NCBI GenBank assembly: GCA_018663505.1
Contig: JABJQG010000014.1
Coordinates: forward strand, 62,001 to 126,000
DNA length: 64,000 nt
Direction of reading: 5' to 3'
DNA from: Pseudobdellovibrionaceae bacterium
GTDB lineage: Bacteria; Bdellovibrionota; Bdellovibrionia; Bdellovibrionales; UBA1609
The position numbers and the translations under genes were made by a program. The notes under the pieces are model-generated. The model was not told where the DNA came from and ran no database searches. It saw nothing but the letters and a program-made list of their open reading frames with translations. Position 1 is the stretch's first letter, and each line of letters begins with the position of its first letter. Shown in pieces: positions 1 through 64,000 of the stretch.

Positions 1-49
1 GGTAAGATTGAAGCTTATTAAAAGCCAATAATTTTTAAATGGAAATTTT

Positions 50-919
50 ATGATTTTAAGTATTAATAATTTGAAGAAGTATTATGGGGATCTGAAGGCT
101 GTTGATGGTGTTTCCTTTCATGTTGAGGAGGGGATTTGCTTTGGTTTATTGGGGCCAAATGGTGCAGGTAAGTCGACTACCTTAGAAATTCTAGAGGGAG
201 TTAAAGAGGAGACCTCTGGGGAGATTTTATTTCAGGGGTTAGTACGAGATAAGAGTTATAAACAGCGTATTGGGATTCAGTTTCAGTCCACTGCTTTGCA
301 GGATCACATGACTATAGAAGAAGCTCTTTATACTTTTCAAAGCTTTTATGAAAAAACTATGTCTATTGATCGTTTAATTGAACTTTGCAACTTACAAGAG
401 ATCCTACATAAGGAGCACCGGCGCGTGTCTGGTGGGCAGCGACAAAGGTTGTTACTTGCTTTGTCCTTGATTAATGACCCAGAGATAATATTTTTAGATG
501 AACCTACAACAGGGTTAGACCCTTATGCACGAATTAGATATTGGGAATTGATTAATGACATTAAAAAATTGGGAAAGACCATTATTTTAACAACTCATTA
601 TATGGATGAAGCCCATAGTCTTTGTGATGAACTCATTATTATGGATCGTGGAAAGATTATTGCTCAGGGTTCTCCAGCAGAGTTGTTGGAAATTCACTTT
701 AAGGAGCGAACTTTGATTTTACCTGAGAGCGAGAAAACGGCCCTGGAAAAATCTGATATTTCATTTAACGAGGTAAAAGGAAAATTACACATTTTATCCA
801 CTGATGTTAAAGCTCATTTAAGGCAACTTATGGAAGTTGATATTAGTTTAGATGATATTGAAGTGAGAAGTCAGAATTTAGAAGATTTATTTATACAATT
901 AACAGGAAGTACTTTTTGA
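50..919 (+). CDS. ABC transporter ATP-binding protein (ABC-2 exporter type)
   Basis: This 289-aa protein is the cytoplasmic ATPase of a two-gene ABC exporter. Walker A (GPNGAGKST) lies at residues 35-43. The signature motif VSGGQRQR is near residue 127, Walker B (IIFLDEPTTGLDP) near 148 and the switch-histidine motif TTHYMDEA near 180. About 75 C-terminal residues follow the nucleotide-binding domain, as in DrrA/CcmA-type ATPases. The stop overlaps the TTG start of the permease gene by 4 bases, indicating translational coupling. The transported substrate cannot be read from the sequence; drug or lipid export is typical of the family. Confidence 0.95.
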   Translation: MILSINNLKKYYGDLKAVDGVSFHVEEGICFGLLGPNGAGKSTTLEILEGVKEETSGEILFQGLVRDKSYKQRIGIQFQSTALQDHMTIEEALYTFQSFYEKTMSIDRLIELCNLQEILHKEHRRVSGGQRQRLLLALSLINDPEIIFLDEPTTGLDPYARIRYWELINDIKKLGKTIILTTHYMDEAHSLCDELIIMDRGKIIAQGSPAELLEIHFKERTLILPESEKTALEKSDISFNEVKGKLHILSTDVKAHLRQLMEVDISLDDIEVRSQNLEDLFIQLTGSTF

Positions 920-1917
920 AAGCAATTTATTATATTTTAGTAGCCCGTTTGAAAGAATTCTATAGAGATCGAGCCTCTTTAATGTGGAATTTTGCTTTTC
1001 CAATATTTATATTAGCAGGATTTTACTTTGTTTTTACTGGTGATCCGGAACCTGTTTATAAGGTCGGGGTTGTTAAAGATAGCTTTCAACAAGAGTTTAA
1101 ACAGTTAAAAAATATAAAATTTATAGATTATGATAGCCAGGCAGTTGCTGTTGAAAAACTAAGGCGACACAAAATTGACTTAGTTCTATTTGAAGATCAG
1201 CAAAAGGTGACTTATTGGGTGAATACTCAAGCCCCTAAAACCTATTTTGTTGAATTGCTTTTGAAATCACATGTTAAGAAACCAGTTGTTAAAGCTGAGG
1301 TTGCGGGCAAAGAGATTAGCTATATTCAGTGGGTATTTCCTGGAATTATAGGAATGAATCTTATGTTCTCTTGTTTATGGGGAGTGGGATACGTTATTGT
1401 TAAGTATCGTCAGGACGGCTATTTAAAACGATTAAATGCAACCCCCTTGTCTTCACTGCAGTTTCTAACTGGGCAATTATTGGCTCGCATTGTGATTTCT
1501 ATTGGAGTGTCAGCCATTTTGTTTTTGGGAGGATTATATGTGTTGGGTATTCCCATGCAAGGGAGTTATTTTAACTTGATGTTGGTTTTTTTAAGTGGCG
1601 TAGCTAGCCTCGTTGCCGTAGGATTGATTGTTGCAACACGAACTACATCGAAAGAGTTTGCTGACGGTATCTTAAATGTAGTTTCTTGGCCCATGATGTT
1701 TTTTTCTGAGGTTTGGTTTTCGCTGGAAGATGCATCTCAATGGGTACAAAATATTGCTTCATTTATACCTTTAACTCATTTGATTAAGGGATCTCGCTCA
1801 ATTATCACAGAAGGCAAAGGCCTTGCTGATGTTTTACCTCATATTATTTATATGCTTGGATTTACAGTGGTGTTTGTGCTTATTTCTGCTTTTTTATTTA
1901 AGTGGTCAGAAGATTGA
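916..1917 (+). CDS. ABC-2 type transporter permease
   Basis: This 333-aa membrane subunit pairs with the preceding ATPase. An N-terminal membrane anchor is followed by a soluble periplasmic-type segment of roughly 110 residues. About five hydrophobic helices fill the C-terminal half, which is the layout of long ABC-2 (DrrB/YhgE-like) permeases. The start is TTG, inside the 4-base overlap TTGA with the upstream stop. A strong hairpin terminator follows the gene. Family assignment is firm; the substrate is unknown. Confidence 0.93.
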   Translation: MKAIYYILVARLKEFYRDRASLMWNFAFPIFILAGFYFVFTGDPEPVYKVGVVKDSFQQEFKQLKNIKFIDYDSQAVAVEKLRRHKIDLVLFEDQQKVTYWVNTQAPKTYFVELLLKSHVKKPVVKAEVAGKEISYIQWVFPGIIGMNLMFSCLWGVGYVIVKYRQDGYLKRLNATPLSSLQFLTGQLLARIVISIGVSAILFLGGLYVLGIPMQGSYFNLMLVFLSGVASLVAVGLIVATRTTSKEFADGILNVVSWPMMFFSEVWFSLEDASQWVQNIASFIPLTHLIKGSRSIITEGKGLADVLPHIIYMLGFTVVFVLISAFLFKWSED

Positions 1918-1952
1918 TGAGTGGGGATATTTTATAAACTGTTGTAATAAAA

Positions 1953-1980
1953 AAAGGAGAGCCTGGGCTCTCCTTTGGTA
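1953..1980. terminator. Bidirectional rho-independent terminator
   Basis: A 10-bp stem (AAAGGAGAGC / GCTCTCCTTT) with a CTGG loop is flanked by A-rich and T-rich sequence. It lies between the convergent permease and coiled-coil lipoprotein genes and can serve both. Confidence 0.85.
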
Positions 1981-2001
1981 CTCTTCTGGGGTATGATTTT
2001 A

Positions 2002-2670
2002 TTAACCTTTAATTCTTAGTAATTTATCCATTAATTTATCAATTATTTTGTCTTTTTTCTTTATTAACCATTTTTCTAAAATATAAGTTGTGATTCCGGT
2101 AGGGTCTAACCTAGTAAGTCGATCAGCAAGTCTTTCTAAAAGTCTATCTAGCTTTGCAGAAACCTTGTCTAGTTTTTCTTGAACATTATCAACTACGGAT
2201 TGAAGTTTAAATTCCAATAAATTAAGCTTTTCAATGAGCGCTTCAACTTTGGCTTTTGTAGATGCGTATCCAGGTGTATTAGGACTTAGGTTATCTACTT
2301 TATCTTGAAGTTCTTGTTTTAATTTTGCTACTTTATCTTTTGCGCCCAAGACAGAGTCACTGAGTTTATTTACAGAACCTTCCAGTAACTTTTTGATTTT
2401 ACGTATACTATCTTCAGCATTTAATTTGTCTAAAATAGATTGATCCACATCTACATTAGCTTCAGTTTCACTGACTGCCTTTTCCATAGCATCTAGTGCC
2501 TGTTGAGTTTCGGCATCAATAACATTGATTTGTTTATCATCCTGTAATGGAGTGTCTTGAGTGAGCTCTGTTACTGTTTTGTCTGCAACTTGAAACCCTG
2601 TTCCTTGGCAGGCTACTAACATAAAAGGTAGTAGAGCCAACACTAATGTATTCTTTTTTTTGTTCAACAT
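2002..2670 (-). CDS. Coiled-coil lipoprotein
   Basis: This 222-aa protein begins with a lipoprotein signal (MLNKKKNTLVLALLPF) ending in lipobox LVAC at about residue 21. The mature part is almost entirely charged and heptad-rich from residue 50 to the end, with repeated KLxxLxxKL patterns, so a long helical coiled coil is likely. No enzymatic motif is visible. AAGGGGGCG precedes the ATG and supports the start. It resembles Lpp-like or tail-fibre-like envelope spacers in style only; I do not recognise a family. The gene is convergent with the ABC operon and has a 486-base structured region upstream. Confidence 0.75.
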   Translation of the reverse strand: MLNKKKNTLVLALLPFMLVACQGTGFQVADKTVTELTQDTPLQDDKQINVIDAETQQALDAMEKAVSETEANVDVDQSILDKLNAEDSIRKIKKLLEGSVNKLSDSVLGAKDKVAKLKQELQDKVDNLSPNTPGYASTKAKVEALIEKLNLLEFKLQSVVDNVQEKLDKVSAKLDRLLERLADRLTRLDPTGITTYILEKWLIKKKDKIIDKLMDKLLRIKG

Positions 2671-3156
2671 AACGCCCCCTTGAGCATAACGGTTAGTTTA
2701 TTTCTTTTTTTGGGGACCATGGGTTTTAAGATTACAGTCTAAAACCCCAAAAAATTTTATTACTATATTGTAATTAAATTTATAAATGAGATTTTAAACT
2801 CAAACATAATTCTAACAAGCAACTAAAGAGCAAGGCGTGTGCCAGCTCTATCTCCATTAAAATTGAGGAAACTATCTATTTTTTGTACATGTCCATGGTC
2901 CTGAAAAAAAATCAGACAATAAAAATAAAATTTACTACGTAGTGTTAAGACTTTTGTGCAATTTACAGGACTTAAATCTGTTCTAATATGAAACTTATCA
3001 GCAAGTGGCTAAACTTTGGTCTAGCTAAATGCTCAGGAAAATTAAGGCTTTATTGTTTTTTTGTAAATAAATTAAACGCTATTAAGGTCACGGATTATGG
3101 TCTACTTTTAGAACAATAGTTATTAAAAATGGCGAGATTAGGGGATCATTATATGT
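2671..3156. other. Long intergenic region with a stem-loop near the lipoprotein start
   Basis: No coding sequence is apparent between the two divergent genes. At 2721-2747 a stem GGGTTTTA-A-GA / TCTAAAACCC with loop TTACAG is embedded in an outer TTTTTTGGGG / CCCCAAAAAA pairing (2706-2754). It lies 50-80 bases upstream of the lipoprotein start, so it could be in that gene's leader. The rest is AT-rich and presumably holds both promoters. Confidence 0.5.
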
Positions 3157-3831
3157 ATGAACAAACCTAAAGACAGAATTATATATATTGATGACAGTAA
3201 AGTTGCACGAAATTTTTATGAACTAAACCTATCACCTTATGGTTTTGATGTGTTGAAAGCCAAAAACTTTGAAGACTGTAGAGAATTACTAGAATTTTCT
3301 CGTCCAAGTTGCATCTTAACAGCCTATGAGATGCCAGATGTTACAGGACCTGAAATTTGCAGAAGCTTGAAGCAAGACGTTAAGTACCAAGATATCCCTA
3401 TTATTGTACTTACAAGTAAAGATTCTAAAGAACATCTTTTGGCTGCAATAAATTGTGGAGCTGATGACTTTATTGGTAAGTCTGTTGATGTGGAAATTAT
3501 TGTTAGTAAAATCCGTGCAGTAATGAGAACACATGAACTTTTGTTAAAGCAAGTGGAGCTCGAGAGGTATCGAACCGCTCATGCTATGATTACCACCTAC
3601 AACCATGAATTAAATGCTCCTTTGTCTACAGCTACTGGTATGTTAGGAGATTCTCTTGATGAATTAAATAATGAGAGATATTTAAAGTGCAAAGAGGCTT
3701 TGGGTGGAATTAGGGGAGTTGTTCAAAAAATTGAAGACTTAGTCTCTAAACCAATTATTTTTAATTCTTATACTAAGCAAACAGAGCTTGTTGAGATAGT
3801 GAATGATAGGTCTGATAAAACGGGAACCTGA
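3157..3831 (+). CDS. Pseudo-receiver protein with isolated HisKA-like H-box
   Basis: This 224-aa protein has a CheY-like receiver fold (residues 7-125) followed by a histidine-kinase dimerisation-like helix pair. The acidic pocket (Asp12-Asp13), Thr86 and Lys108 are kept. The phospho-acceptor position just before the Met-Pro signature is Ala56 (TAYEMP), so normal phosphorylation is not possible. An H-box-like motif NHELNAPLS centres on His150, but no ATP-binding HATPase domain follows. The protein could act as a phosphotransfer or scaffold partner, or as a decoy for another kinase. The gene is monocistronic and the ATG is preceded by AGGGGATCATT. Confidence 0.8.
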   Translation: MNKPKDRIIYIDDSKVARNFYELNLSPYGFDVLKAKNFEDCRELLEFSRPSCILTAYEMPDVTGPEICRSLKQDVKYQDIPIIVLTSKDSKEHLLAAINCGADDFIGKSVDVEIIVSKIRAVMRTHELLLKQVELERYRTAHAMITTYNHELNAPLSTATGMLGDSLDELNNERYLKCKEALGGIRGVVQKIEDLVSKPIIFNSYTKQTELVEIVNDRSDKTGT

Positions 3832-3856
3832 GTACTTAGTTTGTACCTGAATTGAA

Positions 3857-4678
3857 TTAAATATCTACAAGCACAATATTGTCCAATTCCACAGGGTGTA
3901 AAAATTTTCTAGCGAGCCGCAGGTATCGCTCGCTTAAATCCGTGCAAAGAAGTTGAATATTGGCTGGGTGGGAATCATTTCTATTTTGAATATTAAAAAG
4001 TTCATTATTGGTTAAGTAATCATAAAGTTGGATACTTATAATTTCTGAGGAGTCCACCAACTGAATATTAGACCCTGTTACTTTTTGGAAAACTTTCTTT
4101 AGCATAGGGTAGTGAGTGCAACCTAAAATGAGAGTATCGATATCTTTAACTAATAGATTCTGCAGGTATCGGAAGACCACAAGGCTGGTTAAAGGGTCAT
4201 CTAGTAACCCCTCTTCGATAAATGGAACAAAAAGAGGGCAAGCTTGTTCGAAGACCATGGCATCTGGGCAGAGCTGCTTCAGTTTACTCTCATAAGCGTG
4301 AGTACCTATTGTGGCTAGGGTGCCAACCACACCAATGCGCTTATTTTTTGAAATGTTTAGAGCGTTTTCACTGCCTGGTCCTATGACCTCGAAAATAGGT
4401 ATGTTCATAGATTTTATAAAGTTAGCATCAATGACACTACTTGCAGAGTTGCAAGCAACAACAATGGCTTTTACATCGTATTGTTTTAGAAAACGAATAT
4501 TTTGTTGCAGGTACTTTGAAATAGTTTCTGAAGATTTAGATCCATAGGGTAATCGAGCGGTGTCACCCAGATAAATGAACTCCTCATTAGGCATTTTTTT
4601 TATAAGCTCCCTAAGGACGGTGAGCCCACCTAGGCCAGAATCAAATATACCAATGGGTTTAGTACTGGAGCCTATGAT
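3857..4678 (-). CDS. murI: Glutamate racemase, non-canonical start codon
   Basis: MurI interconverts L- and D-glutamate for peptidoglycan synthesis. Both catalytic cysteine motifs are present (VVACNSAS and LGCTHYP). The first ATG (4594) would remove the essential N-terminal motif IGIFDSGLGGLTVL, which is encoded in frame immediately upstream. Between the upstream in-frame stop and 4594 there is no ATG, GTG or TTG codon. I therefore place the start at ATC (4678) or, equally likely, ATA (4675), 4-7 bases after GAGAG. This gives about 273 aa, the usual family length. The gene overlaps the stop of the IMPDH/GMP reductase gene, so translation is probably coupled. Function is firm; the start is inferred. 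Confidence 0.88.
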   Translation of the reverse strand: MIGSSTKPIGIFDSGLGGLTVLRELIKKMPNEEFIYLGDTARLPYGSKSSETISKYLQQNIRFLKQYDVKAIVVACNSASSVIDANFIKSMNIPIFEVIGPGSENALNISKNKRIGVVGTLATIGTHAYESKLKQLCPDAMVFEQACPLFVPFIEEGLLDDPLTSLVVFRYLQNLLVKDIDTLILGCTHYPMLKKVFQKVTGSNIQLVDSSEIISIQLYDYLTNNELFNIQNRNDSHPANIQLLCTDLSERYLRLARKFLHPVELDNIVLVDI

Positions 4679-5733
4679 TAAACTCTCTGTCCGAGTCCAT
4701 GGGCGTTGGATTCGAAATGGCCCATACCACTCATCTCAATAAACTGAGCATTTTCTTTAATTTCGGGAATACTCATGGCATTAATATAACTCATTCCAGA
4801 TCGGATGCCACCAGCCAGTTCAAACACCACATCCTTCGTATGACCTTTAATGGAGACCATAGTGGATTCCCCTTCTGCAGCCATGCCTTTAGGGACGCCT
4901 CCGCGCCAAGACACTTGCGCTGATTTGGAGGCCATTCCACGGTATTGTTTTTTGCCGCTTTTAATTGGTCCAGGGGTTTCTATGGCTCCAGAGAGCAAGG
5001 ATCCTAGCATTACGGTGTCGGCACCAGCGGCTAGGGCTTTCATAATATCTCCAGAGTTTTTAATGCCACCATCAGCAATCAGAGGAACATTATGTTTTTT
5101 TGTCACTTCTGCACATAGAGCAACAGCTGTGAGTTGAGGAACTCCGCAGCCTGTAATCACACGCGTGGTGCACATTGATCCTGGTCCAATGCCAACTTTA
5201 ATAGCATCGGCGCCACTGTTAATAAGGTCTTCAACACCTTGGGGGGTTGCTACATTACCAGCAATAACTTCAACATGACTAAATGTTGATTTTAACCAAT
5301 CTAAAGTTTCTATCATTGAAACACTGTGCCCATGTGCAATATCCACTGTGACTATGTTTACACCGGCTTCCACAAGGGCCTGTGCTCGCTCTTTAAAATC
5401 TTGGTTAACTCCTATGCTGGCAGAAATATTTTTAATTCCTTTATCAGCGACTTTTTTAACTTCATTCACTTGGTCTTCAATGGTCATAAAGCGATGAAGA
5501 ATGCCCATGGCTCCTAGATTGTGCATAGAGATGGCCATATCACTTTCGGTAATAGTGTCCATGTTTGCACTAATAAAAGGTAATCCTAAAGATACTTTTT
5601 TTGTTAACTGTGAGCTGAGGTCAGGTTCTCTTCGCGACTTAACGTTAGACATGCTGGGTACGATGAGTACGTCGTCATAGGAGTATGCTTTTGAACGTTC
5701 TTTAATGTTGGACCAGTTAAAAATTAGGCTCAT
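4678..5733 (-). CDS. guaC: GMP reductase / CBS-less IMP dehydrogenase family protein
   Basis: This 351-aa TIM-barrel oxidoreductase acts on purine nucleotides in the cytoplasm. The catalytic loop [11 protein letters not shown], the phosphate-binding IADGGI and VMLGSLL motifs and GGIRSGMSY are all present. There is no CBS domain pair, so it is much shorter than standard GuaB (about 490 aa). The flap region between GMASKSA and AAEGEST is compact and has the [13 protein letters not shown] pattern typical of GMP reductase. The barrel core is closer to IMPDH by eye, so GuaB-like activity remains possible. It sits between a membrane-protein gene (4-base overlap at its start) and murI (overlap at its stop). 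Confidence 0.8.
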
Positions 5734-6443
5734 TGATTCCCCTTCAGGCTGTGTAATTTAGCTTTGTAAAGGTAGTATAGAAAAGAGTAAGTGTAAATTG
5801 AAATAGCGATTTTTAAAGTTGTAATAACAATTGGAAGTACCTTGGGGGGTGCGTCAAATATATACCCGGGAGCCGCTTGAAAAATGAGCCCAAGTAGAGG
5901 TTCTAGAATAACCACAAATAGTAAAACTAGAATTGTGTTTTTACTGAGTAACTTAGATTGGGCCAGGGGGTCACTTTTATCATCTGTACTAAAATACACA
6001 GCAAATGGAACAAACTGCAGTTGTGCCATTTTGTATATGCCAGGGATAATTAGTAAAAGTAGGCCAATAATGATCTCAACAAAGGTTCTTATGGAGGCTA
6101 CAATGAGAGGTAGAAGGGTTCTTTTAGTGAACTCACCTAGGCTCTCTGTGTAGGAACTGGGGTGGTTTTTACGGTGTAAGTAATAGGGGATTGTAAATAT
6201 GTACAGAGCTGTGGGCATAAGGTCTGTAAACAGTTTCCCTAGCTTGCTGTTCAGTTGCATAAACTCATCTTTAGGCATTTGAGCCAGCATTAGGTCAAAT
6301 AGGCCATGTAGCCCAAACACCAGAAAAGACAGAATGATTATGGAGAGCCATGATTGCTGCAGGCAGTACATATATGTACGATTGGATTCATTAAGTGCTG
6401 GGATAATGACCCCTGAAGAGCCACTGTTTTTCGGTAAATGCAT
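5730..6443 (-). CDS. Multi-pass membrane protein, unknown function
   Basis: This 237-aa protein has about five or six hydrophobic segments. The motif IPGIYKMAQLQFVPFAVYF followed by DPLAQSKLLSKN resembles the domain in DUF975- and GlpQ-membrane-domain-like proteins, where an IPG kink precedes a long helix and an alpha-helical S/W-L motif. No catalytic residues are apparent. It is the first gene of a three-gene minus-strand operon (membrane protein, IMPDH/GMP reductase, murI) and overlaps the next gene by ATGA. Confidence 0.75.
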   Translation of the reverse strand: MHLPKNSGSSGVIIPALNESNRTYMYCLQQSWLSIIILSFLVFGLHGLFDLMLAQMPKDEFMQLNSKLGKLFTDLMPTALYIFTIPYYLHRKNHPSSYTESLGEFTKRTLLPLIVASIRTFVEIIIGLLLLIIPGIYKMAQLQFVPFAVYFSTDDKSDPLAQSKLLSKNTILVLLFVVILEPLLGLIFQAAPGYIFDAPPKVLPIVITTLKIAISIYTYSFLYYLYKAKLHSLKGNQ

Positions 6444-6550
6444 AAATTATCCTCATAATTAATTAAAAGTCACAAAATCATTATAAAAAAAGATTATGTG
6501 ATTGCAAGTTTGAAAAAAATCGTCAATATTGGTTTCTCTTTTCACACCAT

Positions 6551-6639
6551 GCCCTGGTGGCGAAATTGGTAGACGCACAGGACTTAAAATCCTGGGTCCT
6601 TTACGGGACGTGCCAGTTCAAGTCTGGCCCGGGGCACCA
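6551..6639 (+). tRNA. tRNA-Leu (anticodon UAA)
   Basis: A class II tRNA with encoded CCA. The acceptor stem GCCCTGG pairs with CCGGGGC through one G-U. The anticodon arm CAGGA-CTTAAAA-TCCTG gives anticodon UAA. A long variable arm (GGTCC TTTAC GGGAC) and a TTCAAGT T-loop follow. It marks the left edge of an accessory region, a common integration target. Confidence 0.96.
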
Positions 6640-6798
6640 TTTCATTAATAATTTTAGTAGCTTACGAAACTTCAGATTTTTTTGAGAGGTTTTGTATGTG
6701 ATGAAATTTCCATTTGTAACAACATTGTAACAAGCTTGAATGGCTGTAATTGAACCCTCACCATCGATTTTTCCTGCTCTAATCTGACTATCTTCCAT
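6640..6798 (-). pseudogene. Possible truncated ORF abutting the tRNA
   Basis: An ATG at 6798 preceded at ideal spacing by AGGAGGG opens about 53 codons (starting MEDSQIRAGKIDGEG) that read into the antisense of the tRNA-Leu gene, where the tail CPGPDLNWHVP is a tRNA artefact. The strong ribosome site suggests the 5' end of a real gene cut off where foreign DNA joined the tRNA. The sequence matches no family I recognise. It could also be chance. Confidence 0.35.
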
Positions 6799-6868
6799 AC
6801 AAACCCTCCTCGATCTACCTGCTCTCTTAACTTAGACGCATCGGAGTTGAAGTCGGTTATTTAAAATT

Positions 6869-6905
6869 ACATAATTATGTTATTTTTATTACATTATTCT
6901 GTAAT
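6869..6905. promoter_or_regulatory. Tandem palindromes, candidate antitoxin operator
   Basis: A perfect 12-bp palindrome ACATAATTATGT (6869-6880) is followed by the inverted repeat ATTACA-N6-TGTAAT (6888-6905), 50-85 bases upstream of the toxin reading frame. HigA-type antitoxins usually repress their own operon through such sites. The assignment is by position and symmetry. Confidence 0.5.
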
Positions 6906-6954
6906 TTTGGTATATTAAGGTATGTAGCGTAGAGATTTCATCATCAAAAGAATT

Positions 6955-7220
6955 ATGGTTAATGGCAAGGCTATTAAACAAATTATTGTTGATCCTCATG
7001 TGCAAAAACATAAGGACATCACGGACGACATAATTATTGACCTTCTGAAGCAACTTGATGGTACGGACAACCTCCTGATGATTTAAGTGGTGACTTTGAG
7101 TACTATGCTAACTTTCTTGACCTGCATGATAAAAGATACCGTGTAGTTTGGCTTATAGAAAGAGGTAAGGTCTATATCGGTATTGTTACTATTTACAGAG
7201 ATAATCGGAGGAAGAAATAA
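6955..7220 (+). pseudogene. HigB/RelE-like toxin, frameshifted
   Basis: The first frame runs 43 codons from ATG 6955 (MVNGKAIKQIIVDPHVQKH...) and stops at TAA 7084-7086. Continuing in another frame from about 7060 gives GQPPDDLSGDFEYYANFL then YRVVWLIERGKVYIGIV and YRDNRRKK, ending at TAA 7218-7220. That second part has the strand pattern of Gp49/HigB-like RNase toxins. One small indel near 7058-7062 restores an 88-aa protein of normal toxin length. The final stop overlaps the antitoxin ATG as TAATG, the usual toxin-first HigBA coupling. Inactivation of the toxin with an intact antitoxin is a common end state. Confidence 0.7.
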
Positions 7221-7522
7221 TGGCTTTTCCAAGTCAAAAAGAAGTTGAAAGAATCAGGAAAAAGCTGGCCAAAGTTGAGCCCACTATGCCCATGCCTAAA
7301 AATGCAACTAAAGCTGAAAAGCTTAAGTATGAGTTGTGTCGCCAGTTTGTGAAATATCTTGTAAAAACTAAACTCTCCCAGAAGGAGCTGGCAGAGGAAA
7401 TTGATATTCCACCAGCTCGACTCAATGAAATTGTGAAATATAAAATTGACCTTTTTACTGTGGACAGACTCATTGACTATGCTGAGCGACTAAGGCCAAA
7501 CCTTAAAATTACTCTGGGCTAA
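7220..7522 (+). CDS. HigA-like antitoxin, XRE-type HTH
   Basis: This 100-aa DNA-binding protein has a helix-turn-helix at about residues 55-75 (LSQKELAEEIDIPPARLNEIV). This is the pattern of XRE/HTH_37 antitoxins that neutralise Gp49/HigB toxins and repress their own promoter. Its ATG overlaps the stop of the frameshifted toxin. The basic, Pro/Lys-rich N-terminus (residues 1-50) would be the toxin-contacting part. The frame is intact, so it may persist as a solitary repressor of the palindromes at 6869-6905. Confidence 0.8.
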   Translation: MAFPSQKEVERIRKKLAKVEPTMPMPKNATKAEKLKYELCRQFVKYLVKTKLSQKELAEEIDIPPARLNEIVKYKIDLFTVDRLIDYAERLRPNLKITLG

Positions 7523-7622
7523 TATGGAATAATCAGATTAGTTGGGCCATACTTTATACCACATCTACCCTGGGATTCTTTACAAGAAAAGTCAATTTAT
7601 TTTGGCACTTAAAGGCACGAGA

Positions 7623-8024
7623 TCAATTACTACACGACTCTTCTGTGACTAATAATGGGTTATTAAAATATTTTTCTGGAAGGGAAGCTGAAGGGTAATA
7701 AGAATCTGTCGTATAGATCTCGTATGGCTCATATCTATGAACTAAATATGACTCAGAGTCCATCACTGCTTCACCTGACCACTTACACTCTTGTTGTATT
7801 TCTTTATATGTTCCTTTAAATATTTCTGTGAAAATGACTTTATAATGTTTTTTACCATCTAATTCTTTTGGTTTTTTCCATACTGTAATACAAAGTGCTT
7901 CACATTTAGAGGAACTAACCTCATCGCCTGGCTTAACTTGAATTTCTTTTGCTACGGCTGATAACTGAAAAGAACAAAAACATATACTGAGGAGGAGCCA
8001 CGTTTTAATTAAAATATTTTTCAT
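7623..8024 (-). CDS. Small secreted protein, unknown
   Basis: This 133-aa protein has a Sec signal (residues 1-25, LLLSICFCSFQLSAVA|KE). The mature part holds four cysteines (two close together in SSSKCEALC, then C in QECKW and near the C-terminus), suggesting disulphides in the periplasm or outside. I recognise no family. It lies alone in the accessory region with an A-rich leader carrying AAAAAAAGGTG before the ATG. Confidence 0.6.
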   Translation of the reverse strand: MKNILIKTWLLLSICFCSFQLSAVAKEIQVKPGDEVSSSKCEALCITVWKKPKELDGKKHYKVIFTEIFKGTYKEIQQECKWSGEAVMDSESYLVHRYEPYEIYTTDSYYPSASLPEKYFNNPLLVTEESCSN

Positions 8025-8275
8025 TTTTTCACCTTTTTTTAATAGACCCTAAAATCTAGCAATTTAGAAAAATTTTAACAACTAAAAACATATAGAATAT
8101 AGCTTTTACAATTACGACACAAATACATATAAGGCTTTGGTTATAAGTGAAAATCAATTTGGTTACACAAAAACTTCTTCAGGTATCAACTGTTCAAAAT
8201 TCAAAATTAAATTTTTAATAATCCAAGGTGTTTTTGTAAACTTAATCGATCAAAAAGCGTTGTATTTGAAGGATG

Positions 8276-9553
8276 TCAGTAGAAGTTAACTTCAAAATTA
8301 TCTATTAAAGTATCACTATTAGAGTAGACACTTAACGTAATTTTGGTTTTTGACTTTGAATCTCTCTGAAGTTCTCTCCCAAACTCCCCCCTAAATACAT
8401 GTTTTGAAAGGTTGAGATTGCCTTTTTTGAAAAGATTTATAAGGTCAAATAGAACATCTCGATTAACGGGTAAGTGAGAGTGATAGGAGCCTACTAATTT
8501 AGCACTAGTTTCCACACGGATAACCCATGTTTGGGCAACTCGCTTCTTTAAAATTTCGATGTCTTGCTCTATCAAATTTCGATGTGAAGAGTTTAAGTCA
8601 CTACTTATTAAAAATACAGGATTTATTATTTTACTTAAATCTAATTTGATTGGTGCTTTATATGAGTTTAAGTCATCATTAACACAAAAATTTGATTTGT
8701 ATTTTTTAATATACTGGTTTGATTCAAAAGGTGTTCCATTAAGAAATTTATCATGAAGAAATGTTTTGCACATGTATATATCATTTAAAAAATAACCCAC
8801 GGATTTAGAAGTGTCAGATTTTCTAAAAATTCTTTTCCCATCTTTAGTTGTCTTGCTATATTTTTCAATACTTGAACTTTTAATATCTATTGTCTCGTTA
8901 GACGTAACGGAATTTTCCTTTTTGCCATCAGCTAAGTCAGCTGCAAAAAAATATGGACTAGATTGTCCATTCCATAAAACTAGATGACTAACTAAATTGG
9001 GATGTTTGAGGCTAAACAGATATGCTTGTCGTACTCCAAAAGAGTGACCTAAAATCATTAATTTTCTGGGTTTGGGAGACGGTACCAGCATTGATTTATA
9101 ATCTTTAAATACTAAATTTACGTCTTCAATAAAACTTTCGCTTAGAAAATGTTCGTACCGAAAATAGGGGTAAAAATCATCAAGTCCAAGATGAAAAGAC
9201 GCTCCTGAGCCACGATGATCAACTTGAAAAAATGGGTATTGTTTAACTCTATACCAAGAAAAATAAAGTTCCGAGAATGAAAAAATGCTATTGGTGAACG
9301 GCTTTGACCCTTTGATAGTCAGTCCAGGCCCTCCTGGAAAATAAGTGACAACTAAACTATTGTCTAAAACTGACCCTATAGTTCCTTTATACTTTACTTC
9401 TACAAATTGGTTGTCGAGGGACTTATATATTAGAGGCACCTGTGTAGAAAAATCATGAACTCGCACACTTGGCCCCATAGGATGTGCAAACCGGGAAATG
9501 CTTAACATTAAAAGCAGTAGAAAAATATTTTTTTGTTTAAAATTAATAAGCAA
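8276..9553 (-). CDS. Secreted alpha/beta hydrolase (S33 peptidase-like)
   Basis: This 425-aa protein starts with a signal peptide (residues 1-25). It then shows the landmarks of proline-iminopeptidase-type alpha/beta hydrolases: the oxyanion-hole segment FPGGPGLTI near residue 73, the VDHRGSGAS turn near 109, and the nucleophile elbow GHSFGVRQ near 170 with the catalytic Ser. Likely acid and base residues are Asp in LISSDLNSS and His in SYHSHLP. Substrate is unknown; peptide or ester cleavage outside the cytoplasm is plausible. It lies between the TA remnant and the integrase remnant, so it may be island cargo. Confidence 0.78.
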   Translation of the reverse strand: MLINFKQKNIFLLLLMLSISRFAHPMGPSVRVHDFSTQVPLIYKSLDNQFVEVKYKGTIGSVLDNSLVVTYFPGGPGLTIKGSKPFTNSIFSFSELYFSWYRVKQYPFFQVDHRGSGASFHLGLDDFYPYFRYEHFLSESFIEDVNLVFKDYKSMLVPSPKPRKLMILGHSFGVRQAYLFSLKHPNLVSHLVLWNGQSSPYFFAADLADGKKENSVTSNETIDIKSSSIEKYSKTTKDGKRIFRKSDTSKSVGYFLNDIYMCKTFLHDKFLNGTPFESNQYIKKYKSNFCVNDDLNSYKAPIKLDLSKIINPVFLISSDLNSSHRNLIEQDIEILKKRVAQTWVIRVETSAKLVGSYHSHLPVNRDVLFDLINLFKKGNLNLSKHVFRGEFGRELQRDSKSKTKITLSVYSNSDTLIDNFEVNFY

Positions 9554-9877
9554 AGTTTACCTTTCAACAAAATATTCGTTCGACTCAACTTAACTACTTT
9601 TAGAGCCAGCCTATAGCTCAATTATGCAAATACTATGCTAGAATAAACGGTTTCAGATTTAAAATATGGATATTTGATACCTTTTGGTGTGTAAATGTAG
9701 GTGCAAAAAGTGGCACTCTAACGTTCAATTTTCTGAAAAACCAATTTTAAGCCAATTTAGTTAGTCTGGTATTTATATCAAAAAACGCTCTAGACTAGGC
9801 CCCCATAATGAGCTGAAACAAGTCTTGTCAGACTTCCATTATTTAGAGAAAGGGCCAGGAGCGACACAGTGGCTATT
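9554..9877. other. Intergenic region, no feature recognised
   Basis: About 320 bases between the hydrolase start and the recombinase remnant. I see no ORF, terminator or RNA here beyond the presumed hydrolase promoter. Confidence 0.4.
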
Positions 9878-10375
9878 TCAGAAGAAGTTGAGGTTAAATA
9901 TGGGGTTACGCCGGAAGTTTCTTTTCCTCTTGTTATAGCGCTGTGTAGTTCTTATATCAGCATGGTTTACTAGCTGAGAGACATAGTAAATATCCTCACC
10001 ATTTTCGATTAAGGAGCTAATAAGTGTGGCTCTGGCGCTATGTGGAGTGATTCTTTTTTCTTTACACACTTTTTTGGCCCATTTGCCAACGACATACCCC
10101 AAAGCCGTGTGGCTTAGTCTCTTTTTAATTTCACCACCGTGTGAATTTTTTGTAGGTTGAAATTAAAAGTCCTCGTCAGATATTTTTCTACCTATTTTTT
10201 CCATCCACTTAACGTACTCATCAACGTAATAACCTGCCGTTGGGTGGACCGGTAGCTTATATACCTTTTGTCCTTTGCCAGTATATCTAATGTAGCGAAT
10301 ACCTTCATTCATTTGGTAGTTCACCATTTTAAGATTCCTCATATATCCAAAATATCTCCCAACCTCTTAAAATAC
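9878..10375 (-). pseudogene. Tyrosine recombinase (phage-type integrase) remnant
   Basis: Reading leftward from about 10375, one frame gives EVGRYFGYMRNLKMVNYQ, then the conserved beta-hairpin TGKGQKVYKLPVHP, then ISDEDF followed by a TAA stop (10163-10165). The same frame then continues through HSAR (the HxxR box), LVNHADIRTT and the tyrosine in TQRYNKR. Only the catalytic C-terminal half is present; the first Arg box and core-binding domain are missing, and another in-frame stop precedes 10375. The in-frame stop separates the KGQK-hairpin from the HxxR..Y part, so the enzyme is dead. It is the clearest mobile-DNA trace in the accessory region. Confidence 0.8.
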
Positions 10376-10454
10376 TGGTGTATATCAAGAGTTGTGTTAG
10401 GACAAATCTTTGCTCGTTAAATATATGAGGACTGTCTCAGCAGAGGGGCGCAGG

Positions 10455-10568
10455 TCAAACCACTACTTTAAAACCAAGGTTTGGACCGATGACTTAAGCA
10501 AAAGTGATCGGACCGAATAGCACAGGCCACGAAAAAAATTGTGGCTCGTAATCAAGGGGTTTAAATTT
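10455..10568 (+). repeat. Intergenic repeat element, left copy (inverted pair)
   Basis: This is a diverged copy of the element at 13405-13525, in opposite orientation. Shared blocks in order are TCAAACCACT, TTTGGACCGATGA (13 of 13), AAGTGAT-C-GG, CAGGCCACG, a small hairpin closing with GTGGC, and TAATCAAGGG. It contains two pairings: GGTCAAACC with GGTTTGGACC, and GCCACGA with TTGTGGC. No ORF runs through it. It is not a known family to me. Confidence 0.7.
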
Positions 10569-10718
10569 CAAAAAAATGATTAATCTGCCTTTGGAGTTTA
10601 GAGTTAGGCGGGTGTTCTTTGGGCTGTAAGCCATACAAGTTGCTTAACCTGCACAAGCTTCAAAAATTGGGGCAATGGATATGTTTGTCAAATTTCAATT
10701 TACTTTCTTACTGGAAAT
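10569..10718. other. Spacer downstream of secreted-protein gene
   Basis: About 150 bases between the repeat element and the stop of the next minus-strand gene. I see no clear terminator or ORF. Confidence 0.35.
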
Positions 10719-11615
10719 CTAATCCAGTAATTCTAATAAACACTTTTCACTTGGCTGGTGATAGATATACTTGTCTTTGCAATCTACCCAAGATACAAGT
10801 TTTAGCTTGATTTGAACTCTTTTTAATTTTTCAGATTTTCCCATATCAACAAATGCTTTACTATCAATTAATATGACTGACTTTTTATTGAATAGGCTCC
10901 TGGCATCAAGAGTCTCGTATTTGACGTATCTTGGATAGTTTGTTGGCCAATCGGCAGAGTTACCAAGAATAATTCCTTTAGATTCATTTGATTTTATAAA
11001 GTGACTTATCCCATTATAAAACATCTGTCTCAGTCCCATTGATCTTGGGTGATGCACGGGCTTAAATCCGTCATTATATATTTGAACAAAGATTGGCTTA
11101 TTCAAATCAAAACTTGGTATATTCACTTTAAACTCCCTTTGACGTAACCAGCCAGGAGTGTAAGAGTTAAATTTACTTGTACCGTTAAAAAGGGCGATTT
11201 CTTCCTTTCTAAGGCTCCCTTGCCCTTTAAAGTTTAAACTTAACTGATTATTTTCATATTTGCCCAAATGTAAAGCGTGCCCAATTGTAGCCCTTTCATA
11301 AACATCGTAAAGATCCGAATCTTTAGTAAAGATATATTCACTTGGATAGGAGGAAACAGGGAACTGCCCTACCGTTTTCATTTTTTCACAGCCTTTATCT
11401 ACTAAAGGTTCTTTTGATTGACAGAAGTTTTCAGAGATTAAAATATACATTTTATAATTGAGTTTAAATCTAAATTGGGGTTTATCCTGAAAAGTTTTCT
11501 GTACGCTTTTAGCAGAGACTGTAGAAACTTTAACATATTCATGAGAGCTTGCGTGAGCTAAGATACACTGAAAGGCGAAAAATAAAGATAATTGTACAAA
11601 ATAAAATATATTCAT
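10719..11615 (-). CDS. Secreted protein, unknown
   Basis: This 298-aa protein has a Sec signal at residues 1-23 (FAFQCILAHASS). The mature part is beta-rich and basic, with two Cys pairs (residues about 64-75, CQSK...GCEK, and CKDK...KCLL at the C-terminus). No catalytic motif or family is recognised. A conserved upstream element (11648-11743) shared with the FGE-like gene precedes it. It is divergent from the secreted protein at 12085, and both lie inside an inverted repeat pair. Confidence 0.62.
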   Translation of the reverse strand: MNIFYFVQLSLFFAFQCILAHASSHEYVKVSTVSAKSVQKTFQDKPQFRFKLNYKMYILISENFCQSKEPLVDKGCEKMKTVGQFPVSSYPSEYIFTKDSDLYDVYERATIGHALHLGKYENNQLSLNFKGQGSLRKEEIALFNGTSKFNSYTPGWLRQREFKVNIPSFDLNKPIFVQIYNDGFKPVHHPRSMGLRQMFYNGISHFIKSNESKGIILGNSADWPTNYPRYVKYETLDARSLFNKKSVILIDSKAFVDMGKSEKLKRVQIKLKLVSWVDCKDKYIYHQPSEKCLLELLD

Positions 11616-11647
11616 AAATTCCTCGATTTAAAATTCTTAAAAGAAAC

Positions 11648-11743
11648 TAACACAAATTGATCTAAATTAGGGTTTAATTAAAAAAAATTATAATTTTAGT
11701 GTGGGCAGATTTGTCCACGTATAAAACTTACACGATCAAAAAA
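11648..11743 (-). promoter_or_regulatory. Conserved upstream element, copy 1
   Basis: On the plus strand the blocks are TAACAC-N2-ATTGA-N2-TAAATTAG (11648-11670), a hairpin GTGGGCA/TGTCCAC (11701-11718), then exactly 12 bases and CACGATCAAAAA (11731-11742). The same blocks recur at 14677-14762 with identical hairpin-to-CACGATC spacing. It lies just upstream of the minus-strand gene ending at 11615, so a promoter plus operator or an mRNA leader is likely. Confidence 0.6.
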
Positions 11744-12084
11744 ACAATGTTAAAGATTCCTGGTCTCACGGAATTCCTGTGCTTTAAGCTATTTTCAGCC
11801 AAATCGAGAAAAATTTTGAATAATCTAAGGAGCTTTAGTGAACGAGGCCAGTTTTGGTGATTTTGGATCGAAAGGCTCATCTTAAAATCAGAGGTATGTC
11901 AGAATATCACTATCTCAGAGGCTAAAAGTCAAAATCTGTCTATATTTCATTTGTTTGACTTGCTTTTCTTTTCAACAACTAGTGTAATTCTAGACGCGGT
12001 GTAATTTGTTAAACATTGTTTTTATGGAAATTGAGTATTTAAGTTACAAGCTCTAAATATGTTTTGAATAATTAAGGGGGAAAT
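11744..12084. other. Divergent intergenic region with nested hairpin
   Basis: The region between the two divergent secreted-protein genes holds a nested stem (TTAAAG at 11750 with CTTTAA at 11782, enclosing ATTCC/GGAAT). The remaining sequence is AT-rich with no ORF. The ribosome site AAGGGGGAAAT precedes the GTG start at 12085. Confidence 0.4.
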
Positions 12085-13404
12085 GTGAATAAAATTTTAT
12101 TAATATTTGCTATGATAATAGCTAGTCATTTTGCTAGAGCTACAGCTAACTGGGCAATGGCACCAGGTGATTATAGTGTATTTAAAGAAAGAAACTTTTA
12201 TAAAAATAATTGGCAGTTTTGGCAAAAACAAGGCGAAATATTTATCTCAGGAATTGAGTTTTTCAATGCGGGCTATAAATATAATAAATTTCGCTTAATT
12301 AAACTAGACATTAATGGCCAACTATTACAACAAGTTCCTATTGACTCTACTTACGCTTATAGCAAAACAAAAAGAATTACAGGGACAAATAAACTCGCTT
12401 TTTTTGTTTATGGCGGTATTGAAATTTTAGATCTTGACAGCTTGGAGTTTGTTCAAAAGATTAGCTTCCCTTATGGTCAATACAATTACTGCTGCATGAA
12501 CGGAACCGCTTTTGATCTTTTCAATGATAACGGGAAAAATTTTGCGATAATACTTCATAACGACAGAGTTAATAATAAAATTAAATCATTTGTTGCAACA
12601 TATGAACTTAATACTGGTAAAATGCATAGTTTAATTGAGCTTGATGAAGGTTTTGAACTTAAGTCAAATGTATTTTCAAGACAAAACAATCATTTGATAA
12701 TGGTTGCCGGTTTAAAGAGGAATACAAGAAATGAAGATTATTACTCTCTTTACACATTAGACTTAACAAGTGGTAAGGTAATAACAAAAAGAGATCACAC
12801 TTCTTGTCATATCAAAGCGTTATCTAAAAACCTATACAAAGACAAAAACAGTTTAAAAACCGTTATACCTGTAGGAAATGGTTGTGGAGATAAAATTGAT
12901 CTAAAAGATAGTAGGTTTAATTTCAAAGAAGGGAGCGCTTTAATAGATGTTATGACACTAGAGATTAGTAAGATCGTTTATGCGAAAGAACCTGAGTCAT
13001 GGACTTGGTTTTCACACGCAACATATTCAGTGCCAAATACGTCATTTGTGCTTGGAGGTGACATTGGTATGTGGAGTCAAGATGCTTTTTTAATTGATTT
13101 TGTCAGTGATAGTATTGTTTCACGTCCCCAAGCTGAGCAGGTTTTTAAGTATAAGGGTAAATCACTCGCCTTTGGATTTTATCAAACAACTGACATTAAA
13201 GGCGGAGAAATAGCCAATACCTGGGACATACATATCTATGATATTTTGACTGGTGAAGTTCTTGTATCTCAAAAAAATGTTAATTCTGGTCTTGCTACTA
13301 TAAAAGAGGTCTATGTTATTGGGGATCAAATTTTTCTTGCAACGGGTTCTTTTCATATTACAGTGCCCTATAAGCCTAAAGTAGCATTATATAGAATTTA
13401 TTAA
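12085..13404 (+). CDS. Secreted protein, probable beta-propeller-like repeats
   Basis: This 439-aa protein starts at GTG after AAGGGGG, with a signal peptide at residues 1-20 (LLIFAMIIASHFARATA). The rest alternates short beta-type segments with conserved-looking turns such as LDLDSLEFV, YELNTGKMH, YTLDLTSGKV and YDILTGEVL. That spacing is reminiscent of a WD/PQQ-like propeller in which each blade ends in a Thr-Gly or Ser-Gly turn. No enzymatic residues are visible. It is divergent from the secreted protein at 10719, and its stop touches the right-hand copy of the inverted repeat element. Confidence 0.6.
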   Translation: MNKILLIFAMIIASHFARATANWAMAPGDYSVFKERNFYKNNWQFWQKQGEIFISGIEFFNAGYKYNKFRLIKLDINGQLLQQVPIDSTYAYSKTKRITGTNKLAFFVYGGIEILDLDSLEFVQKISFPYGQYNYCCMNGTAFDLFNDNGKNFAIILHNDRVNNKIKSFVATYELNTGKMHSLIELDEGFELKSNVFSRQNNHLIMVAGLKRNTRNEDYYSLYTLDLTSGKVITKRDHTSCHIKALSKNLYKDKNSLKTVIPVGNGCGDKIDLKDSRFNFKEGSALIDVMTLEISKIVYAKEPESWTWFSHATYSVPNTSFVLGGDIGMWSQDAFLIDFVSDSIVSRPQAEQVFKYKGKSLAFGFYQTTDIKGGEIANTWDIHIYDILTGEVLVSQKNVNSGLATIKEVYVIGDQIFLATGSFHITVPYKPKVALYRIY

Positions 13405-13525
13405 TGTAATATTAAAACCCTTGATTAATGGCCACGTTTGTATACGTGGCCTGAGCCTTAACTACCAATCACTTAGACTGAGCTCATCGGTCCAAAATTA
13501 AGTCGAAACCAAGTGGTTTAGACTT
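13405..13525 (-). repeat. Intergenic repeat element, right copy (inverted pair)
   Basis: This inverted counterpart of 10455-10568 starts right at the stop codon of the secreted-protein gene. It contains hairpin GGCCACGT/ACGTGGCC (13430-13451) and, on the minus strand, the block TTTGGACCGATGA. The innermost pair of the GGCCACG stem is T-A here but A-T in the left copy, a compensatory change. Confidence 0.7.
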
Positions 13526-13530
13526 TTTTT
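13500..13530 (+). terminator. Rho-independent terminator of the 12085 gene
   Basis: A stem AAGTC-G-AAACC / GGTTT-A-GACTT with loop AAGT is followed by a run of T on the plus strand. It forms the outer end of the right-hand repeat element. Confidence 0.75.
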
Positions 13531-14632
13531 ATTTACAAACTTCCATAGCTAGTGAATAGCTAAGCTTATTTCTTAGCTTTCTATTAAGTATTAATTGTCC
13601 AGTAACAGGATTAACTGCTTTGAAATGTAATCGCCCTTTAAAGTCTAAGTTTAGTTCAGTTTCTAATCTTTCGTCTTTAAATTGAATTTTACTTCCTTGG
13701 CAATATAATTCAATTTTCCTATCGCGCCTATATCCTTCACCAGTTTTTATTGAAAAGGAGACCCAATTTAAATAAGTAGTAGAATCAAAAAAAGCATACC
13801 ATCCTGGCTCTTTCTCGATAAGAGTGAATTTAACATGAGTCTCAGAGCTACTACCCCAAGTATCTTCATCTACCCAAATCCCTCTTGTTAAGTTTGCCAA
13901 AAATTCTGACTTACACTTATTATCATTTTCAGCTGGAGCGTTGTTAGGAACTCTAATTAATCGTAACCCTACATTTGAAAAGTTATTAACAGGATCATAA
14001 CTTGCATCTGACTTACAGTCATTAGGTTGGCTATGGCTTCCTCCACCAAATGCTCTTAGCTTTGGTGAATAACCAAGTCCATAACCTCGTCTATTCATAA
14101 GAAGATGGACTTCAGAAGTCGCCAATTCTGCCGCATTTCCATGTACATCGTAAATATCCCATAGATTTGGATTTAATAAACCAACAGGTTGACCTGGCGA
14201 ACGCGCACTGTGATTTTTGCAATAACCAAATTTTGGCAACTCATTTTGGTCATCACCAAATGAGTACTCAGTCTGTGTTCCTGCTCTTGCCATGTATTCC
14301 CACTCTGCGTAAGTAGGATACCTATATAAGTAGTCTGGATCTGTATTGTTTTTTAAGCAAAGGTACAAATCTGGATAATTATAAGTAAACTTAATTGGAT
14401 GGCTCTTGTATTCACCATGAGGGTCTTTATATGGAACAAACCCAGTAACCTTTTTAAATTGCTCTTGTGTGACCTCAGTCTTTTGAATTTCAAAACCTTC
14501 CACGTATGTTTTTTTCTCATTCTTATCTAGAAATCCACTTGGAACTTTTACAAAGTCTGAAGGCTGAGCCATTGTGTAATGAATAGGTAAGACAATAAGC
14601 AAAAATAATAATTTCCATCTCGGAGCCTTCAT
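13529..14632 (-). CDS. Secreted FGE/SUMF1-fold protein
   Basis: This 367-aa protein has a formylglycine-generating-enzyme-like domain at about residues 25-230: VTQEQFKKVTGF, YPTYAEWEYMARAGT, the WDIYDVHGNAAEL block and NVGLRLIRV. The C-terminal 130 residues are an extra beta-rich domain. I do not see the paired catalytic cysteines of true FGE, so it is probably a binding or structural member, as with many bacterial FGE-fold proteins. I chose the start at 14632 because GAAAAGGAG precedes it and the signal peptide (LLFLLIVLPIHYTMA) then begins properly; the 20 upstream codons look spurious. It shares an upstream element with the 10719 gene. Confidence 0.75.
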   Translation of the reverse strand: MKAPRWKLLFLLIVLPIHYTMAQPSDFVKVPSGFLDKNEKKTYVEGFEIQKTEVTQEQFKKVTGFVPYKDPHGEYKSHPIKFTYNYPDLYLCLKNNTDPDYLYRYPTYAEWEYMARAGTQTEYSFGDDQNELPKFGYCKNHSARSPGQPVGLLNPNLWDIYDVHGNAAELATSEVHLLMNRRGYGLGYSPKLRAFGGGSHSQPNDCKSDASYDPVNNFSNVGLRLIRVPNNAPAENDNKCKSEFLANLTRGIWVDEDTWGSSSETHVKFTLIEKEPGWYAFFDSTTYLNWVSFSIKTGEGYRRDRKIELYCQGSKIQFKDERLETELNLDFKGRLHFKAVNPVTGQLILNRKLRNKLSYSLAMEVCK

Positions 14633-14676
14633 GTTTTTCTCCTTTTCTAGAAAACAGTTTAAGACGAAATGGTATT

Positions 14677-14762
14677 TAACACTCATTGACATAAATTAGT
14701 AGATCTACTTCTAATAAACTGCGGGCAGGCTTGCCCACCAATATTTTTTTCACGATCAAAAA
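14677..14762 (-). promoter_or_regulatory. Conserved upstream element, copy 2
   Basis: Plus-strand blocks are TAACAC-N2-ATTGA-N2-TAAATTAG (14677-14699), hairpin region GCGGGCA/TGCCCAC (14721-14738), 12 bases, then CACGATCAAAAA (14751-14762). It matches the element at 11648-11743 and lies 45 bases upstream of the FGE-like gene. Confidence 0.6.
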
Positions 14763-14856
14763 CAAATCTTCAAAACCTAAATAAGAGCATTTTGACAGTG
14801 CATTACCCTAGATTCACCAAATCTCAGATTAATCTATAGTGAATTAATGACTATTT

Positions 14857-15045
14857 CTAAGCAGGTTTAGCCCATGAACCTTGATATCCAGTTAGGGCTC
14901 GTGAATATGCACCATAGGAAGATAACCCGCTCTTATGTGCTCCAGCCGCTCTTTCAGCCATCTTTTTCACTGAACAACCATTCTGTATCAAGGCTATAAT
15001 ACTTAATATGATAAACCCTCTAAATAAATCACTTAAAATTGACAT
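14857..15045 (-). CDS. Small membrane-anchored or lipoprotein-like peptide
   Basis: This 62-aa protein starts at 15045, where CAAGGGGGAATAAAG provides the ribosome site. One hydrophobic segment (FRGFIILSIIALIQNGC) ends in a Cys that could be lipidated, although the residues before it (QNG) are a poor lipobox. The tail KKMAERAAGAHKSG then SYGAYSRALTGYQGSW is glycine/aromatic-rich. No family is recognised. It lies between two secreted-protein genes on the same strand. Confidence 0.5.
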   Translation of the reverse strand: MSILSDLFRGFIILSIIALIQNGCSVKKMAERAAGAHKSGLSSYGAYSRALTGYQGSWAKPA

Positions 15046-15174
15046 CTTTATTCCCCCTTGCATTATTTAATCCCATGAAAGGCTATATAATTGTATATCA
15101 CAACGCGTACATCAAAAAATACAAACACTTAGAACCCTGGGTCGGTAGTTGAGCAATTCAAGATAAAATTCTAT

Positions 15175-15996
15175 TTATTTGGGGAGGACCCCAAGATAAA
15201 TAAGCTTCATAGATTCATTGTATTTATGACTTATTGGCTCAAAACCATGCCCTTCTATAGAGAATTGTTCTGGTGGAAATACATTCACTCGAGCTTCACC
15301 CTCTGTGTTTTGATTATTCTTTTTAAATCTAAAACTGGTTACTAATGGGGATTTTTGTCCAACACGAGTTCTTTTATGTGTGTGACCTGTTAATGCTAAT
15401 TCAAATCCAGAATCTAGTTTAACTAATTTATTTAACTCAAGTTCAATTATTTTCTTATTTTTAACGATATACATTTCAGGTTTGTTTGAAAACGATCCGT
15501 TATAGTTTAAGTTATATTTTTTCTCAAAGAGGTTCCCCAACATTTTTTCATTCCAGGAAAAGCGGACATTATACAGCCCTACTTCTAAGCTCTCATGAAT
15601 GAACGTAGCTAATGCTAATTTTTTTTCTATAACTTCGTTAGGTTTAATTTTTTGCGCAGAACCAGGCCAGCTGAGGGTATTGCAATGAGGCTGAGGAGAT
15701 TCAATTTGGTTTAACTGACTTGAAATACTCTTTGAAATTTTAGATTTTAAATAGAAGTGGGCAAAACAGGCATCGTCTTTAAAATTCATAAATTCAATGG
15801 TATTTTCTGATTGATTTTGAATGGCAACAGTTAACATTATTTCTTCGTTGAGTGTATAAATAAATTTATTTAATTTAAATACTAAATGAATTTTATTCTC
15901 AGAATTTCCGGGTGGTTTCATAGACGCTCCTAAATGAGTACTTAAGAAAATAAAATATAATAACAAAATGAATTTCTTATAAGAGTAACTTTTCAT
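15175..15996 (-). CDS. Secreted protein, Ig-like/BsuPI-type domain possible
   Basis: This 273-aa protein has a signal peptide at residues 1-25 (LLLYFIFLSTHLGAS). Residues 33-150 have the pattern of an immunoglobulin-like domain (LVFKLNKFIYTLNEEIMLTV, AIQNQSENTIEFMNF), resembling BsuPI-type inhibitor folds. The remainder shows no known motif, apart from a basic TGHTHKRTRVGQKSP segment. It probably acts in the periplasm or outside. The domain assignment is by pattern and tentative. Confidence 0.55.
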   Translation of the reverse strand: MKSYSYKKFILLLYFIFLSTHLGASMKPPGNSENKIHLVFKLNKFIYTLNEEIMLTVAIQNQSENTIEFMNFKDDACFAHFYLKSKISKSISSQLNQIESPQPHCNTLSWPGSAQKIKPNEVIEKKLALATFIHESLEVGLYNVRFSWNEKMLGNLFEKKYNLNYNGSFSNKPEMYIVKNKKIIELELNKLVKLDSGFELALTGHTHKRTRVGQKSPLVTSFRFKKNNQNTEGEARVNVFPPEQFSIEGHGFEPISHKYNESMKLIYLGVLPK

Positions 15997-16547
15997 ATAT
16001 GCTAAATTACTCCTGCTTCTTTAAGAGAACTGTGTTTATTCACTCTATACACACATACGATAGCTTAAAAATTATGTTTTAATCAATAGTAAAATGGAGT
16101 TCACCTGTTGAGGAGAGCTATTACCCCACTTGGGAAACCTCAAAAATAGACAAAATGTATTTTCGAGATGCTTCACAATCAATTCAGAGTGTCTTTGTGT
16201 AAACACTCACTTATAATTGTACAACTTGAGACTTTACCTTATAAGTCAAGAAGTTTGGGCACGTTCATAGGGGGACAGGAAAGATGTAAATAAGTTCATA
16301 TTGAATCTTTGCCACAAGAGTTTCAAATCTCCTCACTAATTTAAATGTTACACTTTGTAGTGGGGAGTACTATACTTCCTTAGAGTTGAATATGTAGAAT
16401 TTTTACATTTTTACATGATTGACTAGCCCAGATTGTCATAAATTGCTTTATATCCCACAGAAGTGCATCTAATTTGAGCCAGTGGGTGAACTACTGGCAT
16501 AGGAATTGTACTAACTTATTTCTAGCCCCCTAACTTATGGAGATATA
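15997..16547. other. Intergenic region with one hairpin
   Basis: About 550 bases between divergent genes, with no credible ORF. TTGAGG (16108-16113) pairs with CCTCAA (16138-16143) around an inner CCCC/GGG pairing. The rest presumably holds both promoters. This is the right boundary of the accessory region. Confidence 0.4.
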
Positions 16548-17447
16548 ATGAAGGCATTTTTTTTGGTATTAGTCCTTTTTACAGTAATAATTGGATGTGA
16601 TTCTAAATTTGTTGAGAAACCACCAAAAAGGGTTCCAATAAAGGGTTTGTCTTTAGATGACCGTTTGGAACAAAAAGAGCGTATTGACGGTCACATTGAG
16701 CAGCTAGAAGCAGGGGCAAAAAAGATAAATCGTATTATCCAGATGTTTCGTAACGTTCAAGACCCTGAGTTTGATAAAGATATTTATTCACCCATTGATT
16801 TTATTATTGATTTAAATGCTGAGCTCAAAACAAAAATCCCGAAAAACGAAGGAAATAAAGTCGTAAGATACGGACAAATAGAATTACCATTAAAAGGGCT
16901 TTCAGAGGAATGCAAGGTCGTTTATTTACGGTTAGAAACGGAGCCAATTTATAATGAGAGTAAGGAACTAGGTAGTAAAACAGAAGCCACATTAGGTGAA
17001 AAAGAAATTATTGGAGAACGTCTAACATATTTTTTTAAATCTTGTGCATCTGATGATAAGTATATTGTAGCAATTGTAGCAGAGTGGGTTGGAATATCAT
17101 TGGAGTTTAAATTAAATAATGAAAATTTAAATACATTGTTTAAGGACATTTTGACCACAGAGATTATGAATAGCCCAGAGTGTAAGGTGACACAGAATAA
17201 AAAGAAGATTGTTGAGAAAGTACGTTGTAAAAACTTACATGTCTCACTTTCTAAAAGTGAAACAGCTTTGGTAAGAGATATGTTATTCAGTAATTCGGGT
17301 GTGATTAGATTTCAATCATCAACCGATATTTACGAGAATAACATTAAAAAGGCCACCTCTGAAATTAAAGTTTTTGATAATGGTGATATTGACTTTGACT
17401 TAGAAAAAATTGAGCAGGCTGTACCCCCACAAGTTCAGGCAATTTAA
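16548..17447 (+). CDS. Lipoprotein, first gene of envelope operon
   Basis: This 299-aa protein has a lipoprotein signal ending in VIIGC (Cys at residue 17). A charged helical segment follows (residues 35-75, LEQKERIDGHIEQLEAGAKK), then a mixed alpha/beta part with three or four Cys. No family is recognised. It is 5 bases from the next gene, forming an operon of two lipoproteins, an outer-membrane barrel and a small membrane protein. That context suggests an envelope complex. Confidence 0.7.
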   Translation: MKAFFLVLVLFTVIIGCDSKFVEKPPKRVPIKGLSLDDRLEQKERIDGHIEQLEAGAKKINRIIQMFRNVQDPEFDKDIYSPIDFIIDLNAELKTKIPKNEGNKVVRYGQIELPLKGLSEECKVVYLRLETEPIYNESKELGSKTEATLGEKEIIGERLTYFFKSCASDDKYIVAIVAEWVGISLEFKLNNENLNTLFKDILTTEIMNSPECKVTQNKKKIVEKVRCKNLHVSLSKSETALVRDMLFSNSGVIRFQSSTDIYENNIKKATSEIKVFDNGDIDFDLEKIEQAVPPQVQAI

Positions 17448-17452
17448 GGTCG

Positions 17453-18328
17453 ATGAAAATGAACTTTAAAGTTAATGTTATGTTAATGTTTTTAATTCTT
17501 GTAGTCGCAACTACGAGCTGCTCGGACAAAAGGACGGGCAATACATCTGTTGTTCTTAGTTCTTACCGCCTCATCGATTCTGGACGTACTAATGAGGCCA
17601 TTGAGTTGCTTGAAGCAGAATTAGAGACCGAATCTTCAGTAAAGGTTAGATATGACATTAATATGGCGTTAGCATCAGCATATGCTCATAAGTCAGGAAT
17701 TAACATACAGTCTCTGATACCGGTTTTAAAGAAAGCAGAAACTATAAACACATTGAAAAAGACCTTTAGTGATGAGCCCAAGAACAATTCTACGAGTGCT
17801 GAAGTGAATATGGAAGCCAGAAGAGTATCTTATTCATTAATTAAAGTCTCTCAGGCCTTTGAGGCTTATGCGAGTATACCAGTGATTTCTGTTATGAAGT
17901 CTAACTATATAAGAAAAGCCATTGAAATTCTCGAAGAGCCGGGGAGTTCAGTAAATCCCGAAGATGCTCTTTATAGAGCTCTTATAAAAATTATATTATT
18001 TAAACATTTATTAGCAGAAAATCTTTTAGGTGAATTTATCCAACCAAAGAACACTGCTGAAGAGTGTCGTATAAACTTGGGTGCTGTGAATGATGATATC
18101 ATAGAGCTGGGAAAGGTTCTCATTGATGTTTTTAATGATATTGGCTTTGCTAATGGATCCCTTGCAGAAGATATGAGGGTGTTATCCGAAAAAACGGCAG
18201 AAATGGTCTCGAGCTTGACACTTGGGACAACATCATTAATTGTTATAGATGAGGCCTCAAGTGTTTTTTTTAGAAGGTCTATTATTGAAAACGGTTTTGG
18301 TAAAATAATTAAATGTGGTGCAGATTAG
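17453..18328 (+). CDS. Lipoprotein with TPR-like helices
   Basis: This 291-aa protein has a lipoprotein signal with lipobox TTSC at about residue 24. Residues 35-75 (SSYRLIDSGRTNEAIELLEAEL, then YDINMALASAYAHKSG) match the helix pairs of a tetratricopeptide repeat. The remainder is helical and could form a solenoid, with residues 250-262 hydrophobic. TPR lipoproteins commonly dock partner proteins at the outer membrane. It overlaps the following barrel gene by 16 bases. Confidence 0.7.
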   Translation: MKMNFKVNVMLMFLILVVATTSCSDKRTGNTSVVLSSYRLIDSGRTNEAIELLEAELETESSVKVRYDINMALASAYAHKSGINIQSLIPVLKKAETINTLKKTFSDEPKNNSTSAEVNMEARRVSYSLIKVSQAFEAYASIPVISVMKSNYIRKAIEILEEPGSSVNPEDALYRALIKIILFKHLLAENLLGEFIQPKNTAEECRINLGAVNDDIIELGKVLIDVFNDIGFANGSLAEDMRVLSEKTAEMVSSLTLGTTSLIVIDEASSVFFRRSIIENGFGKIIKCGAD

Positions 18329-19377
18329 GATTATTTGGTTTCGTATTATTTGAGCTCTTGTTCAGTCAATACTTATTTGCCCAGTCCTTAGCATTTAGTC
18401 GAAATGCTCGTACCTTTGAAAGCGTTCATTCCAGTTTATTTGTTAAAAGCCTTGGCCATGCCTGCTTATCCATTACCATAAGTCCAGATAGTCTCCCCTG
18501 TAATCCAGCAAACATGGTCTACCAAGATAAGAACACATTGGGGGCAGATCTTTTGCTATCAAATGGTCATTCTGCCTTATCGAATATTCGACAATTATTG
18601 GATGGTGAGATTAGCCAGGGTTTAGTGGATACTCTTTTTACTGAAGGCAAAATTATTCAAATTGAGGCCAATGTTGATATTAATTTTAAATCAAAATATA
18701 TAAATGCCCGCTACACACCGTTTACTGTGAAAGGTTTTTCGGTGGTGAGAAACGAGGCTAACCCTGACGTAGAGCTTTCTGCAGTAGAAGAAAAAGGGTT
18801 TGCCCTGCAAAGTGCTTATCAAGTTATAGATGGATTATCAATAGGTGTTCAAGTACGGTTTTTAGAGCGTAAGTTTGTTCGTCAACAGTTCCAACTTATT
18901 TTAATGGGGACTCCAGCAGGTGATCAATTGCTGAGTCCAAAAAGCCAAAAGGTTACTTATATTGAGCCAGGAATGACTTGGGAGATATCAAATAATTGGC
19001 ACCCTAGGTTGTCGGTTTTGGTTGCAAATTTAGGTTTTGTTTCTGACAAACATGATGAGCTCAATGTCCCTGTAGATTATCAAGTGGGTTTTGGAATAAC
19101 TCCACCCATAAGATGGGGGGAGCTGCAACTTGCTTTGGATTATAAATCCTTAACATTAGTGGAAGCAGACCAAGCTAAATTTAGATTTGGCGGTACATAT
19201 GGTTTTGGAGCCATGCATTTTGCTACGGGTTTAGATGTAAACGGGGTTTCTGGCGGTATTTTTTATGGCCTTCAACAGGCAACAGCAGGAGTGATGTATT
19301 CAACAACAAGAATCACTAACGAGGATGAAGATTATTTTACTCAAACATTATATGTGCAATTGGGTTGGCGCATTTAA
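18313..19377 (+). CDS. Outer-membrane beta-barrel, OMPP1/PorV-like
   Basis: This 354-aa protein has a signal peptide (residues 1-23, LFELLFSQYLFAQS). An early NPANMV motif is of the kind seen in FadL/OMPP1/PorV-type barrels (ANPA). Many alternating strands follow (for example KYINARYTPFTV, SIGVQVRFLER, ELQLALDYKSL) and the C-terminal strand ends YVQLGWRI. It is embedded between a TPR lipoprotein and a small membrane protein with overlapping starts. It could be a transport or secretion pore; the exact substrate class is unknown. Confidence 0.72.
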   Translation: MWCRLGLFGFVLFELLFSQYLFAQSLAFSRNARTFESVHSSLFVKSLGHACLSITISPDSLPCNPANMVYQDKNTLGADLLLSNGHSALSNIRQLLDGEISQGLVDTLFTEGKIIQIEANVDINFKSKYINARYTPFTVKGFSVVRNEANPDVELSAVEEKGFALQSAYQVIDGLSIGVQVRFLERKFVRQQFQLILMGTPAGDQLLSPKSQKVTYIEPGMTWEISNNWHPRLSVLVANLGFVSDKHDELNVPVDYQVGFGITPPIRWGELQLALDYKSLTLVEADQAKFRFGGTYGFGAMHFATGLDVNGVSGGIFYGLQQATAGVMYSTTRITNEDEDYFTQTLYVQLGWRI

Positions 19378-19939
19378 AATTTTTATTATAATTTCCTTTT
19401 TGTGTATTTCCCCACTTGGTTTTGGAGAAACAAAGGGGACGACAAGCAAAGATAACATTCGTTGGAACAGTTTTTCCAAAGAAGTGAGTGCTATAAAAAA
19501 ATCTGATTATGAAAATGGGCTTAGCTACATAGTGAGTGGAACCATAGCTTTGACAGGTGGCTTGCTTGGAGAAAATATTTCTGACGATGCAGTGGAAAAA
19601 GGTATATATAATGTATTTCAAAGTATTGGTGTTGCCTCAGTGGGGTACGGTGCGTACCTTTGGAAGGTTGGTGGAGAAAAGAGATCACTGTATGATGCTT
19701 TAGATCATGCAAAAGAACTGACCCCAAAAGAAAAAACAATATTTTTACGAGCATTTTATTTTCAACAGAAGAAAAAACGAAAACAAGAGAGGCTAATTAA
19801 AGCAATTACACATGGCTTGGTGGCAGGGGTCAATCTTTACAATGGAACTCTTCAAACGCAAGCGGGTGTGAAAAATGCACTTTTTTTTGTTGGTGGTGTT
19901 AACTTACTGGCATCAGCTTCTTATACATTTAACTTTTAA
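19352..19939 (+). CDS. Small exported membrane protein, last gene of envelope operon
   Basis: This 195-aa protein starts inside the preceding gene; ATG 19352 gives a signal-like segment (FKIFIIISFLCISPLGFG). Two further hydrophobic stretches (IVSGTIALTGGLLGENI and NALFFVGGVNLLASASYTF) flank a basic helical segment rich in Lys/Arg. No family is recognised. The 26-base overlap with the barrel gene indicates coupled translation. A longer in-frame start at 19325 is possible but places the signal internally. Confidence 0.65.
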   Translation: MCNWVGAFKIFIIISFLCISPLGFGETKGTTSKDNIRWNSFSKEVSAIKKSDYENGLSYIVSGTIALTGGLLGENISDDAVEKGIYNVFQSIGVASVGYGAYLWKVGGEKRSLYDALDHAKELTPKEKTIFLRAFYFQQKKKRKQERLIKAITHGLVAGVNLYNGTLQTQAGVKNALFFVGGVNLLASASYTFNF

Positions 19940-19990
19940 TGTGGCTTTTTTCAATATGTTGTTTGTCCGTTTATTAGTTCTTAGATTCTA

Positions 19991-20020
19991 TTCAGTCCTT
20001 TCTGTTGAGTACTGACTGAA
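19991..20020. terminator. Weak hairpin between convergent genes
   Basis: TTCAGTC pairs with GACTGAA around a 16-base loop, between the end of the envelope operon and a convergent gene. There is no clear T tract, so terminator function is uncertain. Confidence 0.35.
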
Positions 20021-20060
20021 ATGGTTTATGAGTATACTGTGAATTAACGTACGGAAAGAC

Positions 20061-21230
20061 TTATTCTAGATGTGTATTAAAAAGGATATCTATTCTAGGA
20101 ATTATTTTTTTAATAGCTACACGTGTTTCTTGAGAAATCTCAACCACTGGGTGATTGTGATAGTCAAAATCTGAATCATTGTCTTTGCGTTCAACCAAAC
20201 CATTATGTACCTTGCCTAAGGCCGCAACTATAGATTTTAAGGATTTAAGCAAGTGAGGAAGAGAGGTAACCCTGCCCTTGCCACTGGTGTGCATAGCTCT
20301 ATCAAAGTGCTGTTGACTTTCATAAGACAGCTGTGGGCGGACTTCTTTAAAACTAAAGTTAGGGTCTTGTTTTTGAATGTACATGACCAGCCAACGTAAA
20401 ACTTTTAGTTCTTTTCTCAAATCATGATACTCCCAGCCAGTGAGTAATGTGTGCTGGTTTAAATAATTATGAATCTTGTGTCTTATCTCTTTAAGGTATT
20501 CATGTAGCTGTTGAGGTTCTGTGACCATAAATGTACCTAAGATTTCCTCTAGGGAGTATTTTTTTAATATATCTAGGCTTTTATTAGATTTTTTAACAAT
20601 TTTTTTAGATTGTTTGTTTGAGGCCCTAGGTTTTGATTTTTTTCCAATAACCAGCAACTGGTCTTTTATTTTTCCCCAAGCTGTAACAAAATCGTTAAAA
20701 ATTTCTAGGGCAATTTTAAAATCCTTAGTTTGTTGATTTTGAGTACCATTTTTATTTTTTACCCCTAGAGACTTCATGAGCCCTCTTACTTTTTGTGCTT
20801 GAGCGCGAAGCTGGTTGAAATTATTAATCTTAGTTTGTTTTAGCTTTATTTTTTTTTCACCACCGGCAAGGTACTTAAAAATCTTAAGTGCGCCAATTTT
20901 GTTTATGCCAATTAGAAGTGCTTGAGCTTCATTTAAATAGTGATCCTCTATTAACTTTGCTTGGAAGTACTTAGCCACAGGGAATGGAGGAGTTTTTGAT
21001 AATGAAGAATTTACACCTGTTAAGCCACTAGCAACCTTAATAACCGGTGCATTTCTATTAGAAAAACTTGAAGTAAGTTCACCAGAAAAGATAAGTTCAC
21101 AGCTATTACCTTGGGCAATACTCACACTGGACTGCACACTAATACTTAGCCCAATATAAGCTAATAAAAAAACTCTAAAAAAAGAGCTGTTTAACGTAAA
21201 AAAGTGTTTAAATCTTATATATTTAGCCAT
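20061..21230 (-). CDS. Exported basic helical protein, possibly CHAD-like
   Basis: This 389-aa protein is lysine-rich, with a signal-anchor at residues 17-40 (FRVFLLAYIGLSISVQSS). Long helical segments contain IRHKIHNYLNQ, LRKELKVLRWLVMYI and LGKVHNGLVERKD. Their Arg/His/Lys spacing recalls CHAD helical domains that bind polyphosphate, but the key residues do not align well enough for a firm call. I chose the internal Met at 21230, which places the signal at the N-terminus. An alternative is an unrelated envelope protein. Confidence 0.5.
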   Translation of the reverse strand: MAKYIRFKHFFTLNSSFFRVFLLAYIGLSISVQSSVSIAQGNSCELIFSGELTSSFSNRNAPVIKVASGLTGVNSSLSKTPPFPVAKYFQAKLIEDHYLNEAQALLIGINKIGALKIFKYLAGGEKKIKLKQTKINNFNQLRAQAQKVRGLMKSLGVKNKNGTQNQQTKDFKIALEIFNDFVTAWGKIKDQLLVIGKKSKPRASNKQSKKIVKKSNKSLDILKKYSLEEILGTFMVTEPQQLHEYLKEIRHKIHNYLNQHTLLTGWEYHDLRKELKVLRWLVMYIQKQDPNFSFKEVRPQLSYESQQHFDRAMHTSGKGRVTSLPHLLKSLKSIVAALGKVHNGLVERKDNDSDFDYHNHPVVEISQETRVAIKKIIPRIDILFNTHLE

Positions 21231-21266
21231 AATTTGTTGTTCAAACTCTTGTAGATCACAAAGCAC

Positions 21267-21634
21267 CTCAAAAGTATACCTTTTGAGTTAATCACTCCAA
21301 TTATTGTACCAAGATCAAATATTAGCATGCCACTATGTACATTAAGAAATAATAATAAACCTCCTTATAGGCGGGGGTGAAACTCAGTTTTTATTTCCAT
21401 TGAAGAGGTGTTAGACGATTAGATCTCAAATCCAAAAAACTGATCAAATTCACCTAGAAAAACTATTTTCCATCCCTGTGCCGTTACTACAGGCTTTGAC
21501 AAACAATGTGAAATCAGTTACTTAATTGCCTCATGTTGGTCAAGAAACTATTAATCAGAATTTAGGAATTCTACTGCCGGCATTGTTATCAATCAGTATA
21601 ATCGTTAACAGTTTGCAGTTCAAAGGGGCTCGAA
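21267..21634. promoter_or_regulatory. Intergenic region with candidate -10 box
   Basis: No ORF is seen. A TATAAT at 21597-21602 lies 33 bases before the methyltransferase ATG, but no convincing -35 is at the right distance. AAGGGGCTCG precedes the ATG as ribosome site. Confidence 0.35.
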
Positions 21635-22483
21635 ATGCTAAAATTATTTGGATCTGGAGATATTAAAAAAGCTGTAAAGAACCACTTTGATACTGTAGGG
21701 GACTTGTCTGGGGAAACCGTTGTGGATCTACCTGCTGGTACAGGTGTAACAAGCCAGATTTTGAAAGACCATGGAGCTCAAGTATTGGCTTTTGATTTAT
21801 TTCCCGATTTTTTTAAGGTGGATGGGCTAAGTTGCAGTATTGCTGATTTAAATAACCCACCCTTGTCCTTAGATGATGACTCTGTGGATAGGCTGATTTG
21901 CCAAGAGGGGATTGAGCATTTTCAGGATCAGCTTAAAGTACTAAAAGAATTTGCTCGAGTTTTAAAAAAAGATGGAATTTTATATGTGACTACCCCAAAT
22001 ATTTCCCATGTGAGAGCCCGAATCAGTAACCTTCTGGTTGAAAGTGAGTTGTATAAACGATTACCAGCAAATGAGTTAGATGACATATGGTTAGCACAGG
22101 ACGGGAAGGTCTATTTTGGTCATATTTTTTTACTAGGTATTCAACGTTTAAGAACCCTTGCGGCCCTAAGCGGATTAGAATTAACCCGTGTTTTACCAGT
22201 ACGTATTAGCTGGTCCTCATTTTTAATGGGTTTGCCTCTCTATCCTTTACTTATTCTTACGAGCTTTTATGCGTATTTTAATAACAACCGTAAACAAAAG
22301 TCTGTGTCTGATAAAGTGAAAAAAAAGGTGTACTGGGAGATTTTAAAATTAAACATTCACCCCACAGTATTATTTGGAAAAAATTTATTTGTGGAGTTTA
22401 AATTTGTTGGTAATGAAGGGCATTACGAAAGTGTGTCAGCTGGATTTAAAGCTCCTACTCCTGTGGACGATATCAAAAAATAA
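21635..22483 (+). CDS. Class I SAM-dependent methyltransferase
   Basis: This 282-aa protein has the Rossmann SAM-binding motif VVDLPAGTGVTSQIL (residues 28-42), the acidic ribose-binding end LAFDLF, and the ICQEGIEHFQD and DGILYVTTPNISH motifs of the Methyltransf_11/23 group. A hydrophobic segment at about residues 192-215 (FLMGLPLYPLLILTSFYAYF) suggests membrane association, as in methyltransferases acting on polyisoprenoid or glycan intermediates. Substrate is unknown. It is followed by a PhoD-like lipoprotein with a short gap. Confidence 0.78.
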   Translation: MLKLFGSGDIKKAVKNHFDTVGDLSGETVVDLPAGTGVTSQILKDHGAQVLAFDLFPDFFKVDGLSCSIADLNNPPLSLDDDSVDRLICQEGIEHFQDQLKVLKEFARVLKKDGILYVTTPNISHVRARISNLLVESELYKRLPANELDDIWLAQDGKVYFGHIFLLGIQRLRTLAALSGLELTRVLPVRISWSSFLMGLPLYPLLILTSFYAYFNNNRKQKSVSDKVKKKVYWEILKLNIHPTVLFGKNLFVEFKFVGNEGHYESVSAGFKAPTPVDDIKK

Positions 22484-22595
22484 ATAATATAACTATTTGT
22501 TTAATCAACTCATGTGGAAATTGAGATTAGTGTTCATTTTTAATAACCAATACAGAGTTATGTGTATATATGAGTTCAGAAAAAAAAGGATGTTT

Positions 22596-23960
22596 ATGAA
22601 ATTTACATTAGTGAGTCTGTTATTTGTTGTTACGGCTTGTTCCAGTAGTCATAAAAAAGAGATTCCTGATATTAATCCAATGCCAGGAAACGTCTCCATG
22701 ATACAGGCAGCTACAGGGGCAACAGAGACTTATATTAATATTTTAAGGGGTCGCTGGGCTAATTACAGCTATTATGTAGAGACGAAGGGACAAAGAACGG
22801 GGATGCTCCGCAAATACTCAGAGGTTGTTCCTGGAGCTGATTATCAATGGGCTGTGGACAAAATTCATGTTTCCCAATTAGAGCCCAACATCAAATATGA
22901 GCTTGTAGTCTATCATAACAAATTTAAAACAGAGATAGAGCGGCGCGAGTTTTATACCTTAGATCTTAGTAAGAAAAAACTAAAGTTCGTTGTTGGTTCA
23001 TGCATGTCTGAAAACCATATTTTTCAACATGTAATTCCAGAGATATGGAACTTAGTAAATAAGCAAAATCCAGATTTATTATTGCTCATTGGTGATAATG
23101 TTTATGTGGATGAATTTGATTTAGTGAGGCGAAATCAAAATGTGAGTGCAAGAGATATCTGGCAAAGATACATTGATACCATTAGAAACTTACCAATTTA
23201 TAAACAAAGAAAATTAGTTCCAATACTTGCAACTTGGGATGATCATGATTTTGGTACAAATAATTCTAATAAAAACTTCCATAAAAAAGAAGTAGCCAAA
23301 AAGGTATTTAGAGCTTTTTATAGTAGTCCTAACATTAAGGGTGTTACTGAATATTTTAAAAATAATATTTCATTTCAATTTATGGGTTTTGGCCAGAGGT
23401 TTATATTTTTGGACAATCGTTTTTATAGAGAAAAACCAGGTTCTAGTAGTAAAAATGGCCACTTTGGTAAAGAGCAAAACAAGTGGGCATTTGATAGTTT
23501 GAATCAGAGGGATCTTCCCACATGGTTTGTTTCAGGCGGGCAATTTTTTTCCTCTCAATTTTTGTTAAAAAATGGGCGACAAGTGAACGAAACTTTTATG
23601 GAGGATTATAAAAGTAATCATCAAGAGTTCGTGAGTAAGTTAGCGACTTCCAATTCCCCAGTGGCATTTTTATCTGGAGATATACATTATACGGAAATAA
23701 TGAAAATTGGAAAAGATCAGTTGGGTTATACAAGCTATGAGGTAACATCTAGCCCCATGCATAGTTTTATTTTCCGCCCAAAGAAGAAAGCAGACGAGTT
23801 TTTTTCTAACCCAAAAAGGTTGGTCGCTGTTAAAGATTACAATTTTGTAGTTATAGAATCTCAGGTTAACAGTAATAAGGAATGGAACATTAAAGTGAAG
23901 GCTGTTGGACCAAAAAATCCTGATGGTTTTTTTGAAAAAAATTATAACATCTATAGGTAG
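22596..23960 (+). CDS. PhoD-like phosphatase lipoprotein
   Basis: This 454-aa metallophosphoesterase is of the alkaline phosphatase D type. The lipoprotein signal MKFTLVSLLFVVTAC ends in Cys15, and AAAAGG precedes this ATG, so I prefer it to the upstream start that would add 33 residues. Motifs in order are an N-terminal Fn3-like part, GSCMSENHIF, LLIGDNVYVDE, LATWDDHDFGTNN, FVSGGQ and LSGDIHYTE, which are the metal ligands of PhoD. It probably releases phosphate from phosphoesters at the envelope. The gene follows the membrane-linked methyltransferase in the same direction. Confidence 0.85.
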   Translation: MKFTLVSLLFVVTACSSSHKKEIPDINPMPGNVSMIQAATGATETYINILRGRWANYSYYVETKGQRTGMLRKYSEVVPGADYQWAVDKIHVSQLEPNIKYELVVYHNKFKTEIERREFYTLDLSKKKLKFVVGSCMSENHIFQHVIPEIWNLVNKQNPDLLLLIGDNVYVDEFDLVRRNQNVSARDIWQRYIDTIRNLPIYKQRKLVPILATWDDHDFGTNNSNKNFHKKEVAKKVFRAFYSSPNIKGVTEYFKNNISFQFMGFGQRFIFLDNRFYREKPGSSSKNGHFGKEQNKWAFDSLNQRDLPTWFVSGGQFFSSQFLLKNGRQVNETFMEDYKSNHQEFVSKLATSNSPVAFLSGDIHYTEIMKIGKDQLGYTSYEVTSSPMHSFIFRPKKKADEFFSNPKRLVAVKDYNFVVIESQVNSNKEWNIKVKAVGPKNPDGFFEKNYNIYR

Positions 23961-23998
23961 TCACTTTTGTCATGATGATTGATAAAACAAGAGAACCC

Positions 23999-24637
23999 TT
24001 AAGGCTGAATATCGCAAACCATATTGAAAAATGTAGGGTTTTCCTTTAATGAAAGTTCTAAAGGTTCCTCTACTTTTGATAAAGACTCTTCTTCAGTGTG
24101 ATTTAACTTAATGGTGTACTTAAAGGACCCCGGGTCAGTGGATATAAAACTTTTTTTAGAAAAATTCACTTGATGATCTTTGATTTTGTAATCCTTCACT
24201 AAACGTGCTTTTTTTCTATACTTAATATTTTTAGATCTCCACATCGTATTTTTTTCATACTTGGCCTCCGAAGAGAGAAAAATCAGACCTTTGTTTATAG
24301 TATCAATGTACACATAGGTATGCAGGGAAAAACTTTGATGGCAGGTGGGTTTGTTAAGTTCCTCTAGGCATCGCTTACTTTTGGATTTTTCGTTATCAAA
24401 GAGGAGATCAGCTTCATAGACTTGAACAGTTGCTAAGTTGTTTTTAAGATCACACTTCGGGGTACTAATGAGCAGTGAAAAATCTTTTTGCATGGAGAGC
24501 TTGTTGTATGTTTTGTTTTCAACGTCTCCCTGTTCTGGAAAAATTTTATTACCTTTTTTGGTTTTGTTGTCAGCACATGAGAGGATGAGAGAGGTAAATA
24601 TTAATAAAATCAACGAATATAGAGAGGTGTTTTTCAC
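23999..24637 (-). CDS. Lipoprotein, unknown
   Basis: This 212-aa protein has a lipoprotein signal (LILLIFTSLILSC, Cys at about residue 21) and a basic beta-rich mature part with five further Cys. No family is recognised. It is convergent with the PhoD-like gene, and I see no strong terminator in the 38-base gap. Confidence 0.62.
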   Translation of the reverse strand: MKNTSLYSLILLIFTSLILSCADNKTKKGNKIFPEQGDVENKTYNKLSMQKDFSLLISTPKCDLKNNLATVQVYEADLLFDNEKSKSKRCLEELNKPTCHQSFSLHTYVYIDTINKGLIFLSSEAKYEKNTMWRSKNIKYRKKARLVKDYKIKDHQVNFSKKSFISTDPGSFKYTIKLNHTEEESLSKVEEPLELSLKENPTFFNMVCDIQP

Positions 24638-24771
24638 TGATAATTCCTTTAGTAAATGCGTTAATCACTCCGTATCAAGCATTTCTAAAGCACATTTTGT
24701 ACCAAAAGGGCAGGGCTGTATAGTTACTCAACTGCTGTAGGGCGACAATTCTTTTTAGTAAGTGGCAAAAA

Positions 24772-24969
24772 GTGACTATAATTGTCTTAGAAAGCTCTAA
24801 TGGGACTCAATACTATGGGGTAAATACTATGGGGCTAAAGAGCACCTGTGAGCTACAAAAGGAGCTCCCCTCCTCAAGTGTTAGATTTATTACAAAAAGT
24901 GAGTTACAGGTTGAAGCTAGAGATGGTTTGATTCAACTTAGGTTAATGAAAGTTAGTCCTTTTGACTGA
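24772..24969 (+). CDS. Small protein upstream of pterin dehydratase, uncertain
   Basis: A GTG-started reading frame of 65 codons (MTIIVLESSNGTQYYGVN... to QLRLMKVSPFD) ends 30 bases before the phhB-like gene. Amino-acid use is unremarkable and the frame is continuous, but there is no good ribosome site and no recognised family. A start at the internal ATG (codon 20) is possible. Confidence 0.4.
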   Translation: MTIIVLESSNGTQYYGVNTMGLKSTCELQKELPSSSVRFITKSELQVEARDGLIQLRLMKVSPFD

Positions 24970-24999
24970 CAATTTGCAAATATTCGTGAGAGGACATTT

Positions 25000-25287
25000 A
25001 TGAGTAAAAAATTAGAGAACAGTGAGATTGATACTATTTTGGCTGATTTAGACGGTTGGGACTTAAACGAGGCCGGCAAACTGAGTTGTGAAATTGAGTT
25101 TGATGATTTTAAACAAGCTTTTGCTTTTATGACCCAAGTGGCTTTGGAAGCTGAGCAAAAAGGCCATCATCCAGAGTGGTACAATGTTTACAACCAAGTG
25201 GACATTCAACTTACAACACATGATGCGGGTGGTGTTACAGATAAGGATATTCAATTAGCTAAATTTATAAATGCAATTACAGCTTAG
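25000..25287 (+). CDS. phhB: 4a-hydroxytetrahydrobiopterin dehydratase (PCD/DCoH)
   Basis: This 95-aa enzyme dehydrates 4a-carbinolamine to quinonoid dihydropterin, recycling the cofactor of aromatic amino acid hydroxylases. The family signature is complete: [16 protein letters not shown], then the His in LTTHDAGG and the following Asp (VTDKD). Length is typical. No hydroxylase gene is present nearby, so it may serve elsewhere or in molybdopterin-type roles proposed for some PCDs. AGAGGAC lies upstream of the ATG and a strong terminator follows. Confidence 0.93.
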
Positions 25288-25295
25288 AGGTAAAA

Positions 25296-25324
25296 AAAAG
25301 GGAGTCTAGATAACTCCCTTTTTC
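25296..25324. terminator. Rho-independent terminator
   Basis: A stem AAAAGGGAGT / ACTCCCTTTT with a 7-base loop CTAGATA is followed by a short T run, directly after the phhB-like stop. Confidence 0.85.
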
Positions 25325-25371
25325 TCTTTGATTAATGGACGATTAGAGGTCCATTGAGTTTTTGAATTTAG

Positions 25372-26160
25372 TTAATCCATATTACAGTATAACCCTGAAT
25401 CGCTAGTATTATCTTTAACCACACAAAAGCCCCAGGCTGCTATATCAGTTGGTCTCGAATCAGTATTTTCGTTACATTGACCCGTGCTACACCAGGAAAG
25501 AAAAGCTTGTGTTACCACTGGAGAAGTTGCCGTTTTGAAAAGTGACAAGAGGTAATGAAAAACTTGATTTGCAGGTGGCATGACAAGATCAGCACCGTGA
25601 GTTTCACCACAAGTTCTTCCAGAAACATTCTGATAAACATCCTTATCCCAATCTGTGAGTCCACATTCGCTATTTAAATCAAAATCTAGAGCGAGCAGGG
25701 TACTGTTTGGAGAAAGCTCAACGCTAATGATGTCTATATCTACGTTCTCACCAGTCCCTTTTGTAACTGTTGGTGAACCGTCAGCTTTTATTATATTAAA
25801 TTTTGCTCGTACTGAGAATAAGGCGGGCCCTGTGCAGTCATCAGTGCCAGGTAGATTACCCAAGGGAGCGTGGAAATCGATGGTGATGGAACTAGCTTCT
25901 CCATAATGCATATTTGCATTTACAATTTGAAAGTTTAAAACATGAGTATTCTCAGAGTCATTATATGTATAACAAGCCCCTTTCCATTGGCCTACAAACG
26001 AGTGCTCATTGAGGTCAACTTCATCTGGCGGAGGGGTGTCTCCCTCGTTGTTATGAGATTCCTCTACTCCAGTTTTAGATTTTAAGTTTGTGTTTGCATC
26101 AAAACACGATGCAAGAAACATTGTACAAATAATTATGAATGGGACCATAGCTGCTTTCAT
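25372..26160 (-). CDS. Lipoprotein, unknown
   Basis: This 262-aa protein has a lipoprotein signal ending in FLASC (Cys19). An acidic, low-complexity linker (SHNNEGDTPPPDEVD) precedes a beta-rich domain with about eight Cys, consistent with a disulphide-stabilised surface or periplasmic protein. No family is recognised. GGAGAAAAT precedes the ATG. Confidence 0.65.
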   Translation of the reverse strand: MKAAMVPFIIICTMFLASCFDANTNLKSKTGVEESHNNEGDTPPPDEVDLNEHSFVGQWKGACYTYNDSENTHVLNFQIVNANMHYGEASSITIDFHAPLGNLPGTDDCTGPALFSVRAKFNIIKADGSPTVTKGTGENVDIDIISVELSPNSTLLALDFDLNSECGLTDWDKDVYQNVSGRTCGETHGADLVMPPANQVFHYLLSLFKTATSPVVTQAFLSWCSTGQCNENTDSRPTDIAAWGFCVVKDNTSDSGLYCNMD

Positions 26161-26324
26161 TATTTTCTCCTGAATATGTGTGCAATACTTAGTCGGATAT
26201 TTTTTATATTCCTATAAGTTATTACTTATGACCCTAGACCATAAGCTTGTTTTGTTATGTGATGTGTATTTCTAAAAACTCAGGACCATTGGTTTATTAT
26301 AATATTGGGATTTAAATATACTTA

Positions 26325-28121
26325 ATGTATGCCGATATATTTAGTATGTATTTATCTAAACAAGATATAAGGGTATTAAGAATTTATTCTTTATTTTCCA
26401 TATTTGTCTATCCAATTCTTGGCTTGTATGTGTATTTTTTGGTACCCAACCTTATAGTTGATGTCACAGAACGCTTGATCTTATCTGTATTAATGACATC
26501 GTTACTTGTGTTAAGTTTTAAGTCTGATTTTGTGAAAAAGTATTATGATCGTTTTTTTTACTTTTCTACATTTGTTTATATGACACATTACCTATGGTAC
26601 TGTTATGTCAATCAGCTCACTGTTGAAACTATTTTTGGTTATGCTATGATTCAGTTCGCAATTACGTTGAGTTTTTTAAACAAGAAACCATTGGCCATCT
26701 ATATTGCCTACTCTTTATTGTTAAATATTCCTTTCTTTTTTATCGAAACATTTGTTAAACCTACATATTTAATATTAGGCACAATTAATACAGGACTCAT
26801 TGCTTATGTGATACTGCACAGTCGATTAATCTTGGTGGGAAAACTAAAAAAAGGAAATCAGGCGTTGTTAACATCAAACATGCAAATTGAAAAAAGTGAG
26901 AAAATCATTTATAATCTTTTGTTTGAATTAGCAAATATAAGTGGCCCTACTGTTTATTCGGAAATTGCCAAAAGAGTGACAAAGTATTTGGGTGTCAAAT
27001 TTTGTATCTTGGGAAAAATTGTTGATCATGGTCAATCAATTAAAACTCTCGCTTTTTCTCGTGAAGGACGGGATTTACCAAATATGACCTACCCTTTACG
27101 AGGTACACCTTGTGCTCATGTGGTGAATAACAAACCTCTGTGTTGTACAAAAGATGTGGTGCATCGCTTTCCTGAAGATAAAGACTTGGTGGATCTAAAT
27201 GCTGTGAGTTACCTGGGTGTTCCCTTTTTTGGACCTGATGGAGAAGGCACAGGACTTATTCTGATTATTGATGATAAGGAAATGAATGATGATGATAATA
27301 ATTTATATTTAAAGGTATTAAAGATATTAGGTCAACGTTCATCAATGGAGATGGAGAGGGAAAGAGCACTGAGGTCCATTACTGATCAGCAAGTAAAAAT
27401 GGCAAGTAGTGCTCGACTTGCAACCTTGGGGGAAATGTCGGCAGGGATTGCTCATGAAATAAATAATCCACTCACTGTGATTGACGGGTTCGCAAGGTTG
27501 AGTTTAAGACTGTTGAATGGTGATAAAGATGTAGCTATTGGAAAGATTAAAGCCAACTTACAAAAGATAACAAAAACAGTCGCCAGAATTGGTCGAATAG
27601 TTAATAACCTAAAATCTCTTTCACGTGACGGTGAGTCTGTAGAAAGTCAAGACTGTTCTTTATCTCAACTGGCAAAAGAGGCTCTGTCTTTTTGTGAAGA
27701 ACGTTTTGTGGCAAAAAATATAGAGTTGGTTATACAGCCCATTGATGAAATCTATGTAGTTCATTGTAACTCTGTGCAGATTTCACAGGTCATAGTTAAT
27801 TTACTGAATAATGCTTTGCATGCTGTGGAGAAAAATAAAGGTATGAAAAAAGTTGAGGTTCACGTAGAAGTTGAGGACGGCCATGTGCTGTTGATGATTA
27901 TTGACAACGGTTATGGTATTTCAGAAGCAGCAAAAGCCAAAATTTTTGAACCTTTCTTTAGTACAAAACCAGTGGGTGAAGGTACAGGTCTTGGATTAAG
28001 TTTATCACAAAGTATTATGCATAAGCATAATGGAGAAATCTTACTGACAGAGAATGCTGGGCGCACTTGTTTTACCCTGAAGTTTCCTTTATTGATTCAA
28101 CCCATCAAGAAGAGTGCCTAA
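26325..28121 (+). CDS. Membrane sensor histidine kinase with GAF domain
   Basis: This 598-aa kinase has six or so N-terminal membrane helices (residues 20-170) and a coiled linker. A GAF domain follows (about 195-345) with the typical YPLRGTPCAHVV, CCTKDVVHRFP and SYLGVPFFGPDG motifs. The H-box is IAHEINNPLTVI (His377), and the HATPase domain carries QVIVNLLNNALHAV, IDNGYGI and GEGTGLGLSLS. All catalytic boxes are intact. No response regulator lies beside it, so its partner is elsewhere. The membrane sensor resembles MASE-type multi-pass modules. It is monocistronic. Confidence 0.9.
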   Translation: MYADIFSMYLSKQDIRVLRIYSLFSIFVYPILGLYVYFLVPNLIVDVTERLILSVLMTSLLVLSFKSDFVKKYYDRFFYFSTFVYMTHYLWYCYVNQLTVETIFGYAMIQFAITLSFLNKKPLAIYIAYSLLLNIPFFFIETFVKPTYLILGTINTGLIAYVILHSRLILVGKLKKGNQALLTSNMQIEKSEKIIYNLLFELANISGPTVYSEIAKRVTKYLGVKFCILGKIVDHGQSIKTLAFSREGRDLPNMTYPLRGTPCAHVVNNKPLCCTKDVVHRFPEDKDLVDLNAVSYLGVPFFGPDGEGTGLILIIDDKEMNDDDNNLYLKVLKILGQRSSMEMERERALRSITDQQVKMASSARLATLGEMSAGIAHEINNPLTVIDGFARLSLRLLNGDKDVAIGKIKANLQKITKTVARIGRIVNNLKSLSRDGESVESQDCSLSQLAKEALSFCEERFVAKNIELVIQPIDEIYVVHCNSVQISQVIVNLLNNALHAVEKNKGMKKVEVHVEVEDGHVLLMIIDNGYGISEAAKAKIFEPFFSTKPVGEGTGLGLSLSQSIMHKHNGEILLTENAGRTCFTLKFPLLIQPIKKSA

Positions 28122-28239
28122 ATAGTTGCACTGGACTTGGAATCCGTATATTATCTAAATGTAATGTTTAAAAAATGTTTGTTTTTCGTTTAAGCTAGAG
28201 CTTGTCTTTTACTTTTTTTAAATGGTTTAATACTCATAG

Positions 28240-28245
28240 TATAAT
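28240..28245 (+). promoter_or_regulatory. Candidate -10 box of the MBL-fold gene
   Basis: A perfect TATAAT lies 55 bases before the ATG at 28301 in AT-rich sequence. I could not find a matching -35 at 16-18 bases. Confidence 0.35.
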
Positions 28246-28300
28246 GTAACAAATAATTTATTTTTTCACATTTAGGTAACCTACGAAGCAAGGAATTATT

Positions 28301-29161
28301 ATGGATATTAAAGTGTTTTTTCACAAACCGACCTTCACACTAACTTACATTGCCTATGATCAAGAGACCAAAGATGCTGTGGTTATCGATCCTGTTATTG
28401 ACTACAATGCAAACAGTGCCTCATATAGTTACGAAGCAACCAAAGAGGTTGTGGAGTTCCTACAAAATGAATCATTAAACCTACATTACATCATTGAAAC
28501 GCATGCACACGCAGATCATATTTCCGGCGCTCCTTATGTTAAAGAAAAATTTCCGCAAGCAAAGACAATGATTCACGAAAATATCAAAAGTGTACAGGAG
28601 GTTTTTAAAGGCGTGTTAAATATTGGTTCTTTAAAGACCGATGGATCTCAATTTGATCATTTAACTAAAGATAATGAGTTAATAGAAGCTGGGTCTTTAA
28701 AAATTAAAACCATAGCTACACCTGGCCACACACCAGCCTGCGCCTGTTTCCTTATAAATGATGAGGCATTGTTTTCCGGGGATGCTATTTTTATGCCTGA
28801 TTATGGTACTGGAAGGTGTGATTTCCCGAAGGGCTCAGCAACAGATTTATATAATTCTGTAATGAATAAGTTGTACATGCTACCAGATCATTTAAAGTAT
28901 TACACTGGTCATGATTATCAGCCTGGCGGTCGAGAACTTATGTATCAATCAACAATTGGAGCATCTAAGGCTAATAATGTTCGTTTGACAGCCGAGACTA
29001 CTGAGGCTGAGTTTGTAGCCGCTCGAGAGAAACGTGATGCTGAGCTAGATGTACCAAAATTACTTTTACCAAGTATTCAGCTTAATATAAATGCAGGATT
29101 ATTTCCTGAGCCTGAGGATAACGGGACAATGTATTTAAAACTTCCTTTTACTAAGGCTTGA
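28301..29161 (+). CDS. MBL-fold persulfide dioxygenase/Blh-like hydrolase
   Basis: This 286-aa metallo-beta-lactamase-fold protein carries the metal-binding motif THAHADH (about residues 66-72), the His of TPGHTPAC, the Asp of LFSGDAIFMPDYGTGR and the His of TGHDYQPGGREL. The GTGRCDFP segment is diagnostic of the ETHE1/persulfide dioxygenase-Blh group, which oxidises glutathione persulfide during sulfide detoxification. No rhodanese domain is fused and none lies adjacent. It is a single gene with its own terminator. Confidence 0.88.
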   Translation: MDIKVFFHKPTFTLTYIAYDQETKDAVVIDPVIDYNANSASYSYEATKEVVEFLQNESLNLHYIIETHAHADHISGAPYVKEKFPQAKTMIHENIKSVQEVFKGVLNIGSLKTDGSQFDHLTKDNELIEAGSLKIKTIATPGHTPACACFLINDEALFSGDAIFMPDYGTGRCDFPKGSATDLYNSVMNKLYMLPDHLKYYTGHDYQPGGRELMYQSTIGASKANNVRLTAETTEAEFVAAREKRDAELDVPKLLLPSIQLNINAGLFPEPEDNGTMYLKLPFTKA

Positions 29162-29171
29162 TTGTCTTAAT

Positions 29172-29198
29172 AGGGCTCTAAAATAAGAGCCTTCTTGT
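29172..29198 (+). terminator. Rho-independent terminator
   Basis: Stem AGGGCTCT / AGAGCCTT with loop AAAATA follows the MBL-fold gene, with a T-rich tail. Confidence 0.75.
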
Positions 29199-29268
29199 AA
29201 TAGTATTCATTAATAAACATTATAAGTGAAATTTTTGAGGATTGGAACCTGGTGTTACCCTCTGCATA

Positions 29269-29292
29269 TTCTCCTTACAGCGCTATGGAGAA
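29269..29292 (+). promoter_or_regulatory. Hairpin upstream of TolC-RND operon
   Basis: TTCTCC pairs with GGAGAA around a 12-base loop containing the palindrome AGCGCT, about 70 bases before the TTG start. It could be an operator or leader structure. Confidence 0.35.
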
Positions 29293-29363
29293 CCTTACTT
29301 GTTAATATTACTGTTCTGAATAAATACTTTATGATATACCCTCTTTGAAACCTGGGGGGGATT

Positions 29364-30740
29364 TTGAAAACTGTACTATATGTATCTCTAATTCTTTGTG
29401 TGGTACCTGTTCAGGCTAGCACTTTAAACTTAAGCCAATTTTTAAATGCGAGGCTTAAAACACACTTATCCCTAAAAATTGAATCTGAAAAATTAGATAT
29501 TAGAAAAAGTCAGCTTTATTCAGCTTCGGATTTATTTCAGACAAGTTTAGGGTTAAGTTATAGTAAAAGTGAAACTCAGAGGGAGTACGAGTCTTTAAAT
29601 ATAGAAGGCTATGAGAGTAGCCCTGCCTATATGGAAGCAAAAATACAGCAAGGATTTTCTTGGGGTGGGAGCTTTTCTTTTAATTCTAGAAAATACACTC
29701 AAAATTCGCAAAGTTCTTATCTGGATGTGGATACAAACTACAACTTTACTTTATCACAAAGTCTATGGAGAAATGCTTTGGGATCAAAAGACAAAAATAT
29801 TGTAGAGGGAGCACAACAGAATTATAAAATGCAAAAAATTGAGAAGCAGTACAATGATTTAATAACATGCACAGAAGTTATTAATGATTATTTACAAGCT
29901 TTTAAGTTACAAGAGCAACTGAATATATATAAAGAAAAACATGAAGGTGCCAAACAGGCCTTGGCACAGTCAGAGAAACACTACCTAAGACGACTTATTA
30001 GGAAAATTGATTTACTCTCGGCCCAAGCAGATATTAAGCAGTCGGAACTTCAGTATCTAGATCAGAAAACGGAATATTCCCTAGCCTATAATAAACTTAA
30101 ATTTTCAAAACCTATAGATAAGCTATTGGAACCAAAATTTACAGAAATGTTTGATACAGAGCCCTTGACTACTTACACAGAAAGTCTTTCCTTAAAACAA
30201 ACAGAAATTAAAATATTAAGTGATTGGGCTGCGGTTAAATTAGCAAGGGAAGATAAAAAGGTAGATATTCAACTTCAGTTGTCTATGGGAGAGAATCAAG
30301 GAGAACTTGTTAATGAAGATGGGTACAAAGATCGATATTTACTATTAAGTTTAAATATGGAATGGCTAGCAAATGGGAAAACTTACGATGAAAATTTAAA
30401 TCAAGCTTTGATGCAGCATCGAATTACAGTACTTAAACAACGCCAAAATATGAAAGATGATCAAATAGCCTTTAAGCATTTAATAAAAAAAATTATGGAT
30501 GCAAAGAATAAAGTAAGTCACATTAATCAAAGGCTCACTTTGTTTACTGACCAAGTTCAAGAATCTGAGAAGTTGTTACGAAATGGTCGTATTGAATTTG
30601 AAGACTACCTCAGGTTTAGGGATAATTTTTATAATGAACGTTTACGCTGGGTTGAACAAAAAACTCAGCTTTGGTCTATGAAAGTTAGCTTACTTCAGTA
30701 TGGTAAGGGGTCATTAAAAATGTGTGGGGTCACTTTATGA
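29364..30740 (+). CDS. TolC-family outer-membrane efflux protein
   Basis: This 458-aa protein starts at TTG just after GGGGGG, with a signal peptide (LYVSLILCVVPVQA). Two related helical halves (about residues 30-260 and 270-450) contain the alternating long helices and short strands of the OEP family, for example LNLSQFLNARLKTHLSLKIE and the C-terminal GRIEFEDYLRFRDNFYNERL segment. It overlaps the RND permease by 4 bases, so it is probably the dedicated outer-membrane channel of that pump. A periplasmic adaptor gene is missing from the pair. Confidence 0.85.
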   Translation: MKTVLYVSLILCVVPVQASTLNLSQFLNARLKTHLSLKIESEKLDIRKSQLYSASDLFQTSLGLSYSKSETQREYESLNIEGYESSPAYMEAKIQQGFSWGGSFSFNSRKYTQNSQSSYLDVDTNYNFTLSQSLWRNALGSKDKNIVEGAQQNYKMQKIEKQYNDLITCTEVINDYLQAFKLQEQLNIYKEKHEGAKQALAQSEKHYLRRLIRKIDLLSAQADIKQSELQYLDQKTEYSLAYNKLKFSKPIDKLLEPKFTEMFDTEPLTTYTESLSLKQTEIKILSDWAAVKLAREDKKVDIQLQLSMGENQGELVNEDGYKDRYLLLSLNMEWLANGKTYDENLNQALMQHRITVLKQRQNMKDDQIAFKHLIKKIMDAKNKVSHINQRLTLFTDQVQESEKLLRNGRIEFEDYLRFRDNFYNERLRWVEQKTQLWSMKVSLLQYGKGSLKMCGVTL

Positions 30741-33700
30741 ACAGGGTTATTAAGTACTTTATAGAAAATTCTTTTGTGGTGAGTTTAATTTCAATTTTTA
30801 TCATTTTGGTTGGTCTGTTTAGTTACAAACAGATGCCTGTACGATTGATACCGGCTCTTGAATATCAGGTGGTGAGTATTGATGTGGGACTACCAGGAGC
30901 AAGTGCTGAAGAACTAGAAAAATTTGTGGTTTACCCCATAGAAGATGCGATTAAAGGAGAGACTGGAATTGAAAATATGAAGTCCCGAATGGGGGCGGGT
31001 AATGCTAGCATTGACCTTGTATTTCACTCTAGTTATCGACACAAAATGTCCGATGTGGTTGAGAACATAAAAAATAATGTTGAGAATATTCGTTATAAGC
31101 TTCCTCGTAGTATCACTGACATTAATATTAAACAATATAAGCGATCCCATGAGTTTTTATATTACTTTATTATAGAAAATTTTGATGAAGATAATAAAGA
31201 GCACCGAACATTTTATAAGAAATTTGAAACTCGATTAAAAAAGATCCCTAGCGTTTATTTGGGTTGGAGTAATTTCAGAAACAATAACCTTGTGGTTAGT
31301 TTTGATCAGAAAAAATTAAAAGCAATGGAGATTTCCTTACCTGATGCTCGATCTATAATATATAGCTCTTTCCGCTTTAACCCTGTTGGCCAAGTGAATG
31401 GAAATGATTTTGAGTATGCTGTTGAAGTCGCTAAAGCTGCATCCACAATTGAGGACATTAAGAGTATTCCTTTAAGAAGCTCTCGGTCGGGCACTGTAGT
31501 TCCTTTGCGGCAAGTGGCAAAAGTGAGCTATAAAATGAAAGAGCAAGAACGAGTTCAAAGAATGAATGGAAAAGCTTCTATTAGTTTGGGAATTCGCAAA
31601 GATATTGGTTCTGATATATTAAAACTCAAGACTAAGGTATTGGCAGTTGTTGATGAATTTAATGCTGGAGCTCCAGGTAGTGTGAAGATAGTATCGCCTG
31701 TTGATGGTCCCCAGTTTATTGAACGACAGCTGAGTGTGCTAAAGCAAAATGGTTTACTTGGATTTATTATTGTATTTCTTTTGTTGTGGTATTTTTTAGG
31801 TTTTAGAACCTCATCAATGGTGGCTGTGGGCTTGCCTTTAGCGTATTTTGGAACATTAATTGTCCTCAGTTATATGGGTATTAGTATAGACCTGCTTTCA
31901 ATAATTGGAATGATTTTGGTCGTTGGTATCTTAGTTGATGATGCAATTATTGTATCCGATCGTTATGCTGAAAATTTAAAGAAAGGTTTAACACCAGATA
32001 CAGCGGCTTTTGAAACCGTAAAATCTCTTATTAAACCTGTGACGGGTACAGTCTTCACCACTGTTGTGGCGTTTAGTCCCTTAATTTTGATAGATAATGA
32101 GCTTTCATATTTTCTCTACTCCATACCTCTGATAGTTATTATAGCTCTGATTTTAAGTTATCTTGAATGCTTTTTTATACTACCTAACCACTTAGCACAT
32201 TTTGTAAAAAAAGAAGCCCCTAAACCTAAGTTTGATATCTTTAAACCATTAGGTGAGCTTTATGAGAAAACCTTGAAGCTAGGGCTTAGGTTTAGGTATG
32301 TATCCTTAGTTTTTTTAACGGGCTTTTTTGCGCTATCTATTTATATTGCAGCGAAGAAAGTTCAGCATAAATTCGATTTAAATATAAACGCTGAAAAAAT
32401 TTCTGTATATCTACATTTAAAAAAATCTTCTTCACTTGATGACTCTGTAGTATCCATGAAGCCTGTGGAAGATTTTCTCATGTCCCTCCCCCAGGATAAA
32501 ATTGGAGATGTGGTTTCTTCTGTTGGCTCCATATGGGACCATGGGCGTGAACGAAAGGGATTCCGTTATATAAAAATTAGTGCTTACATAAATAAGGCGA
32601 ATCGTTACCCATCAAAGGCAAAAAAATCAGTATTGCCTGAAATTAAAAAATTTTTAAAAGCGTATAAAATGAAAAATAAGAATGTAGAAAAGCTTTATGC
32701 TAATTATGAAAAAGAAGGTGATGATAAAGAGAATAAGGACTTGGTCACTGTAAAGGTTAAGGGTGCAGAAAATGTTAATTTTAAAGAACTGGAAAATGAA
32801 ATTGTAAGCAAGGTTCAGCCTTTGGATATTGTTAGTGAGTTCATTGAAAATACTGGAATGTATATTAACACCTGGGAATTTATTCCATCATCTCAACTTT
32901 TATTAAGGTATGGGGTTTCTTCAAAGCAACTGTCCTCGCAGTTAAGAAGTTATTTTGTTCAAGATAGGCTGGATGAGGTGAGAATTAATGGTGAAAATGT
33001 TGTTTTATATACTGAAATTGAAAAAGAGAAAAAGCCTAAGCTTGCTCAACTAGATGCCTTTGAGGTGCAGAGTTCAAAAGGATTGAGTGTTCCACTAAAA
33101 TTTTTGGGGCAATGGCATGAGAAACAGACTTTGCGAGAAGTTAAGCACTATGATGGACAGCGTAGCTTGAACCTTGATTTTAAATTTGATGAGAAAAAGG
33201 GGAATGTGGAGCTTGCTAAACAAAATATTGAAAAATCTCTAGTGAGTATTAAAGCAAAATACCCCACATATGACATTTCAGTTAAAAATAGTGATGAAAA
33301 TGCTAAAAAACAGTCCGCGTGGGCTATGCAAGTGGCTCTTGTGTGTATTTTAGCAGTGCTTTTTGTCATCTCCTTGGTTTTGGGGTCTGTTTCTCAGGCT
33401 CTGTTGGTGGGACTTCCCATTCCTTTTGGTGTTATGGGGATTGTTTGGGCCTTATATTTACATGATTTACCTCTTGGTTTGATGGCGTTAGTTGGTTTGG
33501 TTGGTACCATTGGTGTTTCTGTAAATGCTTCTATTGTGATGGTGGATCATATTAACCAGTTGAAAAAGGAAAATGCAGGTGTGTTTAGCCAGGGGCAGCT
33601 TATCGTTGGAGCTGCCTCACGACTTCGACCAATATTGCTCACAACAGTGACTACACTTCTGGGTGTGTTTCCCATGGCTTATTCTTTTGGTGGGGAGTCG

Positions 33701-33964
33701 GGCTTTACTCAGCCATTGGCTTTTTCCATTGGCTGGGGCTTAAGTTTCTCCACTTTACTTACTTTAGTGTTTTTACCGGCGCTGCTATTAGTATTAGAGG
33801 ACATTAAGTCTTTATGGTTTAAGCTCAGCTTGCGTATTTTTAAAAATAAGAGTGTTGCTGTGGATTTCAAATCTAAAATTTTAGTTGAGCCTCATTATAA
33901 AGAGCAGGTTAAGCCGGCAGCTGCCTTGGATGACGGTGGAGAAGTTCCTAGGGACTTGCATTAG
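30737..33964 (+). CDS. RND efflux permease (HAE/MMPL type)
   Basis: This 1075-aa inner-membrane transporter starts at ATG 30737 within the TolC stop (ATGA). It has the typical N-terminal helix, a large periplasmic loop, six helices, a second loop and six more helices. Helix 4 keeps the proton-relay pair Asp401-Asp402 (GILVDDAIIVSDRY), and TM10-11 has VSVNASIVMVDHINQLKK. Substrate may be a hydrophobic compound or metal, but drug-type HAE is the best fit by eye. No membrane-fusion adaptor is adjacent. A long perfect inverted repeat lies just downstream. Confidence 0.92.
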   Translation: MNRVIKYFIENSFVVSLISIFIILVGLFSYKQMPVRLIPALEYQVVSIDVGLPGASAEELEKFVVYPIEDAIKGETGIENMKSRMGAGNASIDLVFHSSYRHKMSDVVENIKNNVENIRYKLPRSITDINIKQYKRSHEFLYYFIIENFDEDNKEHRTFYKKFETRLKKIPSVYLGWSNFRNNNLVVSFDQKKLKAMEISLPDARSIIYSSFRFNPVGQVNGNDFEYAVEVAKAASTIEDIKSIPLRSSRSGTVVPLRQVAKVSYKMKEQERVQRMNGKASISLGIRKDIGSDILKLKTKVLAVVDEFNAGAPGSVKIVSPVDGPQFIERQLSVLKQNGLLGFIIVFLLLWYFLGFRTSSMVAVGLPLAYFGTLIVLSYMGISIDLLSIIGMILVVGILVDDAIIVSDRYAENLKKGLTPDTAAFETVKSLIKPVTGTVFTTVVAFSPLILIDNELSYFLYSIPLIVIIALILSYLECFFILPNHLAHFVKKEAPKPKFDIFKPLGELYEKTLKLGLRFRYVSLVFLTGFFALSIYIAAKKVQHKFDLNINAEKISVYLHLKKSSSLDDSVVSMKPVEDFLMSLPQDKIGDVVSSVGSIWDHGRERKGFRYIKISAYINKANRYPSKAKKSVLPEIKKFLKAYKMKNKNVEKLYANYEKEGDDKENKDLVTVKVKGAENVNFKELENEIVSKVQPLDIVSEFIENTGMYINTWEFIPSSQLLLRYGVSSKQLSSQLRSYFVQDRLDEVRINGENVVLYTEIEKEKKPKLAQLDAFEVQSSKGLSVPLKFLGQWHEKQTLREVKHYDGQRSLNLDFKFDEKKGNVELAKQNIEKSLVSIKAKYPTYDISVKNSDENAKKQSAWAMQVALVCILAVLFVISLVLGSVSQALLVGLPIPFGVMGIVWALYLHDLPLGLMALVGLVGTIGVSVNASIVMVDHINQLKKENAGVFSQGQLIVGAASRLRPILLTTVTTLLGVFPMAYSFGGESGFTQPLAFSIGWGLSFSTLLTLVFLPALLLVLEDIKSLWFKLSLRIFKNKSVAVDFKSKILVEPHYKEQVKPAAALDDGGEVPRDLH

Positions 33965-34012
33965 AATATTCCTCTAGCTTACTGATGGTTTGCCTTTGGG
34001 GGATTTGGGTAG

Positions 34013-34171
34013 GCACATTTTCTGAGCGGTTTTTCTCCTCTGTTTAGCTCCTTGAACTAACCCAAAAAGGCTCAGACATGCGGTTCTCGCCTTTTGGGCT
34101 GCGATCCGAATTCGCTTTTTGTGCTAGTTCAAGGAGCTAAACAGAGGAGAAAAACCGCTCAGAAAATGTGC
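34013..34171. repeat. 47-bp perfect inverted repeat (MITE-like or giant terminator)
   Basis: Arms 34013-34059 and 34125-34171 are perfectly complementary over 47 bp. The 65-base centre can fold further (AAAAAG against CTTTTT, GCGA against TCGC). The arms contain an A/T-rich stretch flanked by GCGG and CTCCTCTG. The whole 159-base unit sits between the RND gene and an outer-membrane-protein gene. I see no transposase and no obvious target duplication beyond a possible TAG. Confidence 0.85.
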
Positions 34172-34253
34172 AGATAGTTTGTTTTGTTGAGGCGAAGCGT
34201 AATGGCTTTATTTTCATTATACTTTTGTAGAAAAAAGTTCTTAGAATACTATT

Positions 34254-34793
34254 ATGAAAAAGCTACTTTTGAACCGAATTACTGGGCCATCTAAAATATT
34301 ACTGCTTTTTGTGCTTTTGTTTGCGCAGCCAGCTTTTGCAAATGTAAATTTGAATTTTGATATATATTATACGGCCAACTCCCTTACTACAGAAACTTCA
34401 ACTGGTGTGAAATCAGCGTCTGACTCTAGTGAGATGTACTTTATCTTAGACTTTTTATTTGTGGAATTGGATAAAGTGAAATTTGGCGGAGCTTATTATA
34501 AGCAAAATACGGATGCAGCTACTAACGAGAGCATTCTTGGTCTATCAGTGCACTATGGGGATAGTTTTTTTGTTGAGCTAAAGGCTGGGCAATACACTAT
34601 TACTTCGGACACTGGTGCTGATGTGAATGGAGTTGGGGTCATATTTACCCCTGGAAAAATCTTTGATTTAGGTGGTAACTGGAAACTTAGAGTTTCTATG
34701 CCATTTATCCATCGAAGTTATGAGGATACAACGAATAGTAAGATTACAAAATTAACATATAGTCCCTTTGTTGGGGTTAGTGTGGACTTTTAA
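34254..34793 (+). CDS. Small outer-membrane beta-barrel protein
   Basis: This 179-aa protein has a signal peptide (residues 1-29, ILLLFVLLFAQPAFA). Beta-strand-like segments follow (for example VNLNFDIYYTANSL, VKFGGAYYKQNTD, FFVELKAGQYTI), ending SPFVGVSVDF, a pattern of small porin-like or OmpW-like barrels. It has the length of an eight-stranded barrel. It is 12 bases from the following small coiled-coil gene, likely co-transcribed. Confidence 0.68.
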   Translation: MKKLLLNRITGPSKILLLFVLLFAQPAFANVNLNFDIYYTANSLTTETSTGVKSASDSSEMYFILDFLFVELDKVKFGGAYYKQNTDAATNESILGLSVHYGDSFFVELKAGQYTITSDTGADVNGVGVIFTPGKIFDLGGNWKLRVSMPFIHRSYEDTTNSKITKLTYSPFVGVSVDF

Positions 34794-34805
34794 CAGGAGA
34801 ATAAG

Positions 34806-35057
34806 ATGTCAGAAGACTTACAAGCTGAGCTAGATAGATTAAAAGCAGAAAATGAAAAATTAAAAACAGAAAATACTAAAAAAAAGAACTCTGGTGAGTT
34901 GTCTTTTAAAGTGAGTGCTAAGGGAGCAGTATCTGTTTATGGTATGGGTCGATTTCCTGTGACCTTATATAAAGAACAGTGGCTTAGACTTTTTGACCGT
35001 ATTGATGATTTGAAAGTGTTTATCACAGAAAATGATAGCGAATTGACTACAAAATAA
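34806..35057 (+). CDS. Small conserved coiled-coil protein
   Basis: This 83-aa protein has an N-terminal charged coiled coil (residues 3-30, ELDRLKAENEKLKTEN). A conserved-looking compact segment follows (KVSAKGAVSVYGMGRFPVTL then YKEQWLRLFDRIDDLKVFI). The GAVSVYGxGRFPVTLYKEQW block is one I associate with a small family of unknown function in proteobacteria. No catalytic residues are seen. AACAGGAGAATAAG provides the ribosome site. It follows the small barrel gene. Confidence 0.75.
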   Translation: MSEDLQAELDRLKAENEKLKTENTKKKNSGELSFKVSAKGAVSVYGMGRFPVTLYKEQWLRLFDRIDDLKVFITENDSELTTK

Positions 35058-35120
35058 ACAGAAGAGTTAATTTTGTGGGAGCTGTAGGTTAGCTGGAGTT
35101 ATGAATTTCAAACAAGCAGT

Positions 35121-35194
35121 GAGCCTTCCTGGCTCTAACTCGTTAAAACTCGGGCTCCTGCCCTCGCCCTGCGGGTGCTTCGCGTTTTAAAGAG
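35121..35194. repeat. Paired hairpins upstream of mutS
   Basis: GAGCC-TTCCT-GGCTC (35121-35135) is followed by a long imperfect stem: CTCGTTAAAACTCG (35139-35152) pairs with CGCGTTTTAAAGAG (35181-35194) at 12 of 14 positions. The GC-rich loop of 28 bases contains CCCTGCGGG. It is more GC-rich than the surroundings. It resembles an extragenic palindromic repeat or terminator cluster. Confidence 0.6.
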
Positions 35195-35258
35195 TCTAGC
35201 AAATTTAAGAAATGGAGCCCATTAAAGCATTTTTGTTTACGCTATGCATCCGAAAAAG

Positions 35259-35279
35259 ATGCCTGGCACCTTGTGCTGG
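35259..35279 (+). repeat. Half-copy of GGTGCC-type palindrome
   Basis: The core GCCTGGCACCTT recurs here just before mutS. It matches the end of the palindromes at 47509-47567 and 48429-48485. It has no second arm. Confidence 0.45.
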
Positions 35280-35319
35280 ATGGACGACATGTTATCTTCC
35301 CTTTTTCTGGGGAGGACAG

Positions 35320-37839
35320 ATGTCTGGGAAATTGACGCCTTTAATGGAGCAGTATTGGGCTGCTAAAAATCAACATGCAGATAAGGTCATCTTATTTCGT
35401 ATGGGTGATTTTTTTGAAATGTTTCATGAGGATGCACGTATTGCTGCCCCTTTGTTAAATATTGCCTTAACTCAAAGAAATAAAAAATCTAAAGATGATA
35501 CCCCCATGTGTGGGATGCCTCATCATAGCATTGCTGGGCCCATTGGTAAGCTATTAGCTGCCGGTCATAAAGTAGCTATTTGTGATCAAATTGAAGATCC
35601 AAAGTTGGCTCAAGGTTTAGTTAAAAGAGCGGTAACACGAGTTCTTACTCCAGGTATGGTTTATGATCCAGAATCCTTGGACCAATTAGAAGCGAATTAT
35701 TTATGTTCTTATAATCAAAACGATATTAGTTTTTTAGATGTGAGCACAGGCGATGCTTTTTATTATGAACTGGATTCGTCAGATGAGTACAAAAAGTTTA
35801 TTCAGTTATTAAAGCCCATGGAAATGGTTTATGAAGACCATGCTCAGAAAGCTCAGTTTATCAGTGATAATTTAGTAGAAAAAACTCACCATAGTGTTTT
35901 TAATCAAGAACAAGTAAGTACACACATTTTGCCTCAGCAGCCTAAGGACTTGCCCGCCTCAGCTCGATTACTTTTGAATTACACTGCCTCTATGCAGGGG
36001 GAAGGTACTGTAAGTAGTTTTCGTGCCTTTGAAAAAAAATCTCATAAAAACACTTTGGGTTTGAACTCTCGAGTGATAAGTCATTTGGAAATTTTCAAAA
36101 CATACAAAGGTGACCTAAAGGGGAGCCTATTTTTCTCCATCAATCGTACTAAGACTTCTACTGGAGCTCGTTTGTTAAAGAATTGGTTACAATTCCCTTT
36201 GGTGAATACGGTAGATATAGAAAAGCGTCAAAAAGAAGTTTCTTATTGGAAATCTGATGTGGCTCGCTTAAAAAAATTTAGAGAAGTATACTCTCGTCTG
36301 GGTGACATTGAGAGAAGACTATCTAAGATTGGGTTGCCAACTTGTCACCCTCGAGATTTATTAGCTTTATCCCAGAGTCTTGGGGCTGGGGTTATGGCCA
36401 CCAGTATGAAAGTTAATCAAAAAATTAACACGGAGTCGGCAGAGAATATTATTGGTCTTGTGGATCAGGCTATTTCTGAAGAACCACCAGCTCAGATTAA
36501 AAATGGTGGTTTTATTAAAAAAGGTTATTTTCCCGAGCTTGATGAATACATTGTGCTTGCAGAAGAGTCTCAACGATTGTTGGTGAACATGGAAATGAGT
36601 GAAAAAAACAAAACTCAAATTCCTTCTCTGAAGATTAGGTATAATAATGTTTTTGGTTACTATATTGAGGTCACCAATGTGCATAAATCTAAAGTGCCAG
36701 ATCACTACAAAAGAAAGCAGACTCTAGCAAATGCGGAACGTTATGTAACTCAAGATTTACATGAGCTTGAAACTAAAATTTTATCGGCAAAGACAAAACG
36801 TCTTGAGCTTGAAAACGAAATATTTAAACAAGTTAAAAATGAGATTATAAAGGTAGCCGCAGACTTATTAGAGTTGTCTTATATATGGAGTCAGTGGGAT
36901 GTGTTGAGTGCCTTTGCCTGGCTCTCTTTAGAGCAAAATTATGTAACGCCTAGTTTTTCTACGCAGGGCGAATTAGATTTAGTAAGTTCTAGGCACCCTG
37001 TTGTGGAGCAGGAGGTTTGTAAGAACTTTGTACCTAATGATGTGTGTATGCAAAAGGGGGAGTGTTTTTTGTTAACAGGGCCTAATATGGCCGGAAAATC
37101 TACCATAATGAGGCAGGTTGCAGTTACGGTATTGTTAGCTCAGGTGGGCGCTGATGTTCCAGCTAAAAAAGCATCATTGCCTTTATATACAAAAATATTC
37201 ACAAGAATTGGCGCAAGTGATCACCTCTCCGAGGGCTTGTCTACCTTTATGGTGGAAATGGTTGAGACAGCAGAGCTTTTGCAGAGCTGTGATGAAGACA
37301 CTCTAATTGTTTTGGATGAAATTGGCAGAGGCACATCCACATTTGATGGTATGAGCCTAGCTCAGGCTATTTTGGAGTATATTGTTACAGAAAAAAGGTC
37401 CATGACTTTATTTGCAACTCATTATCATGAGTTAACTCAGTTGAGTCATAGGTATAAGCTGGTAAAAAATGTTCATATGGCAATTAAGGAAGATCAGAAG
37501 TCCTCTGAGCTAACTTTTTTATACACACTTTTGAGCGGGCCTGCGAATGATTCTTACGGAATTCAAGTAGCACAACTTGCAGGTCTGCCCATAACAATTG
37601 TAAAACGGGCTCAAGTGCTCTTAAGGGAGCTGGAGAAGAAAAGACCGGATATTGGCAAGCAAAAGCAGCTGGATTTCATGGATGTTATGGCGGTGACAAC
37701 AGAAATACCAGTATCAGCTCCTGCCTTAAGCGATGAGATGCTGGAATTAGTTCAGCAAATTAAAAAAACTCCCATTCAGCAGATGACACCGCTGGAAGCA
37801 TTGAATAAAATTTCTAAATGGCAACAAGATCTTTCCTAA
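35320..37839 (+). CDS. mutS: DNA mismatch repair protein MutS
   Basis: This 839-aa protein recognises base mismatches and recruits MutL. The mismatch-contact motif FFEMF (Phe-x-Glu) is at residues 30-34, and the connector and lever domains follow in order. The ATPase carries Walker A GPNMAGKST near residue 587 and Walker B LIVLDEIGRGTSTFDG near residue 662. I chose the ATG at 35320, which follows GGGGAGGACAG, over an upstream start that would add 36 unrelated residues. The gene overlaps glnD by 22 bases. Confidence 0.97.
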   Translation: MSGKLTPLMEQYWAAKNQHADKVILFRMGDFFEMFHEDARIAAPLLNIALTQRNKKSKDDTPMCGMPHHSIAGPIGKLLAAGHKVAICDQIEDPKLAQGLVKRAVTRVLTPGMVYDPESLDQLEANYLCSYNQNDISFLDVSTGDAFYYELDSSDEYKKFIQLLKPMEMVYEDHAQKAQFISDNLVEKTHHSVFNQEQVSTHILPQQPKDLPASARLLLNYTASMQGEGTVSSFRAFEKKSHKNTLGLNSRVISHLEIFKTYKGDLKGSLFFSINRTKTSTGARLLKNWLQFPLVNTVDIEKRQKEVSYWKSDVARLKKFREVYSRLGDIERRLSKIGLPTCHPRDLLALSQSLGAGVMATSMKVNQKINTESAENIIGLVDQAISEEPPAQIKNGGFIKKGYFPELDEYIVLAEESQRLLVNMEMSEKNKTQIPSLKIRYNNVFGYYIEVTNVHKSKVPDHYKRKQTLANAERYVTQDLHELETKILSAKTKRLELENEIFKQVKNEIIKVAADLLELSYIWSQWDVLSAFAWLSLEQNYVTPSFSTQGELDLVSSRHPVVEQEVCKNFVPNDVCMQKGECFLLTGPNMAGKSTIMRQVAVTVLLAQVGADVPAKKASLPLYTKIFTRIGASDHLSEGLSTFMVEMVETAELLQSCDEDTLIVLDEIGRGTSTFDGMSLAQAILEYIVTEKRSMTLFATHYHELTQLSHRYKLVKNVHMAIKEDQKSSELTFLYTLLSGPANDSYGIQVAQLAGLPITIVKRAQVLLRELEKKRPDIGKQKQLDFMDVMAVTTEIPVSAPALSDEMLELVQQIKKTPIQQMTPLEALNKISKWQQDLS

Positions 37840-40148
37840 AGAAAAATAACTTTAAAAAGTTCAAAGAAAAATTTGAGTCCACATCTTTTTTTACTGGATC
37901 AGAGCTTCATGTGGAAAAGGCACAAGCCTTTTCTCAGGCGATGAGTGATTTTCTGTTAGCTGAACTTAAGCAATTTGAAGGTTGGGAAGAGTCCTGTCCT
38001 ATAGCTCTGGGCTCCTGGGCACGAAATGAAATTTGTCCAAATTCTGATATAGACCTCCTTTTTTGTGGTCCTGAGGATGTTGTATTTAAGCTAGTGAGTC
38101 AGCTGCAGGAAAATAATTTTCTTATTAGATATAGAGTGCCTGAAAATAAAGAAGACTGGACGCAGGGGGTGGCAGGGTTTGATATCTTAGCCCTCTTAAA
38201 CGCTCAGGCTTTAACTGATGAAGGTCAGCAGGTTTTAAAGGAGCAGCAAGACGCCATTTTAAATTCTAACAGTCAGGTTTTACGGCAGATTTTTAAAGAG
38301 ATGATTAATGAACGAAAAGAACGCGCTCAACGTTATGATTCTGTGTCTAATTATTTAGAGCCAAATATTAAATATGGCCCTGGGGCTCTAAGGGACCTTT
38401 ATCAGGCGCTAATGATAACGCGTTTGTTTGCGGCTAAATTTACCGAGCATAATGAGGTCATTAAGTATTTAAATAAGCGAAAGTGGTTTTATATTTTACT
38501 AAGGATGCGCTTACATTTTTATGGTACCTCGGACTTATTAGTGGCTAACTTTCAAAAAGAAGTGGCTCTTTGGGCTGGGTACAAAGATTTAAAAGCATTT
38601 ATGAAGAAGCTACAAACATCACTTTCAAAAGTTAGTTTTTTCACAGATTGGGTGGCTGATAGGGCTAAGGAGTCTGAGCGCAGGTATGACAAGGTCAAAC
38701 AAAAAAAAATTGAAAGCTATAAGCAGATATTAGAAGCCCTAAAAACTGATGATTCTATTCTTGTTCAAGAGCTAGTGCGAAGTAGATTTAAATCGAAGAA
38801 ATATTCAAAACTTGAATTAGGTGATCCATTGGAAGTTGCTGGGTTATTGAATCAGTATATTAATATTCGTTCTTCAGATCAGTTTTTAATCTCTTTGTTT
38901 AGATCAGGTTTGATGCGAGAAATTTTTCCCCATTTAAAGAAGGTTGAAGGCTTGGTACAGCATGATCAGTATCATAAATTTTGTGTGGATACTCATTTGC
39001 TACAAGCTATGAGAAGGTTGAAGGACGTTTACAGTAAACCCAGTCTGTTTGGTCGACTGTCTTATTTATTAGAAGATCTAAATAATAAAGAGTGGCAGGT
39101 TTTAATTTGGACTTGTTTCTTTCATGACTTGGGTAAAGGTAAGAGATCAAAACAGGGACATTCTTTGGATGGAGCTCAGCTTTCACGCGAAATCATGCTT
39201 CGATTTGGTTTTTGGCAGGAGGATATTCTGGAGATTAGCTGGCTTGTGGAGAAGCATTTAGAATTATCTACAGCAGCTTTTAGGCATAATCCAAAGGATC
39301 CTTCTGTGTGGAAGTATTTAGCACAACGCGGGATTAAGGGGCGTAGATTAAGATTGTTATGTGTATTTACTCTCATTGATATTCATGCCACTAATCCAGA
39401 GGCTTGGACGGACTGGAAAGAACGACTTATGGTTGAGCTTATGCAAACACTAGAATCTAGTCCTGTGTCAAAAGCCTCTGAGCTGATAGAGCAATCACGG
39501 GCAAATGAAATTGATGTGAGTGTAGGCTATTTGAAAGGGCTTGATCCAACTATTGTTGAGATTTTGCCTCTAGAGGTTTTAGTAGAGGAGTATAAAAGTT
39601 TAAAAAATCAAACAATGAGTGAGCAACCATTTTTATGGGAATCCGAGAATAAAGAGGTTTGGGTTCGTTTTTTTAACAAAGAAGATTCAGCTGGCTTGGT
39701 ATTTCAATTCTTACAGATTTTATTTGAGTCAGGGTGCCAGGTTCAAAGATTTTTTATCCAAACTTTTGATGATTATGGAGTTTATGATTGGTTTAAAGTA
39801 AAGACACGAAATAGTTTTTCTCAGTTTCAAAAGAAGATATCCTTATTATCTCAAGTTAGCCAGAAAGTGCCATTAAAAATTGTTTTATTTGATAGTGTTC
39901 GGTTGATTTCCGAAACAGAAGCCGAAAGAGTAATAAGTTTTCGCTGTGCGGAAAAAAATGGAGCCCTCATTTCAGCTATTCAGAAGGTTTCAGAAAAGGG
40001 CTTAGCTATTCATTGGGCAAGGTCGCACACTTGGGGTCGGCAGCTGGAGATTATTGTGGCGGTGTATAGTAATGAAGATTTTGAAGAAAAATTTGTTGAA
40101 GTTAAGGCAGAGTCTATTTCTCAAGATAATATCTCAGATGAGTTTTGA
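37818..40148 (+). CDS. glnD: PII uridylyltransferase/uridylyl-removing enzyme GlnD
   Basis: This 776-aa regulator uridylylates PII under nitrogen limitation and deuridylylates it in excess. The nucleotidyltransferase motif GSWARNEICPNSDIDLLF is near residues 63-80. The UTase-linker follows, then the HD domain FFHDLGKGKRSKQGH near 432. The C-terminal region (about 600-770) has the length for ACT modules that sense glutamine but is divergent by eye. It is a little shorter than the E. coli enzyme (890). The start overlaps the mutS end. Confidence 0.85.
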   Translation: MATRSFLKKNNFKKFKEKFESTSFFTGSELHVEKAQAFSQAMSDFLLAELKQFEGWEESCPIALGSWARNEICPNSDIDLLFCGPEDVVFKLVSQLQENNFLIRYRVPENKEDWTQGVAGFDILALLNAQALTDEGQQVLKEQQDAILNSNSQVLRQIFKEMINERKERAQRYDSVSNYLEPNIKYGPGALRDLYQALMITRLFAAKFTEHNEVIKYLNKRKWFYILLRMRLHFYGTSDLLVANFQKEVALWAGYKDLKAFMKKLQTSLSKVSFFTDWVADRAKESERRYDKVKQKKIESYKQILEALKTDDSILVQELVRSRFKSKKYSKLELGDPLEVAGLLNQYINIRSSDQFLISLFRSGLMREIFPHLKKVEGLVQHDQYHKFCVDTHLLQAMRRLKDVYSKPSLFGRLSYLLEDLNNKEWQVLIWTCFFHDLGKGKRSKQGHSLDGAQLSREIMLRFGFWQEDILEISWLVEKHLELSTAAFRHNPKDPSVWKYLAQRGIKGRRLRLLCVFTLIDIHATNPEAWTDWKERLMVELMQTLESSPVSKASELIEQSRANEIDVSVGYLKGLDPTIVEILPLEVLVEEYKSLKNQTMSEQPFLWESENKEVWVRFFNKEDSAGLVFQFLQILFESGCQVQRFFIQTFDDYGVYDWFKVKTRNSFSQFQKKISLLSQVSQKVPLKIVLFDSVRLISETEAERVISFRCAEKNGALISAIQKVSEKGLAIHWARSHTWGRQLEIIVAVYSNEDFEEKFVEVKAESISQDNISDEF

Positions 40149-40318
40149 GAAGTTTAATTAATGGTATTTGCTCCTCGGCTTATTTTACAAAACAATGGCT
40201 TATGATTGCGGGTTTCAGGGGCGGCAAGCCCCTGATATCCCATGGACGGACGGCACGTCAACTTAGCACTAAAAGTTCCAAATTCAAGAGAGGATGATTT
40301 AAAAAATGGGCCTTTATA
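40149..40318. terminator. Intergenic hairpin, probable terminator
   Basis: TCAGGGGC (40215-40222) pairs with GCCCCTGA (40228-40235) around GGCAA, between convergent glnD and the barrel lipoprotein gene. No T tract follows closely. Confidence 0.5.
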
Positions 40319-40930
40319 CTAAAACGTAAATTCAGTTGAGATAGAGTAATAAATATCAGAACCAAAGCTCACATCGCTACTGGAAAGAAAAGAAGCCGCT
40401 TCTACACTGAGTGCGAACCAATCAACAAATCGATATTTTGTACCCACAAAAATTTGCATATAAGAAAAGTCAAATTCTGGAATAGTGGAGAAGACTTGTC
40501 CTGTGCTTGCGTCTCTTAACTCTTTACTATCTGAGTTTACGCTTGTGTAACGAAGACTAGTAAAGGGCTCCCATTTATTCACAAGGTAACTTCCAGTGAT
40601 ATCAGCTGTGTAGTAACTCCCTCCAAATGTGCTGCCATAACCTATGGCTGCTGCTGAAGAAAAACCCGTTGGGTTGTTATAGAAAGAGTATTTACCGTGG
40701 TACCCTAAGCTAAGGCTCTCTATTTTCATACCTAAATCCAGGTTTTCTGTAACTCCATAATCGTAACCAACAGCGTAGTATCCGCCAGAACCTGCCATTC
40801 CCATTAGCTTTAAAGAGTGGTTTCCTTTACCAAGTGATCGTCCAGTATTATGGCTCAATAGGGGGCCTACGCAGCCTATTGATAAATAGGAAAACATTAG
40901 GGTGATCAGTGCTAATTTATATAATTTCAT
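40319..40930 (-). CDS. Lipid-anchored beta-barrel-like protein, unknown
   Basis: This 203-aa protein has a lipoprotein-type signal ending in LSIGC (Cys20). The mature part is glycine- and tyrosine-rich with alternating strands (NHSLKLMGMAGSG, YYAVGYDYG, DLGMKIESLSLGYHG, FVGTKYRFV, YYSISTEFTF), like small outer-membrane barrels. A barrel starting with a lipobox Cys is unusual, so the Cys may be incidental. No family is recognised. It is convergent with glnD. Confidence 0.62.
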   Translation of the reverse strand: MKLYKLALITLMFSYLSIGCVGPLLSHNTGRSLGKGNHSLKLMGMAGSGGYYAVGYDYGVTENLDLGMKIESLSLGYHGKYSFYNNPTGFSSAAAIGYGSTFGGSYYTADITGSYLVNKWEPFTSLRYTSVNSDSKELRDASTGQVFSTIPEFDFSYMQIFVGTKYRFVDWFALSVEAASFLSSSDVSFGSDIYYSISTEFTF

Positions 40931-41452
40931 GCTTACTCCGTTGTTTTAAACTGTTAAGGACTTGTTGGGTTCTGTGATAAATTATTAAAGTCACCTTAGA
41001 TCGCTGAAGGAGATAATGCAAATATTAGGTGGACTATAGGGGTGTTTGATTAAACATTGGTCTTACTAGATAGGTAGTAAGGAGGGGCATCTTAGGCCTT
41101 GTAAATATGACAAAATACCAAGGGACTTTTGTTAAGTTTTATTTTGTTACAAAGGACCTTTGCACTAAGACTAATGATTGAAAAAAATATTTTTAGGCAA
41201 AACTAAAGTCAGATTAAGGGCTTATCATAAGGAAAAAGTAAACCCAAATGCACTTTAAATAATACTTTTAACCATTTAATATTATTACGTTTAGGTTAAT
41301 TAAAAAAATAAAACTAAATTTCAGTCCAGTTTTATTTTAAAAAAAATAAATCACCTTGCGATAAGTCTAATATACTGTAGACTTTTATATAGGTGGTACG
41401 GAGTGCCACCTGAGAGTAAAAAACTAAAACCATAATCGGGGAGGGAGCAAGG
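40931..41452. promoter_or_regulatory. Long leader/promoter region with hairpin
   Basis: About 520 bases, very AT-rich, with no ORF. AGGTGG pairs with CCACCT around TACGGAGTG (41391-41411) about 40 bases before the ATG of the LuxR-type gene. The ribosome site is GGGGAGGGAG. The region may hold promoters for both divergent genes. Confidence 0.45.
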
Positions 41453-41908
41453 ATGCTCAGAGATGTATTGATCCAAAAAGGATTATCAAATAGAGAATCA
41501 GAGGTTGCTGGTCTTGTTACAAAAGGTCTATCTAACAAGGAAGTAGCTAATCAATTGTTTGTCACTGAAAAGACAGTGAAGTTTCATTTAACAAACATTT
41601 ATAAAAAAATGAGCGTTAAGTCTAGAGCACAGCTTATTGTGTGGTGTTTACCTCATATGGGTTTTGTTGATAACTCTTCTTTAGAAGCAAATCAAGCTAC
41701 GGCGCCTGTTGCTAACGTAAACCAAAATATTGCGACAGCCCCACAGCAGAACATTGCTCAGCAGAATTTAAATACAATTCCTGCTGGAAACGCTACTGTA
41801 ACAAGTGGTCCAATCAATACTATGCCTACTGGTGCACAACCTATTCGTCGTGACATTGGTAACGAAGGTAATAATGGTAATGATGCTGGATCTTCTTTCG
41901 GTATCTAA
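41453..41908 (+). CDS. Stand-alone LuxR/GerE-type HTH protein with N/Q-rich tail
   Basis: This 151-aa protein has a GerE helix-turn-helix at residues 8-70 (LSNRESEVAGLVTKGLSNKE, VANQLFVTEKTVKFHLTNIY, KKMSVKSRAQLIVWCL), with the expected conserved positions of LuxR DNA-binding domains. No receiver, PAS or autoinducer domain precedes it. The C-terminal 75 residues are low complexity, rich in Ala, Asn, Gln, Gly and Pro (for example NQNIATAPQQNIAQQNLNT), and probably disordered. A transcription regulator working alone or through a partner is likely. A strong terminator follows. Confidence 0.85.
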   Translation: MLRDVLIQKGLSNRESEVAGLVTKGLSNKEVANQLFVTEKTVKFHLTNIYKKMSVKSRAQLIVWCLPHMGFVDNSSLEANQATAPVANVNQNIATAPQQNIAQQNLNTIPAGNATVTSGPINTMPTGAQPIRRDIGNEGNNGNDAGSSFGI

Positions 41909-42046
41909 TTAATGTTTTATTCTTGAAATATTCCCCGAATGGGTGAGTTGGAAGTTTAAGCAGTTAAGGATTCAGTAGTACGTTAACAGAATTGCTGCTT
42001 CCTACTCACACAAATAGTCTGTCTAATGAATTTGTGGAATTATAAG

Positions 42047-42086
42047 TGGGATTGATATTGTGTACAACAGTATCAATCCCAATTTT
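42047..42086 (+). terminator. Strong rho-independent terminator
   Basis: TGGGATTGATATTG (42047-42060) pairs with CAGTATCAATCCCA (42068-42081) with one wobble, loop TGTACAA, then TTTT. It ends the LuxR-type gene. Confidence 0.85.
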
Positions 42087-42132
42087 CGTTTAGGATTGGT
42101 TCTGATCTTATTCATGTTCAAAATATAAACTT

Positions 42133-43563
42133 TTAAATACTCCAACTATGTACGGCTTGCCCTGATTCTTGATTTTTAAAATAGGTTTCTGTAAGTTTTT
42201 GAAAATCTTTGCCGTGGCAGTCCACAAAAGCTCTTTGCCAGTGGGCTCCTGTTTGACCAGTGAGTATTCGAGGTTTAATAGTCTCATCAATATAGAGCTC
42301 CACATCCGTCTTATCTATGCCTAGTAGATAGAGCTCCTCTTTAACTTTTGGGAGTAGGTGTAACAAGAGTTCTTGAACATTAACTTTCTTTTTGTGCCAG
42401 AGTATATTTGTTTCTAAGCCAAATTGTGCACAATCATAAAAATTACTTTCACAATGAGTAAAAGGAAAACTATCGGTCAGGTTTTTTATTTTAGCCAGGT
42501 GGTAGGTGAGGCCTACAAAAAACATCATATTTGCTATGACATCACGAAGGGTGGGTCCTGCGGGAAGAATTCGTTGTTCGATCCGCAAGTGATACTTATT
42601 ATGTGCATCACTTCCAATAATTGGGCGAACCCAGCGCCAAACTGTACCATTTTGTAAATTTAAATGTGCTAAACTCTCTCTAGGTTCATCAAACAGAAAT
42701 GGCATAATTGCAGGAAAGCCATCTAGGTTTTCAAGAAATGGTTCTAAAAAACTGTGATGCATGTAGCCTGTGCCCATAGATACACGTCCAACATTTTTAT
42801 TATGGATATCCTTAAAGGATTCCATATTTAAACTTTGTTCAAAGATAGGAATTCTTGTCTCGGCCCATAGATTTTTTCCATACAAAAATGGAGAATTTGC
42901 ACTCATGGCCAGCAGTGGAGCAGAGCCAATGAGAGCAGCATTATAAAAGTCTTTTGCATTTTCCTGATTCACCTGCAGGTGTATTTGCAGCGAAGTAGCT
43001 GCGGCCTCCAACATAAAGTTGGATTGACTAAACTGAAGCTCTTCTACACCTTTGAAGTTAAACTCTAAATCTTTACCTTTTCGCATTTTAAAAAGCTGGT
43101 CATTGAGAGCTTTATAACGTTTATAGTTAGACATATATTCTAGCTTTAGCATGTCCTCTCTAACTAAAGGTAAAATCCCAATCAATACAGCATTTGCGCC
43201 CATAGTTTGTGCCGTTTTTTGCGAAAAATCCCAGAGCTGAGTTAACTCATTATTCACTTTTGAGAATGTTTTTTTTCCTAACTTTACAGGGCTACCATTG
43301 AGTTCAAAATTAAATTTTGATAGTTCGGGAACGGCCTCTTTAAGGTTTAAATTATTTAGAAATTCTTGGTTTTTTGGTAAAGGTAAAAAGTTTTTGTTTG
43401 TTAACCAAGCTTCTAACTCTAGGCCCACGCAAGGCTCCTCAGTATAACAAAAGCTTCTATGGTCAAACAGAGACTTAAGAAGTTTTGTTTCATCCCTTAA
43501 ACGGGTGATGAACTCTTGCTCTTGTCCTTCGTGAATTTGAGTGTCTACTATTTCTCTGCCCAA
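42133..43563 (-). CDS. GCS2-family carboxylate-amine / glutamate-cysteine ligase
   Basis: This 476-aa ATP-dependent ligase belongs to the family that joins glutamate with an amine (GshA/YbdK/EgtA type). Seen motifs include GLELEAWLTN (metal/substrate), FQ-like SQSNFMLEAAATSLQIHLQV, LIGSAPLLAMSANSPFLYG, NLQNGTVWRWVRPI and LRIEQRILPAGPT. The reading frame has no ATG near its 5' end; TTG at 43563 preceded by GGAG at 6 bases is the best start, though TTG/GTG codons at 43590-43593 are alternatives. It could be glutathione or ergothioneine-type biosynthesis; the exact product is uncertain. Confidence 0.75.
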   Translation of the reverse strand: MGREIVDTQIHEGQEQEFITRLRDETKLLKSLFDHRSFCYTEEPCVGLELEAWLTNKNFLPLPKNQEFLNNLNLKEAVPELSKFNFELNGSPVKLGKKTFSKVNNELTQLWDFSQKTAQTMGANAVLIGILPLVREDMLKLEYMSNYKRYKALNDQLFKMRKGKDLEFNFKGVEELQFSQSNFMLEAAATSLQIHLQVNQENAKDFYNAALIGSAPLLAMSANSPFLYGKNLWAETRIPIFEQSLNMESFKDIHNKNVGRVSMGTGYMHHSFLEPFLENLDGFPAIMPFLFDEPRESLAHLNLQNGTVWRWVRPIIGSDAHNKYHLRIEQRILPAGPTLRDVIANMMFFVGLTYHLAKIKNLTDSFPFTHCESNFYDCAQFGLETNILWHKKKVNVQELLLHLLPKVKEELYLLGIDKTDVELYIDETIKPRILTGQTGAHWQRAFVDCHGKDFQKLTETYFKNQESGQAVHSWSI

Positions 43564-43752
43564 GCCCGTCTCCAAAATCAAAATATACACCAATACTAAG
43601 ATATCATAAATAGACTATTATGAGATGTCCAGTTAACCAAGTAGGATTTACTTATGGTTTCCATTAGTTGAAAAAATTGCATATTTGTACAGTTTAGATA
43701 AGCAATATTAAATAATTGGAATGAAATTGTTTTTGTTCAGGTATATATGAAG

Positions 43753-44994
43753 TTAAGCCTTGTAGCCACTCCATTCACTAATCTGCTTTTGTGTGAGTTG
43801 AGCCACGCAAAATGTTCCAGAAGGGGAGCTTTCTTTTTTGCTAATTTTACAAACTCGTGAAAGGTCATAAAATTTATGTTCCATCTGTGAATTAAAAAAG
43901 AGTTCCACCTCAGTAGTCATAGCCAGTATTTCATCTGTCATCATTTTTTTAAGCTGGTCAATGCCGGCTCCAGTTTTTGCACTCACTAATACTTTTTTAG
44001 GATGATTAACTTTAAATTTATTATCCATCAAAGATGCATCTAACTTATTGTAAACATAAACAATGGGTTTTTCTTCCCAGCCAAATTCTGATATTAAGTC
44101 TTCTACAGTTTTTACTTGAGCCTCAAGAGTTTCCGAAGACAGATCAATAACGTGCAGTAAAATATCTGCCTCGGTGGACTCCTCGAGAGTAGCTTTAAAG
44201 GCTTCAATGAGTTTGGTAGGCAGGTTGCGAATAAAGCCCACTGTATCAGTAATAACAGCATCACCTATACCCTTAAGATAGAGCTGCCGAGTGGTAGGGT
44301 CCAGAGTAGCAAAAAGCTCGTCTTTTTCGTAAACATCTGAATGTGTAAGTCGATTGAGTAACGTGCTTTTCCCAGCGTTAGTGTAACCAATTAATGCAAA
44401 ACTAGGGATGGATTTTTTTTGTCGCTTTTGTCTATGCTGAGCTCTGTTTTTCCGCACCACCTCTAGTTTTTTCTTAATCACATCAATGCGTTTATGGATG
44501 CGTCGACGATCCATTTCCAAGGCAGATTCACCAGGACCCCTTGTGCCAATACCTCCTGCTAGCCGAGATAAAGATCCCATCCAACCCCCAACCATTCGGG
44601 GGAGTTGGTCAAGCATTTGAGCCAAAGTCACTTGCAGTTGTCCTTCGTAACTTTGGGCTCTTTGGGCAAAAATATCTAGAATGACTTGGCTACGGTCAAG
44701 CACAGCAACATCAAGAATTTTTTCAAGATTTCGACTTTGTACGCCAGTGAGACCATGATCAATGACTACGAGGTCGGCGTCCGTGTCCTCAACAGCTTGT
44801 TTGATTTGTTCAATTTTCCCAGAACCCATAAGGGTGGCTGGGGAAAACTTTTCAACTTGTTGAGTGAAAACACCTGCCACTTCACCACCGGCAGTATGAA
44901 TAAGTTCTTCTAGCTCAAATAAACTTTCTTTTAGATCTTTGAAGGATTCAGATTTTAATCCCACCCCAACTAATATGGCTTTATCTTTACTCAT
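43753..44994 (-). CDS. hflX: Ribosome-associated GTPase HflX
   Basis: This 413-aa GTPase rescues stalled or heat-damaged ribosomes. The N-terminal HflX domain (VDTDADLVVIDHGLTGVQSR, then LDRSQVILDIFAQRA and GPGESALEMDRR) leads into the G domain: G1 GYTNAGKST, G3 DTVGF, G4 YNKLD and G5 VSAKTGAG. Length is typical. The ATG overlaps the stop of the upstream maeB gene by 8 bases, so the two are co-transcribed. Confidence 0.95.
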   Translation of the reverse strand: MSKDKAILVGVGLKSESFKDLKESLFELEELIHTAGGEVAGVFTQQVEKFSPATLMGSGKIEQIKQAVEDTDADLVVIDHGLTGVQSRNLEKILDVAVLDRSQVILDIFAQRAQSYEGQLQVTLAQMLDQLPRMVGGWMGSLSRLAGGIGTRGPGESALEMDRRRIHKRIDVIKKKLEVVRKNRAQHRQKRQKKSIPSFALIGYTNAGKSTLLNRLTHSDVYEKDELFATLDPTTRQLYLKGIGDAVITDTVGFIRNLPTKLIEAFKATLEESTEADILLHVIDLSSETLEAQVKTVEDLISEFGWEEKPIVYVYNKLDASLMDNKFKVNHPKKVLVSAKTGAGIDQLKKMMTDEILAMTTEVELFFNSQMEHKFYDLSRVCKISKKESSPSGTFCVAQLTQKQISEWSGYKA

Positions 44995-47287
44995 TGACTT
45001 GTTGATACGCCTGAACTTCCATGGCAGTTAAGATTGTGGTGTTTACAATGTCCTCTACGGTACAAGTTCGTTGTAATACATTGGCCGGTTTTTTTAAGCC
45101 CATTAAAAAAGGTCCTAAAACCTCACCGCCGCCAAGTTGTTGTAAAAGTTTGTATGATATATTCCCCGCATCAAGATTTGGAAATAGTAAGATATTTGCA
45201 CCATTTTTAATCTCACAAAATGGAAATATTCGGCTCACAATATCGGGGTTAATAGCAGTATCGGCCTGCATTTCACCATCTACAATAATATGAGGATGGC
45301 GTTCTTTAATTAAATTTACAGCTGCTTTCATTTTTTTACTTTCTGCAGAACGGCCATTAAAGTTGGAGTAGCTTAAGAGGGCTACTCGAGGTTCCACACC
45401 AAAGTGGTCCGCAACTCTTGCAGAATGAAGAGCAATAGTGGCTAGTTGATCTGCTGTTGGATTTATATTTACAGTGGTGTCAGCAAAGAAATAGAGATTA
45501 TCTTGAACTAAGACAATATTTAGGCCAGATGCTACTTTTCTTTTACCTGTACCAATAATTTGTAGTATTGGCATAATTGCATCCGCATAATTATGTGCAG
45601 CTCCAGTGACTAAGCCGTCAGCTAATCCTTTGTGGACCATCATGGTACTATAGTAAGTGGGACGCGCCATAAGACGTTCAGACTCGGCTCGTAAAATGCC
45701 TTTCCTTTGGCGCATTTGGTAAAAGGTTTCAATGGAATCAGCAAAATTAATGTGATCTGTGGGATGGATGATTTCTACATCAGCCAGGTTATCAAGGTCT
45801 AATTCTTTAATTTTAGCGTTAATTACTTCTGGGTAGCCTAATAGTATTGGAGTGATAATATCTTCTTCTTTTAACATTTGCAGGGCTCTAAGAACTTTAC
45901 TGCTGTGGCCTTCTGGGAAAACAATTATTGGTTTTTTTCTTAAATTGCTTTTTTTACTAAATTTTTGTGTAGTTTTAATTTGGCGAATAATTTTTCTAAC
46001 AAACCCTCTACGATAACCTTGAATATTATCTAAGTAGTTTTCGTACTCTTGAAAATCCTTAATGGGTTTTTGAGCTACCCCAGAATCCATTGCCGCTTTT
46101 GCTACGGCAGGAGCCACTTTTTTTAAAACTCTAAGGTCAAAGGGTTTTGGAATAATATATTCTTCACCAAAATGAAACTGCTGATTAGCATATGCTGCTG
46201 AAACATTCTCTGGCACATCTTCTCGTGCAAGGTCAGCAAGAGCAGTTACTGCTGCAATCTTCATTTCTTCTGTGATTTGCGTGGCGCGAACATCTAAGGC
46301 GCCACGAAAAATAGACGGGAAGCCCAAGACATTATTCACTTGATTTGGATAATCACTACGACCAGTAGCCATGATCACATCATCACGAGTTTTCTTTGCT
46401 AGTGCTGGGTCAATTTCAGGATCTGGGTTTGCCATTGCAAAAACAATGGGTTTTTTTGCCATGGACGTTAACATGGGAGGGGTTAGCACTCCGGCAACGC
46501 TGAGACCAATGAATACATCAGCCTTCTTCAAGGCATCGGCTAAAGTTCTGGCATCTGTTTTTATTGCAAACTCTTCTTTGTAAGGGTTCATGCCTTCTTT
46601 GCGTCCCACATAAATGGCACCCTTGGAATCACACATGATTAAGTTTTTAGGATTAACGCCCATTTTAATAACCAATTTTGCACAGGCCATAGCCGCGGCA
46701 CCAGCTCCATTGAATACAACCTTAATCTTTTTAAGATTTTTCTTTGAGATAAAGCAAGCATTTACCAGAGCAGCTGCGGTGATAATTGCAGTTCCATGTT
46801 GATCATCATGGAATACGGGAATTTTTAACAAGCTTTTTAATTTCTCCTCAATGATAAAACAATCAGGGGCTTTTATATCCTCCAAATTGATCCCACCAAA
46901 TGTGGGTTCAAGGGCTTGTACTGCGGCAATGAACTCCTCTGTGGATTTTGTATTTAGCTCTAAATCAAACACATCTATTCCAGCAAATTGTTTAAACAAA
47001 ACACCCTTACCCTCCATAACAGGTTTACTGGCTTCAGGACCGATATCTCCTAAACCTAATACCGCAGTACCATTGGTGATCACTGCCACTAAATTTCCTT
47101 TAGAGGTGTATTCGTAAACTTTCTCAGGAGACTTTGCAATTTCTAAGCAGGGTGCTGCCACACCAGGAGAGTAAGCCAGAGAAAGTGCGTGTTCGGAGGA
47201 ACATTCTTTGTGTGAAACCACAGATATTTTTCCTGGTTTTCCTTCACGATGATACTCAAGAGCTTCTTTGTCAAAATTTTTAGTCAT
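44987..47287 (-). CDS. maeB: NADP-dependent malic enzyme fused to PTA-like domain
   Basis: This 766-aa enzyme decarboxylates malate to pyruvate. The malic domains (residues 1 to about 425) carry YSPGVAAPCLEI, GDIGPEASKPVMEGK, the metal site with FHDDQHGTA and NAD-binding FNGAGAAAMAC. The C-terminal 330 residues match a phosphate acetyl/butaryltransferase-like domain (PIIVFPEGHSSKVLRAL, LLFPNLDAGNISYKLLQQLGG), which in MaeB regulates activity through acetyl-CoA rather than catalysis. It is the first gene of maeB-hflX. Confidence 0.95.
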   Translation of the reverse strand: MTKNFDKEALEYHREGKPGKISVVSHKECSSEHALSLAYSPGVAAPCLEIAKSPEKVYEYTSKGNLVAVITNGTAVLGLGDIGPEASKPVMEGKGVLFKQFAGIDVFDLELNTKSTEEFIAAVQALEPTFGGINLEDIKAPDCFIIEEKLKSLLKIPVFHDDQHGTAIITAAALVNACFISKKNLKKIKVVFNGAGAAAMACAKLVIKMGVNPKNLIMCDSKGAIYVGRKEGMNPYKEEFAIKTDARTLADALKKADVFIGLSVAGVLTPPMLTSMAKKPIVFAMANPDPEIDPALAKKTRDDVIMATGRSDYPNQVNNVLGFPSIFRGALDVRATQITEEMKIAAVTALADLAREDVPENVSAAYANQQFHFGEEYIIPKPFDLRVLKKVAPAVAKAAMDSGVAQKPIKDFQEYENYLDNIQGYRRGFVRKIIRQIKTTQKFSKKSNLRKKPIIVFPEGHSSKVLRALQMLKEEDIITPILLGYPEVINAKIKELDLDNLADVEIIHPTDHINFADSIETFYQMRQRKGILRAESERLMARPTYYSTMMVHKGLADGLVTGAAHNYADAIMPILQIIGTGKRKVASGLNIVLVQDNLYFFADTTVNINPTADQLATIALHSARVADHFGVEPRVALLSYSNFNGRSAESKKMKAAVNLIKERHPHIIVDGEMQADTAINPDIVSRIFPFCEIKNGANILLFPNLDAGNISYKLLQQLGGGEVLGPFLMGLKKPANVLQRTCTVEDIVNTTILTAMEVQAYQQVNE

Positions 47288-47508
47288 AATATTTCCTTGA
47301 TGTGGTTATCTTAGCTGAATTATCAGCTTTGGTGCTAGGGGCATAGTTTTATGCAGTTTTATCTTATGAAAGAATATCATGCAAACCATCTATGTATTAT
47401 ATCAAGCCGATGAATGGGCAACAACGGACCATAGGAGGAAACTAGCGAGTTCCACGGACAAAGGTCTTGCAACCCCACATTGAATGCTCAACTATTGTGC
47501 TAACTGTA

Positions 47509-47567
47509 AACAGGTGCCAGCTCACTTATGGGACTCACCGCGTCCCATAAGTGAGCTGGCACCTGTT
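47509..47567. repeat. REP-like palindrome, copy 1 (downstream side)
   Basis: A perfect 26-bp inverted repeat, core CAGGTGCCAGCTCACTTATG with GGGAC, around a 7-base loop TCACCGC. It is the same family as 48429-48485. It lies at the 3' end of the methyltransferase gene. Confidence 0.8.
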
Positions 47568-47584
47568 CTTCTATTTACCTATTG

Positions 47585-48385
47585 TTAAGTTTGAACATGA
47601 TATAGAAACCTATGGAGATCCTTCTTTTTTAGCGATCGAGCAATTATTTTTGTCTCGTTAATTCGGCCCTTGTAAATATCTTTATTTCCTTCTTTTATAA
47701 AATTATCCTTAAGTTCTTCAGCGTATTTAGATGTATTGTTCCAAATACTAATCTCATTCTCTGTATAGTTCCAATGCTTAAAAGTTAAGTCTGCTTTTTT
47801 TAATACTTTACCAAGAGTAGATTCATCAGGAAGGGTTAAGTTGTTAGCATTGTTTTTATCTATTCTTGAGGTGTAAAAAAAAATCATTTGACCATCTTGG
47901 TTGAGAGCAGATAGTAAACGTTGAATGAATGTATGGAAGTCGGCAATAAAATAGAGAGTATCAATCATAATAATGTAGTCATATTTTTCATTAGGCAACG
48001 TGAGGTTATTTAAATCACCTTCAAGAAAAATAACATTATCATTATTTACTGTTCGTTTATTTGCTAATGATATGGCCATAGGGGCGAAGTCAATTCCAGT
48101 TACTTTTGCTCCGGTAACATGGTGAAGATGTTCTGAAATAATACCAGCTCCGCATCCCAAATCTAAGATGCTCTTGTTTTCAGCTGAATGCAATAGCTCT
48201 AAAAGCTTTTCTAATTGTTCCGTATCCAGCATGTTAAATTGACAGAGGTCTGTACCATAGACTTTTTTACAGAATTCACTGTAAGTACTGCTCTCCATAG
48301 AATTTATGAGTCCCTTGTCGAAGCTTCTTTTTCCAAAGAGTTTTAAATACAATTTTAGGAGTGTTTTTTTTATGTTCATAATCAA
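47585..48385 (-). CDS. Class I SAM methyltransferase between two palindromes
   Basis: This 266-aa protein has SAM motif I ILDLGCGAGIISEHL (residues about 72-86), motif II GIDFAPMAISLANKR and DYIIMIDTLYFIADF, typical of small-molecule or lipid methyltransferases of the Methyltransf_25/31 group. A basic N-terminus (IKKTLLKLYLKLFGKRSF) could bind membranes. No substrate can be named. The gene is isolated from its neighbours and bracketed within 20-50 bases by two copies of a palindromic repeat, which may terminate transcription on both sides or record mobility. Confidence 0.78.
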   Translation of the reverse strand: MIMNIKKTLLKLYLKLFGKRSFDKGLINSMESSTYSEFCKKVYGTDLCQFNMLDTEQLEKLLELLHSAENKSILDLGCGAGIISEHLHHVTGAKVTGIDFAPMAISLANKRTVNNDNVIFLEGDLNNLTLPNEKYDYIIMIDTLYFIADFHTFIQRLLSALNQDGQMIFFYTSRIDKNNANNLTLPDESTLGKVLKKADLTFKHWNYTENEISIWNNTSKYAEELKDNFIKEGNKDIYKGRINETKIIARSLKKKDLHRFLYHVQT

Positions 48386-48428
48386 TGACCTATTGGAGGC
48401 TCGTTAGTAAAGAGGGCTCTCCCAACAC

Positions 48429-48485
48429 AGGTGCCAGGCAGCTTACTTATGGAACGCACCGAGTCCCATAAGTAAGCTGGCACCT
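48429..48485. repeat. REP-like palindrome, copy 2 (upstream side)
   Basis: Left arm AGGTGCCAG-GC-AGCTTACTTATGG-A-AC pairs with GTCCCATAAGTAAGCTGG-CACCT, a 23-bp stem with a 4-base bulge and one mismatch. The loop GCACCGA shares CACCG with copy 1. Confidence 0.75.
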
Positions 48486-48591
48486 CTTTCCTTTCCCTCC
48501 GGTTTTTGACTGTGTAGCACAGCTCATCTGAATGGTCAAAATTCAAGCAACAATAACTTTTGTTTTGCTCTAAATCATATAAGGCCAACAT

Positions 48592-48856
48592 ATTTGAAAC
48601 TTGTGAGCACCTTGATTATGGTGTGAACATTTTGTACATTTAATTGAGCGCTCTGCATTAGAGGCTTGTTTGCAGCGAAGTGCTTACAAAACAAGCCATA
48701 AGGTCATTATAATCATGGAAATCAATTGAGAATCAAATATGAGCATTCGCACATGATTTGACTTTTGTTAGGCCGTGACGCAACTTATTGAGTGATTTAT
48801 CTTATCGATTTCAAGTAGTTACTATTTGAAGTGTAGAACAGACTTAAGGAGACTTC
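48592..48856. other. Intergenic region with hairpin before fadI
   Basis: GGCTTGTTT (48663-48671) pairs with AAACAAGCC (48689-48697). The rest is unassigned and presumably carries the fadIJ promoter. CTTAAGGAGACTTC precedes the fadI ATG. Confidence 0.4.
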
Positions 48857-50155
48857 ATGGGAAATCCACGTGATGTAGTTATTGTTGATGGTACGAGAAC
48901 CCCTTTCACAAAAGCGGGCACTTCTCTGGGGGAGGTTCATCCTGCAGATTTAGGCCAAGTGGCTTTAAAAGAATTACTAAATCGCACAGAACTAGATGTA
49001 GATTTAATTGATGAAGTGATTATCGGTAACACGGGAAGCCCATCGGATGCGGTGAATATTTCTCGAGTAGTAGCTTTGAGATCAGGAATTCCACTAAAGA
49101 CTTCGGCTTACACGGTTCATAGAAACTGTGCTTCTGCCTTAGAAAGTATATCTTCAGGTTATGAAAAAATAAAATCAGGGACTATGGATGTGGTCATAGC
49201 AGGAGGGACAGAGAGCATGACTCAAATGCCTCTGCTGCACACTCAACGTTTTCAACAGATATTTAGTGAATTTGCATTTGCTAAAACAATGGGGAAAAGA
49301 CTTTCTGCCCTTAAAAAATTAAAATTGAAAGACTTAAAACCAAGAATTTCTGTGATGGAAGGTTTAACTGACCCATTTGTGGGTGTAAATATGGGGCAAA
49401 CGGCAGAAACTCTGGCTAAGGAGTTTCATTTAACTCGTGAAGCTCAAGATGAGTTTGCAGCTCTAAGTCATAACAAAGCTGTTGCCGCTCAGAAAAACGG
49501 AAACTTAGCTGCAGAAATTACACCTGTGTTTTTACCACCTAATTTTAAAAAAATTGTAGAACAAGATGTGGGCCCTCGTGATGGTCAAACTGCAGAAAAA
49601 TTAGCTAAATTAAAGCCTTATTTTGACCGAAAGTATGGATCTATTACTGTAGGTAACGCATGTCCCTTAACAGATGGCGCGGCCATGGTTTTGTTAATGA
49701 GCCGAGAAAAAGCAGAAAGCTTAGGGTATAAGCCCATGGCTACAATTAGAAGTTATGCTTTTGCGGGACTTGAGCCAGAAAGAATGGGGCTTGGACCAGC
49801 TTATGCTACACCTATTGCCCTTAAACGAGCGGGCTTAGAGTTTAAAGATATGGGTTTGATTGAACTGAATGAAGCTTTTGCCGCCCAGGTTATGGCTTGT
49901 GAAATTGCAATGGCCTCGGATGAATTTTGTAAAACAAAACTTGGATTATCAGGAGCTATGGGAGAAATTGATCCTTCTATTTTAAATGTAAATGGTGGAG
50001 CCATCGCACTAGGTCACCCAGTGGGTGCCACAGGCACAAGATTGGTTTTAACTTTGATGAAAGAAATGCAGAGACGAGAGACCCAGTTTGGTTTAGCCAC
50101 ATTATGTATCGGTGGTGGTCAAGGTGGTGCCATGATTTTAGAAAGAGAGGCGTAA
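48857..50155 (+). CDS. fadI: Acetyl-CoA acyltransferase (thiolase), beta-oxidation beta subunit
   Basis: This 432-aa thiolase cleaves 3-ketoacyl-CoA in the last step of fatty acid beta-oxidation. The nucleophile Cys is in VHRNCASALES (about residue 97). NEAFAAQVM, the active-site His in ALGHPVGATG and the C-terminal CIGGGQGGAM complete the site. A loop insertion (residues about 130-180) and a length near 430 match FadI-type subunits rather than FadA. fadJ starts one base after its stop, so the two form the trifunctional complex. Confidence 0.93.
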   Translation: MGNPRDVVIVDGTRTPFTKAGTSLGEVHPADLGQVALKELLNRTELDVDLIDEVIIGNTGSPSDAVNISRVVALRSGIPLKTSAYTVHRNCASALESISSGYEKIKSGTMDVVIAGGTESMTQMPLLHTQRFQQIFSEFAFAKTMGKRLSALKKLKLKDLKPRISVMEGLTDPFVGVNMGQTAETLAKEFHLTREAQDEFAALSHNKAVAAQKNGNLAAEITPVFLPPNFKKIVEQDVGPRDGQTAEKLAKLKPYFDRKYGSITVGNACPLTDGAAMVLLMSREKAESLGYKPMATIRSYAFAGLEPERMGLGPAYATPIALKRAGLEFKDMGLIELNEAFAAQVMACEIAMASDEFCKTKLGLSGAMGEIDPSILNVNGGAIALGHPVGATGTRLVLTLMKEMQRRETQFGLATLCIGGGQGGAMILEREA

Positions 50156-50156
50156 G

Positions 50157-52298
50157 ATGTCAGATATAAAAGATGCCATTAGGATTGTAGATAAAGGTGA
50201 AATTTGTTTAGTGGAATGGGACCTTCCAGGGGAAAAAGTAAACAAACTTTCTTCACCAGTGATGGAACGCTTAAGAGATGTTGTTGATGAACTTGCTGAA
50301 TCCAGCTACAAAGCCGCAATTTTTGTTTCTAGAAAAGAAAAAATATACATTGCTGGCGCAGACATTGAAGAAATTCAAAAGCTAAATACTAAAGAAGCTT
50401 ATATGAATGCTGTGACTCAGGCTCACGAAATTTTAAATACATTAGAGGATTTACCCATGCTTACCGTGGCCGCTATTAACGGAGCCTGTTTAGGTGGTGG
50501 GTGTGAATTTGCTTTAGCTTGTGATTACCGTTTGGGTTCTGATGATAAATCTACTAAAATTGGATTACCAGAAGTTCAGTTGGGTATTATCCCTGGTTTC
50601 GGAGGATGTATACGTCTACCAAAACTTGTGGGGTTAGCTGCATCTTTAGATATTATTCTCGCAGGAAAATCTGTGAATGCAAAAAAAGCCAAAAAAATTG
50701 GTCTTATCTCCGAGGCTGTACCTAAAGAGCTCCTAGAACAACGGGCCATTGATTTTGTAACAGAAAAAATTGCTAGAGGAGGCAAAAAGCCGTCTAAAAC
50801 TTTTGAAGCAAAAAGTATGATGGATGGTTTTTTAAATTCTTTTATGGGAAGGTCCGTTGTGTTTAAACAGGCTAGAAAAACTGTCTTAAAACAATCTAAG
50901 GGTTTTTACCCAGCTCCTATTAAGGCCATAGAAGTGGTACAAAAAACATATGGCTCTTCTAACAGAGAAAGATGTGTACTTGTGGAAGCAGAAAGCTTTT
51001 GTGATGTGGCACTTACTGATGTGAGCGGTCATCTTGTGAATTTATTTTTTGCTCTTGAAGATGTAAAAAAGCAAACAGGTGTTAAAGATAAAAATATTAA
51101 AGCCAAAAATGTAGATTATATGGCTGTGCTTGGTGCTGGAGTAATGGGTGGTGGTATAGCTTATCAAGGGGCTGCCAAAGGTGTTGATGTTAGAATGAAA
51201 GACATCACCACAGATGCCATAGCCAAAGGACTTAAAGCAGCAAGAGATATTTTAGGTAAAAAACTAAAGCGTCGTCGTATTTCAAAATTTGAACTAGCTA
51301 ATGTTATGAATCGTATTTCAGGAGGAACTGATTATAGTGGTTTTAAACATCAAGATGTTGTGATTGAAGCCATTGTTGAGGATATGAATATTAAAAAAGC
51401 AGTAATCAAAGAAACCGCTGAGCATTGTAAAGCGGATTGTATAATTGCTACAAATACTTCCTCTTTAAGTGTGAATGAAATGGCTAAGGCACATCCTCAT
51501 CCTGAAAACTTTGTGGGTATGCATTTCTTTAACCCTGTGGATAAAATGCCATTAGTAGAGGTAATTCGTGGAGAACATACTTCCGATGAGGCTACGGCAA
51601 CTATTTTTGCTTTATCAAAAAAAATGGGTAAAACCCCAGTTGTAGTGAAAGATGGTCCTGGGTTTTTAGTAAATCGACTATTATTACCATTGCTTTCTGA
51701 GGCCTTATTTTTATTAGAAGAGGGCTGTGACATTGTTAAGGTAGATCGTTTTTACACACATCAGTTTGGTATGCCCATGGGACCTTTTAGACTCATGGAT
51801 GAAGTGGGCTTGGATACATGTATTAAAGTTCTGAAAATTTTTCGAGAATCCTTGGGTGAGCGTATAGAAATATCTAAACTATCCGAAAAACTATCCTCCA
51901 CAGACCGCCTTGGATGTAAAAACAGAAAAGGTTTTTACCTTTATGATGAGCGAGGCAAGCAATTAGAGGTGGATCAAAGTGTTTATGCAGAGTTGGGTTT
52001 ACCAACACCTCAGCATAAGCTCTCATCTAAAGAGTGTGTGGAAAGAGGCATGTTGCAAATGATAAATGAGGCTTCAAGAGCATTGTATGAGGATCGTATC
52101 GTTGAGACACCACAGGAGGTGGACGTGGCCATGATTATGGGAACAGGCTTTCCTCCATTTCGTGGTGGTCTATTAAAGTATGCAGATAATCTAGGTATTG
52201 AATATATTATTCAAGAGTTGGAAGAATACTCAACAAAACTTGGCATCCGTTTTAAACCAGCACAAAGCCTGCTTCAGTTGAAGAGCTTTTATAAATAA
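50157..52298 (+). CDS. fadJ: Multifunctional enoyl-CoA hydratase/3-hydroxyacyl-CoA dehydrogenase
   Basis: This 713-aa protein carries out hydration and dehydrogenation in beta-oxidation. The N-terminal crotonase half (residues 1 to about 290) has IAGADIEEI, GGGCEFALACDYR and GLPEVQLGIIPGFGG. The dehydrogenase half begins with the NAD loop VLGAGVMGGGIAYQGA near 328, and then HFFNPVDKMPLVEV and GPGFLVNRLLLPLLSEAL. Length matches FadJ. It follows fadI by one base and is followed 16 bases later by a TolC-type gene. Confidence 0.95.
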   Translation: MSDIKDAIRIVDKGEICLVEWDLPGEKVNKLSSPVMERLRDVVDELAESSYKAAIFVSRKEKIYIAGADIEEIQKLNTKEAYMNAVTQAHEILNTLEDLPMLTVAAINGACLGGGCEFALACDYRLGSDDKSTKIGLPEVQLGIIPGFGGCIRLPKLVGLAASLDIILAGKSVNAKKAKKIGLISEAVPKELLEQRAIDFVTEKIARGGKKPSKTFEAKSMMDGFLNSFMGRSVVFKQARKTVLKQSKGFYPAPIKAIEVVQKTYGSSNRERCVLVEAESFCDVALTDVSGHLVNLFFALEDVKKQTGVKDKNIKAKNVDYMAVLGAGVMGGGIAYQGAAKGVDVRMKDITTDAIAKGLKAARDILGKKLKRRRISKFELANVMNRISGGTDYSGFKHQDVVIEAIVEDMNIKKAVIKETAEHCKADCIIATNTSSLSVNEMAKAHPHPENFVGMHFFNPVDKMPLVEVIRGEHTSDEATATIFALSKKMGKTPVVVKDGPGFLVNRLLLPLLSEALFLLEEGCDIVKVDRFYTHQFGMPMGPFRLMDEVGLDTCIKVLKIFRESLGERIEISKLSEKLSSTDRLGCKNRKGFYLYDERGKQLEVDQSVYAELGLPTPQHKLSSKECVERGMLQMINEASRALYEDRIVETPQEVDVAMIMGTGFPPFRGGLLKYADNLGIEYIIQELEEYSTKLGIRFKPAQSLLQLKSFYK

Positions 52299-52314
52299 GA
52301 AAAGGAAATAATTG

Positions 52315-53610
52315 ATGAAATTACCTTTAATTTTTTTATCACTCATTTTTTTCACTTCAACCTTCGCATCAGTTAATACTCTGAAGGGACTTGTTCATCA
52401 AATTGTTCAAGAGGACTTAACTGTTAAGCAAACAAAGGCTCAGTGGGAAAGTGTTCAAAGTCAGCTCAAAGCAGGTTACTCTACAGCAATGCCAGATGTT
52501 AATTTGGTTGGCCAAGTGGTCAATCAAAAAATGCCTCAAGCTATGGGGGGAGCTATTTTTCCCGAAAAAACCTACAGCCTTGGTGTGGCAGTATCTCAAC
52601 CTATTTACTTGGGAGGGAGAGTTTGGAATAGTATTAAGCTGAGAGAGGTAAGGTCTAAACAAGCCCGGTTAGTTTTTGAGAACCAAAAGCAATTAGCAAT
52701 AATTGGAACTCTTGCAGAGGTCATTCAGTTGAATGCTCTTCAAGATAAAAAGAAATATGTGCTTCAATCTAAGGATATTCAAAAGAAATTATTGGATATT
52801 ACAATTAAGAAGCGTAAACGAGGCAATGCTAAATCATTTGAGCTGGATCAGTCCTATGCAGAATTCTATTCTTATGGACCGCGTTTAAATATGTTGGATA
52901 ATCAGATTTTAGAAATGACAGAAAAGGTTAAAAGTAAGCTCAACCTCACTGTGGATCAAATTGATTTACCCGCACTAAATAAAGACATTTTTATGGTCAT
53001 GGAAAATTTTAAGGTTTCTAGTTTGAGCTCTGGGCAGCTAGTTAAGAAAGCTTATGCTAAGAGAAAAGATTATTTGGCACAGCTAGAAGGACTGAGTCTT
53101 CATAAGGTTCAAAAGAAAATCAACAGAGGGTCGCATTTACCCACATTTAATTTATCAGGATCTTGGGGGTACTATGCCAAGACATCAAGTGGAATTTTTG
53201 ATAAAGATTTTAAAAACGAAAAATATTCATTAGATTTTAAAATTCCTTTGTTTTCGGGATTATCCTCTCTACATGAGCGTCGAGCTGATGAAAAGAATAT
53301 ATACTCACAAAACAAAAAGATTGAATTACTGAAAAAGAATATAAAAGTAGAACTGGTGAAAAGTCATGATGCTTATGCAAAAGCTAAAGACACTTTTAAG
53401 CAATCTCAGCTTTGGAAAGACAGTGCTTATAGGGCCTTAATTTCTGGAGAGAAGAATTATAAATCAGGGTTTATACAACAAGTACAGTTGGTACAGTTAC
53501 AGTTGGGATTTGAAAGGGCTTCGTCATCATTTGTCGATGCACGATTAAGGGTAATATCAACATATGTGAACTTAGCATATCAAATGGGTGAAGACCTAGA
53601 GAGGCTTTAA
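52315..53610 (+). CDS. TolC-family outer-membrane protein
   Basis: This 431-aa OEP-family protein has a signal peptide (LIFLSLIFFTSTFA). The start at 52315 follows AAAAGGAAAT; a TTG three bases earlier is less likely. Two related halves carry the long amphipathic helices (VEAQ-like QTKAQWESVQSQLKAG; GEKNYKSGFIQQVQLVQLQL at the C-terminus). No inner-membrane partner is adjacent; it sits between fadJ and resB. It may serve a secretion or efflux system encoded elsewhere. Confidence 0.82.
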   Translation: MKLPLIFLSLIFFTSTFASVNTLKGLVHQIVQEDLTVKQTKAQWESVQSQLKAGYSTAMPDVNLVGQVVNQKMPQAMGGAIFPEKTYSLGVAVSQPIYLGGRVWNSIKLREVRSKQARLVFENQKQLAIIGTLAEVIQLNALQDKKKYVLQSKDIQKKLLDITIKKRKRGNAKSFELDQSYAEFYSYGPRLNMLDNQILEMTEKVKSKLNLTVDQIDLPALNKDIFMVMENFKVSSLSSGQLVKKAYAKRKDYLAQLEGLSLHKVQKKINRGSHLPTFNLSGSWGYYAKTSSGIFDKDFKNEKYSLDFKIPLFSGLSSLHERRADEKNIYSQNKKIELLKKNIKVELVKSHDAYAKAKDTFKQSQLWKDSAYRALISGEKNYKSGFIQQVQLVQLQLGFERASSSFVDARLRVISTYVNLAYQMGEDLERL

Positions 53611-53611
53611 A

Positions 53612-55012
53612 ATTAAAAAGCTAATTAATAAAGTTTATAAATCATTAATTTCTGTAAAAATAGCCGTGTTTATTATTTTGGGTATTGCTATTGTTTCTGC
53701 TGTTGGCACTGTTGTGGAGGCCCAATACGACACTAAGGTAGCACAAACCTTAGTGTTTCATTCTCCTTATATGTATGCGCTCCTGTGGTTGCTTTGTATA
53801 ACATTGTTTCTAGTAATGGTTGATAGGTGGCCTTGGAAGAAAAGGCATACGGCTTTTATATTGGCTCATATAGGTATAATCACTTTGCTTGTTGGCTCCT
53901 ATATTACTAGAAAAGTGGGTATCGATGGTTCTGTATATTTAGAATCAGGTAAGCAGACAAATGTTGTGACTTTGCCAGATAATATTCTGTCTGTTTATGC
54001 CTCTTTTGGTGGAAACTATACAAATCTTTTCAGTGAAAAAATTGATTTTCTAACAGACCCGCCAAGTAAAGAAGATCCCTATAAAGTGTCATTAGGTGGA
54101 GATGAGTTACAAATTATTGACTACTGGCATTTCGCATTAAGAGAATCCAGATTTGTTGAAACACAAAACCTAAAGCATCCTCCTGCAGTTCGATTTCAAA
54201 TTTTTGGTAGTCGTGCAAACTCCACTCAGTGGCTAGCGCTCACAGATAAGAAAAAAGTGGTATCTACAAGTTTAGGTCCATTAAGGGTTGTGCTAACTAA
54301 AGAGTACGATCAAAAAAAACACCAGGCGGCAACCCCTGGTGGTAATCAAATTTTATTTACAGTCCTTGGGGACAATAAGATTAAATATGAAATTTATTCA
54401 GCTAAAAAAGCAATGATCACTAAACGCGGAGTTGTTGGCCTAGGTGACGAGGTAGTGACTGGTTTTATGGATTTTAAGATTCGGCTGTTAAATTTCTACG
54501 CTCATCATGAGGAAAAAGTCACTTATACGGACAATGTATACCCCAATAACTATACGAAACCGGCTCTATTAGTTAATTTCAACGGGAAACAACAGTGGAT
54601 GGGTAAAAACTCGGTATTAAAATTATTTAAAAATGACCGTGCTTATATTGTTACTTTAGGGGATGACAGTATTGAATTAAATTTCCCAATAAAGCTTAAG
54701 AAGTTTATCCTAGGTCGTTACCAAGGAACTATGCGGGCTGCAAGTTATGCCTCGGATGTCACTGTAGATAATAAGTTAGATGTAAATATATCAATGAATG
54801 AACCGCTGAAATACGATGGTTATACTTTTTATCAAGCCAGTTTTCAGCAAGATGATATGGGTAATCCCGTGGCATCAATTTTATCTGTAAATAAAGATCC
54901 AGGACGTTTTTTAAAATACTTAGGGTCCCTATTAATTGTTTTAGGCTCTATCCATTTGTTTTATAATCGCAGAAGAAAAGTAAAGGTAAAGAAAAATAAT
55001 GAAAAAAAATAG
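53612..55012 (+). CDS. resB: ResB-like cytochrome c maturation protein, probable ATT start
   Basis: ResB-family proteins work with CcsA to deliver heme to c-type cytochromes. Residues include N-terminal helices, a periplasmic domain and a last helix (LGSLLIVLGSIHLFYNRRRK). The first GTG (53666) would cut into the conserved N-terminal helix. The frame is open upstream with the expected basic lead-in (KKLINKVYKSLISVKIAVFI), but no ATG, GTG or TTG occurs before an in-frame stop. An ATT at 53612 lies 7 bases after AGAGAGG and gives 466 aa. It overlaps ccsA by 14 bases. A start at 53666 remains possible. Confidence 0.82.
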   Translation: MKKLINKVYKSLISVKIAVFIILGIAIVSAVGTVVEAQYDTKVAQTLVFHSPYMYALLWLLCITLFLVMVDRWPWKKRHTAFILAHIGIITLLVGSYITRKVGIDGSVYLESGKQTNVVTLPDNILSVYASFGGNYTNLFSEKIDFLTDPPSKEDPYKVSLGGDELQIIDYWHFALRESRFVETQNLKHPPAVRFQIFGSRANSTQWLALTDKKKVVSTSLGPLRVVLTKEYDQKKHQAATPGGNQILFTVLGDNKIKYEIYSAKKAMITKRGVVGLGDEVVTGFMDFKIRLLNFYAHHEEKVTYTDNVYPNNYTKPALLVNFNGKQQWMGKNSVLKLFKNDRAYIVTLGDDSIELNFPIKLKKFILGRYQGTMRAASYASDVTVDNKLDVNISMNEPLKYDGYTFYQASFQQDDMGNPVASILSVNKDPGRFLKYLGSLLIVLGSIHLFYNRRRKVKVKKNNEKK

Positions 55013-56648
55013 TTTATTTTTAACGTTAGTAATTATTGTATCCAGCCTGTTTATTGGCATGACGGAAGTTAAAGCAAAATCTGTGACCGAGTCATTAAAA
55101 TATATCCCTGTGCAGGATAGAGGTCGAATTAAACCATTTGATTCTTTTGCAAGAGAAACGCTTCAGCTAGTATATGGAAAACAAAAATATAAAGGTAAAC
55201 CAGCATATGATGTTATTTTTACTTGGTACCTTGTTCCAGACCACTGGATCAAAGAAAAAGTAATTCAGGTGAATCATAATGGTTTAAGGGAGTCTTTAAA
55301 GTTAGATAAAGAGGAGACTTATTATACGCCTATGCAGCTAATGCAGAACGAAAGAATGAGTTTGTTTTTTAAAGAGTTAGCCTCAAAACAAAACTCTGGT
55401 GATAAGCTGTCTGGTTATTACCAGGCTGTACAGCGACTGCAAAGCCAAATGTCAATTTTTCAAGCCATACGTATGGGGCATGGATTTTTAATGATCCCTG
55501 GGCCAGAGGTAAAAGATCGCTGGCGTTCAGTGGCGCAATATAATGAAGAAGAGACAAAGCGTTACTATAAAATGAGCGATGCTTATGTGGCTACGATTTC
55601 AAATTTGAAAACTCAGGAAACAAAAAAATCCAGTGATGGTTCTCAGCTAACAGCTGCCATAAATGAATTTATTAAAGCTAATGAAACAAATGTAAGAGCA
55701 AATTATTTTGACCAAAGCTTACTGAACTCAGAAGTGAGTTACAATAATTTACAACCCTTTATGTGGACTTGGATTTTGTACCTTTTGGGTGGAGTTTTGT
55801 TTTTGTTATTCTTTTTATTTAAAAACAAACATCTTTATAGTACGGCTTTGGTATTTATTATTGGTGGCTTTCTGTTACACTCCTATGGTTTTGGAATTCG
55901 AGTATATTTAGCTGGTCGTCCACCCGTGGCCAATATGTATGAAACTTTACTTTGGGTGCCCTGGGGAGCTATATTTTTCGCATTAATTTTAGAGAAAATA
56001 CGTCGGACAAATTTACTATTATTTGTGGCTAGTATAGCGGCCACTTTATGTATGATTATTACCAGTCTAGCGCCAAATGTATTTGATCCTTCCTTGCAGC
56101 CCTTAGAGCCTGTATTAAAAAGTTCATTTTGGTTAACTACCCATGTTTTAATTATCACCATTAGCTATGGAGCCTTTTTTCTGGCTTGGGGTATTGGTAA
56201 CATTATGATGTTGTTTTATTTAAAAGGCGAAGAGAAGCACCAAGCCTTCTTAAAAGAAAGTGCCGAAACCATATATAAAACTCTACAAATAGGTATAGTT
56301 TTACTGGCTGCAGGGATTATCCTTGGCGGTATTTGGGCTGATTATTCTTGGGGACGTTTCTGGGGCTGGGATCCTAAGGAGACCTGGGCCCTTATTGCGC
56401 TATTAGGTTACTTAGCCCTTTTACACGGAAGACTTGTTGGCTGGGTAAAAAACTTCGCCATGGGTGCAGGTTCCATTCTCGCTTTTTCCTTAGTTATCAT
56501 GGCATGGTATGGAGTGAACTACGTACTTGGCGCAGGCCTTCATTCCTACGGCTTTGGAGTGGGCGGAGTAGAGTACGTGGCTTTCGCCATCTTCGTCCAA
56601 TTTTTATTCGTAGCAGTAGTAGCCGTACTAAGGCGCAGCCGCAAATAG
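54999..56648 (+). CDS. ccsA: CcsA/CcsB-type heme export protein
   Basis: This 549-aa protein is the CcsA partner of the ResB protein. The N-terminal 230 residues form an exported, largely soluble domain (signal LVIIVSSLFIGMTEVKA; then PVQDRGRIKPFDSFARETLQ), as seen in fused CcsB forms. A TM block follows with the conserved heme-handling motif WGRFWGWDPKETWALIALL and flanking His residues (for example LALLHGRL). Its context directly before the act operon of multiheme cytochromes supports the role. Confidence 0.9.
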   Translation: MKKNSLFLTLVIIVSSLFIGMTEVKAKSVTESLKYIPVQDRGRIKPFDSFARETLQLVYGKQKYKGKPAYDVIFTWYLVPDHWIKEKVIQVNHNGLRESLKLDKEETYYTPMQLMQNERMSLFFKELASKQNSGDKLSGYYQAVQRLQSQMSIFQAIRMGHGFLMIPGPEVKDRWRSVAQYNEEETKRYYKMSDAYVATISNLKTQETKKSSDGSQLTAAINEFIKANETNVRANYFDQSLLNSEVSYNNLQPFMWTWILYLLGGVLFLLFFLFKNKHLYSTALVFIIGGFLLHSYGFGIRVYLAGRPPVANMYETLLWVPWGAIFFALILEKIRRTNLLLFVASIAATLCMIITSLAPNVFDPSLQPLEPVLKSSFWLTTHVLIITISYGAFFLAWGIGNIMMLFYLKGEEKHQAFLKESAETIYKTLQIGIVLLAAGIILGGIWADYSWGRFWGWDPKETWALIALLGYLALLHGRLVGWVKNFAMGAGSILAFSLVIMAWYGVNYVLGAGLHSYGFGVGGVEYVAFAIFVQFLFVAVVAVLRRSRK

Positions 56649-56664
56649 GTGCCTGGAACCTTTT
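56649..56664. repeat. Half-copy of GGTGCC-type palindrome
   Basis: AGGTGCCTGGAACCTTTT directly follows the ccsA stop and resembles the GGTGCC palindrome family seen at 35259 and 47509-48485. It is a short imperfect hairpin in the spacer before the UPF0270 gene. Confidence 0.4.
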
Positions 56665-56675
56665 GGAGAAGACGT

Positions 56676-56918
56676 ATGAGTAAGGAAAGCGAGCGTGATG
56701 TTGAGGTTGGGGTAGAAGTGCCTTGGCAGCAAATTGGCAAGGAAGCATTGAGTGGTTTAGTGCAGGAGTTTGTTTTGCGGGAGGGCACTGACTATGGTCA
56801 AAATACTTATAGTATTGATCAAAAAATAGAACATGTGATGTCTCAACTTAGGAGTAATAAAGCAAAGGTAGTTTACGATGCCACGAGTGATTCCTGTAGT
56901 TTAGTGACAACAGTCTAA
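56676..56918 (+). CDS. UPF0270 (YheU-like) protein
   Basis: This 80-aa protein has the UPF0270 signature VPWQQIGKEAL then LVQEFVLREGTDYG, followed by a C-terminal helix and strand. This matches E. coli YheU-type proteins, whose function is unknown. I start at ATG 56676, preceded by TTTGGAGAAG; an upstream ATG-equivalent reading adds nine unrelated residues. It lies between ccsA and the act operon, on the same strand. Confidence 0.88.
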   Translation: MSKESERDVEVGVEVPWQQIGKEALSGLVQEFVLREGTDYGQNTYSIDQKIEHVMSQLRSNKAKVVYDATSDSCSLVTTV

Positions 56919-57128
56919 TTAACATTCCAGTTGACGAACCGCAACCCAGCCAATGCTTTAAACTTGTTAGCAAAATAATTTTGGAGAAAATGGTAATTAT
57001 GATACGCGTCAAATATAGAGTAAAAAATTAATGTACTCTTGCCTAAGTTTAGAATCGGATTTACTAATATAACTATAAGTTATTGAAAACATAATGAAAA
57101 ATTGAATAAAAAGTAAGCAGGTTTAACT
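56919..57128. promoter_or_regulatory. Spacer upstream of act operon
   Basis: 210 bases, AT-rich and without an ORF; likely promoter region for actA. I see no clear -10/-35 pair by eye. Confidence 0.35.
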
Positions 57129-57662
57129 ATGGCAAAAAAAGTTATCGGGCTCGCTGTGGCTCTAGTATTGTTTGTGGGACTTCCACTATTTATTAAGCTC
57201 TACAGCAACAACAAAATATCGGCTGGTTATAATGACGGGTATCAACCCGACCAACCCATTCCTTATTCTCACGAACTTCACGCTGGGAAATTAAAAATCG
57301 ACTGTAAATTCTGTCACACGACCACAGATATATCTCGGCACGCATCAGTTCCAAGTTTGAATATTTGTATGAACTGTCACATGAGTGTAAAACTGGAGAG
57401 TCCACTTGTCCAAAAGCTTCAGGGCCATTTTATGGATGACAAGCCAGTGGTTTGGCAAAAAGTGAACCTTCTCCCAGATCATGTGAAGTTTAACCACTCC
57501 GCACACATTAACGCTGGAAAACAGTGTCAAGAGTGTCACGGACCAGTGGAAGAGATGCCCGTTGTGTACCAATGGTCTGATCTCTCTATGGGGTGGTGTG
57601 TGAACTGTCACAGAAAGCCAGAGAATAATGCGCCCATCACATGTGGCACTTGTCATAATTAA
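57129..57662 (+). CDS. actA: Alternative complex III penta-heme cytochrome c, ActA
   Basis: This 177-aa protein anchors by one N-terminal helix (LAVALVLFVGLPLFI) and carries five CXXCH heme sites (CKFCH, CMNCH, CQECH, CVNCH, CGTCH), the count expected for ActA. Its hemes pass electrons from quinol oxidation in alternative complex III to downstream acceptors. It heads the act operon; actB follows with an 18-base gap. Confidence 0.95.
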   Translation: MAKKVIGLAVALVLFVGLPLFIKLYSNNKISAGYNDGYQPDQPIPYSHELHAGKLKIDCKFCHTTTDISRHASVPSLNICMNCHMSVKLESPLVQKLQGHFMDDKPVVWQKVNLLPDHVKFNHSAHINAGKQCQECHGPVEEMPVVYQWSDLSMGWCVNCHRKPENNAPITCGTCHN

Positions 57663-57680
57663 AATTTGAGGACCATATAT

Positions 57681-60600
57681 ATGGAAAGAATAGATCAAAC
57701 ACAAAAGGATAGTAATAAGATGAGCACTCAAGACGAAGTGGGTTCAAATAAATACTGGTTGTCCCTAGAACAATGGCGTAATGACCCTGAATTTAAAAAA
57801 GCAGCAGAAGATGAGTTTATGACTTCACCTTTAAGTGAAGATAAGAACCAGGGCGGTTGGGCTCGTAGAGAATTTTTAAAATTAATGGGAGCTTCCATGG
57901 CGTTGACAACCTTTGGTTGTATCCGTCGTCCAGTTCAGAAGATTATTCCTTATGTTAATCGTCCAGAAGAAATTATACCAGGCTTTGCAAATTACTATTC
58001 CTCTTCATTTGTAGATGGCAATGAGGGTTTTGGTTTAGTTGTTAAGACTCGTGAAGGTCGCCCTATAAAGGTAGAAGGCTTGGCTAATCACCCAGCAAAC
58101 CAAGGCGGTTTGTCGGCACGAGCTCATGCACACGTTTTAAATTTATATGATCCAGATCGTGCCACAGGGCCCATGGTTAAAAAAGGTAATGATTTTATAG
58201 AAAAAAAATGGGACGTTTTAGATGATGAAATAGTGGCTCAATTGCGTAAAGGAAAAGTGGCTGTTTTAAAAAGTTCATCTTTATCTGATACTGAAGATTC
58301 TTTAATGGATCAGTTTTCTAAAACTTTTGGTGCGCAAATTTACAGCTATGATGGTGCTGATTATAGCGGAATTACAGAGGCGCAACAGGCGGCCTATGGC
58401 AATAAAGTTATGCCACGGTATCGTTTAGAAGATGCTGATTATATTCTTTCTTTAGGTGCTGATATTTTGGGAACTTATATTACTCCCACGGATTACAATC
58501 GGCAGTATGCTGTTCGCCGTAAACTTAATCAGAGCATGAATAAGCTTGTAGTCTTTGAAGGTTTGTTATCTTTAACAGGTTCCAATGCGGATGAAAGACA
58601 TCAGGTGAGACCTTCCGAGTATAAAAACGTGTTACTTGGATTACTTCATGAAATTATTGTAGTGGGTGGAAATTCCTCTTATGCACGTGATGAAAAGGTG
58701 AAAAAATCTCTAGAAGCTTATGCCAATAGTTCTGACACAGTAAAAGCAGTGGCGCATGAACTTTGGGCTAATAAAGGAAAATCGCTAGTTCTTGTGGGTG
58801 GTGTGCACGCAGCTCAGGATAAAAATTTGCAAATAGTAGCTCAGTTTTTAAATGAAGTTCTAGGTAATGATGGGAAAACCATTGATGCTAAAAACGCTCC
58901 ACTTAAGGGTTTTACAGGAAGCGTATCCCAGCTAGCGGCATTAAAAACTAAAATTGAAAATGATAATGTAACAACATTAATCATTCATGGTATAAACCCA
59001 GCTTACTCTGTGCCAAAAAGTTTTAATTTTGTTGATCTATTGTCTAAAGTTGAATCGGTGATTTACACAGGTGATCGTGTTGATGAAACAGGGGCTTTGT
59101 CGTCTGTTTTAGCTCCGGCAAATCACGCTATGGAAGATTGGGGAGATGCTGAATTAATAAGTGGAGTGCATAGCATTCAGCAGCCAACAATTCGTCCTTT
59201 ATATGATACTCGTGGCTTTCAAGATTCTATTTTAACTTGGGCTACTAAAGCAGGTAACGGAGAGCTGTCAAATTACTCAACATGGTATGAGTACTTAAGA
59301 GCCTACTGGCAGAACCATCAATATGCAAAAAATCGTGGTTTTGGCATTGCAAAAGGTGATTTTGAAGAATTCTGGCAAGGCCTTTTGCAAGAAGGTGTTT
59401 TTGTAACATCAAAAACTAATTTAAAAAGCACAAGTGGTTCTAGAGCATTTAATACCACAGCATTAACGACTGCTGTTTCTGATCTGTCATCTGAATCCAT
59501 ATCTGGAAGTTATGAATTGGAACTTTATCATACCTCTGGATTACGAGAAGGTACTTTGGCTAACGTTTCTTGGTTACAAGAATTTCCTGACCCTGTTACA
59601 AAAATTTGTTGGGACAATTATGTCACTGTTTCCATGAAAACCGCTCATGATATGCACCTTGAAGAAGGGGATTTCATGAAGGTAACGGTTGGAGGCGAAA
59701 GCTTAACAGTTCCTGTTCATATTCAACCCGGACAAGAGCCACATGTTTTAGGTTTGGCCTTAGGTTATGGTCGAACAAAAGCAGGTAAAGTTGCTAATGG
59801 TGTTGGAGTGAAAGCTTCTGATTTAGCTACATTTAGCAATGGTAAATTTAATTTTGCTGGTCTTGGAGCTGAATTGGCTCAAGTAGAAGGCTCAACAAAG
59901 CTTGCAAATATGCAGGGTCATCACTCTATGGAGGGACGTCAAATTGTTGTGGAAGCAACTTTAGACCAATTTAAAGAAAATCCTGCTGCAAATATACATA
60001 AACATAAAATTTTCAGTATGTGGTCTGAGCATAAGTACGCTGGACACAAATGGGGAATGGCTATTGATTTAAATTCTTGTACAGGTTGTGCAGCATGTAT
60101 GATTGCTTGTCAGGCTGAAAATAATATTACAGTTGTTGGGAAGCAGTATGTAACTGAAGGTCGAATTATGCATTGGATTCGTCTGGATCGTTATTACACA
60201 GGATCTCCTAACGACCCAGGCGTTGTTCATATGCCAGTAAATTGTCAGCATTGTGAAAATGCTCCCTGTGAATCAGTATGTCCAGTTGCTGCAACAACTC
60301 ATGATGATGAGGGGTTAAACGATATGACCTATAACCGTTGTGTGGGAACAAGATATTGTGCCAACAACTGTCCTTATAAAGTGAGAAGATTTAACTGGTT
60401 TGATTATACAGGAGTAGAGAAGCCGCTTAATATGGCTTATAACCCAGAGGTAACAGTAAGAGCCCGAGGAGTTATGGAAAAATGTACTCTTTGTAATAAC
60501 CGAATCAAACAAGAAAAGCACTTGGCTACAAATGAAGGTCGTATCTTAAAAGATGGTGATATTCAGACAGCTTGTGAGCAGTCTTGTCCAACTAAGGCTA

Positions 60601-60782
60601 TTACTTTTGGTGATATGAACGATAAAAACTCTAGAGTCTCCATAGCAAAAGCTGAAAAAAGAAACTATAAATTGTTAGAAGAATTAAACGCAGTTCCTTC
60701 AGTGAGTTACCTTACAAAAGTTAGAAACACCAAGAATTTAAAAGGCCATAGCGGCGCCGATCACGGTCAGGGAGGTCACTAA
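57681..60782 (+). CDS. actB: Alternative complex III iron-sulfur protein, ActB
   Basis: This 1033-aa protein combines a molybdopterin-oxidoreductase-like half, with no molybdenum site function known in ACIII, and a four-cluster ferredoxin-like half. A Tat-type signal ([18 protein letters not shown], then Cys) is near residue 60. Cys motifs include [38 protein letters not shown] and CTLCNN...CEQSCP. ATG 57681 preceded by TTGAGG is preferred over the in-frame TTG at 57666. It overlaps actC (TAATG). Confidence 0.94.
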
Positions 60783-62140
60783 TGATTAAAAGAGCCCCTT
60801 TAATATTGGGAAATAAATCACTAAAAGATATCACTGACGATATATGTGAAATGGTAGAAACGCCGCCCAATGGAAAGTTTTTAGCACTTCTTGGAGTATC
60901 AAAACTTCTATTCTTGTTCTACATTTTTATTATGGGTGCCATTGTCTGGTACGGAATGGGTTTGATGGGTGTAAACTCACCTGTGGGTTGGGGTACTGAT
61001 ATTGTAACCTTCGTATTCTGGATTGGTATTGGCCATGCCGGTACCTTGATTTCTGCGGTTTTATTTTTGTTTCGTCAAAAGTGGAGAACCTCAATTGCTA
61101 GAACGGCTGAGGCAATGACTGTATTTGCCGTAATGACAGCGGGACTGTTTCCGCTTTTACACACAGGCCGACCTTGGATATCTTATTGGTTGTTTCCTTA
61201 TCCTAATCAAAGAGGACCGCTTTGGGTGAACTTTAGGTCTCCTTTATTATGGGATGTATTTGCTGTTTCCACCTATGCCACGGTTTCCATTGTATTTTGG
61301 TATATTGGCTTAGTTCCTGATTTAGCGACAGTGAGAGATAGAGCAAAAAATAAAATTAGAAAAGCTGTATATGGAGCATTATCTCTAGGTTGGAGAGGAA
61401 CAGCGCGTCACTGGAATCATTATGAAATGGTTTATATGTTATTAGCTGGTCTTGCGACCCCTCTAGTTCTATCGGTACATTCTATCGTATCCTTTGACTT
61501 TGCAGTTGCAAATCTTCCAGGCTGGCATACAACAATTTTTCCTCCGTACTTTGTGGCAGGAGCGATTTTCTCAGGTTTCGGTATGGTTGTCACTTTGATG
61601 GTAATCATTAGAGAGGCTGTTCCTAAGTTTAAAGACTATATTACCATGGATCATATGGAAAATATGAACAAAATTATTTTAACCACAGGTATGCTTGTTG
61701 GTTATGCTTATGGGTCTGAATTTTTTATTGCTTGGTACTCTGGTTCTAAATATGAAGTGTTTGCTTTTACCAATAGAGCTTTTGGACCTTATTGGTGGGC
61801 ATATTGGACCATGGTTACTTGTAACGTAGTTATTCCTCAAGTGTTTTGGTTTAAAGCGGTTCGAAGAAGTATACCTGCTATGTTTGTTGTTTCTATATTT
61901 GTGAATATAGGAATGTGGTTTGAGAGATTTGTGATTACTGTAACATCACTACATAGAGACTTCCTGCCATCAAGTTGGGGAATGTTCCATTTTACATTTT
62001 ACGATTTAGGAGCTATTTTTGGAAGTTTTGGAATGTTCTTTACCTTCTTCTTAATATATACAAGGGTTCTACCAGCGATCTCAATTGCTGAAGTTAAACC
62101 CGTGCTTCACGTTGGATATGAGGAGGATGACCATGAGTAA
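60782..62140 (+). CDS. actC: Alternative complex III quinol-binding membrane subunit, ActC
   Basis: This 452-aa NrfD-like membrane protein has about ten helices and forms part of the quinol oxidation site of alternative complex III. The motifs [30 protein letters not shown] and [21 protein letters not shown] are typical of ActC. The start overlaps the actB stop as TAATG and the stop overlaps actD by 8 bases. Confidence 0.94.
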
Positions 62141-62654
62141 TTCAAAGAAAATTATTGCAGGCATTTGGGATTCTGAAGCGGGTCTTATTGAAGCCGCAAA
62201 AAAAGCAAAAGCTCAAGGTTTTGATAAACTTGAAGCAATTAGTCCTTATCCTTTGCATGGAATTGACGAGATTTTAGAGATTCCACGCTCTTTTATTCCT
62301 TACATTACGTTTGTGATGGGGTTGCTTGGTTGTGCTGTGGGTACATGGTTTACATGGTATGTGGCAGCTTATGATTGGCCTTTAAATATTGGTGGTAAGC
62401 CGATGTGGTCTCTAGCGGCATTTATTCCTGTTATTTTTGAGCTGACCATTTTATTTGCTGCATTAAGTTCTGTTGGAGCAATGATTGTTTTAAATGGATT
62501 ACCTAAAAATAATCCCCCTATTATTCATCCGGATTTAACAAGTCATCTTTTTGCACTCTTTGTTCCAGAAGATGACAAAAATTTTAATGCAGAAAAAATT
62601 GAAAGTTTATTTAAAGAGCTTGGTGCTCAAGAAGTGAAACACTCGGAGTTTTAA
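62133..62654 (+). CDS. actD: Alternative complex III subunit ActD (DUF3341)
   Basis: This 173-aa protein starts at ATG 62133, which follows GGAGGATGACC and sits inside the actC end. A soluble N-terminal domain ([20 protein letters not shown] and [16 protein letters not shown]) is followed by two helices. This matches DUF3341/ActD, a small membrane subunit of the complex. Confidence 0.9.
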
Positions 62655-62656
62655 AG

Positions 62657-63229
62657 ATGACGAATAAAATAAGCAAAACCACATTCGGTATATTAAGTGT
62701 CATTGCTTTAAGTTTAGTGCTTGGAGCATGTGGTGCAGGTAAGAACAAAACAAATGTGGAAATATTCCAAGGTATGTTTGATCAAGAAGCTATGAAGTTT
62801 CAAGATTGGGATCCTGACTCAAAAGATAGTTTTACTATGCGTGTTCCGCCAGAAAACACGGTACCTAGAGGATTTAAACCTTATAAGTACGGTTTGGATT
62901 TTATGGCAGCTGAAAAAGGTTTGATAAACCCCATTAAAAAAGATTTTTCAGCTAAAACCATGGAGCGTGCTAAGGAACATTACCAGGTCTATTGTGGGTT
63001 ATGCCACGGACAGGACGGTAAAGGTGATGGCCAGATTGCTCAACATATGATTTTAAAACCACCGGCATTGATTTCCGATAAAGCCAAGGCATTTAATGAT
63101 GGGCGAATTTTTCATATTATCACAAAGGGTCAGGGAATCATGGGGAGTTATTCTCGTCAGATTATTAAAGAGACTGATCGTTGGGCCGTTGTGAATTACA
63201 TTAGAACACTACAAAGAAAAGCGAATTAA
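62657..63229 (+). CDS. actE: Alternative complex III mono-heme cytochrome c lipoprotein, ActE
   Basis: This 190-aa protein has a lipoprotein signal ending in LGAC (Cys25). A single CGLCHGQDGKGDG heme site near residue 117 and Met in KGQGIMGSYSRQ as likely sixth ligand mark a class I cytochrome c domain. This is the peripheral, lipid-anchored electron exit of the complex. It lies 2 bases after actD. Confidence 0.93.
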   Translation: MTNKISKTTFGILSVIALSLVLGACGAGKNKTNVEIFQGMFDQEAMKFQDWDPDSKDSFTMRVPPENTVPRGFKPYKYGLDFMAAEKGLINPIKKDFSAKTMERAKEHYQVYCGLCHGQDGKGDGQIAQHMILKPPALISDKAKAFNDGRIFHIITKGQGIMGSYSRQIIKETDRWAVVNYIRTLQRKAN

Positions 63230-63243
63230 GGAGTTTTTTAGAC

Positions 63244-64000
63244 ATGTCACATGCAAAAAAAGAAAAACCAGCAAATCCTGGATCATTAACAGTACCTTTC
63301 AATTTAAAAGTTTGGATGGGTGGGCTAATGACAGCAGGTTTAATTACCTTTTTATTCACTCTGTATAAAAACCCTGAGAGAGCATGGCATGCTTATTTAA
63401 TTGGTTTTTTCTATGTTATGACATTGTCATTAGGGGGGTTCTTTTTTACAGCTCTTAATAATATGACAAAATCGGGTTGGGTTGTGAATGTTAGAAGAAT
63501 TAGTGAAAGCTTTACTGCATTTTTACCGCTAGGTTTTGTTTTTGGTATAGGCTTTCTTTTTGGCGCCCCTACAATATATGATTGGCTAAATCCAGAAATT
63601 ATTGCCACAGATAGCTTGCTACAACATAAAGCCGGGTATTTAAATCAAACTTTTTTCTGGATTCGCATGATTGTTTTCTTTGTGCTTTGGATTGCTTTTG
63701 CTAAAAAAATAGTTGGAAATTCATTAAAGCAAGATGAAACTGGAGATGAGAATTTGACTCATAAAAATGTACCCCTATCAGTAATGGGTATATTAATGTT
63801 TGTCGTTACTTACTCTTTTTTCTCTGTGGACACAGTTATGGCTTTAGAGGCTCATTGGTTTTCCACTATATTTGGTGTTTATGCCTTTTCTGGTATGTTT
63901 CAGTCTCTTATGGCTTTAATGATCTTGATTCTATTACCTTTAATCAATAATGGTCGATTAAAGGGATATGTGGATATGAATCATATTCATGATTTAGCTA
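63244..64000 (+). CDS. actF: Alternative complex III membrane subunit ActF, partial at window end
   Basis: The start ATG 63244 is 14 bases after actE, with TTAAGGAG before it. About 252 codons are present and the gene runs off the window. Hydrophobic segments and the motif FYVMTLSLGGFFFTALNNMT then VSVDTVM-like and ALEAHWFSTIFGVYAF identify the second NrfD-like quinone subunit, ActF. Remaining sequence lies beyond the edge. Confidence 0.9.
   Translation, partial: MSHAKKEKPANPGSLTVPFNLKVWMGGLMTAGLITFLFTLYKNPERAWHAYLIGFFYVMTLSLGGFFFTALNNMTKSGWVVNVRRISESFTAFLPLGFVFGIGFLFGAPTIYDWLNPEIIATDSLLQHKAGYLNQTFFWIRMIVFFVLWIAFAKKIVGNSLKQDETGDENLTHKNVPLSVMGILMFVVTYSFFSVDTVMALEAHWFSTIFGVYAFSGMFQSLMALMILILLPLINNGRLKGYVDMNHIHDLA

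Follow-up and report, generated by a model that had tools for sequence, protein, structure and literature searches.

What is the short sequence that stands in two opposite copies at positions 10451-13525 of the window, and why does it enclose two divergent genes? The window is the whole stretch of DNA analysed, 64,000 nucleotides from a Pseudobdellovibrionaceae bacterium. An earlier note on this DNA saw an inverted repeat of about 115 bases and read it as the border of a mobile cassette or as a paired control or termination structure. We followed the repeat through this genome and the genomes of its relatives.

The repeat is genuine. A search within the window finds a 124-bp inverted repeat of 68.5% identity (E about 1e-12), and the pair scores 46 in a matched-scoring alignment, where the best of 500 shuffles reaches 15. 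Model-based borders refine each copy to 118 bp (copies a and b; Table 1). The sequence blocks listed in the earlier note occur in the same order in both copies, and TTTGGACCGATGA is exact in each, with no further exact match in the window. Of the two hairpins said to be kept, the GGCCACG/CGTGGCC hairpin is indeed kept and covaries, but the first one is strong in copy a and missing from copy b. The reported change of a closing pair from T-A to A-T is seen in the GGCCACG/CGTGGCC hairpin, among other swaps, and this covariation supports the proposed selection on structure.

Between the copies lie only the two divergent genes, as described, both with secretion-like N-termini. The N-terminus of the minus-strand product was judged by eye and went unflagged by a crude signal-peptide filter. 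Neither product has a match in Pfam, NCBIfam or PADLOC. On the far side of copy b is a gene for an FGE-sulfatase-domain protein. Its stop codon is 3 bp from the copy, as is that of the enclosed plus-strand gene, so a gene outside the module is as close to copy b as one inside it. The next gene encodes a small membrane protein whose homologues stand directly upstream of an element-linked serine resolvase on contig C58 of this genome (58% identity by tblastn) and on contig C83 of the related genome G023 (found by HMM). Because of this homology, copy b may belong to a related module without the recombinase. Copy a is adjoined by a decayed tyrosine recombinase that matches an IS91-associated integrase; its ORF 9878-10102 matches PF00589 (E=1.5e-10), and the upstream recombinase part was read by eye.

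Table 1. Features at and around the two element copies, in window positions.
Feature	Position	Strand	Details
Decayed C-terminal part of a tyrosine recombinase	9878..10330	-	Frame broken; adjoins copy a
Truncated end of an IS3-family IS	10341..10459	-	Abuts copy a terminus; 119 bp identical to two C58 ends
Element copy a	10451..10568	+	118 bp; R1 118.3 bits, R2 107 bits
Terminal repeats of copy a	10451..10568	+	AAACCACT...AATCAAGGGG
Covarying hairpin of copy a	10451..10568	+	GGCCACG/TTGTGGCT
298-aa protein of unknown function	10719..11615	-	Points at copy a; secretion-like N-terminus by eye
439-aa secreted protein of unknown function	12085..13404	+	Stop codon 3 bp from copy b
Element copy b	13408..13525	-	118 bp; R1 121 bits, R2 115.4 bits
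387-aa FGE-sulfatase-domain protein	13529..14692	-	PF03781 E=2.8e-15
68-aa membrane protein	14857..15063	-	Homologues directly upstream of element-linked serine resolvase, C58 and G023 C83

An undescribed family of extragenic palindromes

Searched in full with BLAST and covariance models, the genome (3.78 Mb in 72 contigs, 97% complete) yields 11 strong and two weaker copies of the element. The earlier note had looked to further copies beside secreted-protein genes as support for mobility, and many of these copies do stand beside such genes. The strong copies (85 bits or more) are on contigs C24 (two, those of the window), C49 (two), C4, C21, C51, C52, C56, C59 and C62; both weaker ones are on C58. 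Outside the window the copies are mostly single, and the C49 pair is in direct orientation.

We searched the order with R2, a covariance model built from 14 sequences that holds the closing helix plus the hairpin. It matches 7 of 141 genomes, all in one taxonomic family (this genome and six relatives). There are 12 matches here, nine in G127 (some at the same place on both strands), four in G023 and single matches in G120, G126, G019 and G022. Element length is nearly always 116-119 bp. The copies have in common imperfect terminal inverted repeats, conserved around CCxCTTGATT...AATCAAGGG, a nearly invariant AG...TGA core near the middle and the covarying hairpin. The family consensus structure shows a palindromic closing stem together with this hairpin, and some elements are symmetrical enough to match on both strands. 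Paired cells make up 78.9% in the structure control, against 72.5% in shuffles and 24-48% when the structure is slid; cells with both sides changed number 18 against 8.0.

An Rfam covariance-model search of the elements gave zero matches. The 3'-half pattern of the commonest subtype is unmatched in viral contigs, and a phage origin was rejected on this ground. The same pattern has five hits in GTDB species genomes, in unrelated phyla; this is close to the estimated chance number and gives no sign of spread across bacteria. Our search of the open-access literature found no description of such elements. These extragenic palindromes of about 118 bp at convergent gene ends are an undescribed family.

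Some loci deserve separate mention. On C49 (L061), two related secreted-protein genes (8311-9219 and 9780-10391, plus strand) each have an element downstream, equally oriented, and form a two-unit tandem array; a third paralogue with a partial element lies about 6-9 kb beyond. Loci L064 (C51, 6003-11961), L066 (C52, 2273-8207) and L156 (5960-7998), from two genomes, have mobile-element-like genes in common near their elements. The products are about 480, 290 and 580 aa long, the last being a large serine recombinase on C51 and C52.

Gene ends, insertion sequences and possible exchange at the element

The element lies where two convergent accessory genes meet with their 3' ends. Across 30 elements, 52 of 57 neighbouring gene ends face inward, towards the element (p=6e-11). 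About half of the stop codons either overlap an element edge or are within 10 bp of one. Among the 57 neighbours the crude signal-peptide filter flags 36; for the remaining ORFs of these loci the figure is 100 of 267 (p=0.0006).

The termini are also specific insertion points for an IS3-family IS. Wherever this IS occurs in the genome (four places), one of its ends adjoins an element terminus: once on C24 (Table 1), twice on C58, where a full IS with its IS3 transposase is present, and once on C49, where a 27-28-bp remnant is left. The junction is of the same kind at each place, GTTT(T)GACCTGCGCCCC. Other ISs have this habit. Some ISs, of the IS3 family and others, insert exclusively at REPs, which lie between convergent genes (PMC1525189), and IS711 is attracted by the Bru-RS palindromes (PMC2266754).

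Mosaic elements and one duplicated gene suggest that accessory genes have been joined to different element halves and partners, at or inside the element. The strongest mosaic is the pair C49_1 and C58_1, with 92% identity in the left half and 28% in the right (p=4e-10 among 462 comparisons); C58_1 matches the element weakly in its right half, so this mosaic may include some decay. The left half of the C52 element is nearest to C24b (87%); its right half is nearest to elements of G127 and G019, in another genus (73%), the best match in its own genome being 59%. In G127, one gene for a 115-aa secreted protein is found at two loci (proteins 94% identical). The DNA similarity of these loci spans the gene and ends in the terminal repeat, and beyond that point both the element type and the partner gene differ. 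A toxin-antitoxin-like gene pair common to C4 and G023 keeps its similarity as far as the stop codon. On C4 this codon forms the element edge; in G023 an IS3-type terminal motif comes after it.

A core locus, an acyl-CoA dehydrogenase gene and its neighbours, carries an element and accessory genes in G023 and, in the congeners G120 and G121, different genes without an element. Conservation there extends to one flank only, so the locus has no clean empty site. Neither circles nor inversion nor a clean empty site was seen among the elements.

A linked serine resolvase

We searched 47 genomes of the family for the serine resolvase encoded on C58, which resembles DNA invertases and the gamma-delta resolvase. 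Resolvases at least 70% identical to it are encoded by six genes in four genomes, all four of which carry elements (Fisher p=0.0002 for the association by genome). All six loci have the same layout: the resolvase gene, one or two genes downstream in the same direction, then an element. They are C58 (with the IS in between), G127 C194, G127 C16, G023 C83, G023 C162, where the element is a weak match of 24 bits, and G019 C96. None of 16 resolvases at 41-60% identity is near an element, even with filters off. Gaps that looked element-like by eye after two distant resolvases (L162 and L172) were rejected, as they gave zero R2 matches with filters off.

The association by genome is partly shared ancestry, which does not explain the proximity. 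A common location in islands could contribute to it. Resolvase and elements have accessory regions and a few genera in common, so the linkage could be hitch-hiking. In this genome the resolvase is on an element contig only at C58 (2 of 13 copies).

A Tn3-family res site is about 115-120 bp long, and the linked enzyme is likewise a small serine recombinase of the gamma-delta/invertase kind. The elements, as candidate sites, differ from res in having no obvious subsites and in standing at gene 3' ends instead of beside the resolvase promoter. The small serine resolvase is the best candidate enzyme for the element, on which it would act.

Competing explanations and meaning

We tentatively favour a new family of large extragenic palindromes that would form recombination seams at the 3' ends of accessory genes; the candidate enzyme is the linked serine resolvase. 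The element would be a seam for both recombination and insertion. Accessory genes, mostly for secreted proteins, would be joined at or inside it to different halves and partners, and the resolvase encoded one or two genes upstream would be the recombining enzyme. We infer both the seam role and the action of the resolvase on the element. Integron-like gene capture, in which a small serine resolvase and not a tyrosine integrase would join accessory genes at a symmetrical 118-bp site serving the 3' ends on both sides, seems to us unlikely.

It is possible, if doubtful, that the element is a selfish or neutral palindrome of the REP or Bru-RS kind, tolerated only at convergent gene ends and used as an IS target, that joins no genes and has the resolvase as an island passenger. 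Like REP/BIME and Bru-RS sequences, it is a dispersed extragenic palindrome between convergent genes at which an IS3-family IS inserts and nowhere else, here in four of four cases (PMC1525189, PMC2266754). It differs from them in its fixed length of about 118 bp, its low copy number, its unlikeness to RAYT-flanking palindromes and its link to a serine resolvase. This explanation also sits poorly with the constant gene order at six of six resolvases, the mosaic halves, the gene common to two element types and the stop codons that overlap both element edges. The REP/RAYT system itself was rejected because the RAYT-like loci carry different inverted repeats that bear no relation to the element. 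The RAYT-like Y1 transposase genes number six (L127-L132, on C31, C1, C24, C60, C14 and C18), and most are flanked by inverted repeats of their own. The element resembles a MITE (e.g. TIMEs) as a short non-coding sequence with terminal inverted repeats; by eye no target-site duplication is evident, and no transposon with these ends was found in the loci read.

A bidirectional terminator or 3'-UTR RNA element of convergent genes, kept for its structure, would account for the position between convergent stop codons, the covarying hairpin and the palindromic closing stem. Against it, a consensus scan finds no terminator-like site (GC stem and T run) at copy a or copy b, which also gives no support to the paired terminator proposed earlier, and Rfam holds no match. 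Hundreds of convergent pairs would be expected at this genome size, yet there are about 13 copies, and a terminator has no need of 118 conserved bases. We regard this explanation as quite improbable.

That 10451-13525 forms a transposable cassette, with one element inverted at each end, is very unlikely. The inverted pair does enclose two genes, but the other copies are single or direct, each between the 3' ends of convergent genes, the pair has no second copy, and the outside gene at 13529 is just as close to copy b (gap 3 bp). The link to mobility in the earlier note is supported; its cassette bounded by an inverted pair is not. The inverted arrangement is two seams that happen to lie back to back here; the copies are not the ends of a single transposon.

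Finally, attC sites, whether in a chromosomal integron or in integrase-less clusters, are hardly credible. The element does have a VCR-like length, an imperfect dyad, a place immediately behind the 3' ends of small accessory genes, a putative cassette-like exchange of its neighbours and, on C49, a two-element direct array with related genes. But both attC boxes together occur in none of 27 copies (RYYYAAC, R'', in none and GTTRRRY, R', in one), the flanking genes run towards the element from the two sides and not in a single direction, and no integron integrase (TIGR02249) exceeds the cut-off here or in the related genomes, as none does in any control genome. The best TIGR02249 score in the genome, 114 bits, is that of an IS91-linked integrase, a broken tyrosine recombinase that lies with an IS91-like transposase at the end of C27 (L106, 7792-9840, minus strand).

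Should the seam reading be right, these bacteria would have a dedicated site for assembling variable sets of genes, most of them for secreted proteins, and with it a way of shuffling genes outside the integron. Even on a modest reading, the gain is an undescribed family of extragenic palindromes that has its own IS and can be detected elsewhere with a covariance model.
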